Source of the DNA: Gammaproteobacteria bacterium
Lineage (GTDB): Bacteria > Pseudomonadota > Gammaproteobacteria > Pseudomonadales > Pseudohongiellaceae
DNA: 64,000 bases
Direction: 5' to 3'
Assembly: GCA_018661465.1 (NCBI GenBank)
Contig: JABJIC010000028.1
Location: 210,276-274,275 of the forward strand
The position numbers and the translations under genes were made by a program. Under the pieces are notes generated by a model. That model was not told the DNA's origin, did not search any database, and saw only the letters and a list, made by a program, of their open reading frames with translations. This document shows, piece after piece, positions 1 through 64,000 of the stretch (positions are counted from its first letter, which is position 1; the number at the start of each line of letters is the position of its first letter).

Positions 1-25
1 CATATACAGAATATTGGGAGTTGTA

Positions 26-448
26 ATGGCGGTCGAACGAACTTTATCAATCATCAAGCCGGACGCGGTAGCTAAGAATATTATCGGTAAGATCTATAGC
101 CGTTTTGAGAAGGCTGGGCTGAAAGTAGTAGCAGCAAAACTGGTGCAGCTGGACGACAAGTCTGCAGGCGGATTTTATGCTGAGCACGAAGGCAGACCTT
201 TCTATAACGACCTCATCGAATTCATGACCTCTGGACCTGTAATGGTTTCAGCTCTGGAAGGTGAAGGTGCCGTTATGCTTAACCGCGATCTTATGGGTGC
301 TACCAATCCTGCCGAAGCTGAATCGGGCACAATCAGAGCCGATTTCGCAAAGTCTATCGATGCCAACGCGGTTCATGGTTCGGACTCTACAACATCTGCA
401 GCTAGGGAAGTGGCCTACTTCTTTAACGAAGACGAAATCTGCTCATAG
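26..448 (+). CDS. ndk: nucleoside diphosphate kinase (ATG at 26 preferred over TTG at 14)
   Basis: [23 protein letters not shown]...; active-site motif NAVHGSDS. Confidence 0.97.
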
Positions 449-528
449 GCAGACGGAACTCAAGCACACCGGAAAACAACACACCTGCCTGCTGAAAAGA
501 GCAGGGTTTGAATAAAGGTAAGTTGATT

Positions 529-1707
529 ATGACGGCGACAAGCAAATCCAATTTGGCTGGTCTTAGTCTCGAAAAACTTCGGGAGTTGTTCGTTGTCGCC
601 GGTGAAAAACCTTTCCGTGCCGCTCAGGTAATGAAATGGATACACCAGCGCGGAGTTCTGGATATCGATTTGATGACCGATATCAGCAAGGACTTGCGAG
701 AAAACCTCAAAACTATTGCTGAAATAAAACTTCCCATAGTAGTGGAAGACTTCAAGTCTGAAGACGGTAGTCGTAAATGGATAATTGAAGTAGCCAGTGG
801 TTCCCGTGTTGAGATGGTATTTATACCGGAGGGCAGTAGAGGGACGCTATGCATTTCGTCTCAAGCCGGTTGTTCTCTGGATTGCAGTTTTTGTGCAACT
901 GGGAAACAGGGTTTCAATAGTAATCTGACAGTAGCTGAGATTATAGGCCAGCTATGGTGGGCTAATTCTCTTCTCGGTGGCTTTAAGAGTTCAACTGAAC
1001 GACCAGTTAGTAATGTTGTCATGATGGGCATGGGTGAGCCATTGCTGAATTTCGAAAATGTTATGGATGCCCTGAGCATCATGATGGAAGATTCAGCTTA
1101 CGGCCTTTCCAAGAGGAAAGTAACTATCAGTACTTCTGGTGTAGTCCCTGCGATAGATCGCCTCAAGGACTATACCGATGCATCTCTAGCGATTTCGCTC
1201 CATGCTCCAAACGATGAATTGCGAAGCTCGATCATGCCAATCAACAAGAAATATCCGATTAAGGAACTGCTTCGGTCTATTGATGGCTATATGGAGAGTC
1301 TTTCAGATAAGCGTGTTCCGGTATTCGAATACACTTTAATCGCTGGTGTTAACGACCACAGACAACATGCCCGGGACCTGGCTGTTCTACTAAAAGATAT
1401 GCCCTGCAAGATCAACCTGATTCCATTTAATCCGTTTTCTCTTAGTGACTATCGCCAGCCCAGTTCATCTTCAATATCCAATTTTCGACAAATACTTCAG
1501 CAAGCTGGTTATACGGTGACGGTGAGAACGACAAGAGGTGATGATATCGGAGCTGCCTGCGGTCAACTGGTAGGTGATGTAGAAGATCAAACCCGGAGAA
1601 GCCAGCGCCACAAGAAGCGGCAGCTTGATGCTGCGGAAGCCGCCAAAAATGGCAAAAAAGCCTTTGATAGCACTGATAATCTCGCTGTCGCTGCCGACAG
1701 ACTATAA
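529..1707 (+). CDS. rlmN: dual-specificity 23S rRNA/tRNA methyltransferase RlmN, radical SAM (ATG at 529 preferred)
   Basis: Radical SAM motif [15 protein letters not shown]; gene order ndk-rlmN-pilF-rodZ-ispG. Confidence 0.96.
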
Positions 1708-1728
1708 AGGTAAATAGGTAATTTCGTT

Positions 1729-2529
1729 ATGAGGCTGTATATGCTTATCTCTCCAGTTCGCACACTTTATCCTTGCTTAGTCATGCTGCTGGCAGGATTG
1801 TCCCTGAGTGCATGTATAACCACCACAACAGGCGGTTTTATAGCGGAGGCTTCTGATGAGCAGGCGCTAGATGACTATTTGCAATTAGCCATAGCCTACT
1901 ATGATGAGAACGACATGCAAGGCGCCCGGCGACACATCAACAATGCCATGCAGATTGATGGCCGGAATTCCGACGTTTTTACCATTCTTGCTCTAGTTTT
2001 TCAGCGCGAAGGAGATTTGGATCGCGCTGCTGAAAATTTCGATCGAGCTATTGATTTAGATCGGGGAAATTCAATGGCCCGGAATAACTACGCGGTCCTG
2101 CTGTTTGAAATGGGGCGATATCAAGATGCCTACGAGCAATTAGAACAAGTTGCCAATGATCCCGATTATGATGGCAGAGCAATTGCTTACGAAAATTTAG
2201 GGCGTGCTGCTATTCAATTAGACAGAGTTGAAGATGCCAAAAATGCTTTTCAGCGCGCCTTGCAGCTAAACAGCAATTTGTATATCTCAGCCTTGGAATC
2301 GGCGCTTATAGAGTTTGAGCAAGGGAATTATGAAAGAGCCCGATCAAGCTTTCAAAGTTATCTAACTATAGTTGAATTTTCCAGCGTGCCTCATTCTCCA
2401 AGGGCATTGCTCGCCGGAATTCGAATAGAAGGCTATTTTCAGAACCAGCAATTCGTGAACAATTTTTCTCGAGTGCTGGAAGCTCTCTATCGAAATTCTC
2501 CAGAGTACCAAAGCTATTTAGAGCTCTAA
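1729..2529 (+). CDS. pilF: type IV pilus biogenesis/stability lipoprotein PilF (TPR)
   Basis: Lipobox LSAC, TPR repeats, position between rlmN and rodZ. Confidence 0.9.
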   Translation: MRLYMLISPVRTLYPCLVMLLAGLSLSACITTTTGGFIAEASDEQALDDYLQLAIAYYDENDMQGARRHINNAMQIDGRNSDVFTILALVFQREGDLDRAAENFDRAIDLDRGNSMARNNYAVLLFEMGRYQDAYEQLEQVANDPDYDGRAIAYENLGRAAIQLDRVEDAKNAFQRALQLNSNLYISALESALIEFEQGNYERARSSFQSYLTIVEFSSVPHSPRALLAGIRIEGYFQNQQFVNNFSRVLEALYRNSPEYQSYLEL

Positions 2530-2530
2530 C

Positions 2531-3535
2531 ATGGCAGAAAACGAGTTAAACACCGACATGGGAAGCGAAGGCGGCGAAGATCAACAAGCTGCACGTTTGT
2601 CTGTGGGCGCGACACTCCGGGAAGAGAGGCTTCGCCAGGAGCTTTCTGAAAAAGAAGTCGCTGATAAGTTACACATTACCATGCACTATGTGAAAGCCAT
2701 CGAGTCTGATTGTTACGAAAAACTTCCTGGTGCCGTATTCGCAAAAGGATACATTAAAAGCTACGCCGGAATTCTGGAACTGAACGAAGGTGAAATCCTG
2801 CAGCTTTATTCTGATATTTCGAAACGGCAGGAAGAAAGCAAAGAAGAAGAAATTCGTCAGAAGGCAAGGAAGCGAAAGGATAGAAACAAGCCGTGGCTAA
2901 TCCTGTCTGCAATTATTTTCATTGGCGGTTTCACCGGTTTGTGGTTGTACAATAAATTTTCCACCGATGATGCTTCTCAACCGGGCGCACCTCTGCCTAA
3001 TACGCAAACACAGGAAGCCAGAACTTCCGAATCCTTGAACAGCCAGATAAGCGCTAACTCTCAGCTTGTGCCTGAAACCGATGTCGAAGATGACGTAGTG
3101 GCTACTCGTTCTCCGTTAGATACACGGGGTTCAAATTCTTCAATTCCTACGCGTTATTCAACTGTAGAAAGCCAACTTGATGGGATTTCTTCTATACCTG
3201 CATCGTCGGCGGAGACAAATGCTTCTGAATTGGGCAGCCAACTGCTCGAAGAAGCTCCGCTGCAGCAAGTAATATCTGTAGGTGAGGCGGGAAATGATAT
3301 GCTTCGAGTCTCTTTCAGTGGCGAAAGCTGGATCGAGATTAGCGATGCTGATTCGAATCAGCTTTATAGAAATATCCGAGAAGCCGGAGATATTTTGGAG
3401 GTTTCCGGCAATGCTCCGTTTAACATTCTACTTGGTGATGCACCTTTCGCTTCGATGACACTTAATGGTGAATCTATTAATGTCACTGATAATATCCGCA
3501 TCGATAACTCCGCCAGATTGACCGTTGGCTTATAA
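2531..3535 (+). CDS. rodZ: cytoskeleton protein RodZ (HTH domain plus DUF4115)
   Basis: N-terminal HTH (LREERLRQELSEKEVADKLHI), TM segment, C-terminal domain; synteny. Confidence 0.9.
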   Translation: MAENELNTDMGSEGGEDQQAARLSVGATLREERLRQELSEKEVADKLHITMHYVKAIESDCYEKLPGAVFAKGYIKSYAGILELNEGEILQLYSDISKRQEESKEEEIRQKARKRKDRNKPWLILSAIIFIGGFTGLWLYNKFSTDDASQPGAPLPNTQTQEARTSESLNSQISANSQLVPETDVEDDVVATRSPLDTRGSNSSIPTRYSTVESQLDGISSIPASSAETNASELGSQLLEEAPLQQVISVGEAGNDMLRVSFSGESWIEISDADSNQLYRNIREAGDILEVSGNAPFNILLGDAPFASMTLNGESINVTDNIRIDNSARLTVGL

Positions 3536-3581
3536 TATCTATTTAATTCCTATTTAATTTCAGACTCAACAGAACTAAACC

Positions 3582-4694
3582 ATGAGTAGTAATCAGAATA
3601 TTAATCGTCGTAAGACTCGCCAGATTATGGTGGGAGATGTCGCTGTTGGAGGCGATGCACCTATTTCGGTGCAGAGCATGACCAATACAGAGACCTGCGA
3701 TGTAGAGGCTACTCTCGGTCAGATATCTCGCCTGGTAAATGCTGGCGTGGATATCGTGCGTGTCTCAGTCCCGAGCATGGATGCAGCTGAGGCATTCAAA
3801 TCTATTCGGGCTCAAGTGGATGTGCCCCTCGTAGCCGATATTCATTTCGATTACCGCATCGCGCTCAAAGTTCTTGAATACGGCGTTGATTGCCTACGAA
3901 TTAATCCTGGAAATATTGGCAGTGAAGATCGAATCCGTATGGTTGTCGATAGTGCTGGGGATAAAAATATTCCTCTGAGAATTGGAGTAAATGCGGGTTC
4001 ATTAGGCAAGGCTTTATTGAGAAAATACAAAGAGCCTAACGCTGAAGCTATGGTTGAATCTGCGCTAACTCAAATTGAAATTCTCGACAAGCTCGATTTT
4101 CAAAACTTCAAAATCAGTTTGAAAGCTTCTGAAATATTCATGACGCTTCAGGCTTATCGAAGCCTGGCTACGCAAATTGATCAACCTTTCCATCTAGGAA
4201 TTACCGAGGCTGGAGGTTTACGATCGGGAACAGTGAAGTCTGCCATCGGTCTTGGCTCGCTGCTCATGGATGGAATTGGAGACACTCTGCGAGTTTCTCT
4301 GGCGGCGGACCCGGTTGAGGAAGTTAAGGTTGGATTCGACATACTGAAGAGTCTGGGACTTCGGCACAAAGGAGTTAATTTAGTAGCTTGCCCGAGTTGT
4401 TCGAGACAAAATTTTGATGTTATTTCTGTGGTTAATGAGCTGGAATCCAGACTGGAAGATATAGTTACTCCAATCGATGTGGCAGTGATTGGCTGTATCG
4501 TAAACGGACCTGGCGAAGCCAAGGTCGCAGAAATTGGACTCACCGGAGCAAGCCCCAATAACCTTGTTTATGTCGAAGGTGCGCCGGATCATAAAATTAG
4601 TAATGAAAATCTCGTGGATGAATTAGAAGCAATGGTTCGCCAACGGGTGGCAGATAAGCAGGCTGCAGAAAAAGACCTGATCGCTTCAAGCTAA
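3582..4694 (+). CDS. ispG: 4-hydroxy-3-methylbut-2-en-1-yl diphosphate synthase (flavodoxin)
   Basis: [35 protein letters not shown]...[10 protein letters not shown] Fe-S motifs. Confidence 0.98.
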
Positions 4695-4731
4695 GCCAGG
4701 GACATTCAAGAAATTAGAAAATTATAGAGCT

Positions 4732-6018
4732 ATGGCAAAACTACAAGCAATACGAGGGATGAACGACATCCTTCCTGAACAGACCCCTAGTTGGCAGTAT
4801 CTGGAAAAATGTTTTCAGCAGGTAATGCATCGTTATGCTTATCAGGAAATCAGGTTTCCCATACTCGAACAGACAGCACTCTTTAAGCGTTCTATAGGCG
4901 AAGTAACCGACATTGTTGAGAAGGAAATGTATAGCTTCGATGATCGCAATGGTGACAATTTGAGCTTACGTCCGGAAGGTACAGCTGGATGTGTGAGAGC
5001 CGCCGATCAGAATGGACTTCTTTATAACCAACAACAACGACTCTGGTATCAAGGGCCGATGTTTCGACATGAGCGTCCCCAAAAAGGACGTTATCGCCAG
5101 TTTCACCAATTTGGAGTCGAAGCATTTGGCATGGATGGACCTGACATCGATGCAGAGATTATTCAGCTGTCGGCTAGCTTGTGGAATGAACTTGATCTTG
5201 GCGAATATCTGACACTGGAAATCAACAATATTGGTTCCGCCGAAGATCGGAAGTCCTATGGAGCTGCTCTGACAAGTTTTCTTGAGGAGAGGGCAGAGAG
5301 TCTTGATGATGATGCGCGTAAGCGTATGCACACTAACCCCATGCGTGTTTTGGACAGCAAGAATCCGGATGTCCAGAGTGCCCTCGGTGATGCTCCTGCT
5401 TTGGAAGACTATGTTAACGAACAGAGTATTGAGCACTTTTCAAAATTAAAGGCATTGCTGGACCGAGTTGGTATTACCTATGTGGTGAACCCGCGTCTGG
5501 TAAGAGGTCTCGATTATTACAATAACTGTGTATTTGAGTGGATTACAGATTCATTGGGTGCGCAGGGAACTGTATGTGGCGGCGGCCGATATGATGGCCT
5601 GGTTGCTCAACTGGGTGGCAAACCCACTAAGGCTGCAGGGTTTGCCATAGGGGAAGAAAGACTTGTCTTAATGCTGGATTCTCTGAGCAAGGTTCCTGCA
5701 CAAAGCCTCCAGAAAACAGATGTCTATATTGTGGTCATCGGTGAGGAAATGTCGGCGGCGGCTATGGAGCTCTCGCTACAACTGCGCTCAAGCTACCCGC
5801 AATTGGGAATTATCAGTCATTGCGGTGGTGGCAAGTACAATAGCCAGCTAAAACGAGCATTTAGCAGCGGAGCCGAACTGGCTGTCGTTCTGGAGTCAGA
5901 TTCTGGGGAGGAAACAGTAAAATTGCGCCGTTTAGACGATTCTGCAGACTCAGTTAGCGTGAATATCAGCGAGGCGGTGCTAAAAGTAGGTGAAATTCTC
6001 GGAATTTCAGGGTCATAG
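4732..6018 (+). CDS. hisS: histidine--tRNA ligase
   Basis: [16 protein letters not shown]; class II aaRS motifs; RGLDYYNN. Confidence 0.98.
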
Positions 6019-6142
6019 CCTCATTCAGCAGTGTCAGGCGAGGCACAAACAGGTAGAATTGCGGTTTTCCTCATTTGGGGATATTTATTTAATAGTGGCG
6101 GTCATAAAAGAGACTGTCTGCGTGTTGAAATAGGAGTAAGTC

Positions 6143-6811
6143 GTGGCGATTAACGCGGCAGAAGAAGAAAGTTTAGAAGCACTGAAGAAATGGTGGGAAG
6201 AAAACGGCAAGCAATTACTTACCATGGTAATTGTAGTTTTCGCTCTGGGTACTTCCTGGCTGCTTTGGCAGAATTCACAGATAGCCGCGGCAGATGCAGC
6301 ATCTGATATTTATGAAGAGATCTTGACCTTGGCTGTTGCCGAGCCAGGGACTGAGGTGAGCGCTGAAAATGGGGCGCAAATCCTAGACTTAGGCAATCAG
6401 TTGAGAGCAGACCACAGCGGCACAGTCTATGCACTGTTTGGTTCCCTGTTTTCTGCGCAGCAGCAAGTTCGCACTGATGACTTAGCTGCAGCTGAAGAAT
6501 CACTACAGTGGATTCTCGACAATCAGAAAGACGGTATGTTTGATAAAACCGATGAAGGTCTGATTTTGACGGCAAGCCTGCGTCTGGGTCGAGTAATTCT
6601 TGCCCAGGGTGATGCGGAACGCGCATTGAGTCTAATTAACAATCTTGATCCAAAGACATTCGAACCGGGCTTTGCTGAATTGCGCGGCGATGTCTACCTA
6701 GCAATGGGTAGGTTGGTAGATGCGAGAGAAGCGTATCAAGCGGCACAACAGGCCGGCTCTAATAGCGGTGGTTTAAGAATGAAGTTGGATGATCTCTCTG
6801 CTGAAAGTTAG
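6143..6811 (+). CDS. yfgM: YfgM/ancillary SecYEG translocon subunit-like TPR membrane protein
   Basis: N-terminal TM, TPR-like C-terminus, position between hisS and bamB. Confidence 0.88.
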   Translation: MAINAAEEESLEALKKWWEENGKQLLTMVIVVFALGTSWLLWQNSQIAAADAASDIYEEILTLAVAEPGTEVSAENGAQILDLGNQLRADHSGTVYALFGSLFSAQQQVRTDDLAAAEESLQWILDNQKDGMFDKTDEGLILTASLRLGRVILAQGDAERALSLINNLDPKTFEPGFAELRGDVYLAMGRLVDAREAYQAAQQAGSNSGGLRMKLDDLSAES

Positions 6812-6873
6812 GCATCACAATTGTTTGCTCATAAATACGCACTCACAACTTACTTAAATATACAAAAACTGAA

Positions 6874-8112
6874 TTGATAAAACACCCCATGACCATACTC
6901 AGCAATCAAAGGCCTCAATCGTTGAAGACTAGCAGCTCTTTTTTAAAGGTCGCTATGTTTCCTTTGCTTGCTTCTCTCTCTGCATGCTCGGGTTTCGATG
7001 CGGCAGTACTCAATCCTGGAAATTGGTTTGATGATGAAGAAGTTAATCCTCCTAAGGAATTAGTGAGGATCGAGCAGGAAGTTCAGCTAAACCGACAGTG
7101 GAGTGTAAGTGTTGGTAATGGTCAGGGGCGTAATTACACTGAGATAACTCCTGCACTGGATGCGGGCATGATTTATGCCGCCAGTCAAAATGGAAATGTC
7201 GCCGCTGTAAATGCCGAGACCGGAGATATTCGTTGGCGCACTGATCTCGAGATAGCTATCACGGGTGGTGTTGGCGCTGGTGATGGTTTGGTGATGATTG
7301 GAACAGAGGATGCCGAGGTGGTTGCTTTGGACCAGGTTACTGGAGAGATTCTTTGGCGTCAGCCAGTCTCCAGCGAAGTGCTATCGGCACCACAAACTGA
7401 TGGAGAAGTTGTTGTCGCACAGACCGTGGACGGCAAATTGCTGGGCTTAAATGCTGAAGATGGCGCCCAGCGCTGGATTTATGAAACCAGCCTGCCCGCT
7501 CTAACCCTCAGGGGAACAAGTATTCCCGTTATCACTTCCACTGGATCAGTTGTAGCAGGGTTCAGTAACGGAACACTGATTTCAGTATCTTCCGATACGG
7601 GAGTCTGGCAGTGGGAAGAGAGAGTAGCAGTCCCGGAAGGGCAGTATGATATTGATCGAGTTATCGATGTTGATGGCGATTTATTACTAGATGGCACCAG
7701 AATATTTGCTTCAAGCTATCAGGGAAATTTAATGGCCTTCGATGTTGCAACGGGTCGAATTGTCTGGGGCATGGAAGCATCCAGTTACCACGGTCTTGAA
7801 CAGGGCTTCGGGAATCTCTACTACTGCAGTGACAAAAGCATTGTAACTGCGGTAAGAGATAATTCAGAAGATGTTGTGTGGGAAAACACAGATCTTGAAA
7901 ACCGTGCACTTACAGCGCCAAAGTCTATTGGTAACTATATAGCAGTTGCAGACTTTGAAGGCTATGTACACTTAATCTCCCAGATAGACGGACGCATCGT
8001 AGGTCGAACCGAAGTCGATGGTGATGGAGTCAGGTCGAATATGTTGGCGGACAACGGTAGATTATTTGTTTATGGAAATAGTGGTCGCCTCACAGCATAC
8101 GACCTGCGTTAG
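6874..8112 (+). CDS. bamB: outer membrane protein assembly factor BamB
   Basis: Lipobox LSAC, beta-propeller PQQ-like repeats, synteny with yfgM and der. Confidence 0.94.
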   Translation: MIKHPMTILSNQRPQSLKTSSSFLKVAMFPLLASLSACSGFDAAVLNPGNWFDDEEVNPPKELVRIEQEVQLNRQWSVSVGNGQGRNYTEITPALDAGMIYAASQNGNVAAVNAETGDIRWRTDLEIAITGGVGAGDGLVMIGTEDAEVVALDQVTGEILWRQPVSSEVLSAPQTDGEVVVAQTVDGKLLGLNAEDGAQRWIYETSLPALTLRGTSIPVITSTGSVVAGFSNGTLISVSSDTGVWQWEERVAVPEGQYDIDRVIDVDGDLLLDGTRIFASSYQGNLMAFDVATGRIVWGMEASSYHGLEQGFGNLYYCSDKSIVTAVRDNSEDVVWENTDLENRALTAPKSIGNYIAVADFEGYVHLISQIDGRIVGRTEVDGDGVRSNMLADNGRLFVYGNSGRLTAYDLR

Positions 8113-8181
8113 TCCTCTCTCCAAGATCTAATTACACAAGCTGATTAGCACAACCCGATTTATACAACTACAGGCTAGTAC

Positions 8182-9714
8182 ATGACACCAGTAATTGCTC
8201 TGGTGGGTCGGCCCAATGTGGGCAAATCCACTCTATTCAACCGATTGACTCGAAGTCGAGAAGCACTAGTGGCTAATATGCCAGGGCTCACTCGTGATCG
8301 AAAATACGGTGAGGGCAAGATGGACAATAAAAAGTTCATTTGCATCGATACCGGCGGTATTACTGGGGACGAAGAAGGCATCGATATGGAGATGGCTTCC
8401 CAGTCTCTTCTGGCTATCGAAGAGGCTAACATCTGTCTGTTTCTGGTAGACGCGAAGGACGGTTTGCTTCCAGATGATAGTCGAATTTTAGATCATCTAC
8501 GTAAGCGTGAAAAAAATACCTACGTAATTGTTAATAAAGTTGATGGTCTGGATCCGGATCAAGCTCTCGCAGATTTTTACAGCTTTGGTTTTGCTCAGCT
8601 ATTCCCAATTACTGCCACCCAGGGCCGAGGCGTAAAGGCCATGCTGGAAACAGTGCTGGCGGAATTTGACTATAAAGAAGAGCCAGATGAAGTAGTTGAC
8701 GACCCTGCTCTTGGTATCAAGATAGCCATAGCGGGAAGACCAAATGTAGGCAAGTCGACCCTGGTCAATCGAATGCTCGGCGAAGATCGAGTCGTTGTTT
8801 ATGATGAGCCAGGAACTACCCGAGACAGTGTATACATACCATTCGAGAGACGCGGAAAGAAATATACGCTGATTGATACTGCCGGTATTAAAAAGCGAGG
8901 GAAGACCCGAGAGACAATAGAAAAATTCTCTGTAGTGAAATCATTACAGGCAATTCAGGATGCGAATGTTGTTGTGCTAATCGTCGATGCTCAAACTGGC
9001 ATCGTCGAACAAGATCTACACCTCCTTGGATACGTAATCGATACCGGTAGAGCTTTGGTTATTGCATTGAATAAATGGGATGGCATGGAGCTAGAGGCGA
9101 AGGAAAGAATTAACGAAGAAATTCGTCGCCGCTTTACCTTTGTTGATTTTGCCAAGATTCATTTTATATCCGCACTCCATGGTACTGGAGTGGGGGATCT
9201 CTATAAATCAATTCATACCGCCTATGATTCTGCCCGTAAGCAGCTTGCTACAAACAAGTTGACTCTACTTTTACAGGACGCTGTAACCGATCATGCACCA
9301 CCGGTTGTTAACGGAAGAAGAATTAAATTGCGCTATGCTCATGCTGGCGGTCAGAATCCACCAACAATTATAATTCATGGAAAGCAGACCGATAGAGTTC
9401 CCGCTTCTTACAGTCGTTATTTGGAAAAAACATTTCGAAGAGTTCTTAAGCTTGAAGGAACGCCTGTTCGTATTGAGTATAAAAGCGACGAAAATCCGTT
9501 TACAAAGCATGAGAAAAACCTTACTCAACAGCAAGTAGCACAGAAACGGCGAATTGCCAGGAATAAGGGCCTTGGCAAAGGTGTGGGCAAGGCCGCCAAG
9601 AAGACTGTCAGTGATCGCAAGGAAAGACAAAAGGTGGCAGCTGGCAGGCCCGGAACCAAAGGCAGTAAGCGCAACTCGCAAGTTGGCGGTAGCGGTCGCA
9701 GTAAGCCCAAATGA
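8182..9714 (+). CDS. der: ribosome biogenesis GTPase Der (EngA)
   Basis: Two G domains (GRPNVGKSTL twice), KH-like domain, basic C-tail. Confidence 0.98.
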   Translation: MTPVIALVGRPNVGKSTLFNRLTRSREALVANMPGLTRDRKYGEGKMDNKKFICIDTGGITGDEEGIDMEMASQSLLAIEEANICLFLVDAKDGLLPDDSRILDHLRKREKNTYVIVNKVDGLDPDQALADFYSFGFAQLFPITATQGRGVKAMLETVLAEFDYKEEPDEVVDDPALGIKIAIAGRPNVGKSTLVNRMLGEDRVVVYDEPGTTRDSVYIPFERRGKKYTLIDTAGIKKRGKTRETIEKFSVVKSLQAIQDANVVVLIVDAQTGIVEQDLHLLGYVIDTGRALVIALNKWDGMELEAKERINEEIRRRFTFVDFAKIHFISALHGTGVGDLYKSIHTAYDSARKQLATNKLTLLLQDAVTDHAPPVVNGRRIKLRYAHAGGQNPPTIIIHGKQTDRVPASYSRYLEKTFRRVLKLEGTPVRIEYKSDENPFTKHEKNLTQQQVAQKRRIARNKGLGKGVGKAAKKTVSDRKERQKVAAGRPGTKGSKRNSQVGGSGRSKPK

Positions 9715-9833
9715 TTCGACTCAAGCCCTGTAGCTTGATTCCTCCCGAGAACAGATATAAGGCCCAAGCCTGATTTGATGGCAGCTCCTATTGAGTTAGC
9801 CTCTTTTTGAGACAGACAAGCCAGGAGAGAAAA

Positions 9834-10817
9834 GTGAGTATTACCCTAAGCGATATTAAAAGTGCTGCCCAGCGCTTGAACGGTGTTGCAATACGAACTC
9901 CTCTACTTACTTCCGCTGTACTGGATGAAAGGCTAGCCGCACGAGTTTACATTAAACCTGAATGCCTTCAACATATTGGCGCCTTCAAATTCCGTGGCGC
10001 CTATAACCGTATGAGCCAGTTATCGGATCAACAAAAAACGCTCGGGGTAGTTGCGTTTTCATCAGGAAATCATGCTCAGGGTGTTGCATACGCAGCGCAA
10101 ATTATTGGAACGGCGGCCACCATAGTAATGCCGTCTGATGCTCCAAAAATTAAGTTGGAAAACACCAAACGATTGGGTGCCACGGTTCGTCTTTATGATA
10201 GGGGCACAGAATCTCGTGAAGAAATAGCTGCAGAAATAGCTACTACCACTGGCGCCACTCTAGTCCCTGCATTCGATGACCTAGATATTATTGCAGGCCA
10301 AGGGACATGTGCTCTGGAGCTGATTGAGCAGTTGCATGAGAAAGAGTCTTCTCCCGACATTTTGCTATGTCCATGTGGTGGTGGCGGGTTATTAGCGGGC
10401 GTGTCCACTGCTGTAAAATCATTGCAGGGTGATTGCAAAATATATGGAGTTGAACCGGAAAATTACGATGATCATCTACAATCAAAACTAGCCGGTGAGA
10501 GAGTAACCATCAGCCCTCCTTGTGGAACGTCTTGTGATGCGCTTATGGCCACCAGTCCCGGAGAAATAACCTGGTCAATAAATAGCAATACTGTAGATGA
10601 CTACCTGGTAGTAACTGAGGAAGAAGTGAAGCATGCTATCAGCTTTGCATTTCGTTATTTGAAAGTTGTAGTTGAGCCAGGTGGTGTAGTCCCATTAGCA
10701 GCATTGCTGAGTAATAAAATTGACGTCAAAGGTCAAACAGTAGCAATAATTCTCTCTGGTGGTAATATCGATTCGCAATCCTATTCCCTTTGCCTTGAGC
10801 AATATCCATCACCATAG
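9834..10817 (+). CDS. PLP-dependent threonine/serine dehydratase or serine racemase family (GTG at 9834 likely start)
   Basis: PLP Lys in GAFKFRGAYN; SSGNHAQGVA; CGGGGLLAG. Confidence 0.9.
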   Translation: MSITLSDIKSAAQRLNGVAIRTPLLTSAVLDERLAARVYIKPECLQHIGAFKFRGAYNRMSQLSDQQKTLGVVAFSSGNHAQGVAYAAQIIGTAATIVMPSDAPKIKLENTKRLGATVRLYDRGTESREEIAAEIATTTGATLVPAFDDLDIIAGQGTCALELIEQLHEKESSPDILLCPCGGGGLLAGVSTAVKSLQGDCKIYGVEPENYDDHLQSKLAGERVTISPPCGTSCDALMATSPGEITWSINSNTVDDYLVVTEEEVKHAISFAFRYLKVVVEPGGVVPLAALLSNKIDVKGQTVAIILSGGNIDSQSYSLCLEQYPSP

Positions 10818-11006
10818 AAAAATACCTGTCACCATAAATAGTTTTTCTTAAGAGTGGGCTCGCAAACAATTTGTAACTGTGGCAATCAGTCTCTGGGATT
10901 CTGAAGTACAATCTTGAACTTGCTCATTCAAACTTAAGATGTCAGGCCTAAAATTTCAAATGGAAAAACCCGAATAAATACTAGCGGCACATAGAGAGAG
11001 CTGAAT

Positions 11007-12455
11007 ATGAAAGCTAAAAATTACATTTCCTACCTTCCGTTAATACTGCTCATTATGAGCGCGGGGACTTATTCTCAGGACCTCGATGATTGCGTCGATT
11101 CCCTTCAGTGTGAATCTTCCTGGATTGGTCTTTCGGAAGATGATCGAGAGAGCGTTTTCGAGTTCGCAGAGGAATATAAAGATTTTATAAACCTCGCCAG
11201 AACTGAACTGAGCTTCGTAGATGAAGCAACCGCCTTCGCTGAAGCTAATGGATTTGAGCCGCTCACTTCTGCGACATCCCTGCGAGTTGGCACTCGAGTT
11301 TATGAAGTCAACAGAGATCGTACTATCAGCCTGATGGTTATAGGTGAAAAATCCCTGACAGAGGGCTTTCACGTGATCGGCGCGCACATCGATTCTCCAA
11401 GACTTGAGTTAAAGGGACGACCTCTTTATGGCGACAGTGAATTCGCACTCTTCCAAACCAATTACCACGGTGGCATAAAATATCATCAGTGGACCAATAT
11501 TCCGCTTGCCTTAATGGGACGTGTTGATAAGAAAGATGGAACCACGATTTCTATTTCTATCGGGCTGGACCGAGATGATCCTATCTTTATGATTCCGGAA
11601 CTTTCTCCACATGTGGATAGAGGTCGAAACAGCGAAACACTAGGGAATTTCTTGAGACCTGAGGATATGGACCCGATCATTGCTCATGTACCCGGTGAGG
11701 GCGGAGAAGAAGTAGTAGATCAGGTTCTGGCATACCTCACGGACGAATATGGAATCAGCAGAGCTGACCTGGTTTCGGCAGAATTGTCTTTAGTTCCGGC
11801 GACAGCACCTCGAGACATGGGCTTGGATCGCGGGCTCATAGCTGCCTACGGGCAGGATGATCGGCTCGCATCCTATGCAGCGATGAGGGCAATTGCAGAG
11901 GTTGATCGCCCGCAGAAGACTACAATGGCATTTCTTGTGGATAATGAAGAAGTCGGTAATCGAAACAATACCGGTGCAAGGTCAGATCATTTCAGTGATC
12001 TGCTTTCCCGACTTCTTTATGCAGAACTGGGGGACGATTATCGAGAGCCTGTCTTCAGAGGCGCTCTGCGGCAAACCAAATTTATCTCCATAGATGTTAA
12101 CCCAGGCATAAACCCGATCGACACATCGGTATGGGAGAGTGGCAATGCTCCGAAGCTAGGCTATGGCGTTAATTTGAAACTCTATGGTCAGGGCAATACG
12201 GCTAACTCTGAATTTATTGCCTGGACTCGCCAGCTGTTGGACGGCAATGACATTCCCTGGCAAACGGCTACGTATAAAGTCGGAGTCGGAGGCGGGGGAA
12301 CTATCGGTGGTGAATTTTCCAGCCAAAATATCGAAGTTATTGATTTTGGTGTGCCCTTGCTTTCGATTCACACTCCTTACGCCGTCAGCTCAAAGATTGA
12401 TGTCTACAGCTTGTATCGCGCTGCCCGTGCCTTCTATGCATATGTTGAGCAGTAA
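11007..12455 (+). CDS. M18-family aminopeptidase with N-terminal signal peptide
   Basis: GAHIDSPRLELK, DNEEVGNRNNTGARSD, signal-like MKAKNYISYLPLILLIMSAGTYSQ. Confidence 0.85.
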   Translation: MKAKNYISYLPLILLIMSAGTYSQDLDDCVDSLQCESSWIGLSEDDRESVFEFAEEYKDFINLARTELSFVDEATAFAEANGFEPLTSATSLRVGTRVYEVNRDRTISLMVIGEKSLTEGFHVIGAHIDSPRLELKGRPLYGDSEFALFQTNYHGGIKYHQWTNIPLALMGRVDKKDGTTISISIGLDRDDPIFMIPELSPHVDRGRNSETLGNFLRPEDMDPIIAHVPGEGGEEVVDQVLAYLTDEYGISRADLVSAELSLVPATAPRDMGLDRGLIAAYGQDDRLASYAAMRAIAEVDRPQKTTMAFLVDNEEVGNRNNTGARSDHFSDLLSRLLYAELGDDYREPVFRGALRQTKFISIDVNPGINPIDTSVWESGNAPKLGYGVNLKLYGQGNTANSEFIAWTRQLLDGNDIPWQTATYKVGVGGGGTIGGEFSSQNIEVIDFGVPLLSIHTPYAVSSKIDVYSLYRAARAFYAYVEQ

Positions 12456-12529
12456 AATTTGTCTGTAGTTAAAAAAAGTTAGAACAAGAGCTAGAGCTAA
12501 AGTTGAAGCAAAAGTAGATACAGCAGTCG

Positions 12530-13504
12530 ATGCAAAAAAAAGGGAATACGACAGTGCTACCAGAGGAGGTTTATTTTGAGGATTTGGGTAATGGAATTAC
12601 CTGCATCGATACCATGCTTCAACGCAGGGGTTTGGCAAGCTGCTATCTAATAGAGCAGGAAGAAATGGCGGGCTTTATAGATACCGGCACTAATAACTCC
12701 ATACCAATTCTTCTGGAAGTATTGAAGCGAAAGAAAATCCCCAGGGAAAATGTCGCCTATATCATGCCTACCCATGTTCACCTTGATCATGCCGGTGGAA
12801 CCGGTGGCTTGATGCAGGAACTTCCGAATGCAGAGCTAATAGTCCACCCCAGAGGTGCTCGTCATATGATCGACCCCTCGAAGCTGGAACAAGGATCACT
12901 AGCGGTTTATGGTGAAACAGCATACGCCAAGAGGTTTGGAGGACTAATTCCCGTAGACCCAGGCCGTGTAATTGAAGCCGCAGATGAATTTGAGATGGAT
13001 TTTAATGGCAGGAAACTGCTGTTTCTGGATACTCAGGGTCATGCGAAGCATCACTATTGTGTTTTTGATGAACAGACTCAGGGTTTGTTTACAGGGGACA
13101 CCTTTGGCGCGAGTTATCCCGAATTAAATTGGGGAAGGGCTCCACTAATTTTTCCACCGACAACACCAATCCATTTCGATCCGGCTGCGTGGTATGAGTC
13201 TTTAAAGCGGTTGATGTCGTTAGACCCAAAACGAGTTTATTTAACCCATTTTGGCATGCATGAAAATGTCCCCGATCTTTATACTCAATTGAGGCTAACT
13301 ATTAAGGACTACGCCGAGACTGCCCAGGAATTCAAATCAAGTGATAACTCTGAAAGAAGAATAGCTGATTCCATATTGCAATCTGCTATTAACCATCTAC
13401 TCGACCAGCAATGTGGTGTCGATGTTGAAACCATCAAATCTCTCATTGGCGGAGATATGAAATTGAATGCTCAAGGTTTGCAGTACTGGTTGGAGAACAG
13501 CTAG
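12530..13504 (+). CDS. MBL-fold metallo-hydrolase
   Basis: THVHLDHAGG; DTQGHAKHHY; FTGDTFG. Confidence 0.92.
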   Translation: MQKKGNTTVLPEEVYFEDLGNGITCIDTMLQRRGLASCYLIEQEEMAGFIDTGTNNSIPILLEVLKRKKIPRENVAYIMPTHVHLDHAGGTGGLMQELPNAELIVHPRGARHMIDPSKLEQGSLAVYGETAYAKRFGGLIPVDPGRVIEAADEFEMDFNGRKLLFLDTQGHAKHHYCVFDEQTQGLFTGDTFGASYPELNWGRAPLIFPPTTPIHFDPAAWYESLKRLMSLDPKRVYLTHFGMHENVPDLYTQLRLTIKDYAETAQEFKSSDNSERRIADSILQSAINHLLDQQCGVDVETIKSLIGGDMKLNAQGLQYWLENS

Positions 13505-13704
13505 ACAATCTCTTCCTAATGCTTTTACCTCTGCTCCTTTTAACTGTTCAAGCCCGATTCTTCGCTCCCCAATATGCTTCTCTCAGACTTATTAATAGGC
13601 CCAAGAGGCACACGCCTGAAATAAGGTCCGTTTTCCTCTTTTTATTAGTCATAGATATTCGTTAAGATGGGGCAGCAATTAATTTTAACGGAACTATCAG
13701 TGCA

Positions 13705-14511
13705 GTGAGCAATACAATGAAGCTACTAGCGGTAAAATCAAACTATCGAATGTTCTTCCTGTTATCCCTTTCTATGGTTAGCCTGTTTGCAAGTCAGCAA
13801 TCTATGGCTCAGGAAGTAGGCGATCATCAATACACCACCGAAGCGATTCAGGCAGGTTCCAGGGTCTATACCCAGCAATGTGCCCTCTGTCATGGGCCCC
13901 AAGGAGCTACGGTTGATGGCATCGACCTGAGGCGAGGGCAGTTTCGCACCGCAACCTCAGATGATGATCTGCGTTCTGTAATCGCAGAAGGTGCGGCAGA
14001 AGGTCGAATGCCAGCCTTTAGTCTCAGTTCGGTGGAGCTAAGCGGCGTTATCGCCTTCATAAGAGCAGGCTTTGATCCAGATGGGATTGCAGTAAAGATC
14101 GGTGATCCCGTTCGTGGAAAGGCATTGTTTGAAGGCAAGGGAGAGTGTGCGGATTGTCATCGAGTAAACGGGGTTGGTCCTAGAACAGCGCCTGACTTAA
14201 GTGATATTGGCGCCATTCGTACGCCTGCTTCTTTGCAGCGTAATCTTCTGGACCCAGCTACGGCATTGCTTCCCATAAATCGTCCAATAAGAATTGTCAC
14301 TCGTAACGAAGAAACCATCGTTGGCCGCAGGCTTAATGAGGACACTTACACAGTGCAGGTTCTTGATTCCAATGAGAGGCTAAGGTCCTTGCGTAAATCC
14401 GACCTGGTGACCTACGAAATTAGCGATGCACCATCTAAGCAACCCACAACTCTTTCCAGTGAAGAAGTAGCCGATGTGATCGGCTACATGCTTACCTTGC
14501 GAGGCCTGTAA
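13705..14511 (+). CDS. di-heme c-type cytochrome
   Basis: Signal peptide; CALCH and CADCH heme motifs; overlaps start of the PQQ dehydrogenase. Confidence 0.9.
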   Translation: MSNTMKLLAVKSNYRMFFLLSLSMVSLFASQQSMAQEVGDHQYTTEAIQAGSRVYTQQCALCHGPQGATVDGIDLRRGQFRTATSDDDLRSVIAEGAAEGRMPAFSLSSVELSGVIAFIRAGFDPDGIAVKIGDPVRGKALFEGKGECADCHRVNGVGPRTAPDLSDIGAIRTPASLQRNLLDPATALLPINRPIRIVTRNEETIVGRRLNEDTYTVQVLDSNERLRSLRKSDLVTYEISDAPSKQPTTLSSEEVADVIGYMLTLRGL

Positions 14512-16181
14512 TGACACTAACTAAACTACGTATAAAAACACTTATACTTTTCTGTGGCTCGGTATTGCTACTCTCGCAGAGCATGCTATCCAGCGCACAA
14601 GTTCCATATGAACGTATTCTCAATGCAGCTGATGAGCCAGAAAACTGGTTAACCTATAACGGCGGTTATTCAGCCCAGCGTCATAGCGCCTTGGATCAGA
14701 TCAATGCGGACAATGTCGATAATCTTCAATTGCAATGGACGTTGCAGAATCAGGTTTTCGGTGCCTGGCAATCCAATCCTATTATTGTCGATGGGGTGAT
14801 GTATGTAACCGAGCGACCTAATAGTGTAATGGCTGTTGATGCTGTTACTGGCCGAGTATTCTGGAAGTATCGTCACACTCCTGCTGAGAATTCTCTAGTT
14901 TGCTGTGGTGCGAATAATCGAGGTGTTGCTGTACTCGGAGATATGGTCTACATGGGAACTCTTGATGCTCGACTCGTTGCCCTCGATCGAGTGAATGGTC
15001 AGCCCTTGTGGGATGTAGAAGTAGGTGATGTTAATCAGGCCTACTCAGTTACCATGGCGCCATTAGCTGTTAAGGATAAAATAATAGTTGGTGTAGGCGG
15101 TGGTGAGTTTGGTATTCGTGGCTACGTCGCTGCCTATGACGCCCTTACAGGTGAAGAGGCTTGGAAGACTTACACAATCCCTGGTCCTGGCGAGCCTAAT
15201 CATGATTCCTGGGAAGGTGATGACTGGGAGCATGGTGGTGCGCCGGTGTGGATAACAGGGTCATTTGATCCAGAACTAAATCTAACCTATTGGGGCGTAG
15301 GTAATCCCGGCCCTGACTGGAATGCAGGACAACGGCCTGGAGACAATTTGTATTCTGACTCTGCTATCGCGCTTGATGCCGATACCGGAGAACTAAAATG
15401 GTATTTTCAATTCACACCTAACGATGCATATGACTACGACTCGGTACAGGTGCCAGTTTTGGCAGACATAGTTTGGCGCGGTAGTCCGAAGAAGATAATG
15501 ATGTGGGCTAATCGCAATGGTTACTTCTACGTTCTGGATCGTGTTACTGGTGAGTTCCTTGAAGGTAAGCCCTATGTGACTGTTAACTGGTCCAGCGGTC
15601 TTGATGAAAATGGCAGACCCATTCCAACACCTCAACCTGAAGGTATGCCAACCTTTCCGGGCAATCAGGGAGGCACTAACTGGTATCCACCTTCCTATAG
15701 TCCGAATACTGGACTCTTCTATTTCAGTGCGTGGAAGGACTATGCAACTATCTATCGAGCAGAAGAATCTGATTATGTTCCGGGCCGGGCATTCCTCGGT
15801 GGAGGCTTCTCAGTTTTAGCCCCGGCGCCAGGTGCTCCAACAATCGGGATCGGTCGAACCAATCCTATTAACAACTGGACTAACGAAGTAGGTCACGCCT
15901 CACTGAAGGCTATGGACCCTCAAACTGGTGAAGCGGTGTGGAGCTATGATCAATTCGATGTTAGTGATAGCGGTATGTTAACTACTGGTTCGGACCTACT
16001 TTTTACAGGTGGAAGAGAAGGTTATTTTCATGCAATCGATGCAAAAAATGGTGACCTGTTGTGGAACGTAAATCTGGGAGGTCAGATCGTAATGGCTCCG
16101 GTGACTTTTATGGTTGATGGCATTCAGTATGTATCAGTTATTTCCGGACACGCACTTTCAACTTTTGCGCTTCGAAATTAG
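14511..16181 (+). CDS. PQQ-dependent alcohol dehydrogenase, methanol/ethanol family
   Basis: Vicinal Cys pair (LVCCGANNRG), PQQ propeller repeats, D-Y-D motif at 15432..15440. Confidence 0.93.
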   Translation: MTLTKLRIKTLILFCGSVLLLSQSMLSSAQVPYERILNAADEPENWLTYNGGYSAQRHSALDQINADNVDNLQLQWTLQNQVFGAWQSNPIIVDGVMYVTERPNSVMAVDAVTGRVFWKYRHTPAENSLVCCGANNRGVAVLGDMVYMGTLDARLVALDRVNGQPLWDVEVGDVNQAYSVTMAPLAVKDKIIVGVGGGEFGIRGYVAAYDALTGEEAWKTYTIPGPGEPNHDSWEGDDWEHGGAPVWITGSFDPELNLTYWGVGNPGPDWNAGQRPGDNLYSDSAIALDADTGELKWYFQFTPNDAYDYDSVQVPVLADIVWRGSPKKIMMWANRNGYFYVLDRVTGEFLEGKPYVTVNWSSGLDENGRPIPTPQPEGMPTFPGNQGGTNWYPPSYSPNTGLFYFSAWKDYATIYRAEESDYVPGRAFLGGGFSVLAPAPGAPTIGIGRTNPINNWTNEVGHASLKAMDPQTGEAVWSYDQFDVSDSGMLTTGSDLLFTGGREGYFHAIDAKNGDLLWNVNLGGQIVMAPVTFMVDGIQYVSVISGHALSTFALRN

Positions 16182-16209
16182 TAGCAGAGATTCTGTCTAC
16201 TATTCCAAA

Positions 16210-16241
16210 TTTAACAGGAGTCCACATGGGCTCCTGTTAAA
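16210..16241 (+). terminator. terminator-like hairpin after the first PQQ dehydrogenase
   Basis: TTAACAGGAG-tccacatggg-CTCCTGTTAA, perfect arms, only a weak T-tract on the + strand. Confidence 0.55.
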
Positions 16242-16583
16242 ATAGAAACACCTGTGATTGTTAAGGGGCTAGCGCTGCTCCGTAAGCTTTAACAGCTCAT
16301 TTATCGTACCTATTGAGCAACCCAGAGCCCCTTCCTCCGGTGAGTCTAAAGTCTGTCTGATATGCTTGTTGTGCTGTCATCAAGGAGAAGGCATTAAGAT
16401 CGAAGTAAATCCCCCCTACAAGTCACAAATTGCTACAAATCAAACGAGAACTCCTGAAGCCTTGTGCCCTCTTGCTGTCTATGGACTAAGCCGTGGAAAT
16501 CCTTACAGTTTCGGCCCCTACAGCTCAAATAATCATAGTCTGAGCACTGATTTCTTGGTACTTTTAGCCGGTTAAAGTGAATC

Positions 16584-16606
16584 GCGTTCCCTTCGGATCG
16601 CTTTTT
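16584..16606 (+). promoter_or_regulatory. intrinsic-terminator-like hairpin in the 5' leader of the next PQQ dehydrogenase (possible attenuator)
   Basis: GCGTTCC-CTTC-GGATCGC followed by TTTTT, ending 23 nt before ATG 16630. Confidence 0.4.
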
Positions 16607-16629
16607 GAAAAGTTATAAGTGAGGAAATT

Positions 16630-18687
16630 ATGCAAGCTCCAATTACTGGAAGAATTACAGGGAAATTAGCATCGGCATTCGCTGCTGCAGTTCTGCTGAC
16701 TTCTTCAGGCCTTGCGGCCGCTCAGGACATTCCACTATTCAATACAGAACCGGATGAGTGGTACACGCTGGGGGGTGACTATGCCCATACTCGTTTTACT
16801 CCAGCCGATGAGATTACAGCAGAGAATTTCTCTGACCTCGAAGTTGCCTGGGAATGGGATGGTGCTAGCTTCAACGCGATCAGTGGTCGTTCGACTCCGT
16901 CTTTGATTGACGGCAAGTTGATTACCGTTGCCGGTAACAAGCGTTATGTTATCGCTATTGATCCGAAGACTGGTGACACTATTTGGACATACCGTGAGCC
17001 GGATACTGGCCGTGCTGCATACTCTATGCGTGCCGATTATGGTAAAGGTGTGGGTTATGGAGAAGTCGATGGCCGAGGCGTTATCTATATTGTCTCTCCT
17101 GCGTTTTTTCTCACCGCATTAGATGCAGAAACTGGTGTTCCTCTTGAAGGTTTTGGTCGACCAGTTCCAATTGATGGTTTTCCTGAAACCGGGGTTGTGG
17201 ATCTGATTGCCGATCTTGGTCATCCATATGACCCATACGATGGTATTCCTCTTGAAACTGGTTACATCACTTCATCATCTCCGCCTATCGTTGTTAATGA
17301 CACTGTAATCGTCGGTAACTCAGCCGAGCAGGGTTACCATCAGGCACGTATTGAAAACGTACCCGGTGACATTCTTGCTTATGATGCGAGAACTGGCGCA
17401 CTGAAGTGGAAATTCAACGTAATTCCCAAGCCGGGTGAGTACGGTCATGAAACCTGGGAGAACGATGCCTGGGAATGGACCGGTGATGTTTCTTCCTGGG
17501 CGCCACTGACGGCTGACCCTGTAAACAATCTGGTATATATCCCGACTAACAGTGCCACCATCGATTATTACGGCGGCTTTCGACCCGGCGACAATCTCTA
17601 CGGTGCAGCTCTGATCGCTCTCGATGTTGAAACCGGTGAGCGTGCATGGCACTTCCAGATGGTGAAGCATGAGATCTGGAATTTTGACAATCCAACGGCT
17701 CCAGTACTTCTTGATTTGAATATGCCTGGTCGCGGTACCGTGCCTGCAGTAATGCAGATAACAAAACAAGCTTGGGTATACGCGTTCAATCGTGTAACTG
17801 GTGAGCCACTGTGGCCGATCGTCGATCGTCCGGTTCCGCCTTCGATTGTACCTGGTGAAGTATTGTCACCCACTCAACCACACGTAACCAAGCCCGCTGC
17901 TTACGATATGCAGGGTATTACTGAAGATGATCTAATTGATTTTACTCCCGCATTGAGAGCAGAAGCTTTGGAAGTAATGGATGACTACGTTATGGGTCCT
18001 CTGTTTAATCCGCCAATTCATGCTGACAATGCGATGGGCAAATACGCTGCAATGAATTGCCCAGGTGGTGCTGGTGGTTCAAATATCACTGCGCCTGCAG
18101 TCGCTGATCCGACTACGGGTATGCTCTATGTTTCTTCCCATAAGGCTTGTTTTACATTGCGCCTGATTCCTGGTGAAGAATCTGATCTGTTATTTCCGAA
18201 CTCAACAGGAACCACCACAGCCCGTTATGCTAACGGTGCCCGTGGCGCTACCGCCAGAACTCCTAGATTGGCGTCCGGTATTCCAATCTGGAAGCCGCCC
18301 TATAGCCGCATCACTGCGATAGATATGAACACCGGTGAGCACGCCTGGATGATTCCAACTGGTGAGACTCCAGATCGAATCAAGAACAGCCCGGCGCTGG
18401 ATGGTGTTGATATTGGTAATACAGGTACAGGCGCCTTGGTGCCTATGGTTGTAACCGCCAATATGCTGATCTATTCTGATCAGGCAAGCGATGGAACTCC
18501 AATGCTATACGCAATCGATAAAGCCAGTGGCGACATTGTTGGTGAAATCGAAGCGCCAGCGAGAAGTAGCTACGGCATGAGCTCCTGGGTCCTGGACGGA
18601 CACCAATACATCATGTTGCAGACTGGCTCCAAGCTAACTGCCATGGCATTGCCAGGTGCGCGTGACGAGGGTGGTGACGCTCACTAA
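16630..18687 (+). CDS. PQQ-dependent dehydrogenase, glucose/quinate-like propeller family, secreted
   Basis: Signal peptide, PQQ propeller repeats, HEIWNFDNPTAPVLLDL. Confidence 0.92.
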   Translation: MQAPITGRITGKLASAFAAAVLLTSSGLAAAQDIPLFNTEPDEWYTLGGDYAHTRFTPADEITAENFSDLEVAWEWDGASFNAISGRSTPSLIDGKLITVAGNKRYVIAIDPKTGDTIWTYREPDTGRAAYSMRADYGKGVGYGEVDGRGVIYIVSPAFFLTALDAETGVPLEGFGRPVPIDGFPETGVVDLIADLGHPYDPYDGIPLETGYITSSSPPIVVNDTVIVGNSAEQGYHQARIENVPGDILAYDARTGALKWKFNVIPKPGEYGHETWENDAWEWTGDVSSWAPLTADPVNNLVYIPTNSATIDYYGGFRPGDNLYGAALIALDVETGERAWHFQMVKHEIWNFDNPTAPVLLDLNMPGRGTVPAVMQITKQAWVYAFNRVTGEPLWPIVDRPVPPSIVPGEVLSPTQPHVTKPAAYDMQGITEDDLIDFTPALRAEALEVMDDYVMGPLFNPPIHADNAMGKYAAMNCPGGAGGSNITAPAVADPTTGMLYVSSHKACFTLRLIPGEESDLLFPNSTGTTTARYANGARGATARTPRLASGIPIWKPPYSRITAIDMNTGEHAWMIPTGETPDRIKNSPALDGVDIGNTGTGALVPMVVTANMLIYSDQASDGTPMLYAIDKASGDIVGEIEAPARSSYGMSSWVLDGHQYIMLQTGSKLTAMALPGARDEGGDAH

Positions 18688-18736
18688 TCGCCAGCCCTGT
18701 TTGTAACAAAAAACAGGGAAATATAGGCTAAATCAG

Positions 18737-18773
18737 AAGGGGCAGAGTTCGCATTGAGCTCTGCCCCTTTTTT
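18737..18773 (+). terminator. Rho-independent terminator
   Basis: AAGGGGCAGAG-ttcgcattgag-CTCTGCCCCTTTTTT. Confidence 0.9.
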
Positions 18774-18859
18774 ATGGTGATAGAAGGACTTATGATGCTA
18801 GAGGACGGTTAGCCTGTACTAGAAAACAATTGGTAGAAAAATAATACGAGGGTGAGCAT

Positions 18860-19894
18860 ATGAAGCGAAGAACATTTCTTACCGCCAGCCTGGCAACGAC
18901 TGCAGCCTTGCCATTCCTGAGTGCTGCGCAGCCTCAAATTCCCGAATATGAGCAGAGGGACTGGTCCGGAAATACGCCACTGCGCTATCCGGACCCTGAT
19001 CTCATCGCCCTCGATCCGCGATTCCAACGATATATCCTTTTCAATACGCCCATAAGACGTCACCACGTCGGAACTCTCTGGGCGGAGGGTCCAGCGTGGA
19101 ATGGTGTGGGCAAATATCTTGTGTGGAGTGATATTCCCAATAATCATCAGCTGAGGTGGCTAGAAGATGACAATCAAGTAACGGTTTTCCGCAGCCCTTC
19201 AGGCAACAGTAACGGCAATACCTTCGACTATGAGGGCCGCCAACTCTCTTGTGAACATGGCGGGCGCCGAGTTGTACGTTATGAGTATTCAGGCGAGGTG
19301 ACTGTCATTGCTGATAGCTATGATGGAAAGCCGCTGAATTCTCCCAACGATGTAATAGTACATCCAGATAAAAGCATTTGGTTTACCGACCCTCCCTATG
19401 GTGTGCGAGGCAACTATGAAGGAAGTCGAGCGGATGCTGAGCTTCCGCTGTCTGTTTATCGTGTCGATGGCGTGACGGGTCGAATAACTAAGCTAACAGA
19501 TGATATAGGGGCTCCAAACGGATTGTGCTTTTCTCCTGAGCATGATCGACTTTATGTTGCAGATACCGGTAGCGGTAGAGAAATTAAAGTATGGGATATC
19601 GACGGGGAAGAAATTCGTAATGGCCGACGACATGCTCAGCTAACTTTGCCAGGAACAGATTCTATTACCAGTGCGGACGGCATACGCTGTGATGTAGACG
19701 GCAATATTTGGGCTGGAGCACGACCGGGTGTTCAGGTGGTAGCTCCCGATGGCGACACCATCGGAGTTATTCGTTTGCCAGAGGTCTGTGCCAATGTTTG
19801 TTTTGGTGGTGTGGGTCGGAACAGACTATTCATGACAGCGAGTCAGTCACTCTACTCGGTTTATGTCGGGGTAAGAGGAGCGGGTGTTGCCTGA
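18860..19894 (+). CDS. SMP-30/gluconolactonase/LRE family protein, exported
   Basis: KRRTFLTAS leader; WAEGPAW, SPNDVIVHPDKSIWFTDPPYG, ADTGSGREI. Confidence 0.9.
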   Translation: MKRRTFLTASLATTAALPFLSAAQPQIPEYEQRDWSGNTPLRYPDPDLIALDPRFQRYILFNTPIRRHHVGTLWAEGPAWNGVGKYLVWSDIPNNHQLRWLEDDNQVTVFRSPSGNSNGNTFDYEGRQLSCEHGGRRVVRYEYSGEVTVIADSYDGKPLNSPNDVIVHPDKSIWFTDPPYGVRGNYEGSRADAELPLSVYRVDGVTGRITKLTDDIGAPNGLCFSPEHDRLYVADTGSGREIKVWDIDGEEIRNGRRHAQLTLPGTDSITSADGIRCDVDGNIWAGARPGVQVVAPDGDTIGVIRLPEVCANVCFGGVGRNRLFMTASQSLYSVYVGVRGAGVA

Positions 19895-19948
19895 TTTTGA
19901 AAACTGCTCAGCGGAAGTACATAATTTGTGATGGCTGATAGTGATAGC

Positions 19949-21073
19949 CTAACTTTTCGAAAGGGTATTTTTTGATGTAGCGAATCTGGAGAGGTTTAGT
20001 TCTTCTCGAACTTGTTGTCCTAAATCAGTTTCCATGTTGTCCACAGGGATTCCGATGGAGTCAGCGATTCTCACCATACGCTGAAAATTTGCTGCAACAC
20101 CGGCAGCATCTACCAGGACGTTTCCACCAGCTTTGGCCAGTAGTGCCTCTCTAGATTCAGAGAGTGAAACAGCCTCACCGCTTGCCAGAGCCTCAGCAAA
20201 TTTCATCAATTCTTCGCCGTGTTCTATTCCTGTGGCTGCTGCTGAGGCATCGCCATTGACACCCTGGATGTCGATTTCAGTTTGATTGGTCAGCGCGCTC
20301 GCACGGAGCATCGATGCATGTGCACTGGTTCAGTAGAAACACTGGTTAATAGCGGACACTCGTCCTGCGACTAGTTCCATCTGCATGCGATCGATACTGC
20401 GATCTTCTTGCTTGAACATGCTTCCCATTCCTTCCATGGAAAGGTATTGCGCGTTTGAGACCTTCATCCAGCCCCTTAAGGCATCTGGAACAAGACTGAG
20501 CGCTCTTAACACATTGGCTGTCCGCCCGTTTGGCCAAAGATCTGCTTCTTCACCCACTGCGCCATCTGCAGGAATTGTGGGAACGAAGCCGATGTCATCG
20601 CGGAGATGCTGAGGTCGATGCAGAGAAGGTTCGCCCGATTGTGCTTCGGGCAAAGGCTCTGGGTTCAACCCTAGAGCTCGATTAAATTCGTCAATACTGA
20701 ATAGAGTAACCGTAATGCCAGTCAGCTCCACATAGGCTTCCTTAGATAGACCCTGGTTTGCATTGTTTTCCACCCATGCACGGGTGATTCGAGTTTGGTC
20801 GGTAATTATTCGATGGATGGCATCTACGGCGATAGCAGGCAATGATGTGCTGCAGCTGTGTTCACCTTCAAAATGATAGGGAGAAAGAGCTTGCTTACGA
20901 TCGGTGCAATAGTTGCAGGAATAGGCATTTCTGACTTCCTGGGCAATTTCTACACGCTGAGCACCGGTCCACCAGTTGCCAGGCAAGGACAGCGACGTCC
21001 AATATTCCTGGTAAGCGTCCTTGATGTCTTGCCGAATAGGGAACTGGCAATCACTGTATTGAAATTGACTCAT
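19949..21073 (-). CDS. AhpD-like / carboxymuconolactone decarboxylase-like protein, candidate selenoprotein (about 374 aa) read through TGA at 20330..20332 as Sec; otherwise called as two ORFs (20330..21073 and 19949..20311)
   Basis: Both ORFs are in the same frame; junction reads ELVAGRVSAINQCFY-[TGA]-TSAHASMLRASALTNQ, i.e. CxxUxxxH at the AhpD motif; no other in-frame stop; N-terminal half also has a CNYC motif. Confidence 0.82.
20294..20313 (-). promoter_or_regulatory. candidate bacterial SECIS (bSECIS) hairpin
   Basis: mRNA sense CG(A)UGCUC-[CGUGC]-GAGCGCG: 7 bp stem with one bulged A, 5-nt loop with G at loop position 2; that G is the 26th nt after the UGA. Confidence 0.55.
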
Positions 21074-21109
21074 TCAGCTCTCACCCATTCCCTCTAGGTT
21101 TTTCAAGCC

Positions 21110-22729
21110 CTAGCTTTCTAACTGCGGACCCGCTGCTACCAGTTTTTTACCTTCGTCGGTATCGGTAAACTTCTCGAAGTTCTTCACAAATAACTCGGCA
21201 AGGTTTCTCGCCTTTTCATCCCATTCAGCAGGATTATCATAGGTATTGCGAGGATCGAGAATGCCGTTGTCTACCGCATCGATATTCAAAGGTACATCGA
21301 GATTGAAGTAAGGCAGAGTAAAAGACTCTGCATTATCGATGGAGCCATTCAAAATGGCATGGATAATTGCTCGAGTGGCTTCGATGGATATTCTTTTGCC
21401 GGTACCGTTCCATCCAGTGTTAACTAGATAAGCTGTTGATCCGGTTGCTTCCATTCGCTTCACTAGCTCTTTTGCATACTTGGTAGGGTGCAAGGAAAGA
21501 AAAGCAGCACCGAAGCAGCTTGAGAATGTTGGAGTAGGCTCGGTAATTCCGCGCTCAGTACCAGCAAGCTTAGCCGTAAAACCAGAAAGGAAGTGATACT
21601 TCGTCTGCTCGGGGTCCAGTTTCGAAACTGGAGGTAGTACACCAAAAGCGTCGGCAGTGAGAAAGATCACTTGCTTGGCGTGGCCACCTTTTGACACCGG
21701 CTTAACTATATTTTCAATGTGGTAAATAGGATAAGAAACCCGAGTGTTCTCTGTTTTCGAGTTATCGGTATAGTCGATCACGCCACCATCATTTACAGTC
21801 ACGTTTTCCAGCAATGCATCTCTTCGAATGGCATTGTAAATGTCTGGCTCGCTTTCTTTGCTCAGATTAATAGTCTTTGCATAACAGCCGCCTTCGAAAT
21901 TGAAAACGCCATCGTCATCCCACCCGTGTTCGTCATCGCCGATGAGAGCGCGCTCGGGGTCGGTGGAGAGGGTGGTCTTACCGGTTCCTGACAAACCAAA
22001 GAAGATAGCCGTATCTCCGTCACTGCCAATATTTGCTGAACAGTGCATGGAAGCCATGCCGTTAAGCGGAAGCAGGTAGTTCATCATTGAGAACATACCC
22101 TTCTTCATTTCTCCGCCATACCATGTGCCGCCGATCAGCTGGATTTTTTCTGTAAGATTAAAGGCGACGAAATTCTCGGAATTCAGACCCAGGTCCTGCC
22201 ATTGAGGATTGGTACATTTAGCGCCATTCATCACGACGAAATCTGGTTCGAAGCCTTCCAGCTCTTCTTCGCTGGGTCGGATAAACATGTTCTTCACGAA
22301 GTGCGCCTGCCAGGCAACTTCCATAACAAATCGTACTTTGAGTTGGCTGTTCTTGTTGGCACCACAGATGGTGTCCATGACATAGAGGCGTTTACCACTC
22401 AATCGATCGGTCACCAGTGACTTAAGGTGATCCCAGGTATCCTGCTCTATAGGCTTGTTGTCATTCTTGCCTTGATCGGACCACCATACAGTGTCTCTGC
22501 TAGTGTCATCGCGGACAATATACTTATCTTTTGGGGAGCGCCCGGTAAATATACCGGTGTCTACGGCTATAGCACCTGAATCGGTGAGCTTGCCCTGTTC
22601 ATATCCTTCCAGATCAGGATTGGTTTCGTGCTCAAACAGCAGCTCATAGGAGGGGTTGTAAAAAACCTCATCGACATTGTTAATACCGTACTGCCCGAGA
22701 TCTGGTGTCTTGATTGAATTTCCTGTCAC
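21110..22729 (-). CDS. pckA: phosphoenolpyruvate carboxykinase (ATP)
   Basis: [34 protein letters not shown]. Confidence 0.98.
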
Positions 22730-23045
22730 GCTTCTGACCCTTCTAGGTTTTATTTAAGTATTTTGCAGCATGAAAGCGCAGCCGCGATTGCAGGTATTGT
22801 ACTCAGACTGACCTCGAATTCACATTAGCAAAAGCAGGAATAGATCAAATATTTTGGAATTATTTGTAACGCACGGGTCAGCTGGTTTTCTGTGCTTGGC
22901 TTTAGTGGCAGGCTGCGGTTCACGCCTTGATTTACTCGCTTGAATTACTTGGATTTATTCTTCTAGTGTAGTTCAGATGAGCCGGTACGAGGAGCCGATC
23001 GGGGTGAGCTGTTGATGATGAGCTATTATTATGAATTCCTTATTA

Positions 23046-23432
23046 TTAGAAAAGGGCAAAGCTGCCACTGGCTTTCGCCACCAGCTGGCCATCGCTAAAA
23101 ACCTCGGACTCCACCATGGCAACTCGCCGACCTTTCTTCAGTACTACCGACCTGCTCATCAAGTCATTTGTTCCCGCTGGGCTGAGATAAGTCATCTTGA
23201 TTTCGATGGTGGCGCAACGCTCACCCTTCTCCAGTAAAGAGAATACAGCGGCACCCATGCAAGTATCCGCCAAGGAATATATAGCTCCTCCATGTACCAC
23301 CTTATTGGGGTTGTCCAGTTTGGGGTCGAAGGGAAGCGATGAGACGGATTTGCCATCAGCACAACTGATAACTTCCATGCCAAGTAGCTCGGCAAATGGA
23401 TGGCTGCTTTTCGATGAGTCTGAATCTGGCAT
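23046..23432 (-). CDS. PaaI-family hotdog-fold thioesterase
   Basis: NPNKVVHGGAIYSLADTCMGAAV. Confidence 0.9.
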   Translation of the reverse strand: MPDSDSSKSSHPFAELLGMEVISCADGKSVSSLPFDPKLDNPNKVVHGGAIYSLADTCMGAAVFSLLEKGERCATIEIKMTYLSPAGTNDLMSRSVVLKKGRRVAMVESEVFSDGQLVAKASGSFALF

Positions 23433-23518
23433 TGTGTCCGTCTTTCCTATTATGAGAAGCCTCTTATGAGGAGGCTATAGCGAGAAGCCTGTAATGGGCA
23501 GGCACGAGTGAGCAAGTA

Positions 23519-23935
23519 TCAAGGGGCAGGAATGATGTTCAATGTTTCTAAAGTAGGGGAGTTGGCTTTGAGATCCTGTGCTCCTGACGGGAAGTTATTA
23601 ACTTGCAGTAGAAAGGCCAGTAAATCCTGATAGGTTTCTGTGCCCAGGCTTGCAGGGCGGTCAGAGGGCATGTTCTCGCGCATTTTGGTGTAGAGCTCGG
23701 CAAGGCTGCGACCTTCCCAGATAAACATAAAGCTCATTCCTAACAGACTGGGAGTGTTGCTGTTTCCCCCGAGGTTACTGCCATGACAAGATTCACAATT
23801 TGCTCGGTAAGCCAGTTGCCCGCGGCTCGCTTGTTCTTCGCTGTAGACTCCATCCCAGATATTTGTCTGTGCAAATAGTGGAGATGTGGAGGCGCAGACT
23901 AACAACAATGAAATAACAAAGTTAAATTTTCCCAT
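23519..23935 (-). CDS. c-type cytochrome (ATG at 23935 preferred)
   Basis: MGKFNFVISLLLVCASTSPLFAQ signal peptide; CESCHG heme motif. Confidence 0.88.
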   Translation of the reverse strand: MGKFNFVISLLLVCASTSPLFAQTNIWDGVYSEEQASRGQLAYRANCESCHGSNLGGNSNTPSLLGMSFMFIWEGRSLAELYTKMRENMPSDRPASLGTETYQDLLAFLLQVNNFPSGAQDLKANSPTLETLNIIPAP

Positions 23936-23937
23936 AG

Positions 23938-25731
23938 CTATTTTTCCGGCAGGGCGAAGACATGCATAGCATTGCCATTTCGTGGACGTTTCAATTCGCT
24001 TGCCAATTGCCGAGGTAGCGAGGCGGCCCAACTCGCTCCGCTGGTGCCAGAGGGCAGGGCGATATATTGCCGGCCATCGACTTCATAGGATATAGGAAAG
24101 CCTTGAGCAGAGGTGGTGACTCTGGTTTGCCAAAGTACTTCTCCATTTTCGGCATCCAGGGCGTACATTTTTCGATCCCAGTCGCCGAAAAACACCAAGC
24201 CGCCACCGGTAGTCAGAGCCGCCGTATTAACCGGAGCGCGAGATCGAAATCGCCATTTAACTTCGCCGCTGGGGATGTCCAATACCAGAAGCTCGCCAAG
24301 ATTATCGCCGGCATCCGGGTGTGGGTAATTAATGCGCCTCACTGGACCGGTTCCGCCGCCACCTAATTCTCGTTCCGTTGGACCGAAGGTGGCGAGTTCA
24401 CAATTCAGGGTGATGGGGATATACATGGCGCTGGTTTGTGGGGAATAGGCCATCGCTCTCCAGCTCTTAAAACCGGAGGTGCTGGGACACATATCGATCT
24501 GCTCACCAATGCGGGGAATCATCCCATCACGATATCGAACGGAACCGGTCACCGGGTCTACGTTTACGATATTCTGATACCCAATATCGGTGGCTTTTAT
24601 GACTTCGCCACTGACTCTATCCAGTTCCCAGAGAATGCCCAGCTTGCCCATCTTGAACAGAGACTGTCGGCCATCGATATCAACGAGAATGTTCTCAAAT
24701 ACCTCATCCATGTCCTGAGTTTCTCCAGGAAGGTGTTGGTAGTACCAGATCATCTCCCCGGTGTCAGGATTAAGTGCCAGAGTAGAATTAGTATAGAGAG
24801 CATCGGCATCTGTTCCTCGCACGGCCCTTGCCCAGGGCTTTGCCTGAGCCGTTCCCCAGTAAATCAAATTGGTTTTCGGGTCATAAGACCCGGCAATCCA
24901 GGCATCGGATCCTGCGCGAAATCTCAGCGGTAAATCATCCCAGGTGTCGCCACCGGGCTCTCCGGGACGGGCGACGGTTGAAGTTCGCCACAATTCTTCT
25001 CCACTCTCCGAATCGTGTCCGGTGATGAAGCATACGTCCTCTTTGTAGCGGCCGCAACCACTGATGCCAGTTATGAGTTTTCCATCAGCGATGATGGGGC
25101 CGGCAACATAAAAATAGCCTAACTCAGGATTCGCTGTCTGGGTTTCCCAAACTAATCGACCTGTTCTAATGTCGATAGCCACGATACTTGCGTTCTCGGT
25201 AGCGGCATATATCTTATCTCCATAGATCGCGATGTTTTTCTGAACACCTCTGCCAACGCCTGCATAGGCGGTGGCCGCCATCACAGATTGAACTCTTTCT
25301 TCGGCCGGAACTGCGGCAGCTATGGAGCCTTCCAGAGCTTCGGTGATGCCTGGCCTATATTCCCAGATCAGGTCGCCAGTGGCCGCATTAAGCGCCTGTA
25401 TTACTCCGCGAGGTGCCGGAATGAACATCACTCCATCATGAACCAGAGGGGCTGCTTCGCCGGCTCCGGTGTCATCCATGGCCCAGGACCAGACCAGTTG
25501 TAGCTGATCCACATTGTCAGTATTAATTTGACTAAGCGAGCTATATCCCCAGGAAGCAGTATTGCCTCGCCAACTTAGCCAGTCTCCGGGGAGAGGATTG
25601 TTCAGGGTATCATCCGTGACCGGGGCGATATCTGACAGCTGGCTGAATGCCATGGTGCTGAAGATGAATAGCATGCAAGCCATTAGAAAGTGGTAAAACT
25701 TGTTGACTCTATGCAGGCTGGAACAATTCAT
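23938..25731 (-). CDS. PQQ-dependent dehydrogenase, secreted
   Basis: Signal peptide; PQQ propeller repeats (NAATGDLIWEYRPG, DAENGEVLWQTRV); D-M-D motif at 24706..24714. Confidence 0.92.
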   Translation of the reverse strand: MNCSSLHRVNKFYHFLMACMLFIFSTMAFSQLSDIAPVTDDTLNNPLPGDWLSWRGNTASWGYSSLSQINTDNVDQLQLVWSWAMDDTGAGEAAPLVHDGVMFIPAPRGVIQALNAATGDLIWEYRPGITEALEGSIAAAVPAEERVQSVMAATAYAGVGRGVQKNIAIYGDKIYAATENASIVAIDIRTGRLVWETQTANPELGYFYVAGPIIADGKLITGISGCGRYKEDVCFITGHDSESGEELWRTSTVARPGEPGGDTWDDLPLRFRAGSDAWIAGSYDPKTNLIYWGTAQAKPWARAVRGTDADALYTNSTLALNPDTGEMIWYYQHLPGETQDMDEVFENILVDIDGRQSLFKMGKLGILWELDRVSGEVIKATDIGYQNIVNVDPVTGSVRYRDGMIPRIGEQIDMCPSTSGFKSWRAMAYSPQTSAMYIPITLNCELATFGPTERELGGGGTGPVRRINYPHPDAGDNLGELLVLDIPSGEVKWRFRSRAPVNTAALTTGGGLVFFGDWDRKMYALDAENGEVLWQTRVTTSAQGFPISYEVDGRQYIALPSGTSGASWAASLPRQLASELKRPRNGNAMHVFALPEK

Positions 25732-25901
25732 TTGCTTGCTTCCCCTGTTTTTATTAAATTATTTTTAAGTTGCTTTAAGTAGTTATCAAGAAAGTATCAA
25801 ATAGTTGTAATTAAAAAATTAGTCAATAGATGCGTATGTTCAAGAAGAGAATAAACAGTCTCGGCAAATCAGTCTAGCTTCATTAGAATAGAAAATACTT
25901 C

Positions 25902-26822
25902 TCATTGACTGATTATAGAATGTCGGGCTTCTGCTTCGACAAAAACCCGTTTTACATTTTCATACTCGGCTTTGATTCTTTCATCCAGAGCCGTTACCGC
26001 ATCTTCAATATCATTTGCTGTGGCTTCATCACGAAATTCCACACTGATATTCACCAAAATAAAATCAGGCCCCATGTGCATGGTGAGCACTTCGTTGACA
26101 TGATCTATATTTTCAATATTGGCAGCCAGTTTGTGAATGCCATCGACGACATAATTGTTAGCCGCTTCACCAATCAACAAGCCTTTGGTTTCCTTCGCCA
26201 GCCAGATTGCAGTTCCCGCAAGAATGCATCCGATTATAATTGAAGCAAGGCCATCGAAGACAAGGTTTCCTGTGACTTGAGTTAGATAGGTGGCGATTAG
26301 CGCTACGAAGAGGCCCAGCAGTGCAGCAGAATCTTCAAATAAAACGACAAACATGGAAGGGTCTTTACCACGCTGTACGGCCTCGATGTATCCTTTATCG
26401 CCCTTAGCCTGATTGAATTCCTTCAGCGCGAAAAACCAGGCAGCGCCTTCGAAGATAATGGCGAGCCCAAGAACGATATAATTGATCTGCAAATTTTCAA
26501 GAGGATGGGGGTCCGTTAGACTATGAATTCCTTCGTAGATTGAAATACCGGCCCCAACTGCGAAGATCAATATCGCAACCACAAAGCTCCAGAAATAAAT
26601 TTCTTTTCCATGCCCGAATGGGAAACGTTTGTCAGCAGGTTTCTGTGCTTGTTTTAAACCATAGAGCAAGAGTATTTGATTGCCGGTGTCTACTACAGAA
26701 TGAACACCTTCTGAAAACATAGCCGAGCTTCCCGTAATGAGCGCGGCTGCAAATTTCATCACAGCGATAAGCGAGTTTCCGATCAGGGCTGCATAGATGA
26801 CAAGTTTTCTTGAGGAGGCCAT
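25902..26822 (-). CDS. cation diffusion facilitator family transporter
   Basis: SSAMFSEGVHSVVDTGNQ, FPFGHGKE, six-TM pattern. Confidence 0.92.
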   Translation of the reverse strand: MASSRKLVIYAALIGNSLIAVMKFAAALITGSSAMFSEGVHSVVDTGNQILLLYGLKQAQKPADKRFPFGHGKEIYFWSFVVAILIFAVGAGISIYEGIHSLTDPHPLENLQINYIVLGLAIIFEGAAWFFALKEFNQAKGDKGYIEAVQRGKDPSMFVVLFEDSAALLGLFVALIATYLTQVTGNLVFDGLASIIIGCILAGTAIWLAKETKGLLIGEAANNYVVDGIHKLAANIENIDHVNEVLTMHMGPDFILVNISVEFRDEATANDIEDAVTALDERIKAEYENVKRVFVEAEARHSIISQ

Positions 26823-26952
26823 AGCTAATACTGTGCCTGTTTCAAACTGGAGTTGAATTATTAGAGTTGTTACTCTACAGCGAATTCCAAATTATTGCAT
26901 GCGCGCTCTAGCTGAGAAATCCCTGGTATGCAGCCGTGTTGAGTTCAGCTCT

Positions 26953-27480
26953 ATGACAGATGTATTCTTTGAAACAAATCGCCTTCGTATGAGGGCTGTG
27001 ACAGAGTTTGATTTTGATCAGATGCTTGCTCTCTATTCTGATCCTCAGGTAATTAAGTATGTAGATGATGGCCAGCCAATCAGCGTGGAAGACTGCCATC
27101 TCTGGATTGAGCGAACGCTTAACAATTATCAAACCCAGGGTTATGGCATGACTGTCATTGAATCGAGGGACGGTGAGTCCTTTATTGGTTTCGTTGGCGT
27201 CACCCACCCTGGTAATCAGGTGGAAGCCGAGATCAAGTATTCGCTATTTCCTCAGCATTGGGGCAAGGGTTATGCCACCGAAGTGGTTCAAGGGATGCTT
27301 GTCTACGTTGCCGAAAAATTTGGCTTAGAGCGGGTAATAGCGACAACCTATCCGGAAAACACTCAATCCCACAGAGTATTGGAGAAATCAGGGATGAGCT
27401 GTTTTCAGACCGTAATCGATGAAGATGGTGACACCAGTAAGGACTTCGAATGGCTCGCTGAGAGCAGTTCAGCCCACTAA
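26953..27480 (+). CDS. GNAT family N-acetyltransferase (RimJ-like)
   Basis: MTDVFFETNRLRMRAVTEFDF; WGKGYATEVVQGML; NTQSHRVLEKSGM. Confidence 0.9.
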   Translation: MTDVFFETNRLRMRAVTEFDFDQMLALYSDPQVIKYVDDGQPISVEDCHLWIERTLNNYQTQGYGMTVIESRDGESFIGFVGVTHPGNQVEAEIKYSLFPQHWGKGYATEVVQGMLVYVAEKFGLERVIATTYPENTQSHRVLEKSGMSCFQTVIDEDGDTSKDFEWLAESSSAH

Positions 27481-27694
27481 CTAAGTAAGACTGAAAATAG
27501 TCTATAAATTCAATTAGTTAGATGTTCTTTTCTGGATTCATGCCAGGCTTGAAAATAAACTCCCTATATTGATTTTACCCACGCCCGAATTGTGGCAGTA
27601 TTGCTCGCCGAGCCCGATTTTTGTGGCTTGGAGCTGCCCATCCTCACAATAATTAAAAGCGAGGGCATCTTGAAATACACTAAAGAATTATTAA

Positions 27695-28708
27695 ATGCGT
27701 GACTATTTTATTCGACGATTAATGTTGATTCCTCCTACTCTGGTAGGCGTTACCATAATCGTGTTTCTCATAACCCGTCTGGTTCCAGGCGGTCCTATCG
27801 AGCGTGCCATCATGGAAGCCCAGTTAGCAGGGGGCTCCAGTCGTTCCACTGCGGGACAAAACATGGCGCTGTCTGAGGATCAACTAGATCGGTTAAAGGA
27901 ATACTACGGGTTCGACAAACCCGTTCTGCAGTCTTATGTGGATTGGGTTAGCAAAGTTGCTAGAGGAGATCTGGGCACTTCATATCGCTATAATCAGCCG
28001 GTATGGGATGTCATCGCCAGTCGCTTTCCGGTCTCGCTCTACTACGGGCTCATAACCCTCTTCATAACCTATCTGGTCTGCATACCCCTTGGGGTACTCA
28101 AAGCCATAAAACATAGAACCTTCGTAGACAACGCCACCAGTATTTTTATATTTATTGGCTATGCCGTTCCAGGATATGCACTAGGTTCTTTGTTGCTGCT
28201 TTATTTTTCAGTGCGGCTTGAGTGGTTTCCCATGGGCGGATTTACCAGCCTGCAATTTAACGACATGAGTTTTTGGGGAAAGGCCAAAGACTTGTTGGAC
28301 CATTCTGTGTTGCCGCTGATCTGTTATCTGGTAGGAAGCTTTGCTCTTGTTACCTTGTTGCTCAAGAACCATCTCATGGACAATCTGGCCTCAGACTATA
28401 TTCGAACCGCCGTAGCGAAAGGCGTGTCATTTAGAAGCGCGGTTACCAAACATGCACTTCGAAACTCTCTGATTCCCATCGCGACTACATTTGGGCAGAA
28501 CATTACCCTGTTGGTTTCTGGCTCGTTCCTGATTGAGACTATTTTCGATATCAATGGGTTTGGTTTGCTGGGTCTAACCTCGATTATCGATCGCGATTAT
28601 CCTGTGGTGATGGGTGTAGTATTTCTCGCCAGCCTGCTCTTGCTATTAGGCAATATCATTTCCGACGTACTGGTTGCGTTGGTTGATCCGCGGATTAGAT
28701 TCCACTAG
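27695..28708 (+). CDS. yejB: peptide ABC transporter permease, YejB-like
   Basis: RRLMLIPPTLVGVTIIVFLITRLVPGGP...; VDPRIRFH C-terminus. Confidence 0.85.
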   Translation: MRDYFIRRLMLIPPTLVGVTIIVFLITRLVPGGPIERAIMEAQLAGGSSRSTAGQNMALSEDQLDRLKEYYGFDKPVLQSYVDWVSKVARGDLGTSYRYNQPVWDVIASRFPVSLYYGLITLFITYLVCIPLGVLKAIKHRTFVDNATSIFIFIGYAVPGYALGSLLLLYFSVRLEWFPMGGFTSLQFNDMSFWGKAKDLLDHSVLPLICYLVGSFALVTLLLKNHLMDNLASDYIRTAVAKGVSFRSAVTKHALRNSLIPIATTFGQNITLLVSGSFLIETIFDINGFGLLGLTSIIDRDYPVVMGVVFLASLLLLLGNIISDVLVALVDPRIRFH

Positions 28709-28710
28709 CC

Positions 28711-29784
28711 ATGAAACTCTTTCGATTCAATCCTCAAACCCAGAAAAAGTTGCGTCGATTTCGCGAAATCAAACGCGGCTATTACAGCTTCCTCATTCTA
28801 ATGACTTTTTTGGTCTTATCTCTGTTTGGCGAGATGCTAATTAATAATCGAGCACTGATTGTCAGTTACGACGGAGAACTCTTCTTTCCTACTTATTCGG
28901 ATTTTCACGCGGGGACAGACTTCGGTCTGGATTATCCCTATGAGGTGAATTACCGAGAGCTCGCCGAGAAATTTGAGCAAGAGCAATCAGATAACTGGGT
29001 GCTAATGCCGCTGGTGCCATACAGCCCCTACGAGAACGATGCCAGTACCGGCATCTTCCGTCCTGAGCCTCCAGACGCTTCCAAGAATCACTATTTGGGA
29101 ACTGATACAACCAGCCGGGATATTCTTGGCCGGCTATTCTTCGGTACTCGAATAGCCTTGCTGTTCGCGCTCGGCTTCATGGCTTCAGTTTATTTTATTG
29201 GAGTCGCTGTCGGTTGTGCCATGGGTTATTTTGGAGGCGTCTTCGATATCGTGACCCAGCGCCTCATCGAGATTTGGAGCAACATTCCATTTCTTTATAT
29301 GGTGATAATCGTCTTCTCGATAATACCGGACACTTTTACTGTCGCCATGAGAATTCTAATCCTGCTGTCTGTGATGGTCTTGTTCTCCTGGACATCGATG
29401 ACCTATTACATGCGTACTGAAACCTATAAAGAGAAGGTTAGGGACTATGTCGCAGCTGCTGTTCTAATAGGTGCTTCAAACACTCGAATCGTTTTTAAAC
29501 ATATCCTGCCAAATGTTTTGGCAACTCTGGTTACGTTTATGCCGTTCACTATTGTTTCGGCAATATCGGCAATTACTGCCTTGGACTTTTTGGGTTTTGG
29601 TTTGCCACCGCCCACGCCAAGCCTGGGTGAATTATTAAAGCAGGGTACTCAAACCCTGCGTACGGCACCATGGATTGTAATGTCAGCTTTCGGTACATTG
29701 GTTGTGCTGCTAACGCTGGTGACGTTTATTGGTGAAGCAATTAGGGAATCATTCGATCCCAAGAAATTTACTGTCTATAAATAG
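28711..29784 (+). CDS. yejE: peptide ABC transporter permease, YejE-like
   Basis: GTDTTSRDILGRLFFGTRIALLFAL; IGEAIRESFDPKKF. Confidence 0.85.
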   Translation: MKLFRFNPQTQKKLRRFREIKRGYYSFLILMTFLVLSLFGEMLINNRALIVSYDGELFFPTYSDFHAGTDFGLDYPYEVNYRELAEKFEQEQSDNWVLMPLVPYSPYENDASTGIFRPEPPDASKNHYLGTDTTSRDILGRLFFGTRIALLFALGFMASVYFIGVAVGCAMGYFGGVFDIVTQRLIEIWSNIPFLYMVIIVFSIIPDTFTVAMRILILLSVMVLFSWTSMTYYMRTETYKEKVRDYVAAAVLIGASNTRIVFKHILPNVLATLVTFMPFTIVSAISAITALDFLGFGLPPPTPSLGELLKQGTQTLRTAPWIVMSAFGTLVVLLTLVTFIGEAIRESFDPKKFTVYK

Positions 29785-29835
29785 ATGGCAGTGACTGCGA
29801 CAAAATATCGCGAACAGGTTTCGAGAGGAATAATT

Positions 29836-31800
29836 ATGAAAAGTAACAGCTGTTATAGGATAACTGTCCTTTTATTTATGTCTGTAGTGTTAGGGGCATG
29901 TGGTGGAGAGTCAGGGCCTGCGTCTACGGTTGACGAGTCTCTGGATAATACGCAGGCAGTTCAGGATTTCTATGCTGCAAATCCTGACCTGTTTACCTTC
30001 GCAACCATCGATGATCTACCCGACGACCTGGTTTGGGAAGATGGCATGGAGCAGGAAGAAATAGGTTCACCAGAAGCGGTAAAAGGTGGAACTTATTACG
30101 CAACTCTTGAAGACTTCCCGCCAACTCTTAGAACTATTGGCCCTGATTCAAACTCGTCAGCCCGTTCCTGGATTCGCGACAACTATATGCTCACATGGGC
30201 TATGCCGCACCCCAACACGAATGAGTTTCACCCCGGTATTGCCAACGCTTGGTCTATTGTGCCCGAAGACAATAAAGTCTATGTGAAAATTAACCCTGAA
30301 GCTCGCTGGACCGACGGTGTGAAAATTACCAGCGACGATATGTTGTTCGCATTCTACTTTTATTTGTCGGATTATATTCAAGCACCTTTTACTACGAATT
30401 ATTTTCAAACCGAGTACACCAATATTACTCGATATGACGAACATACCTTTGCAATAACTGTTCCCAAGGCAAAGCCAGACATGGCATCTAGAGTGTTAAC
30501 GGGAAGCGGTGTGCCGCAACACTTCTACAAAGAATTTGGTGAAGACTTCACCGAGAGATATCAGTGGCGTTATGCGCCACACGCCGGAGCTTATTATATC
30601 GATCCCGATGAGATCGATATGGGTGTGAATATTGTTCTTCATCGTCTCGAAGACTGGTGGGCTAAAGATAATAAATATTTTAAGAATCGATACAATCCCG
30701 ACCGTATCAACCTCTCTGTAGTGAGAGATGCAGCTAAACGCTATGAAGCATTTCGGCGTGGCGATATGGATATGTTCCGAATTGCCACTGCGGACATGTG
30801 GTATGACAATTTGCCAAACGATGATCCTGATGTGGCAAATGGCTATATTCATAAAACCACTTTCTACAACGGAGGGGCTCGCAGTAATTGGGGACTCTGG
30901 ATGAATTCGGCGCGGCCGATGCTTAACGATCGTGAAGTTCGACTGGGTATTCAATATGCAGCGAACTGGGATCTCGTAATAAGCAATTATTTTCGTGGTG
31001 ACATGGAGAGGCTAAAGACCCAGGACGATGGTTATGGAGAATTCTCCCATCCTGATTTAACAGCTCGTCCATTTGATATTGAACAGGCTCAGGTTCACTT
31101 TGCCAACGCGGGCTTCACCCAGCGCGGTCCCGATGGAATCCTGGTTAATGCCGAAGGCGAGCGTTTGGCCTTAACCTTGAGCACTCACTACGAACGATTC
31201 TCTGATGTATTTACAATTCTGAAGGAAGAGGCGATCAAGGCTGGCCTTGAGCTTCGTATAGAAATGATGGATGCCGCGGCTGGCTTTCGAAAGGCTCAAG
31301 AGAAGCAGCATGATATATATTTTGTGAGCTTTTCACCCTTCCAGGGCGAGATGTATCCGCGAATGTGGTCTTACTACCACTGCGATAACGCCTATGATCA
31401 GGCATTTCTGGAAGACGGAAGCATAAACCCAGATCGCAGGCCAAAGCCCCAGACAAATAACCTTCAGAGCACTTGTATGCCTGAGATGGATCCGCTGATT
31501 GATGAGTATCAGGACTCTGATGATAAGGAAAGAATGATAGAGCTTTCTCATCAAATTCTTCAAGCTCACTATGAGTATGCGTCTTTCTCTCCGGGGTTTG
31601 TGGAGCCGTTTTATCGGACTGCCTATTGGCGCTGGGTGAAATGGCCAGAGGAATTTAACTATAGGCTCACGACGTATCCCTATGAGGCTTTTGTCCATTG
31701 GATCGATACTGAGGCGCGTGAGGAGACTATGGCAGCCCGAAGCGCGGGTACGGCATTCGAGCCTCACATCGCTATCTATGATCAGCACAGAGAGCAGTAA
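29836..31800 (+). CDS. extracellular solute-binding protein family 5 lipoprotein, YejA-like (ATG at 29836 preferred)
   Basis: Lipobox LGACGGE; KINPEARWTDGVKITSDD. Confidence 0.88.
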   Translation: MKSNSCYRITVLLFMSVVLGACGGESGPASTVDESLDNTQAVQDFYAANPDLFTFATIDDLPDDLVWEDGMEQEEIGSPEAVKGGTYYATLEDFPPTLRTIGPDSNSSARSWIRDNYMLTWAMPHPNTNEFHPGIANAWSIVPEDNKVYVKINPEARWTDGVKITSDDMLFAFYFYLSDYIQAPFTTNYFQTEYTNITRYDEHTFAITVPKAKPDMASRVLTGSGVPQHFYKEFGEDFTERYQWRYAPHAGAYYIDPDEIDMGVNIVLHRLEDWWAKDNKYFKNRYNPDRINLSVVRDAAKRYEAFRRGDMDMFRIATADMWYDNLPNDDPDVANGYIHKTTFYNGGARSNWGLWMNSARPMLNDREVRLGIQYAANWDLVISNYFRGDMERLKTQDDGYGEFSHPDLTARPFDIEQAQVHFANAGFTQRGPDGILVNAEGERLALTLSTHYERFSDVFTILKEEAIKAGLELRIEMMDAAAGFRKAQEKQHDIYFVSFSPFQGEMYPRMWSYYHCDNAYDQAFLEDGSINPDRRPKPQTNNLQSTCMPEMDPLIDEYQDSDDKERMIELSHQILQAHYEYASFSPGFVEPFYRTAYWRWVKWPEEFNYRLTTYPYEAFVHWIDTEAREETMAARSAGTAFEPHIAIYDQHREQ

Positions 31801-31854
31801 ATAGAGATTTTGAGTAAAAATTCATTCTGAAACAGAAACTAAGAAACTGAAAAT

Positions 31855-33810
31855 ATGAAACAGAATTTTAGAGTAATAGCGCTATTCTCCATGCTTGGTG
31901 TTTTAGCTTCTTGTGGCGGCGAGTCCACCAGTTCAAGTGAGGTAGATCTCACCCTCGATAATACCCAAGAGATTGAAGACTTCTACGCTGCGAATCCCGA
32001 GCGTTTTATGTTTAAAACTCTAGCTGATATTCCTGCCGATTTAGTTTGGGAAGACGGCATGCACCTTTCGGAAATTGGTTCCCCTGAGGCAGTTGAGGGC
32101 GGTACCTATTACGAATACATAGAAGATTTCCCACCTACTATTCGTGCCAATGGTCCAGACGCCAATAGTTCGTTCAGGCCTTATGTACAGGATAATGTTG
32201 GAATGATGTTAGCGGAGCGTCATCCCAATGAGTTTGAGTTTTACCCTGGTGTCGCGGACGCTTGGGCGATTTCTCAAGAAGAGAAAAAGGTCTATATAAA
32301 ACTAGCTCCCGGTGCTCGCTGGACTGACGGCGAGCCTATCACTGTTGATGATATGTTCTTTACCATGTTCTTCAATATGTCCGCCTACATCACTGATCCC
32401 TGGATGAATAATTATTGGACCAATGAGCTAGTTAGCATTACTAAATATGATGATCACACATTCTCCTTTGAGGTTCCTGAGGTTCGCCTCGATGTGCTAG
32501 CCAAGACGCTAGAGGTTGCGCCTAAGCCACGCCACTTCTTTAAGGAATTGGGTGACGATTATCCTGAGCGCTACCAATGGCGTTTTGTTCCTACACCTGG
32601 TCGTTATGAAATTCGTGATGAAAACATAAACATGGGCTCCAATATCGTGCTCACCAAGATCGATAATTGGTGGGCTGCCGACAGAAAGTTCTGGCAACAC
32701 CGTTTCAATCCCGATCGTGTAAACCTCGCGGTTATTCGTGACCCTTCTAAACATTTCGAAGCTTTTCGAGCGGGTGATATCGACCAGTACGAAATAAGAA
32801 CAGCAGACTATTGGTACGACTTCCTGCCAGATGACGATCCCGATGTAGCTAATGGCTATATATCTAAAGCCAAATTTTTTAATGGTGGCCCAAAGACTAC
32901 TTGGGGCTTGTGGATGAATTCCTCTAGACCATATCTTGATAACAGGGATGTGCGCGTAGGTATTCAACATGCTATGAATTGGGATCTAGTGCTGGAAAGC
33001 TATTTTCGTGGCGAACTATTTAGAAGAAATTCCCCCAAGGATGGTTACGGCAAGTTTTCTCACCCGACACTTGAAGCTCGCAATTTCGATGTGGACTTAG
33101 CAGGTGAATATTTCGCCAAGGCAGGATTTGTAGAACGCGGACCCGATGGCATCCTCTTAAATGCTCAAGGAGAACGCCTGGCATTTACACTGACAACCCA
33201 TTACGACCGTTATACTGATGTCTTTACCATATTAAAGGAAGAGGCTGTGAAAGCCGGCCTCGAGATACGTATCGAGATGCTCGATAGTGCAGCGGGCTTC
33301 CGTAAGGCACAGGAAAAACAGCATGATATTTATTTTGTCGGATTCAATGTTTCTCTAGAGTTACTGCCGCGATACTGGGATAACTTCCATTCCGATAATG
33401 CCTATGACGATGCATTCCTCGAAGATGGCAGTATCAATCCTGATCGTAAAATCAAACCACAAACAAACAATCTGGAGAGTCTAGCTGACTTCGAGATGGA
33501 TCAACTGGTAGATCGTTTCGATGCTGCTGTCGATGAAGATGAAGTAGTGGAACTCTCCCATACACTAATTGAAATGCACCACGACTATGCTTCCCATAGC
33601 CCGGGGTTTGTACAGCCGTTCTATTGGTGGGGTTATTGGAATTGGGTCAAGTATCCTGAAGGGTTCAATTACAGATATACCAAGAAAGCGGACCGGCTGT
33701 TTATTCACTGGATAGACACAGAGGCGAAAGAAGCAACGCTTGCCGCAAGAAGGTCTGGTGAAGCGATGGAACCCCATGTTGAAGTCTTCGATCAATTTAG
33801 AGAGTACTAG
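31855..33810 (+). CDS. second, paralogous solute-binding protein family 5 lipoprotein
   Basis: Lipobox LASCGGE; collinear similarity with the preceding ORF (DNTQ..DFYAANP, LVWEDGM, EIGSPEAV.GGTYY). Confidence 0.88.
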   Translation: MKQNFRVIALFSMLGVLASCGGESTSSSEVDLTLDNTQEIEDFYAANPERFMFKTLADIPADLVWEDGMHLSEIGSPEAVEGGTYYEYIEDFPPTIRANGPDANSSFRPYVQDNVGMMLAERHPNEFEFYPGVADAWAISQEEKKVYIKLAPGARWTDGEPITVDDMFFTMFFNMSAYITDPWMNNYWTNELVSITKYDDHTFSFEVPEVRLDVLAKTLEVAPKPRHFFKELGDDYPERYQWRFVPTPGRYEIRDENINMGSNIVLTKIDNWWAADRKFWQHRFNPDRVNLAVIRDPSKHFEAFRAGDIDQYEIRTADYWYDFLPDDDPDVANGYISKAKFFNGGPKTTWGLWMNSSRPYLDNRDVRVGIQHAMNWDLVLESYFRGELFRRNSPKDGYGKFSHPTLEARNFDVDLAGEYFAKAGFVERGPDGILLNAQGERLAFTLTTHYDRYTDVFTILKEEAVKAGLEIRIEMLDSAAGFRKAQEKQHDIYFVGFNVSLELLPRYWDNFHSDNAYDDAFLEDGSINPDRKIKPQTNNLESLADFEMDQLVDRFDAAVDEDEVVELSHTLIEMHHDYASHSPGFVQPFYWWGYWNWVKYPEGFNYRYTKKADRLFIHWIDTEAKEATLAARRSGEAMEPHVEVFDQFREY

Positions 33811-33815
33811 CCTAA

Positions 33816-34802
33816 ATGTCTGACGCCTTACTTTCTGTAGACAATCTGATAACCGAGTTTGAAACCGATGAAGGTCGGGTTCGAGCCGTGGACGATATCA
33901 GCTTTTCGGTACAGCCCGGTGAGACTTTGGGTATCGTTGGCGAATCGGGATGTGGAAAAAGTGTTACGGCACTTTCCATCATGCGTCTTCTGCCTCAGCC
34001 TATGGGTCAAATTGTGGGTGGTGAGATTAAGTTGAATGGAGAGGACCTAACTAAGTTAAAGCTTTCCCAGATGGAAAAAATTCGGGGCAATAAAATCGGC
34101 ATGGTTTTTCAGGAACCGATGACGGCACTAAACCCTGTACACACCGTAGGCAGGCAACTCGCCGAAGTATTATATCTCCACAAAGACATCAGTAAGGATC
34201 AGGCCCTCAGGGAATGCCTTGAGATGCTCGATAAGGTAGGTATTCCGTCCCCAGATGTGCGCATGGGGGAATACCCCCACCAGCTTTCAGGAGGCATGAG
34301 GCAGCGTGTGGTAATAGCCATGGCCCTGGCATGTCAGCCCAGTTTATTAATTGCCGACGAGCCTACAACGGCACTAGACGTTACTATTCAGGCGCAGATC
34401 CTCGAGCTAATAAAAGAGCTGCAAAATGATATGGGCATGGCGGTAATGCTGATTACCCATGACCTGGGTGTAATTGCTGAAACCTCTAATAGCGTAGTGG
34501 TGATGTATGCGGGCAAAGTAGCAGAGCAGGGCAATGTCTATGAAATTTTTGATAATCCGAGTCATCCCTATACTCGAGGTTTGTTGGATTCCATTCCGAA
34601 ACTTGAGACCGTACCAAAGTCTGAATTAAGTACTATCGAAGGCATGGTTCCCGGACTGCTGGATTTGCCAGTAGGATGTCGTTTTGAGAACCGCTGTCCG
34701 CGAAGAAAAGAAAGTTGCAAAGCAGCACCTCCTCCAATTGAAGTCATAGCAGGCAGTCATCAGGTTAGCTGTTATGAATGGAGTAAATCTGTCAATGAGT
34801 GA
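33816..34802 (+). CDS. peptide ABC transporter ATP-binding protein (OppD/DppD-like)
   Basis: GESGCGKS Walker A, LSGGMRQR signature, LIADEPTTALD, C-terminal Cys region. Confidence 0.93.
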   Translation: MSDALLSVDNLITEFETDEGRVRAVDDISFSVQPGETLGIVGESGCGKSVTALSIMRLLPQPMGQIVGGEIKLNGEDLTKLKLSQMEKIRGNKIGMVFQEPMTALNPVHTVGRQLAEVLYLHKDISKDQALRECLEMLDKVGIPSPDVRMGEYPHQLSGGMRQRVVIAMALACQPSLLIADEPTTALDVTIQAQILELIKELQNDMGMAVMLITHDLGVIAETSNSVVVMYAGKVAEQGNVYEIFDNPSHPYTRGLLDSIPKLETVPKSELSTIEGMVPGLLDLPVGCRFENRCPRRKESCKAAPPPIEVIAGSHQVSCYEWSKSVNE

Positions 34803-35787
34803 TAAGGCTGAGACTAACTCTCCAATTCTTCAAGTGCGCGACTTGAAAATGCACTTCCCGGTGAAGGAAGGTATTTTCCTGCGTACCGGCAAATATAATA
34901 AGGCGGTTGACGGTGTAAGTTTCGATATTCAACCCGGCGAAACTATGGGTCTGGTGGGAGAATCCGGTTGCGGCAAGTCTACATTGGGTCGCTGTATCAC
35001 TCGTTTATACAAACCCACAGCGGGATCCATTGTCTTCGAAGATAAAGACATAACAAATATTAGTGGCAGGGAACTAAAGCCTTACCGTCAAGATATTCAA
35101 ATGATTTTTCAGGACCCGATGGAGTCCCTGAATTCCCGTCATACAGTTGGCGATATTTTAATGGAACCATTCATCGTCCAGAACATCGGCGATAAGCAAT
35201 ACAGACAAAAACGGGTAAAGGAATTGTTAGAGATTGTAGGTCTGCCGTCTCGATCTATTACTCGTTATCCCTTCGAATTCTCCGGTGGGCAGAGACAAAG
35301 AATTGGTATTGCGCGTTCGATTGCGCTGAATCCAAAGCTAATAGTTTGTGACGAGCCTGTGTCGGCTCTGGATGTTTCTATTCAAAGCCAAATTTTGAAT
35401 TTGTTGATCGAGCTACAGCGAGAATTTAATCTTTCCTATTTGTTTATCGCTCATGATCTTGCGGTGGTGAAACACATATCGGATCGAATCGCTATCATGT
35501 ATCTGGGCAAGGTTGTTGAGTCCAGTGATGGGGAGTCAGTCTATCGTGAGGCAAAACATCCTTACACACAGTCGCTGATATCAGCTATTCCTGTTCCAGA
35601 TCCACACCGTAAGGCTGATCGTCAAATATTGGTGGGTGACGTGCCTTCGCCAATCAATCCGCCGGATGGTTGTACTTTTCATACTCGCTGCCCCAAGGCG
35701 ATGGACTCCTGTTCCAATAAATCACCCCAACTGGTGTCGTTACCGGAGAAGACCCAGCATAAAGTATCCTGTCACCTGTATGAGTAA
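34795..35787 (+). CDS. peptide ABC transporter ATP-binding protein (OppF/DppF-like)
   Basis: GESGCGKSTLGR, FSGGQRQRIGIARS; start overlaps upstream stop (ATGAGTGA). Confidence 0.93.
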   Translation: MSDKAETNSPILQVRDLKMHFPVKEGIFLRTGKYNKAVDGVSFDIQPGETMGLVGESGCGKSTLGRCITRLYKPTAGSIVFEDKDITNISGRELKPYRQDIQMIFQDPMESLNSRHTVGDILMEPFIVQNIGDKQYRQKRVKELLEIVGLPSRSITRYPFEFSGGQRQRIGIARSIALNPKLIVCDEPVSALDVSIQSQILNLLIELQREFNLSYLFIAHDLAVVKHISDRIAIMYLGKVVESSDGESVYREAKHPYTQSLISAIPVPDPHRKADRQILVGDVPSPINPPDGCTFHTRCPKAMDSCSNKSPQLVSLPEKTQHKVSCHLYE

Positions 35788-35835
35788 CGATAGTTGCTCT
35801 ATTAGTTAGATAAAAGGGTAAAACAGAAAACAAGA

Positions 35836-35871
35836 AAAAGGCCGAAGAGTAATCCTATTCGGCCTTTTTTT
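35836..35871. terminator. bidirectional Rho-independent terminator
   Basis: AAAAGGCCGAA-gagtaatccta-TTCGGCCTTTTTTT between convergent genes. Confidence 0.93.
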
Positions 35872-35895
35872 GGTTCTGTGCTTGTTCTAAGCTTA

Positions 35896-36834
35896 CTAAT
35901 CGAAGCGGGAGAGTCGGTCGGCGTAGCTACCACCGTCGCCTTCAAATGCCGCGGCGAATTTTGGCTCGCCACTCATGGCTGAACGTAACCAGGCAAAAAC
36001 AAAGTGAGCCTGAGCCTGAAGATCGCTGCCGCCATTTGTTGTCATGGTATGTGTGCCTTCTTTGAATTCAACATAGGCTTTGGGCGTGCTGTCCGCGATT
36101 GAGTCGAAGAGCGCACGGGCGTGTTGTTCAGGTGCTGCAACCGTATCAACGGCGCTGGCGATAATCAGAGTTGGCACATCAAGACCGCTGTAGTCACCTT
36201 CAAAGGACTCGCCCAATTCGCAGCAATACGGTAGAAGAGGAACAACAGCCTTAATGCCGCTTCCTAATTCCTCTGCGGCTACAAGTGAAGCACCGCCGGC
36301 AAGTGAATGCCCCATGATGGCTAGCTTGTTGAGGTCGAGTTTTCCGGCGAGAGGGCTGTCGCTGTCAGTATTTACGCCTCGTAGAAATTCCACAGCCGCT
36401 ATATGGGCAGCTCTTCTTGGCTGGAAAGTGTCTGTTGGAGTGTTAGTGTCGATAATCATTACCGCGATGCCAAGTGACGCCAGTGTCGGGCCCCACCAGT
36501 CATAGGCTTCTTGAACTCCGGTGTAGCCAGGCATCATAACCACCGCACCCATAGGAGCGGCGAAGCTAAGGGTAAGAGGATAGAAAATAGTAGCGGCTGC
36601 GAATTCTGGTACATCGGGCTGCGGATCATAAGTTCGCACTTCGTATAAGGCTTCATCGAAATGATTGCCTATTTGACGTGCAAATTCTCTTCCCTGCGGT
36701 CGATATCGTCCGGGCTCGTCTTGAGCCATAACGGAAGTGATAGCAACCAGGTTTATGCAGAGGCTGGCCACTAGTGTTAGAACAAGTTTATTTGTGCGCT
36801 GAAGCATGGTGCTTACTGCAATCAATGTGTGCAT
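35896..36834 (-). CDS. secreted PETase/cutinase-like alpha/beta hydrolase (dienelactone hydrolase superfamily)
   Basis: GAVVMMPGYTGVQEAYDWWGPTLASLGIAVMIIDTNTPTD; GHSLAGG nucleophile elbow; ASAVDTVAAPEQHA; EGTHTM. Confidence 0.82.
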   Translation of the reverse strand: MHTLIAVSTMLQRTNKLVLTLVASLCINLVAITSVMAQDEPGRYRPQGREFARQIGNHFDEALYEVRTYDPQPDVPEFAAATIFYPLTLSFAAPMGAVVMMPGYTGVQEAYDWWGPTLASLGIAVMIIDTNTPTDTFQPRRAAHIAAVEFLRGVNTDSDSPLAGKLDLNKLAIMGHSLAGGASLVAAEELGSGIKAVVPLLPYCCELGESFEGDYSGLDVPTLIIASAVDTVAAPEQHARALFDSIADSTPKAYVEFKEGTHTMTTNGGSDLQAQAHFVFAWLRSAMSGEPKFAAAFEGDGGSYADRLSRFD

Positions 36835-37011
36835 CGAATTACCTCTATTCCTTATGTGTTTGCTTGCGTGCGTGCTCTATAAGATCATCAACAATGTCAA
36901 CTTACAGGCTGAGAGTAGGTTTTGCGTTCATCGATGATCAGGGAGAATGTAATATAACAGAGCGCTAGGTCCTGTGGTATATCAATGTAACTTATTGTTT
37001 ATTAACAACTA

Positions 37012-37509
37012 TTAGAATTTTTCCGCCATTTTATCCCGACGTTTCTCCTGTCTTCTTTCCGCGAGGACGCTGTCCAGACTCAGGGTTCCAGGTCCGAAGG
37101 AGAAGAAAATCAGGAATATAACCGTATTGAGGGCTGTGAGTTCACCGCCATTAAACGTTGGAGACCAGGCAAGATGAAGGGTTAGATAAGTAAGGATCAT
37201 AACAAGCACTATTAACAGAGACACGAGATGAGTCCAGAGACCGATAAGCACTAAAATACCTCCTCCGAATTCAATCACGGCCATAACAAATAGTGCATTA
37301 ATGTCCATAGGCAATTGGTAGTTGAACAAATCCCCAACACTTATGCTGGTCATTCCGCGCCCGGTGACTGCTTGCGCATTGTCACCAAATAATTCGAAAT
37401 ACCCGTGGCTTATTAACAAGCCGCAACTAAGAAATCTGAATAGTAGCCAAGTAGTGTTCTTTGACTTATTTCCGATATTTCCAAATGCTGAATTTAATCT
37501 GCCAATCAT
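37012..37509 (-). CDS. DoxX family membrane protein
   Basis: SHGYFELFG..., EFGGGILVLIGLWT, four-TM pattern. Confidence 0.85.
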   Translation of the reverse strand: MIGRLNSAFGNIGNKSKNTTWLLFRFLSCGLLISHGYFELFGDNAQAVTGRGMTSISVGDLFNYQLPMDINALFVMAVIEFGGGILVLIGLWTHLVSLLIVLVMILTYLTLHLAWSPTFNGGELTALNTVIFLIFFSFGPGTLSLDSVLAERRQEKRRDKMAEKF

Positions 37510-37601
37510 TGCTCATCCTTGTTTGCCGACCGTCTTCGTAATATAAGGAGTATTGTGTTGGAGCTTTTCGATAATAGCAAAAAAGCTTTTCGGGAAAACA
37601 T

Positions 37602-38324
37602 ATGTTCAAAAAGATACTAATCATCAAAACAGGATCCACTGTGCCTTCGCTGTTGGAGAAGGGTGAAGATTTTGAAGACTGGATCATCGAGACGTCGGGC
37701 TTAACTGCTGAAAAGTTTGTAGTCTGTTCTTTGCACTTGGGGCAGGATCTAGCGGACATCCACAGAGTTAGTGGCATCATTGTTACGGGTTCTCCAGCGT
37801 ATCTTACTGATCTGGAGAAATGGAATTATATCGGGGCGGAATATTTGCGAGAGGCATTTGATCTTTCAATTCCTATTTTGGGGATTTGTTATGGCCATCA
37901 ACTACTCGCGTGGGCATTTGGTGGAGAAGTAGGTTTTCATCCCCAGGGTCGCGAAATTGGAACAGTGGATATAGAGCTAAGCAGCAATGCTCTGGACGAT
38001 TTGCTGTTCGGTGATACACCGTCTAATTTCTCGGCTCAGGCTTCTCATCAACAGACTGTTCTTAAACTTCCAGACGGAGCTGTGCTCTTGGCAAAGAATA
38101 ATTTCGAGCCCCATCATGGCTTTCGCTTGGGCAGTTGTGCCTGGGGTATACAATTCCATCCTGAGTTTAGTGATGAGGTGGTGGCGGAGTATATTCGAGC
38201 GCGTAAACAAGCTATAGAGGAGGAGGGGCTCGATTCTGCTGAATTGCTAAAGCAAGTTCATGCCACTCCGGACTCGGCTGCTCTGCTACAGCAATTCGCC
38301 CGGATTGTGGATGGAGAAGTCTAG
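37602..38324 (+). CDS. class I glutamine amidotransferase-like protein
   Basis: [13 protein letters not shown] nucleophile; GIQFHPEFS. Confidence 0.92.
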   Translation: MFKKILIIKTGSTVPSLLEKGEDFEDWIIETSGLTAEKFVVCSLHLGQDLADIHRVSGIIVTGSPAYLTDLEKWNYIGAEYLREAFDLSIPILGICYGHQLLAWAFGGEVGFHPQGREIGTVDIELSSNALDDLLFGDTPSNFSAQASHQQTVLKLPDGAVLLAKNNFEPHHGFRLGSCAWGIQFHPEFSDEVVAEYIRARKQAIEEEGLDSAELLKQVHATPDSAALLQQFARIVDGEV

Positions 38325-38341
38325 GGGTTTCTTGTCAGTCT

Positions 38342-39052
38342 TTAATCGGCTCCGTTCGCCTGCTCAAATTCCTCATCAACCAGTTCTCTGATTCGAGAGG
38401 CAGTGGGCTGGGCAATCATTCGGCCATTAATGAAAAGTGTTGGTGTGGCGCGAACGCCGGCAGAGTTTCCGCCCCGTTGATCATTTCTAACTTTCTGTAC
38501 GACCTCATCAGACTCAATGTCAGCATGAAGTTGCTCAAGGTTCAGGTCGAGCTCAAGAGCATAGCTATCGAATTCCGATTCCGCATCGGAAAGACCAGCC
38601 CAGATAGGCTGGGCGGCAAACAGATAATCATGCATTTCCCAAAACCTGCCTTGCTTTCCGGCCGCTTCTGCATATAGAGAAGCAGTCCAGGCGTGAGGGT
38701 GACTAGTGGTAACTGGAAAATGTCTGAAAATCAGATGAGCCTTGTCTCGAATTCTGGGCCAGATTCGGGTGACAGTCTGATGCTCTGTCGAGCAGGCGGG
38801 GCATTGGAAGTCCGCGTAGACAACGATACTGACCGGATTGCCGCGTTCGCCTCGAATATGATCATTATCGGCAATTTCTACGGGTGAGTATGTCGGTCCC
38901 TGAGAAAATACAATGTAGAGGGTAACAATCAAGAGTATCGGTGCAATACCAAATAAACCCACCTTGGTTAGCAGCTTTCGAGTTTGCTCTCGATGTTTGG
39001 CGGCTAATTGTTTCTCTTCCTTGCGCTTTTGCTGTTCTTCTCTCTTGCCCAT
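38342..39052 (-). CDS. DsbA-family thioredoxin-fold protein, membrane-anchored
   Basis: VYADFQCPACSTEHQTV; VRATPTLFINGR cis-Pro loop; N-terminal TM. Confidence 0.92.
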   Translation of the reverse strand: MGKREEQQKRKEEKQLAAKHREQTRKLLTKVGLFGIAPILLIVTLYIVFSQGPTYSPVEIADNDHIRGERGNPVSIVVYADFQCPACSTEHQTVTRIWPRIRDKAHLIFRHFPVTTSHPHAWTASLYAEAAGKQGRFWEMHDYLFAAQPIWAGLSDAESEFDSYALELDLNLEQLHADIESDEVVQKVRNDQRGGNSAGVRATPTLFINGRMIAQPTASRIRELVDEEFEQANGAD

Positions 39053-39253
39053 TTGCCTGAGGTTCCTTTGTGTTTCGTGCCGAAACCGAACACGGTTACC
39101 GACATAATATAATTGAGATAATGTAGTGAGACAGTGTTCTAAGCTTGTTGTCAGCAGCGAACGCGGCTGCAGCCAACTCTGTTCCCTTACTATAACCCGC
39201 TATAGTCAGCAGTCAATACAGGGAACGCTTTGTCATGGAGATAAGCGGCCGCA

Positions 39254-39286
39254 GAACAGGGCTGTGCAGAAATTAAAGCCCTGTTC
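39254..39286. repeat. perfect 10-bp inverted repeat, 13-nt spacer (terminator-like or structured RNA)
   Basis: GAACAGGGCT-gtgcagaaattaa-AGCCCTGTTC. Confidence 0.6.
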
Positions 39287-39318
39287 GAGCCTGGTAGAGC
39301 TAGTGTGAGCTGAATTTC

Positions 39319-39684
39319 CTAGAGGATACCCAGAAGCTGAGCCTGGTCGGTAAGAAAGTAGCAGTAGCCAATCTTGCAGGCTATATGGATTGCCTGATCC
39401 TGATGCATGCCTATCCAGCCTTCACATTTAGCGAAGTCGGTAATCCAGTGAACAACGGTTTCAATTATTCCGAATAGGAAATTGCCAGTAATAAGATATA
39501 CGACACCACCATGAACGATGGAATGGGCGCTTAGCCAATACCACCAAACTGGGAACAAGCTGTGCTCCTTGTCATGTATCTTGTCGTTACGGTTTTTTCC
39601 ATAACCCATAGCATCTGGTTGCAATACAAAGTCTGCAAGCGCGTGACCAAAGATGAGCATAAAAAGATTTTCGATAAAGACCAC
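39319..39684 (-). CDS. DUF3307-like membrane protein
   Basis: FGHALADFVLQPDAMGYGKN; HSIVHGGVVY; HWITDFAKCEG. Confidence 0.6.
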   Translation of the reverse strand: MVFIENLFMLIFGHALADFVLQPDAMGYGKNRNDKIHDKEHSLFPVWWYWLSAHSIVHGGVVYLITGNFLFGIIETVVHWITDFAKCEGWIGMHQDQAIHIACKIGYCYFLTDQAQLLGIL

Positions 39685-39909
39685 AATATCCCTCTTACGT
39701 GTTGTGCTTATGTCTAATATCGATAGTAAGCATTATTGATACCAACGAAACCATTCTAGTACCAATCTGCCAACTGTTTCACACTTATGTAGGAAGTTAT
39801 CCCTGTTTTTTCCCGATTTGTCGCCGAAAGAGATTTAACTTATTGATATTTCTAATTTTTGTAAAAAAAACCTACACCGCGCAAATTGCCAGAACTGACT
39901 GATAATTGC

Positions 39910-40992
39910 CTAATCATGACCAAATTTGACACAGTAAATGTCAGCCAGATTATTGCTCAGGCAATTCCAGTGGTCACCGCCGTTTTCAGATACCCAGAGA
40001 TTTCCACTGGTGGAGCCCATCATCAAGGTGTCGCCGTCCGCAGCAATGTCGAGGCAGTGGCGGTAGATGAGATCATAACTGTGTTCCTGTGGCAGGCCTT
40101 CACTCAATATGTCAAAGCTCTTGCCTCCGTCTCTGGTTCGAAGCACCACCAGCTTGTTATCGACAGGAATCCGGCATTCATCTTTAACAGCAGGGACAAA
40201 CCACGCGGTATCTTTTTCTTTAGGGTGTACTGCTAATGCGAAGCCAAATGCAGAGGGGACGACGTTTTTAATCTCTACCCATAGCCCATCTGATTCATCG
40301 TATTTAAAAATACCATTGTGATGCTGCGACCACATGCGGTCCGGATCTGCCGGGCAGGCAATAACGCGATGGGGGTCCTGAATATTGTGATCGAATGCCT
40401 GTTCGGGTGGTACATACTCAGCTCGCATGCCATTGGCTTTCTCCTGCCAGCTGATGCCGCCATCTGTGCTGCGCCAGGCGCCACCGCAAGAAATCGCAAC
40501 AGTCAGGCAGTCTCCATCTCGAGGGTCAATGCAGATTGAATGAATGCCAGGCTCATCAAAACCTCCACCGAACCATTCACTGCTAGCTGGCAGTGAGCTT
40601 AAGGAGTCTATGAATTCCCAGCTGTCACCTTTGTCTCTGGAGCGGAATAAGCCAGCGGGAACAGTTCCTGTCCAAAGATCATCGCCGGCGCCTTTCTCAA
40701 TTGTCCAAATAAGTTCTACAGACTGGCCTTCATCGGGATTGTCACTTTGTTTTGGAAAGGAGGGAGAACTGCATTCCTGCCATGTTAATCCCTGGTCACT
40801 GGATCGATGTAGTTTCGGTCCAAAGTGCCCTAGGTTCAACGCGACATACATCGTGCCATTGCCAGTATCTGGAAGTATTTGAGTGACCGGGTCGCCGACG
40901 AATTGCGGAGCGGAGAGCTGCCAGTGATTGTCTGCGTCCTGCTTAAGCTTGATTAGTCCTTTGCGTGTGCCTATCCAGCAGGTTTTATTCAT
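39910..40992 (-). CDS. BNR/sialidase-like beta-propeller protein
   Basis: Repeated S.DGG..W / RSSDQGLTW, RSTDGGISW, RTRDGGKSF, VSENGGDHW. Confidence 0.85.
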   Translation of the reverse strand: MNKTCWIGTRKGLIKLKQDADNHWQLSAPQFVGDPVTQILPDTGNGTMYVALNLGHFGPKLHRSSDQGLTWQECSSPSFPKQSDNPDEGQSVELIWTIEKGAGDDLWTGTVPAGLFRSRDKGDSWEFIDSLSSLPASSEWFGGGFDEPGIHSICIDPRDGDCLTVAISCGGAWRSTDGGISWQEKANGMRAEYVPPEQAFDHNIQDPHRVIACPADPDRMWSQHHNGIFKYDESDGLWVEIKNVVPSAFGFALAVHPKEKDTAWFVPAVKDECRIPVDNKLVVLRTRDGGKSFDILSEGLPQEHSYDLIYRHCLDIAADGDTLMMGSTSGNLWVSENGGDHWNCLSNNLADIYCVKFGHD

Positions 40993-41051
40993 GACCTCAT
41001 TCCTTGGCTTGCGGTGAGGTACCGCTTAGCCCATTGATGACTCCTTGAAGA

Positions 41052-41321
41052 CTAACCTCCAGACAATGCTTGGGCAATATAAACTGAGCTTTCCATATTT
41101 ATTAGATCGTTGAGTCCTTTGCGATCCTGAACCTGTACACCATCGATAAAAACAGTGACATGTTTTCTTAGGCGATCCTGATCATCCAGGATGTAAGGTT
41201 TCAACTGAGGGTTATCACAGCAGATTTCGTCGATCAATTCTCGAAGATTCGCGCCGTTGGAGGATAGTGTTTCGCATTCTATATGACGGGAGAGATTAGG
41301 GGTAAATTCCACAGATGCCAT
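41052..41321 (-). CDS. MoaD/ThiS-family ubiquitin-like sulfur carrier-like protein
   Basis: Small protein ending ...YIAQALSGG; HVTVFIDGVQV. Confidence 0.82.
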   Translation of the reverse strand: MASVEFTPNLSRHIECETLSSNGANLRELIDEICCDNPQLKPYILDDQDRLRKHVTVFIDGVQVQDRKGLNDLINMESSVYIAQALSGG

Positions 41322-41330
41322 AATGTTAAC

Positions 41331-42725
41331 TCATTGGTCTGAGAGTTCTGTAACCGTTGATTGAACTGTGCCCTTGTCGAGTCGAGTAAGTAGTTTGCTT
41401 CCTATTTTTACATCGCTTGATTGGCGAATAACTTTTCCAGATTCGTCATAGCTAATGCTATAGCCTCTGGCTAACGTATTCAGTGGGCTTACTGTATCCA
41501 GGCTTCGGCAGAGTGTTGCAACACTGCTTTTTCTATTCTGGATCAGGACTCTGGTGGATCGCAGCAATCGATTTCTTGCATTACTTAATTGTAGCTGAGA
41601 CTTCTGCAGTCGTTGATCTGGAGAACTAGCTATTAGACTTCGCTGAAGTTGATTTAGTTCACTTCTTTGCATTGCCAACTTGTTATGCAGTGCTCGTCGC
41701 AAACGAAGCTCTAATTGATCCAGGTTTTGAGCCTGTTCCTGAAGACGTCTATCGGGATGTTTGAGTTGTTTAAGCAGCCAGACAAGTTGCTGATTGCCTT
41801 GTTGAATAGTGCTGCGGATGGCGCTGCTGAGTTGAATAGTATACGCACTAAATGCCTCTGCATAATCCTGTTGGTCAGGAGTCATCAGTTCTGCAGCAGC
41901 GGAAGGTGTCGGTGCTCGTAGGTCGGCAACAAAGTCGGCGATGCTGAAATCTATTTCGTGCCCCACTGCGGAACAGACAGGCAGGTCGCTGGCAAATATT
42001 GCTCTGGCGACAGACTCTTCATTGAATGCCTGTAAGTCTTCCAAAGAGCCGCCACCACGACCTACGATGAGGGCTTGAATGCCAAGCTTTTCTTTATGCA
42101 GGTTAGCTACCCGAATTGCGTTAACAATTTCCGCTGGAGCATCTTTGCCCTGAACCGAAACCGGTAATATCGTTATTTTAGTTGCTGGGAAACGTCGACC
42201 CATGACGCTGAGAATATCTTGAATTGCTGCGCCAGTCGGTGAGGTGATGACAGCTATATGCTGGTACTGGGAATGTACTTCTTTCTTATTTTTTTCATCG
42301 AATAAGCCTTCGCTGGCTAATCGCGCTTTCAATTCTTCAAAGGCACGACGGAGAGCGCCGTCTCCTGCTTCTTCCATGGAATCCACTATCAATTGATAGT
42401 CGCCGCGACCCTCATAGATGCTTAGCTTGCCTCGGATGATCACCTGATTGCCGTTGCCCGGTCGGAAACGTACGGATCGATTTCTGCCTGCAAACATAGC
42501 GCAGCGGATTTGAGAGGATTTGTCTTTGAGTGTCAGGTACCAGTGGCCGGATGCGGGCTGAGCGAGATTTGAAATCTCCCCCTCCACAATAACAGCAGGG
42601 AAGTTGCTTTCAAGAATGGTCTTTGCCATTCGATTTAGGCTACTTACCGATAGAATATTTTCGTCGTTCTCGGGATCGAATGGATTGGACGAATGAGGAG
42701 CTGATCTGGGTTGTACCATCGGCAC
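41331..42725 (-). CDS. xseA: exodeoxyribonuclease VII large subunit
   Basis: SVSSLNRMAKTILESNFP, VIVEGEISN, ITSPTGAAIQDIL, RGGGSLEDL. Confidence 0.97.
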   Translation of the reverse strand: MPMVQPRSAPHSSNPFDPENDENILSVSSLNRMAKTILESNFPAVIVEGEISNLAQPASGHWYLTLKDKSSQIRCAMFAGRNRSVRFRPGNGNQVIIRGKLSIYEGRGDYQLIVDSMEEAGDGALRRAFEELKARLASEGLFDEKNKKEVHSQYQHIAVITSPTGAAIQDILSVMGRRFPATKITILPVSVQGKDAPAEIVNAIRVANLHKEKLGIQALIVGRGGGSLEDLQAFNEESVARAIFASDLPVCSAVGHEIDFSIADFVADLRAPTPSAAAELMTPDQQDYAEAFSAYTIQLSSAIRSTIQQGNQQLVWLLKQLKHPDRRLQEQAQNLDQLELRLRRALHNKLAMQRSELNQLQRSLIASSPDQRLQKSQLQLSNARNRLLRSTRVLIQNRKSSVATLCRSLDTVSPLNTLARGYSISYDESGKVIRQSSDVKIGSKLLTRLDKGTVQSTVTELSDQ

Positions 42726-42807
42726 ATAGTAACCCAGAGCTGGGTGAAACTGTAATCAGCTAGAAGGCAGACTGTCTGCCAGGAACCTGTTTGGAAAAGA
42801 AACTGAC

Positions 42808-42870
42808 AAAAAAATAGCCTGACCGTAGCAGTACATCCTTGAGGGAGTAATGCACCACTACAGCAGGCTA
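42808..42870 (-). terminator. extended Rho-independent terminator for the upstream (-) gene
   Basis: Imperfect hairpin TAGCCTG...CAGGCTA with inner GTAG/CTAC and CAT/ATG pairs, followed on (-) by a T7 tract. Confidence 0.75.
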
Positions 42871-42923
42871 GCTTTCAACTCTTTCAACTTATCGAACCCA
42901 TGCATAAAAGCTTGGGCCGAAGG

Positions 42924-43322
42924 CTATTTCTTTGCGAACACCTCGTTAACACGAATCGAGCCATCCAGGTCATATGCTGTCATTTCGAGTCGGCTACCCG
43001 CCGGACCGAATGGAAAGGCCAGCTTAACGAATGCAGGAGCTCCACCACTGGTCACCATGCCGCCAGTAATTGCGTAACTCTTGGATAAGCCGATAGCGCT
43101 CCATTCGCAGGCTCCGTCTCCGGAGGATTCGAGTTCAAAACTCTCATCGCCATACTTTCGGGATTCTGTGATGCTCTTGATGATCAGGGTACATTTACCT
43201 GTACCGTTGGAGTCACCCTCGGACTGATAAGTCCCATCAACAAGGGATTCAGCCTGACTAAGGGGTGTATACAGCAGAGCTGCTGTACTTATTGCGGCAA
43301 TAAATAGTTTTGTTCTACTCAT
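42924..43322 (-). CDS. small exported protein of unknown function
   Basis: Signal peptide MSRTKLFIAAISTAALLYTPLSQAES; downstream terminator. Confidence 0.7.
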   Translation of the reverse strand: MSRTKLFIAAISTAALLYTPLSQAESLVDGTYQSEGDSNGTGKCTLIIKSITESRKYGDESFELESSGDGACEWSAIGLSKSYAITGGMVTSGGAPAFVKLAFPFGPAGSRLEMTAYDLDGSIRVNEVFAKK

Positions 43323-43558
43323 ATCGCACCTGTCCTGTTGGTTTTTTTCTGTGAAATTAGAATAAGCACACAGAATACATGGGCAATAATAAAGGGCTGT
43401 AATAGAGGGAGATTGACCTATGTCAATTAATGAATCCTTTTAGGATAGGGATCCAGGTGTAAGAAGCGAGATTGCAGGGCTCAGGTCACTTTGGTACCTT
43501 CTACTGATTCAGCTATTCATTTACCTATCCATTTAATTGGAAAACCTCAGGAAGCAGT

Positions 43559-44194
43559 ATGAAGGATTCGGAAGACAAGGTTGGCGGCGTAGTAGAAAAC
43601 ACGCCTGTTAATCGAAAGGGAGCTAAAACAGTTCCGCGTAGGGCTTTATTCAAGATGGGCCTGGTAACCGGTGTTGCAGTACCAATGGCAACTCTGGGGA
43701 GCGCTGCACTTGGTCAGCCGCCAAACAGGGCTAGACCGCAGCAAGGTGATTTTTTAGTATTCGAAGAAGGACCTCATCAAGGCGAAGTGGTCCGACCTGA
43801 ATTACTCGAACTGGAACAAAAACCAGTTTCGGCTTTGGCTCGGGATCCGGAGACGGATACGTTGAGAGATGGCTCAAGGCTCAACCGCATCATGATTACT
43901 TTAATCGACAATGAAAAAATGAGTGAACGTTATCGCTCGAATGCCGCAGAGGGTGTAATAGCCTATTCGGCTATATGTACCCATACCGGCTGCGATGTCA
44001 TTAACTGGGACGCAGGACTCCTTCGTATGGCGTGTCCCTGTCATGAATCCCAATTCGATATTTACAATGGAGGTAATGTGGTTGGTGGCCCCGCTCCCAG
44101 ACCGCTTGCTATGTTGCCACTTGAGGTCGTCGATGGTGAGGTAAAAGTCGCCGCCGCTTTCAGGGGACGGGTTGGATTTACTCAGCAGTTTTGA
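43559..44194 (+). CDS. Rieske (2Fe-2S) protein with TAT-type leader
   Basis: CTHTGCDVINW ... CPCHESQFD; PRRALFKMG leader. Confidence 0.93.
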   Translation: MKDSEDKVGGVVENTPVNRKGAKTVPRRALFKMGLVTGVAVPMATLGSAALGQPPNRARPQQGDFLVFEEGPHQGEVVRPELLELEQKPVSALARDPETDTLRDGSRLNRIMITLIDNEKMSERYRSNAAEGVIAYSAICTHTGCDVINWDAGLLRMACPCHESQFDIYNGGNVVGGPAPRPLAMLPLEVVDGEVKVAAAFRGRVGFTQQF

Positions 44195-44306
44195 AACACA
44201 GTAGTAACAACACAAAAAGTTAGAATGTAAAAGTTAAATCAGGTAGTTAAAACGAATAGCTAAAAACCAATAGTTAAAACCAAAAAGTTCAATCAAAGGA
44301 AATTCC

Positions 44307-46022
44307 ATGAAGAGTCGCTCACTACTTAGTCTGATTCTGTTGCTATGCACAGGTTCATTGTTTGCCCAATCTTTGCCGCCGTACAATCCAGTTACCGAGG
44401 AAAGGTTGCAGAATCCTGAAGAAAGCAACTGGTTAATGTATCGAGGAACTTATGATTCACATGGTTATAGTCCTCTGGATCAGATTGATACTAGCAATGT
44501 AGAAGATCTGGTGCCGGTGTGGAGTTTTTCAACAGGGCTTAGAGAGGGGCATCAGGCACCTCCCATCGTAAATGATGGCTACATGTATGTGACGACTCCT
44601 CAGAATCATATTCTGGCAATCAACGCCCGTACCGGTGATTTGATCTGGCGCTATGTAAGGTACTTGCCGGATGACTTGCAGCAATTTCATCCAACAAATC
44701 GTGGTGTTGCCTTATTTGGTGATCGCGTCTACATGGCGACCGTAGATGCTTTCCTGGTTTCTCTCGATGCCCTAACAGGTGAAGTTATTTGGGAGGTAGC
44801 TGTTGAGGACTATTACAACGGCTATTACATGACCATGGCTCCACTAATCGCGGATGGGAAAGTAATGGTTGGGGTTTCCGGAGGAGAGTTAGGAATTCGT
44901 GGATTCGTTGCAGCCTTCGATGTGCTAACTGGCGAAGAAGCCTGGAAGACTTACACAATCCCTGCTCCTGGCGAGCCTGGTTCTGAGTCTTGGCCTGGGG
45001 ACACCTGGAAGACGGGTGGGGTGCCAGTTTGGTTAACCGGCTCCTATGACCCTGAATATAATATTGCCTATTGGGGCACAGGAAATGGTGGTCCCTGGAT
45101 GGGAGACACGCGTCCCGGTGATAACCTCTATTCGAGTTCGGTGATAGCTCTCGACGTTGCTACAGGTGAGCTCACCAGCCATCATCAATATCATTGGAAT
45201 GATTCATGGGATTGGGACGAGGTCTCTGCTCCACTATTGATCGATTACGAACGAAATGGCGAGACTGTAAATGGAATGGTTCATCCCGGTCGAAATGGAT
45301 ATCTGTGGTTTCTTGAGCGTGAAGAGGATGCCATTAATTTTGTTGAAGCCGATGCCTACGTTTATCAAGATGTTTTCACCAGCATAGATCCAGTCACTGG
45401 ACGTCCCGAATATGATATGACCAAGAAGCCGGGCACAGGCTACGAAGCCAGCTTTTGTCCATCACTCTGGGGTGGTAAAGACTGGCCACCAGCGGCTTTT
45501 AATCCTGAATCGCGGCTAATGTTTATTCCAGCAAACGACAATGTGTGCTCCACCATGGTGGGTGAAGAAGTTCAATATAGCCCAGGCCGATCCTATATGG
45601 GTCGAGGCACTTCGGAAAACGGAGGCTTCTTTGTTCGTCCTGGCACCGATCATGTGGGTGAGCTTCAGGCATGGAATGTGGATACAGGCGAACGTGCCTG
45701 GACTACCACTTTCGAAAGCCAAAACTGGGGGCCGGTTTTATCAACAGGCGGTGACTTGGTGTTTATGGGTGGCACCAATGATCGATACTTTCGTGCCTTC
45801 GATTCCAATACCGGCGAGACTCTCTGGGAGCAGCGAACCAACTCAGGTATTACCGGCGTTCCGGTGACCTATACCCTCGACGGCAAGCAATATGTGGCTG
45901 TTCAGTCCGGTTGGGGAGTTGATGCGCAACGAGAGCAGAACCTGCTGAATATGGCGAAGGGTGAAAACCATTATGTTCCACAAGGGGGCGTAATTTGGGT
46001 GTTCGCATTGCCCGATGAATAA
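44307..46022 (+). CDS. PQQ-dependent dehydrogenase, methanol/ethanol-like, secreted
   Basis: Signal peptide; PQQ propeller repeats; GGELGIRGFVAAFDVLTGEEAWKTYTIPAPGEPG; D-W-D motif at 45210..45218. Confidence 0.92.
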   Translation: MKSRSLLSLILLLCTGSLFAQSLPPYNPVTEERLQNPEESNWLMYRGTYDSHGYSPLDQIDTSNVEDLVPVWSFSTGLREGHQAPPIVNDGYMYVTTPQNHILAINARTGDLIWRYVRYLPDDLQQFHPTNRGVALFGDRVYMATVDAFLVSLDALTGEVIWEVAVEDYYNGYYMTMAPLIADGKVMVGVSGGELGIRGFVAAFDVLTGEEAWKTYTIPAPGEPGSESWPGDTWKTGGVPVWLTGSYDPEYNIAYWGTGNGGPWMGDTRPGDNLYSSSVIALDVATGELTSHHQYHWNDSWDWDEVSAPLLIDYERNGETVNGMVHPGRNGYLWFLEREEDAINFVEADAYVYQDVFTSIDPVTGRPEYDMTKKPGTGYEASFCPSLWGGKDWPPAAFNPESRLMFIPANDNVCSTMVGEEVQYSPGRSYMGRGTSENGGFFVRPGTDHVGELQAWNVDTGERAWTTTFESQNWGPVLSTGGDLVFMGGTNDRYFRAFDSNTGETLWEQRTNSGITGVPVTYTLDGKQYVAVQSGWGVDAQREQNLLNMAKGENHYVPQGGVIWVFALPDE

Positions 46023-46127
46023 TCGATATCAGCTTCCTGCAAGGGCCACTAAATTTTAGTCTGACGGTAATGCTCGGATGAGAATGGATTGAATTAAAAA
46101 GAAGAAGAGGAATGAGAGGAAAGAGAA

Positions 46128-46643
46128 ATGAATGAATTAGCCGCTATCGAAAACCTGGTAGATCAGTTTGAAAATAAAAAAATGACTCGCAGGCAGTTAG
46201 TAGCTTCTCTGATTGCTGCAACCGGTGCGGCGGCATTGCCAGGTGTGGCGAGTGCTCAGCAAGCGGCGCCAGTGGCCATAGGCCGCTCTATGAATCATGT
46301 TTCTCTTTCAGTTAATGACGTGAATCGATCCGCTGATTTCTATAATCGAGTTCTCGGCATGGAGATTATTTCCAGGCCTGCAAATGGCGGCCTAAACATG
46401 GGTTTGGGAGATGAGAGTTTTCTTGGTCTGTATGAGTTATCTAACCCAGGAGGAATGCATCATATGTGTATCGGGGTTGATGACTACAATGCCGATGCCC
46501 TCGCCGAGAAATTACAGGATCATGGCATTGCAGCCAACGTTAACCGAGATCCTGCAAACCGTACCAGTGGGGGTGATCAGCTTTATTTCCCCGACCCTGA
46601 TGGCATTTCGGTACAGCTCGCCCAGCACGGCTACCTGGGCTAG
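46128..46643 (+). CDS. VOC (glyoxalase-like) protein with TAT-type leader
   Basis: MTRRQLVASLIAATGAAALPGVASA; MNHVSLSVNDVNRSADFYNRVLGMEI. Confidence 0.88.
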   Translation: MNELAAIENLVDQFENKKMTRRQLVASLIAATGAAALPGVASAQQAAPVAIGRSMNHVSLSVNDVNRSADFYNRVLGMEIISRPANGGLNMGLGDESFLGLYELSNPGGMHHMCIGVDDYNADALAEKLQDHGIAANVNRDPANRTSGGDQLYFPDPDGISVQLAQHGYLG

Positions 46644-47425
46644 TTTCTAGTCTGTAGTTTCAAGAGGAAACGATCTGTATTTCTTCCCAACATTGGGTCA
46701 AATACAGGTCTCCTGCGTCTGTCTCTGGAATTGGCTAATAACTCACTGTCCCCAACAAGGATCAGGCCCGCTTCCTCGGCCAATCGAATTGCTTGTTGTT
46801 TTTCCATGCGGTGAAGTCTCGAATTATCTTGACCCGAATCACCTTGATGATCGATCACCCCGATTATTCCTCCAGGCTTGAGCAGGCTTTTGAGGTGTTC
46901 GAGCAGGGCAGCAGCATAGGCGCTGTTGTTATTGTCATTGTGAAAGTCGTGAAGAATTTGCACTAGCATGATTGCATCGAGGGATGCCGGCTCAATGCTT
47001 AGCTCGAAAAATCCCTCTCTAAGATGATTAACGTTTTCAAGTGGGATTCTGTTAATTGCATCATCCAGGGTATCTGCCAATGAATACATCTGCCTGATGT
47101 CTTCCACGTTAGAACCCATTGCAGGGTTTTGTGCATAGACAATTCCAGTATCGCCCACGGCATGGGACAAGATATAGCTGTAGTAGCCATCCGCGGCATA
47201 GATGTCCAACACCTTCATTCCGGGTTTAATCCCCAAAAATTCAATTACCTGCGCGGGCTTGCGCACTTCATCTCTAAGAAAATGACTTATGTCACGTTGG
47301 GGGTTTTCCAGTGCCTGCTGTATTGTTTGCGACTCCGCGGCAAGCAAGCCTGTGGGAAGCAACAGCAGCATAAGGTAGGCGATTGAGTTTCTTGCTGAAT
47401 GTGGATAATTAGATTGTTCAGTCAT
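46640..47425 (-). CDS. predicted SAM-dependent methyltransferase with signal-like N-terminus
   Basis: GIKPGMKVLDIYAADGYYS; DAIMLVQILHDF; hydrophobic leader. Confidence 0.8.
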   Translation of the reverse strand: MTEQSNYPHSARNSIAYLMLLLLPTGLLAAESQTIQQALENPQRDISHFLRDEVRKPAQVIEFLGIKPGMKVLDIYAADGYYSYILSHAVGDTGIVYAQNPAMGSNVEDIRQMYSLADTLDDAINRIPLENVNHLREGFFELSIEPASLDAIMLVQILHDFHNDNNNSAYAAALLEHLKSLLKPGGIIGVIDHQGDSGQDNSRLHRMEKQQAIRLAEEAGLILVGDSELLANSRDRRRRPVFDPMLGRNTDRFLLKLQTRN

Positions 47426-47437
47426 GGAGTGACTATG

Positions 47438-48742
47438 TCAGTTGGAGGTTTCGTCAGTTGGAGGTTTCAACCACTTATCTTCAGTTGCGAGTGGAGCGGT
47501 AAGAGTGAGTACAAAGTCCCTCAGTTGGCGCAGTTGATTAGAGCGTAAGCCTAGGGGCTTGGCTTCATTATGATTCAGCATAGAAGTAGGAGCTTCATTG
47601 TAATGCACCATAACATCATCAAGGGTTTGTAATTGCCCGCCATGCATATAGGGTGCTGACAGACTTACGTTTCGAAGAGTGGGTGTTTTTTGTGCGCCAA
47701 CCAAGTCATTTTCATCCCGGGCAAAACGTAGTTCCATGCACTGGGAAGGGGAAGCATCGCTGAATTCTCCAAGGCAATTGAGGGGGTCGTTTCTAGCAGT
47801 GCGAATACCATCGTATCTGCCCATGGGCGGCAGCTGTCCCGAAATAGCCAGAACTCCAGTGTTATGAAAATCATGGTTGGTAAGCAAAGGTCCATTGTGG
47901 CAACTGATGCATTGGGCTTGATCGATAAATAGGTTCAATCCCGCTATTTCAGAATCACTCAATAAATCTGCCTGTCTGGTAGCGGAGCTATTCTCCAATT
48001 GCTCAACGTATTCGTCGAAACGTGCAGGGCCAGGAACAATCTTTCGTTGGTAAGCGGCAAGCGCTTTGCCGATATTACTAAAGATTCGAGTAATGATTTT
48101 TTGACTGTTTGGACTCATGGCGGACCATGCTTGCTGACGAGATTGATTGCCCAGGGGGGAGGCAGACTGAGGCAGGCGCAAGCTGTCTAGATCGGGGAAG
48201 GGGCCGAACACCGCTTCGTATAATTGCACATAGTTCTCATCGCTGGCGATCAGTCTGCTTATCTCGACACGATCCGAATCATGCTCGACTCCTGCTTCCA
48301 GAGGAGCCAATGCCTGTGACCATTGACTATCTTTTCGCCCGTCCCAATAGAACCAAGGGCTATAGGATAGGCCTACCAGGCTGGGAGTATGCCTCGGTCC
48401 AACACTAACGCCGGCGGCCAGCTCCAAGCCGTCTGCAAACATAAGCTCCGGTACGTGGCAGGTGGCGCAAGCTACAGCATTATTACTGCTGAAGCGGGTG
48501 TCAAAAAAGAATCTATGACCAAAGTTGGCAGCCGCTTCATTGTCGGCCACTGCATTGCTCGGGTCGGCGGGTAATTCTGGGAGTTGGCTCAGCGATAGCG
48601 AGCGAATTAGAGAGAGTTGCTCTTCGTTCCAGTCATCAGCCAATGGGGGAGAATAGAATCTCCATGCAGCTAGCAACAAGATCGCAGCTATCACTACTAT
48701 CGCTACGCTTCTAACGGCTACTGAGGAATAGGCATTCTTCAT
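47438..48742 (-). CDS. di-heme cytochrome c peroxidase/MauG family
   Basis: CATCH and CISCH motifs; FFDTRFSSNNAVACATCHVPELMFADG; TPTLRNVSLSAPYMHGGQ. Confidence 0.93.
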   Translation of the reverse strand: MKNAYSSVAVRSVAIVVIAAILLLAAWRFYSPPLADDWNEEQLSLIRSLSLSQLPELPADPSNAVADNEAAANFGHRFFFDTRFSSNNAVACATCHVPELMFADGLELAAGVSVGPRHTPSLVGLSYSPWFYWDGRKDSQWSQALAPLEAGVEHDSDRVEISRLIASDENYVQLYEAVFGPFPDLDSLRLPQSASPLGNQSRQQAWSAMSPNSQKIITRIFSNIGKALAAYQRKIVPGPARFDEYVEQLENSSATRQADLLSDSEIAGLNLFIDQAQCISCHNGPLLTNHDFHNTGVLAISGQLPPMGRYDGIRTARNDPLNCLGEFSDASPSQCMELRFARDENDLVGAQKTPTLRNVSLSAPYMHGGQLQTLDDVMVHYNEAPTSMLNHNEAKPLGLRSNQLRQLRDFVLTLTAPLATEDKWLKPPTDETSN

Positions 48743-49224
48743 TATAGTTTAAATTCAATTGTAGCGAGTTCAACTCGCCCGCCATGCTCTATGGAAAATT
48801 GAAGCTCCCATAAACCGGGCATATGAAAGCGAATCCCTTCCATCAAATACAATCCGGGTTCCAATTCCTCCGTCACTTGAGCCTGGGTGGGTAGCCCGTG
48901 ATCGTGCTCCGGCATACCGCCGTTCATTGTGATAGAGGCGCCTGAAATTACGCCACCGGATTCGCTTAAGCGAATATGCCAGCTATGCATCAAATTTATT
49001 TGAAGGGGGTCAAGCTGACTGAAAATTTCGATTTGTATGCCGCTAGCACTGCTGCCGTTGAGGGTGGCAGCTTGTGCATTTTCTCCATGGGAGAAATTAG
49101 TCAGGGACATGCACAGTCCAAGCAGTAGGATGTTGGGACGTAGCAGGATAACTGAGCGAATGACTGACTGAATAGTTGAGTGCATTTTTATATGAGTTGG
49201 CAGTGGAAATAGGCTGCCAATCAT
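48742..49224 (-). CDS. YtkA/FixH-like exported protein
   Basis: NLMHSWHIRLSES...GASITMNGGMPEHDHGLPTQ...YLMEGIRFHMPGLWELQFSI. Confidence 0.7.
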   Translation of the reverse strand: MIGSLFPLPTHIKMHSTIQSVIRSVILLRPNILLLGLCMSLTNFSHGENAQAATLNGSSASGIQIEIFSQLDPLQINLMHSWHIRLSESGGVISGASITMNGGMPEHDHGLPTQAQVTEELEPGLYLMEGIRFHMPGLWELQFSIEHGGRVELATIEFKL

Positions 49225-49293
49225 ACGGGATTAGGGGCGAAGATTCATCTCGGCAAAGCGACTATTCAGAAAAATGGCTACTTAGAAAAGCGG

Positions 49294-50031
49294 CTATGAC
49301 TTCTCGAAATGAAATTCTTCTAGCTTGATGTCGTCGAGACCAATCTGGTCGAAAGGGTTTTCCATGGCTTCCTGGACGTTATAGAGAGATATCAGAATGA
49401 AGCCGTGAATACATGCCAGAGAATAGACGATAAGCGGATTACTGGCGCTGAGGTCGTTTATAAGAGTGGGGACAAAAATAAAAGGGAAAATATAAATAAA
49501 AACCAGACAGTAAGCTCTCAAGCTAATAGGTGTGCCGTGCATCTTTAGGCCCACTGTGTTCTCGATGCTCTCGTGGACATCCTTAAGGAAGCGAATAATT
49601 TTCAAAGCAACCCCATTGGAAATTTCCGCACGGTGATTATTTACGAAATCATAAACTTCGTTAAGTTTTTCGCGCACCGAGTGCGAGCTGTACTCGCCAC
49701 CTCTTAATACATTGAAAAACAGTATTGAAATTTCTCGCAACTTTTCAGCTACAACAATTTTGTCTTCGTCTGAGAGTTTATTGTTGTTAGCAAAGCAATA
49801 ATAAACTGCATTGAGGGATGACTTAAATATACTCAGAAGTTTGATGATACTGTCTCTGCGTTTGAATGCTTCGCGGATCGTAAATACCAAGGGAAAAATT
49901 ACAGCAATACTGAACAGGGTGACATTAAGATTGAAACTAAAATTGAATTGAAAGCACAGCCAGGTAATAACTAGGCAGAGTATGAGTACATGCGCGGTTT
50001 TCTGGTCGATAATAGCGAAGTACTTATGCAT
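49294..50031 (-). CDS. bestrophin-like membrane protein
   Basis: Multiple TMs; C-terminal EAMENPFDQIGLDDIKLEEF resembles the bestrophin ExPFGxDxxD signature. Confidence 0.6.
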   Translation of the reverse strand: MHKYFAIIDQKTAHVLILCLVITWLCFQFNFSFNLNVTLFSIAVIFPLVFTIREAFKRRDSIIKLLSIFKSSLNAVYYCFANNNKLSDEDKIVVAEKLREISILFFNVLRGGEYSSHSVREKLNEVYDFVNNHRAEISNGVALKIIRFLKDVHESIENTVGLKMHGTPISLRAYCLVFIYIFPFIFVPTLINDLSASNPLIVYSLACIHGFILISLYNVQEAMENPFDQIGLDDIKLEEFHFEKS

Positions 50032-50294
50032 GCGAGCGTGGTTCCAATTTATTCATATCAGGCGCTGATGCTAATCAAGATAGTGTTCAATGTAAATTCA
50101 AATTTTCAATTAAATCATGAAGAAAGGCAGTAAAAATAGCTTTGTGGCATCAGCTGATCTCAGTTGCGGGTCATCAGGGTTGGGAGTAAACTGGCTATTC
50201 ATTGGAAAAAGAACTGCTGTTCAAGCCCCTGGCGGCTCTACTCAAGTCTTCAGCCTGAGCGAATCTGCCACTATACACCCAGGTATTTATAGTT

Positions 50295-51329
50295 ATGCGT
50301 GCTCTGCTTTTGATATTCATATTGGGCTTCCTTAGCCCCGCAGTATTCTCCGCTGAGGTGAGGGATCCTCTTTTTGCTTCATCTGATGTTTTGGAGATTA
50401 CTCTCACCGGTCCCTTTGACCGGATTGATGATGAGCGTGATAAAGAGCAGGAATATCCAGGCACCATTTCCTATGTTGATGATAATGGTAGCCAGATAAG
50501 CCTTGATGTTGATTTCTCTGTGCGGGGTAATTGGCGATTAAGGAAGGACAACTGTAGCTATTCTCAGTTGTGGCTGGACCTCAAGCGTTCTCAAACGCCC
50601 GGCACTTTGTTTGAGAATCAGAATCGATTGAAACTTGTTGTTCAGTGTCGTCGACAAGATAACTATGCAGGTTTAGTTGCAAAAGAATATCAGGCATACA
50701 AAATATTTGAGGAGTTGTCGGAATTCAACTACGACACTCGATTCTCGCAGGTCAATTATGTAGACAGCGAAGAGGAAGGTCGAGACCGAAGTCATGTAGC
50801 CTTTTTTATCGAACATCAGAATAGTCTCGCTGACAAATTCAGCATGGAAGAAGTGGAGCTTAACGCTGTTTTTTATGGTGAGATAAATCCAATTCAAGCA
50901 AGCGTTGTTGCGCTATTTATGTTCATGATTGGGAATACGGATTTTTCGGTTGCTCAGGCTCAGGAGGGTGATGAGTGCTGTCATAACGTTAAACTGTTAG
51001 TAAAGGAACCGCGGGAGTATTTCCCAATTCCCTATGACTTCGACTCATCCGGTTTTGTAGAAGCAAGTTACGCAGCGCCCCCGGGTTTCAATCTTCGAAA
51101 CTCCAGAGAGAGGCTTTTCAGGGGTTATTGCGCTCATCGGGAATCCATACCTGAAGCGATAGCTACATTTATGGATGCTAGAGAAGCCATTGAAGAAATA
51201 ATCAATAATTCTGAGCTTCTCAGTGCGAGAGCCAAGCGTCGTAACCAAGGATTTATAGAAGATTTTTATGATGTGCTTGGAAGCGAACGACAACTTGAAA
51301 GGCAGATATACAGTGATTGTCGCGGATAA
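50295..51329 (+). CDS. exported protein of unknown function with CotH/atypical-kinase-like motif arrangement
   Basis: Signal peptide; IGNTDFS...CCHNVKLL...YFPIPYDFDSSGFV. Confidence 0.75.
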   Translation: MRALLLIFILGFLSPAVFSAEVRDPLFASSDVLEITLTGPFDRIDDERDKEQEYPGTISYVDDNGSQISLDVDFSVRGNWRLRKDNCSYSQLWLDLKRSQTPGTLFENQNRLKLVVQCRRQDNYAGLVAKEYQAYKIFEELSEFNYDTRFSQVNYVDSEEEGRDRSHVAFFIEHQNSLADKFSMEEVELNAVFYGEINPIQASVVALFMFMIGNTDFSVAQAQEGDECCHNVKLLVKEPREYFPIPYDFDSSGFVEASYAAPPGFNLRNSRERLFRGYCAHRESIPEAIATFMDAREAIEEIINNSELLSARAKRRNQGFIEDFYDVLGSERQLERQIYSDCRG

Positions 51330-51332
51330 CAT

Positions 51333-52487
51333 ATGAGTATTTTTGTAATGAACTACTCGATAGTGAACTACAGCCGTTCAACCTTACTGGTACTGGCGAC
51401 TCTGTTTCTGAGTTTTAGTTTCGCTCAGGGCGAGCTGCAAGGCGAGTGGCAAGACGTTGAAAGGATTGTCGCTGTTGGTGATATTCACGGAGATTACGAA
51501 AACTATATTCGTGTATTAGGGGATGCAGGGATAGTAAATCGACGCGGGAATTGGATCGCCGAGGAAACGCATTTCGTGCAATTAGGAGATCTTCCTGATC
51601 GCGGCCCTGATAGCTATAAAATCATTGAGCATATGAAGCAGCTTGAGATGCAGGCAGAAAAAGATGGTGGCCGTGTTCATGCCTTGATTGGAAATCATGA
51701 AGCGATGAATATTTACGGGGATTTGCGGTACGTACACCCGGGTGAGTTTAGAGCTCTTCGTTCTCGCAACGCGCGTCTTTTACAGGACGAACTCTATGAC
51801 GGTCACATTGCCAGAAGGATGGAGGCTGATTCTGAATTCAGATCCTCTGACGATTATCGAGATCAGTTTAATGCTCTATATCCGCTTGGTTATGTAGAGC
51901 ATCGAATTCACTGGGCACCTGATGGTGTGCTGGGCTCCTGGGTAGTAGGGCACAATACCCTCATAAAAATTAATCGAAGCCTGTTTGTTCATGGCGGGGT
52001 TGCTCCCTCTATGCTGGAGTTGAGCATCTCTGAAATAAATCAGCAGGTGCGAACTGAATTGAACGGTAACTTGCCTGAAGAATATGGCCTGTCGGAAAAA
52101 GATGATGGGCCGTTGTGGTATCGAGGGCTGTCCAGTAACGAGGAAGCTATGGAGGCTGAGCATGTCGAGAAGGTATTGGAAACCTTCGATGTGGATAGAA
52201 TAGTTGTCGGTCACACTCCCATGCTCGGAACCATAGTTCCTCGCTTCGAAGGCAAGGTTCTGGTGATCGATACTGGTATATCAGAGTATTACGGCGCGCA
52301 ATTGGGTAGTTTGCTTATCGAAGGAGATAATGTGATTGCCGTTCAGAGAGGAGAGCAGTTGGAAATTCCCGAAGGAAAGGAAGATCTGCTACCGTTTTTC
52401 AAATCCGTCTTGGAGTTGGAGCCGGATTCGAGTCAGCTCAGAATGAAAGTTAATTCTCTCAGTGAGTTGGATGCTCTGGATATATAG
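51333..52487 (+). CDS. calcineurin-like metallophosphatase, Shewanella-like PPP type, exported
   Basis: VAVGDIHGDYENY, QLGDLPDRGPDS, ALIGNHEAMN, VVGHTPM. Confidence 0.93.
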   Translation: MSIFVMNYSIVNYSRSTLLVLATLFLSFSFAQGELQGEWQDVERIVAVGDIHGDYENYIRVLGDAGIVNRRGNWIAEETHFVQLGDLPDRGPDSYKIIEHMKQLEMQAEKDGGRVHALIGNHEAMNIYGDLRYVHPGEFRALRSRNARLLQDELYDGHIARRMEADSEFRSSDDYRDQFNALYPLGYVEHRIHWAPDGVLGSWVVGHNTLIKINRSLFVHGGVAPSMLELSISEINQQVRTELNGNLPEEYGLSEKDDGPLWYRGLSSNEEAMEAEHVEKVLETFDVDRIVVGHTPMLGTIVPRFEGKVLVIDTGISEYYGAQLGSLLIEGDNVIAVQRGEQLEIPEGKEDLLPFFKSVLELEPDSSQLRMKVNSLSELDALDI

Positions 52488-52545
52488 TTAGGTAAACTGC
52501 TTTCGACTAGACTAACTGTTGCTAACACATATAAAGAACAGACAT

Positions 52546-52583
52546 AAAAAAAGGCAGATTCATTTAATGAGTCTGCCTTTTTG
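52546..52583. terminator. bidirectional Rho-independent terminator
   Basis: AAAAAAAGGCAGATtcatttaatgaGTCTGCCTTTTT between convergent genes. Confidence 0.92.
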
Positions 52584-52617
52584 TTATTAAGCGTTAGCCT
52601 AATAATGCGAGATGCTA

Positions 52618-52827
52618 CTAGATAGCAGTAATCTCTTCAGCCTGTGGGCCTTTCTGACCATTTGTAACAACAAATTCAACACGCTGGCCTTCGGCTAGAG
52701 TCTTGAAACCGTCGCCAACAATAGCGCTGAAATGTGCAAATACGTCTGGTCCGCCTTCGCGTTCGATAAAACCAAAACCCTTGCTTTCGTTGAACCACTT
52801 AACTGTTCCAGTGATTTTGTCTGACAT
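52618..52827 (-). CDS. cold-shock domain protein (CspA family)
   Basis: [30 protein letters not shown]. Confidence 0.97.
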
Positions 52828-52854
52828 AGTAATTTCCTTAATTAAAAAATATTG

Positions 52855-52873
52855 ATCTCCATGTAGAGGAGAT
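52855..52873 (-). promoter_or_regulatory. short hairpin in the csp 5' leader
   Basis: ATCTCC-atgtaga-GGAGAT, about 28 nt upstream of the csp start. Confidence 0.4.
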
Positions 52874-53159
52874 ATCGTGCTAGAAATTCGGCGTACTTAT
52901 AAACTTCAGACGAGGTATTACTAGGTAGACTTCGAAATGGGGATAATAAATAGGTGCTTACTTTCAAGCTTCCTAGCATTGTACTCCCTAGTTAGGGGAT
53001 GTCAAAGAATTTATCAATGAATATTCTCAGCACTTACAAGCAGTTAGCTCGAATGGGTCAGGAATGTCAGCTATAGAATTGAGCTAATTGTTTGCAGCTG
53101 CGGAAAATCGACTCAACTGCTTGCCGAAAACATCGTTCTCATAGGCTGAATGTGAGGAA

Positions 53160-53819
53160 TTACTGTGGATTCCTGCTCTGATAGATGCCGAAGTGAATAT
53201 ATTCACCATTTGTCCGCTGGCCAGGTTCGACATTCGCTGGCACTAGATTTCGCACTGGAGCCAGGCTCTTTAAGTAAGCGGCGATAGAAAAAGCATCTTC
53301 GTTGGTAATGCCTGAAAATGCAGGCCATGGCATTACAGGCAGGCTGCGGGCACTGTGATCTCTGGTGCCAACCCTTACCATTTCAACCAATTGATTCATG
53401 GTCCACGTGCCTAGCCCGGTTTCCATGTCAGGCGTGAGGTTGGGGGGATAGACAACACCGGGGTTATCGTCGATGAATGGGCTTGTATAGGCAATGCCTG
53501 TGGAGGAACCGGCTAACAATTTTGCAGCGTCGGGGGTTCCATTAAGTGCCCCCTCTGTGTGGCAACTGCCACAACCCAGCATACCGACCATATACCTACC
53601 TCTGGAAAGCTGCTCTGTTGAGTAGTTCGGGGAGGGTAATGGCTCAGGAGTAGCGAAAATAGAGGCAGGGGAGAGCTGTTCGTAATCCACCAAAGGGCTA
53701 TAGCCAGCAGTTTCGCAGGCTGACAGTGAAAGCGCTAAAAGCAGTGACACAGACACCATCTGTATAGGCGATCTGGCTGTATTTACGCTGTTAGTTTTAA
53801 AAATACGTGGAAAATTCAT
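53160..53819 (-). CDS. c-type cytochrome lipoprotein
   Basis: Lipobox LSAC; CGSCHTEG heme motif. Confidence 0.88.
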   Translation of the reverse strand: MNFPRIFKTNSVNTARSPIQMVSVSLLLALSLSACETAGYSPLVDYEQLSPASIFATPEPLPSPNYSTEQLSRGRYMVGMLGCGSCHTEGALNGTPDAAKLLAGSSTGIAYTSPFIDDNPGVVYPPNLTPDMETGLGTWTMNQLVEMVRVGTRDHSARSLPVMPWPAFSGITNEDAFSIAAYLKSLAPVRNLVPANVEPGQRTNGEYIHFGIYQSRNPQ

Positions 53820-54002
53820 TCATCAGCTCCTTGAATACCTCATTAAATCCCACAAGCATCATCCCATGCCTGTAGTTGTCGCAGCTTGATCTCGAACAAA
53901 ACTGACCTTGAAACAAGATAGCTTTCTGCAAAATTAGCACTATGACTGCTATTAAAGTGAATTCCTTGAATTAACAACTCAGAGCAGAATTAAATACAGG
54001 GT

Positions 54003-54359
54003 TTACTTGTCAGACCAAACTGCTAGCTCATTGCCACTGGGCTCTACAAAGTGAAATCTCTTGCCGCCAGGAAACTCGAAAATAGGTTTATTGATGGAGC
54101 CGCCAGCGGATTTTACCTTTTCGAGGCAGTCCGCGAGCGAATCCGAATAAAGAACTACTAAGGCACCACCCTTGCTGGATTCAGATTGTAGATCTGCCCG
54201 ATAAAACCCACCATCGATGCCCTGCTTTTCGATAGAGCAATAATCAGGACCGTAGTCGACAAAACTCCAGGAGAATGCCTCAGTGAAGAACTGCTTCGTC
54301 GCTTCGAGATCCCGGGCGGGGAACTCGACATAATTGATCTCATTATTGCTCATGGGCAT
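54003..54359 (-). CDS. VOC family protein
   Basis: INYVEFPARDLEATKQFFTEAFSWSF; FEFPGGKRFHFVEPSGNELAVW. Confidence 0.9.
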   Translation of the reverse strand: MPMSNNEINYVEFPARDLEATKQFFTEAFSWSFVDYGPDYCSIEKQGIDGGFYRADLQSESSKGGALVVLYSDSLADCLEKVKSAGGSINKPIFEFPGGKRFHFVEPSGNELAVWSDK

Positions 54360-54385
54360 TCACCTCACAGCGGCTTTCAACAAGC

Positions 54386-55312
54386 TTACTGCCTTGCCAT
54401 TAACCACCACTTCAATGTAGAAGTCACCAATTCCGCCGCATCCTGTTGTACAAAATGATTGGCCGTGGGCGCGCTCACAATAGTGGTGTCTTTGTCATTC
54501 CAGTCCCAGGTGTTGTTTAGTCCATCTGAGTGCAGAGCAGTATCTTGAAGTCCATGGAAGACTAATAGTGGGATATCCAATTGGGGTGGAGGAGTAGGTG
54601 GTGGTGAATTGCTGTCGCCACGTGGATAGTTCTGTTTGTAGTAGGCCAACATTGCATCGAAGTTGGAGCGAGAAAACGCTTCAGTATATAAGGCTCGAGC
54701 CTCAGGATCTGATACCCAGAATGCCAGGGTCTGGGCTGTCATTGGTCCGCCGAAAAGAATATTTGGGTCCGATGGTGAGCCCTCAATAAACGTTCTCGCA
54801 TAGCCGCTGTTCTGCTGCTGCTCTGTATTAGTAGCTAGCTCTCTCGCTATGCCGTTGGGATGAGGGAGATTCAGGATCACCAGGCGTTCAACCATCTGCG
54901 GCAAGGCAAATGCGAATTGCCAAGATACGCTGCCGCCCCAGTCATGACCGACAATAGTAGCCTTCTCTTCACCAAAGTGACGAATTACAGCCGCTACGTC
55001 CGAAACCAGATAACGCATATCGTAGTTTTCATCGCCCTCAGGTTGGCCGCTAAGGTTGTAACCACGTTGATCGATGGCAACTACCTTGAAATTGTCCTTC
55101 AAACCTTCCATCTGATGCCGCCAGCTGTACCAGTAATCAGGGAAGCCATGGATCATTACAACCAGTGGACCTTCACCCATGGTGGCATAGTGAATTTTCA
55201 CACCATCGCTGTCAGCATAACCATGCTCCACTTCATCGAGAAAATCAGCCTGAGCGATCAGGCTAAATGAGGCAAGTATGCAGGCGAGAATTAGTTTTAT
55301 AGAAATTTTCAT
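54386..55312 (-). CDS. exported alpha/beta hydrolase, epoxide hydrolase-like
   Basis: [26 protein letters not shown] nucleophile elbow; signal peptide. Confidence 0.88.
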
Positions 55313-55507
55313 TGGCCTTCCTTAATTGATGATGTGCAATTCCCAGATTAAACCACTATTTGACTAAAAATAAGCAAAAAAGCCAGTTTTTCAGCCGCTG
55401 TTTAGTGTCTGTTCAGCTCGAAGGAAAAACATCAAATTGATTCAGCTCAGGGAATTTCCTTTAAACTGTGGTAAAAATATCAGCCTCACAAAATTAAAGG
55501 AATAGTC

Positions 55508-55942
55508 ATGCAAGTTTTGAAAAAATCAGCGCTACTCATACTTGGAGCAAGCCTGTTGTCATTCTCTCTTCCCTTGTATTCGGCGGAAGCTGAGGCTCAG
55601 CTCACAACTAAAGAGCTAATGAACGGAATCATGACCCCGATGACAACCATAATCTGGGGAGCCTATCAGTTACAAACTGACGCTGAATGGAAGGCAGTGG
55701 AAGATGCTGCTTTAACAGTTATAGCAGCTGGTCAATTGCTGGCCACAGGTGGTGCCGAGGACGGAGCTCGTGAAATGGCAGCCGAAGAAGAATGGCAGGG
55801 TCATACGGCCCGACTTATTGCGGCGGCGCGAAAGGTGGTTACTGCAGTGTCAGAAAAAAACGAAGAGGCTCTCTCCGAAGCGGGCAACAATGACCTGTAC
55901 CCGCCCTGTGAAGAGTGTCATCAGAAATACCAGGCTCGATGA
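55508..55942 (+). CDS. small exported c-type cytochrome (cytochrome c'-like helical protein)
   Basis: Signal peptide; single C-terminal CEECH motif. Confidence 0.78.
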   Translation: MQVLKKSALLILGASLLSFSLPLYSAEAEAQLTTKELMNGIMTPMTTIIWGAYQLQTDAEWKAVEDAALTVIAAGQLLATGGAEDGAREMAAEEEWQGHTARLIAAARKVVTAVSEKNEEALSEAGNNDLYPPCEECHQKYQAR

Positions 55943-57538
55943 TCAGCTGAGTTTGAATCCCTCGTAGTTGTTTCTGGCGACGTGTTCACAGTGCTGAACA
56001 TAAGAAGGAAAGCCTAGATAGGGCATGAAGATTCTTGGTTTATCCGGAATATTAGCTCCGGTATACCAGGAATTACATCCCTCGGGATAGAGAGTTTGAT
56101 CGGCTATCCGGTTTACTTCTAGCACCCATTTTTCCTCTGCTGCTTCATCAGCCACTATTACTTGATAAGAGTGCTTTTCAAGATGCTTTAGGCAGTCGCT
56201 TATCCAGTCAACATGTTGTTCGATGGCAACGATCATATTCGCTAGAACAGACGGGCTACCTGGACCGGTGATGGTGAACAAATTCGGGAATCCGCTAACG
56301 CTTAATCCGAGATAGTTTTTAGGACCATCTTGCCATTTATCTTTCAGCCTCTTTCCTTCCAGTCCTTTGATATCAATATCCAACAGTGCGCCGGTCATGG
56401 CATCGAATCCTGTTGCAAGAATCAGGTAGTCGAATTCATATTCCCCAGCGCTGGTTTTTAATCCGGATTCAGTAATCTCTTCGATAGGGTGGTTGGCGAC
56501 ATCAACAAGTGATACGTTTTTCCTGTTAAATGTTTTGTAGTAATCAGTATCAACACATAGCCTCTTGCAGCCGACGATGGTAGATGGGCATAACAAATCT
56601 GCGACGGATTGATTTTCAACAATTTCTCTTATTTTCCCCTGTATGAATTTCGAAGCGGTTTCATTCGCTTCAATATTGATAGCGAGATCATTGAAGCTGG
56701 CGAGAAACGGAAGGCCGCCAGCTTCCCATCGTTGCTCATATTCCGTTTGTCTTTCTTTCTCTGAAACTTCAAGAGCAGAAACTGAATTGGGATTATTATT
56801 GAGGGCAGCGTAGCGTCGAGAATTATCTTCGCGAAATGTTGAGTACTCGGCTTTTATTTTGGCTTCATACTTTTTGTCCATCGCTTCATTTCGAGCAGGT
56901 ATGGAATAGCTGGGTGTGCGTTGAAAAATCAGTAGTTCAGAGGCTTGCTTGGCGATCAGGGGAATGGCTTGAATAGCAGAAGAGCCAGTACCGATAATTC
57001 CTACAGTCTTTCCAGTGAAGTCCCTGCCTTTCTGAGGCCAATTTCCGGTATGTAAAACTTCACCTCTGAAATTGCCTAATCCAGGGAAGTCAGGAATATT
57101 ATTTTTTGAGAGACAGCCTGTTGCCATGATGCAATACCGGCTGTAGAACAATTCACCTTTTTCTGTGGTGCATTGCCAGAGAGAACTGTTCTTATCGAAG
57201 TGAAGCGAGGTAATGTTGCAACCGAAGTTTATATCCCTAAGAAGATCGAATTTGTCGGCGACGTGATTTGCATATTCCAAAATTTCGGGCTGAGGGGCAT
57301 ATTTTTCACTCCAGCTCCAATTCTGCTGCAGCTCATCGGAGAACTGATAAGAATACTCCATGCTGTTAACGTCGCAACGGGCCCCCGGATAACGGTTCCA
57401 ATACCAGGTGCCTCCTACGCCATCTCCTCGCTCGAAAACTTTCGTCTTGAGCCCTAGGGCGCGCATACGATGTAAGGCATACATTCCGGCGAAACCTGCG
57501 CCTACAATAATCACATCCAGTTTTTGTTCTGCGTTCAT
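55943..57538 (-). CDS. flavin-containing monooxygenase, Baeyer-Villiger type
   Basis: IVGAGFAGMYALHRMR; FRGEVLHTGNWP fingerprint; GTGSSAIQ second Rossmann. Confidence 0.92.
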   Translation of the reverse strand: MNAEQKLDVIIVGAGFAGMYALHRMRALGLKTKVFERGDGVGGTWYWNRYPGARCDVNSMEYSYQFSDELQQNWSWSEKYAPQPEILEYANHVADKFDLLRDINFGCNITSLHFDKNSSLWQCTTEKGELFYSRYCIMATGCLSKNNIPDFPGLGNFRGEVLHTGNWPQKGRDFTGKTVGIIGTGSSAIQAIPLIAKQASELLIFQRTPSYSIPARNEAMDKKYEAKIKAEYSTFREDNSRRYAALNNNPNSVSALEVSEKERQTEYEQRWEAGGLPFLASFNDLAINIEANETASKFIQGKIREIVENQSVADLLCPSTIVGCKRLCVDTDYYKTFNRKNVSLVDVANHPIEEITESGLKTSAGEYEFDYLILATGFDAMTGALLDIDIKGLEGKRLKDKWQDGPKNYLGLSVSGFPNLFTITGPGSPSVLANMIVAIEQHVDWISDCLKHLEKHSYQVIVADEAAEEKWVLEVNRIADQTLYPEGCNSWYTGANIPDKPRIFMPYLGFPSYVQHCEHVARNNYEGFKLS

Positions 57539-57625
57539 CTAAAGCTCACTGAAAATATTTTGATAGTGCGTTATCCAAACCGTGACTCTTCTCTGTCTAC
57601 CTGTAGGTTGGCTACCTGTAGATAG

Positions 57626-58627
57626 CTACACAAGGTACAAGGAAGGCAGTCTTTCTATAAACCAGTAGGCAGCAATTCCTCCTAGCCCATAGGCTAATCC
57701 GCGATACAGGCTGCCCAATTGTTCAGAAAGGAATTTTGCAAAAAGCATATTGATGGTAACGAGTGCTCCAATGAAGGCAACCTGACCCGCTTCAACTCCA
57801 AGATTGAAAAATAGGAGCGCCAGGGGTATGTCCCCATCGCTCAATCCCAGTTCTCCCAGGGCGCCTGCGAATCCGAAACCATGAATAAGTCCGAAGATGA
57901 ATGCAATGATCCACGGGCTGGCGTGAGCCAATGTCCTTTGTCCCCGCTGCGCCATAATAACTTCTCTTGCCAGAAAGACGATGGAGAGGGCAATCAACAC
58001 TTCTATGGGGGCGTTAGGTACAGGAAAGATTCCAAGTACGGCAAATGCGAGGGTGATGCTGTGAGCTATAGTAAAAGCGGTCACCGTTTTGATAAGTTTC
58101 CAGAAACCCTTTACCAATAACAATAGTCCTAATACAAAGAGTAGGTGATCTATACCAAGAAGAATGTGTTCGGCGCCGAGCTCAAGATAGCGGATAGCCA
58201 GGCTGCTTATAGATGCTGCACCTGCCTTCAGGTCTGCCAAAGGAATTACGACATCACTTCCGTCTCCGGGAAAATATCCGGAGACACTGCTGTCATCGTT
58301 CCAATTGGCAATAACCACCACGCCTTCGAATCCCCACGGAAAAGAGAGTTGGTCATCGACATTGAGCTGAGGTTCGCAATAAAAGCGGTAGCTGAAACGT
58401 CCCGGTTCAAGCCCTTCGCATCGCGGGGGCAATATTCTCTCTATATTAAAAAGGGGAGGCACTTGCTGGTCTACAATGGAAAGCTGATAAAAGCCCTCTT
58501 CGGTTTCATCCATGATTACCCTGGCAACACCGGTGACATCGATGTCATGGGCAATAGAATTGGAGCCTAGAAAAGCGGCGCCGCCCAGAATGAGTATGAT
58601 GAACAATGACTGTTTGAATGATCTCAT
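57626..58627 (-). CDS. HupE/UreJ-family membrane protein
   Basis: GAEHILLGIDHLLFVLGLLLLV; TAFTIAHSITL; HGFGFAGALGELGL. Confidence 0.88.
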   Translation of the reverse strand: MRSFKQSLFIILILGGAAFLGSNSIAHDIDVTGVARVIMDETEEGFYQLSIVDQQVPPLFNIERILPPRCEGLEPGRFSYRFYCEPQLNVDDQLSFPWGFEGVVVIANWNDDSSVSGYFPGDGSDVVIPLADLKAGAASISSLAIRYLELGAEHILLGIDHLLFVLGLLLLVKGFWKLIKTVTAFTIAHSITLAFAVLGIFPVPNAPIEVLIALSIVFLAREVIMAQRGQRTLAHASPWIIAFIFGLIHGFGFAGALGELGLSDGDIPLALLFFNLGVEAGQVAFIGALVTINMLFAKFLSEQLGSLYRGLAYGLGGIAAYWFIERLPSLYLV

Positions 58628-58648
58628 ATGTAGCTTAGGGCGCGATGA

Positions 58649-59488
58649 CTAATCGACTAGACTTTCATTGACGATTATCGAGTATTTTTCCCACAGCAGG
58701 TCCACCTCTTGCTGTAGCCGCTGATCCTCTTCGCTACTTATCCAATCCAGACGAACCAGGTCGGTGATTTCCGAGAGTGCTGGGAGTTGGGCAGCTGTTC
58801 TTGCCGTCACTCGAAGCCAATGCTGGCCACGGTTGCTTACAAACGGGCCACTCCAATTTCCTGGCCGAGAATTGAAGACCTCGTCGGCATAGGATTCTTC
58901 AAAAATATTATTAAGATCGGTGTAATTCACTCCGGGCAAGGTGGACAGGCTTCCTTCCTCTGCAGCCAATAAAACATCAGGATCGCTGGCCTGTTGTAAC
59001 AAGGTAAGGATTTCTGCGGATAGCTCGTCTCTATTATCAAATACTAATTCATCCACCGTAATTGTCTCGGTAGTGCGATAACGCTGCTGATTTTCCTGGT
59101 AGTAGGCATTCAGCTCTTCATCGCTTGGCTGAATGATGTCGCCGCTGAGTACATGGCGCATTTTCTGAGCGAGGATGTCGTGGATGCGGGCATCTTTATC
59201 CAATTCCATAGACAGAGCTTCCCGTACCAGTATCTGTTCCTCGATATAGCGCGCGGCAATCAGTTGGCGTTGATCTTCAGTCAACTCTTCCCCTCTGGCT
59301 ACTTCCGCCTGGAAGATTCTGACATCGATGTCGCTCTGTTCAATTTCCAGAATGTTCTCATTGCTGGACTGAACCACAGAGTAGAGACCGAAAATCAGTG
59401 CAGCTATCAAAAAGAAGTGCAGCATTGGCTCCTGAAGCAATCTCCGAGAGAGGCTCTGATCACCGTTTTTGCTTAGAGGTTCGTTCAT
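58649..59488 (-). CDS. PpiC-type peptidyl-prolyl isomerase-like membrane-anchored protein
   Basis: N-terminal TM; RQLIAARYIEEQILVREALSMELDKDARIHDILAQKM...; GNWSGPFVSNRGQHWLRV. Confidence 0.82.
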   Translation of the reverse strand: MNEPLSKNGDQSLSRRLLQEPMLHFFLIAALIFGLYSVVQSSNENILEIEQSDIDVRIFQAEVARGEELTEDQRQLIAARYIEEQILVREALSMELDKDARIHDILAQKMRHVLSGDIIQPSDEELNAYYQENQQRYRTTETITVDELVFDNRDELSAEILTLLQQASDPDVLLAAEEGSLSTLPGVNYTDLNNIFEESYADEVFNSRPGNWSGPFVSNRGQHWLRVTARTAAQLPALSEITDLVRLDWISSEEDQRLQQEVDLLWEKYSIIVNESLVD

Positions 59489-59728
59489 GTGCTGATATCT
59501 TGGTTGCTCAAATAAGTATCCGAACAGGAAGAGTATGTTCTGGATTTATTCGATGCAAGCCTGACAGCTGGAATACTAAGTTCCTAGCTTGCTCTCGGTC
59601 TGCAAAAGAACTAACAGATGAAACTCTTGCAAAGTAGCAAGACTTGGGATTTTATAGGCAGCACCAAGGGTGATGAAGCCTATAGCGGGCTTCTGCTAAG
59701 GACATATTTCAAGCAGGGCTGATACACA

Positions 59729-60472
59729 ATGGATACGCTTTCACAGAAATTTCTCGATTCCTGTCGTCAAGAAGACGGAAAGGTGCTCCGCGGCGAGAGT
59801 ATGACGCGGATTGAGACCTTCGTTGATGCGGCGTTTGCATTCTCCTTTACCATGCTAGTGATTAGCATCGATGTGATTCCCCAGAACCCGCAGGAGCTTC
59901 TCGAGCTGTCGCGAGATATCCCTGCCTTTCTCCTAAGCGCAACCATAATTGGCTCCATATGGTTGGCCCATTCGAATTGGAGCAGAATATTCGGCCTTCA
60001 AGACAAATTGACTGTGGCCTTAAGTTTGGCATTAGTCATGCTGGTATTGATATTTGTGTACCCAATCAAGCTGATGGTGCAGGCAACAGTGATCTATCTT
60101 AGCGATGGTGCTCTAGGAACAGATATTTTCTCCAGTGGCGGCTGGGATAATAATGAAGTTGTCAGTTTGTTTGTTTACTTTGGGCTGGGACTACTCGCTC
60201 TGTCACTGCTTATCATTTCGTTCTACGTAAACTCGCTGCGCTATCGTCGCGAGCTATGCCTGAGCAACTATAAGGTATTTTATTGCAACAGAGCTATCTA
60301 CACCTGGCTGACTCTGAGTGTGACCTCAGTTATATCCGGCTTCATCGCCCTGAACTCCGATGCTGATAATGTCGCGAGATCCGGTAATGCTTACACAACA
60401 CTTTTCTTCACTATCCCTCTGGTACGGCATTTTTATGGGAGAAATAACTCCCATAATAAACCTGATACCTAA
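59729..60472 (+). CDS. TMEM175-like (DUF1211) membrane protein
   Basis: RIETFVDAAFAFSFTMLVISIDV; multiple TMs. Confidence 0.82.
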   Translation: MDTLSQKFLDSCRQEDGKVLRGESMTRIETFVDAAFAFSFTMLVISIDVIPQNPQELLELSRDIPAFLLSATIIGSIWLAHSNWSRIFGLQDKLTVALSLALVMLVLIFVYPIKLMVQATVIYLSDGALGTDIFSSGGWDNNEVVSLFVYFGLGLLALSLLIISFYVNSLRYRRELCLSNYKVFYCNRAIYTWLTLSVTSVISGFIALNSDADNVARSGNAYTTLFFTIPLVRHFYGRNNSHNKPDT

Positions 60473-60492
60473 TAGATTTATGCTCAATCTAA

Positions 60493-62075
<1,583 letters not shown>

Positions 62076-62076
<1 letters not shown>

Positions 62077-62199
62077 GACGGACACGCCCTGGTTGCCCGC
62101 ATACTTCGTTAAAAGCACTGGGAAAATACTCACGTATTACATATACGCTCCGTTTTCCCCAGTGCTTTTGCCTCGTCTCCGGGCACCCATGACGCGTCC
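62076..62199. repeat. about 124 bp imperfect inverted repeat/hairpin between guaB and guaA
   Basis: GGACG...TGGTTGCCCG / CGGGCACCCA...CGTCC outer arms, AAAAGCACTGGGAAAA / TTTTCCCCAGTGCTTTT middle arms, CGTAT-tacat-ATACG apex. Confidence 0.8.
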
Positions 62200-62293
62200 T
62201 TCATATCTAGACACGTAGTTGGATTCGGTCGTTGATTCTCATGTGAGCGTCAAGACTTATCTTTTTCTAATTTATTTATTAAGAACTTTTTAA

Positions 62294-63874
62294 ATGACAA
62301 CAGCGAATATTCATAGCCAGAAAATTCTTATTCTGGATTTTGGTTCCCAGTACACACAACTGATTGCTCGGCGGGTTCGAGAGTTGGGGGTTTATTGTGA
62401 GATTTGGGATTATACGGTGGACGAGGAATTGTTTCGGGAGTTTGCTCCCAAGGGAATTATTTTTTCCGGTTCACCTGAGTCAGCTAACACTAATGAGTCT
62501 CCCAGGCCTCCTTCGTTTCTCTATGACGCTGGGCTTCCTATACTGGGTATTTGTTACGGCATGCAGACCATGGCTGAACAGTTTGGTGGCAAGGTCGAGG
62601 CTTCATCGAAATCAGAATTCGGTTTTGCACAGGTAGATGTCGTAGCGAACAATAAGTTGTTCGCAGGAATCGAGGATCGAGTTAACGACAAGGGTGAAGG
62701 GCAGCTTGATGTGTGGATGAGCCATGGAGACAAAGTAACTCAGGTTCCTCCAGGCTTTGAATTAATGGCTGCTACCGAAAGCGCGCCAATCGCCGCCATG
62801 TGTGATGAGTCGCGTTCGTTTTACGGTATTCAGTTTCATCCGGAAGTTACTCATACCGTTCAGGGACTTCGGATTCTTGAACGCTTTGCCCATGACATTT
62901 GCGGCTGTGAATCTTTGTGGACGCCGGCAAGCATTATTGAAGATGCCATCAACACGGTTCGTGAACGAGTAGGAACTGATAAAGTTTTGCTTGGTCTCTC
63001 GGGCGGGGTTGATTCCTCTGTGGTAGCCGCGCTTCTCCATGAGGCTATTGGTGATCAGCTCACCTGTGTTTTTGTAGACAACGGACTTCTTCGTCTCAAT
63101 GAAGGCGACCAGGTTATGGCTACTTTCGCCAAGAACATGGGCATCAAGGTTATTCGAGCTGATGCTGAGGAATTGTTCCTGTCGAAGCTTGCTGGCGTTG
63201 ATGAGCCAGAGCAGAAGCGAAAGATTATTGGCAATACCTTCATCGAAATTTTTGACGAGGAAGCGACCAAATTAAAGGATGTAAATTGGCTGGCACAGGG
63301 AACCATCTATCCTGACGTGATTGAATCCGCTGGTTCAAAGACAGGCAAGGCCCATGTCATCAAATCCCATCATAATGTTGGTGGTCTGCCTGATGACATG
63401 AAGATGGAATTGGTGGAGCCTCTGCGTGAATTGTTCAAGGATGAAGTTCGCAAGATCGGTCTCGAATTGGGTCTGCCTTACGACATGGTATACCGCCATC
63501 CTTTCCCGGGTCCTGGTCTCGGCGTTCGGGTGTTGGGCGAGGTCAAGAAAGAATACTGTGATGTATTGCGCCAGGCCGATGCGATCTTCATGGAGGAATT
63601 GCACAGGGCAGATGCCTACAACAAAGTAAGTCAGGCGTTTGCCGTATTCCTACCGGTGAAATCAGTAGGAGTTGTTGGTGATGCTCGACGTTATTCCTGG
63701 GTAATTACCATACGCGCCGTAGAGACCATCGATTTCATGACTGCGCGCTGGGCAAGGCTCGACCCTGAGCTTCTGGAAACAGTGTCCAATCGCATCATGA
63801 ATGAAATTGCCGATGTGTCACGTGTTGCCTATGATATTTCCAGTAAGCCCCCGGCGACCATTGAGTGGGAGTAA
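62294..63874 (+). CDS. guaA: GMP synthase (glutamine-hydrolyzing)
   Basis: [36 protein letters not shown]. Confidence 0.98.
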
Positions 63875-63931
63875 CTACACGGTCGTAACTTCTTGAATTT
63901 ATGCTTCAAAAGCTGCTTCTGAGAGAATGAA

Positions 63932-64000
63932 ATGGCACTGACTACTGAACAAGCTATGCAGCAAGGCGTAGCCAGCCATAGAGAAGGTAATCTTCAAGAA
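63932..64000 (+). CDS. 5' end of a CDS truncated by the window edge
   Basis: ATG at 63932, open to the window end (MALTTEQAMQQGVASHREGNLQE...). Confidence 0.45.
   Translation, partial: MALTTEQAMQQGVASHREGNLQE

Follow-up and report, generated by a model that had tools for sequence, protein, structure and literature searches.

The window analysed here, a stretch of 64,000 nucleotides, carries on its minus strand (positions 19949..21073) a complete gene for an AhpD-related protein, which standard gene finders split at an in-frame TGA. Two minus-strand open reading frames are reported, one of 247 aa at 20330..21073 and one of 120 aa at 19949..20311, and the description of them in an earlier note on this DNA, as lying in one frame and separated by a TGA and six codons, is exact to the base: the TGA at 20332-20330 is followed by codons for T-S-A-H-A-S and then by the ATG of the second frame. 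Joined, the frame runs from an ATG at 21073-21071 to a TAG stop at 19951-19949 and, with the TGA translated as U, comprises 374 codons for a predicted product of 374 aa with selenocysteine (Sec) at residue 248. The motif around the TGA (20330..20332, minus strand) is C245-F-Y-U248-T-S-A-H252, and the translation agrees with the note's placing of the TGA on the second cysteine of a CxxCxxxH motif (the second position of CxxU), with 126 sense codons beyond it. Were the UGA taken solely as a stop, annotation would show a pseudogene or a pair of fragments here, without the catalytic residue.

Membership of a known selenoprotein family

The joined protein matches the NCBIfam family NF041238 at 459.2 bits (E 1e-137; curated cut-off 175 bits), with residues 13-365 aligned to profile positions 1-356 of 357. 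This family, AhpD_rel_CFYUT, is named "alkylhydroperoxidase-related (seleno)protein" and annotated as AhpD-related only; its motif, CFYU(T), whose fourth residue is Sec or Cys, is found at residues 245-249 of the joined protein as CFYUT. Pfam detects the CMD core only, through a match to PF02627 over residues 221-264 (28.3 bits against a gathering cut-off of 23), and at 42.3 bits the protein does not reach the TIGR01926 cut-off of 81.8.

NF041238 is listed as a selenoprotein family with the motif CxxU in a 2026 review (PMC13188914), which identifies it with the Sargasso Sea metagenome's hypothetical protein 1, a CxxU selenoprotein known in 2005 from four sequences (PMC1088965). The earlier note's statement that AhpD-like selenoproteins have been reported from marine metagenomes is right, and this is the family concerned. 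Given its full-length match, common motif and common domain architecture, the present protein is an ordinary member of NF041238 with nothing distinctive about it. It resembles hypothetical protein 1 in its CxxU motif, UGA-encoded Sec, marine origin and predicted SECIS, the two being equated through the review and by description only; whereas hypothetical protein 1 came from four environmental sequences, the present gene lies in a draft genome that also holds Sec machinery. The selenoproteins AhpD-like 1 (COG2128) and AhpD-like 2 (PF02627) of the GOS set (PMC2398784) are likewise CxxU proteins of AhpD/CMD type from marine bacteria. AhpD-like (TIGR01926) and CMD-like (PF02627) selenoproteins are entered apart from NF041238 in PMC13188914, and compared with these the present protein falls under the TIGR01926 cut-off yet over that of the broad PF02627.

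Conservation of the TGA and the predicted SECIS element

Among the homologous genes, all of which were read at the Sec column, the codon is TGA in 90 of 91 and TGC in the remaining one; the count leaves aside one locus (L082) in which the search motif was not shown. The earlier note had named close homologs without Cys or Sec at this column as evidence against its reading, and none of the 91 has any other residue there. Within the order, NF041238 is over its cut-off in 13 of 296 genomes, 12 of which have one in-frame TGA per copy, while the thirteenth (G281) has no stop and reads CFYC. SelB is over cut-off in 40 of the 296, including all 12 TGA genomes and not G281, a co-occurrence for which Fisher's test gives P = 7.4e-12, to be read as indicative given that related genomes are not independent. 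Similarly, tRNA-Sec is over cut-off in 12 of 12 TGA genomes and below it in G281.

In the window's own GTDB family the gene occurs in 23 of 137 genomes, with one TGA in every copy among those listed; two congeners (G083 and G139) have kept SelB and have no NF041238 gene. A scan of named genomes yielded 79 further loci, mostly from marine gammaproteobacterial MAGs, and searches of the plasmid and phage collections found no relatives. Since the window's genome is the only one of 369 in a sample of the class to have the gene, its distribution is patchy. We note that in one genome (G013, contig C321:378-5332, locus L030) the AhpD-related selenoprotein gene shares a 5-kb stretch of one contig with selB and tRNA-Sec, and that in another (G003, locus L029, minus strand) the gene just downstream of the NF041238 gene also has an in-frame TGA, reading NRSVDWUPFC, which would make the two adjacent selenoprotein genes.

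Silent sites were compared across homolog pairs of less than 72% protein identity, identical residues being scored for identical codons. Against a mean excess of codon identity of 0.02 across 321 columns, the five top values (0.50 to 0.71) fall at codons +8, +9, +10, +6 and +11 past the TGA, and the sixth-highest at the Tyr codon immediately 5' of it. Codons +1 to +14 exceed the rest (Mann-Whitney P = 6e-6, again indicative, as neither the columns nor the related sequences are fully independent). This conserved stretch folds as GCUC-NG[G/U]NN-GAGC, in which the inner 3 bp pair in all 90 TGA genes, 89 of which also keep the NG[G/U] loop; three sequences have one stem pair changed from C-G to U-A, and in the Cys homolog the corresponding positions read CTT-CAAAT-TAA, breaking the pairing. 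By this comparison a predicted SECIS hairpin is present just 3' of the UGA, its apical part being GCUC-CGUGC-GAGC at 20297..20309 (minus strand).

The bacterial SECIS model of PMC13188914 has a 3-9 nt apical loop whose first two positions include a G, a stem of 4-16 bp, a distance of 16-37 nt from the UGA and an energy of at most -7.5 kcal/mol. The present hairpin agrees with it, having the loop CGUGC, which starts 24 nt past the UGA, a 4-bp upper stem and a fold holding the hairpin at -11.2 kcal/mol. The hairpin is weakly supported by thermodynamics: the unconstrained minimum-energy fold past the TGA has a different stem, folding energies of 89 TGA members compared with synonymous recodings give a mean z of just -0.4, and 4.7% of synonymous recodings of the present gene fold equally well. 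Free-energy folding was accordingly dropped as proof of the SECIS and replaced by the comparative silent-site evidence. No Rfam model detects the element.

Selenocysteine machinery and the probable reading of the UGA

The window's genome, a draft assembly in 37 contigs that is 97.7% complete, was searched for selA, selB, selC and selD, as the earlier note had advised, and all four are present over their cut-offs: selA at 577 bits, selB at 402 bits, tRNA-Sec (selC) with the anticodon TCA, and selD at 272 bits within a 784-aa protein. The N-terminal part of this last protein looks like an NADH dehydrogenase, a label that comes from reading the sequence and from the Ndh-SelD fusions described in PMC2398784. 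Contig C15 carries selA and selB, some 10.5 kb from each other, and C16 carries selC and selD at widely separated sites. A DUF6538/tyrosine-integrase-like gene starts about 100 bp past tRNA-Sec (L001 1500-3091; G000:C16:136038-137629), which points to selC serving as the attachment site of an integrative element.

Two readings of the TGA other than selenocysteine have to be weighed. The gene could be a pseudogene or carry a sequencing error, a Cys-type AhpD gene having acquired one nonsense mutation or one miscalled base; the interrupted frame and the draft state of the assembly are in keeping with this. Against it, the same TGA recurs in independent assemblies of many species, with family-like codons on either side of it and a hairpin past it that is conserved at silent sites. 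We reject a pseudogene or base error, given the one shared codon position in 90 of 91 homologs and the Sec machinery, and regard it as improbable in the extreme. Alternatively, the UGA might be read as some other residue (Trp, via a code change or suppression), or might purposefully terminate translation to give a 247-aa product. In general, Sec UGA codons often terminate translation in part; nothing specific favours either version here. The column is that of the catalytic second AhpD Cys, its sole alternative is Cys, in a genome without SelB, and a 247-aa product would by itself be without U248, H252 and the remainder of the core. With SelA, SelB, SelC and SelD all present, another residue or a truncated product is very unlikely, and code reassignment is rejected on the conservation of the TGA together with the Sec machinery.

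The UGA is almost certainly decoded as selenocysteine at position 248. The suggestion of the earlier note that a single TGA-encoded Sec gene, and not chance, accounts for the two frames is borne out by the TGA at one codon in nearly all homologs and by a joined frame that spans virtually the whole of the NF041238 profile. We conclude that 19949..21073 is very probably a single intact gene for a Sec-containing, AhpD-related redox protein of this family, expressed through SECIS-directed UGA read-through. In the proposed mechanism the hairpin just 3' of the UGA would recruit SelB and Sec-tRNA(Sec), so that Sec248 is inserted and translation does not stop.

At least four further UGA-containing redoxin genes were seen in the same genome. 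A peroxiredoxin-like gene (L141 208-750; G000:C33:4857-5399; Pfam AhpC-TSA, 101 bits) has an in-frame TGA giving TGGU (TxxU) and is likely a second selenoprotein of the genome. An AhpC/TSA-like gene (L142 200-787, minus strand; G000:C25:97599-98186), with DWUPFC (UxxC), is likely a third, and a ResA-like gene (L143 38-1189; G000:C31:92737-93888), with WASWUGC and 251 bits to NF041054 (WAxxUGC), below the cut-off of 300, is likely a fourth. Another gene, redoxin-like (L144 2-1081, minus strand; G000:C20:265601-266680), has FWUPPC and is much extended at its C-terminus; it matches AhpC-TSA at 40 bits and no NCBIfam family, and may be a selenoprotein of a type that is less well described.

Active site, domain architecture and meaning

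The C-terminal AhpD/CMD core (approximately 19982..20413, minus strand; residues 221-364), marked by the PF02627 match, has sequence matches to the AhpD-like PDB entries 6k40, 2oyo and 3c1l. An AlphaFold2 model (32 homologs) has a pLDDT of 91, and a fold search with the C-terminal half finds AhpD-like structures at a Foldseek probability of 1.00, with no E-value below 0.001. A five-residue proton relay has been described for Mycobacterium tuberculosis AhpD and for PA0269. The relay, Glu-x11-Cys-x-His/Tyr-Cys-x3-His, is complete here as E233, C245, Y247, U248 and H252, and its spacing is identical to that of the protein it was compared against, PA0269 (E36, C48, Y50, C51, H55). By this comparison the predicted Sec248 replaces the second Cys of the relay (the Cys133/Cys51 position). 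The peroxidase-related AhpD-like proteins 6k40, 2oyo, 3c1l, 2prr and PA0269 (2o4d) share the C-terminal core fold and the Glu-Cys-Tyr-Cys/Sec-His relay, but have Cys instead of Sec and are without the N-terminal CxxC domain of about 160 residues.

That domain (residues 1-159; 20597..21073, minus strand), when modelled alone, has a pLDDT of 91. Its sequence gave only unconvincing matches to solved structures, so that fold comparison was needed; the 14 best PDB matches of the model are all AhpD-family chains at Foldseek probabilities of 0.99-1.00, with a best E of 0.006, TM about 0.55 and high rmsd. In the alignment of homologs C53 and C56 of its C53-x-x-C56 motif are invariant, and no Glu or His is found at the relay positions. 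The domain is best read, largely from its model, as a divergent AhpD-like domain, probably duplicated.

From the active site we infer redox chemistry, probably that of a thiol-dependent peroxidase or reductase. Attack by the Sec248 selenolate on a peroxide or similar oxidised substrate would be followed by closure of a selenenylsulfide between Sec248 and Cys245, which a thiol donor would reduce. Electrons may also be handed intramolecularly from the N-terminal CxxC to the CxxU centre; such a two-centre selenoenzyme, needing no separate AhpD-type adaptor, is a tentative idea, and this relay and the exact substrate are guesses. Alternatively, the protein might be a selenoprotein that carries out some other CxxU reaction on the AhpD fold (reductive dehalogenation, disulfide or arsenical chemistry), a possibility we consider the less likely one. 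It would accord with fold matches to the CMD-family debrominase Bmp8 (6ohj, 6ohi), with a family annotation that goes no further than AhpD-related and with the extra CxxC domain, which has no counterpart in simple AhpD; the five relay residues at AhpD spacing, with Sec at the catalytic position, and the peroxidase-related AhpD proteins as closest solved sequences argue instead for the peroxidase-type reading. The gene neighbourhood gives no functional hint, as each neighbouring gene family is found at 8 of the loci at most. Several PQQ-type dehydrogenase genes, some beside cytochrome c-like genes, lie around the locus (window 13705-18687, 23519-25731 and 43559-46022).

The biology at this locus is already known: since NF041238 is curated and listed in PMC13188914, and hypothetical protein 1, with which it is equated there, is described in PMC1088965, the locus is one more, well-supported member of a described family. 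Because of the further UGA-containing redoxin genes, selenium would appear to support a wider peroxide or thiol defence in this organism. NF041238 itself keeps Sec almost always, the lone Cys version being in a genome without SelB, and for this reason the family is well suited to testing cleanly why selenium is indispensable to some redox enzymes.
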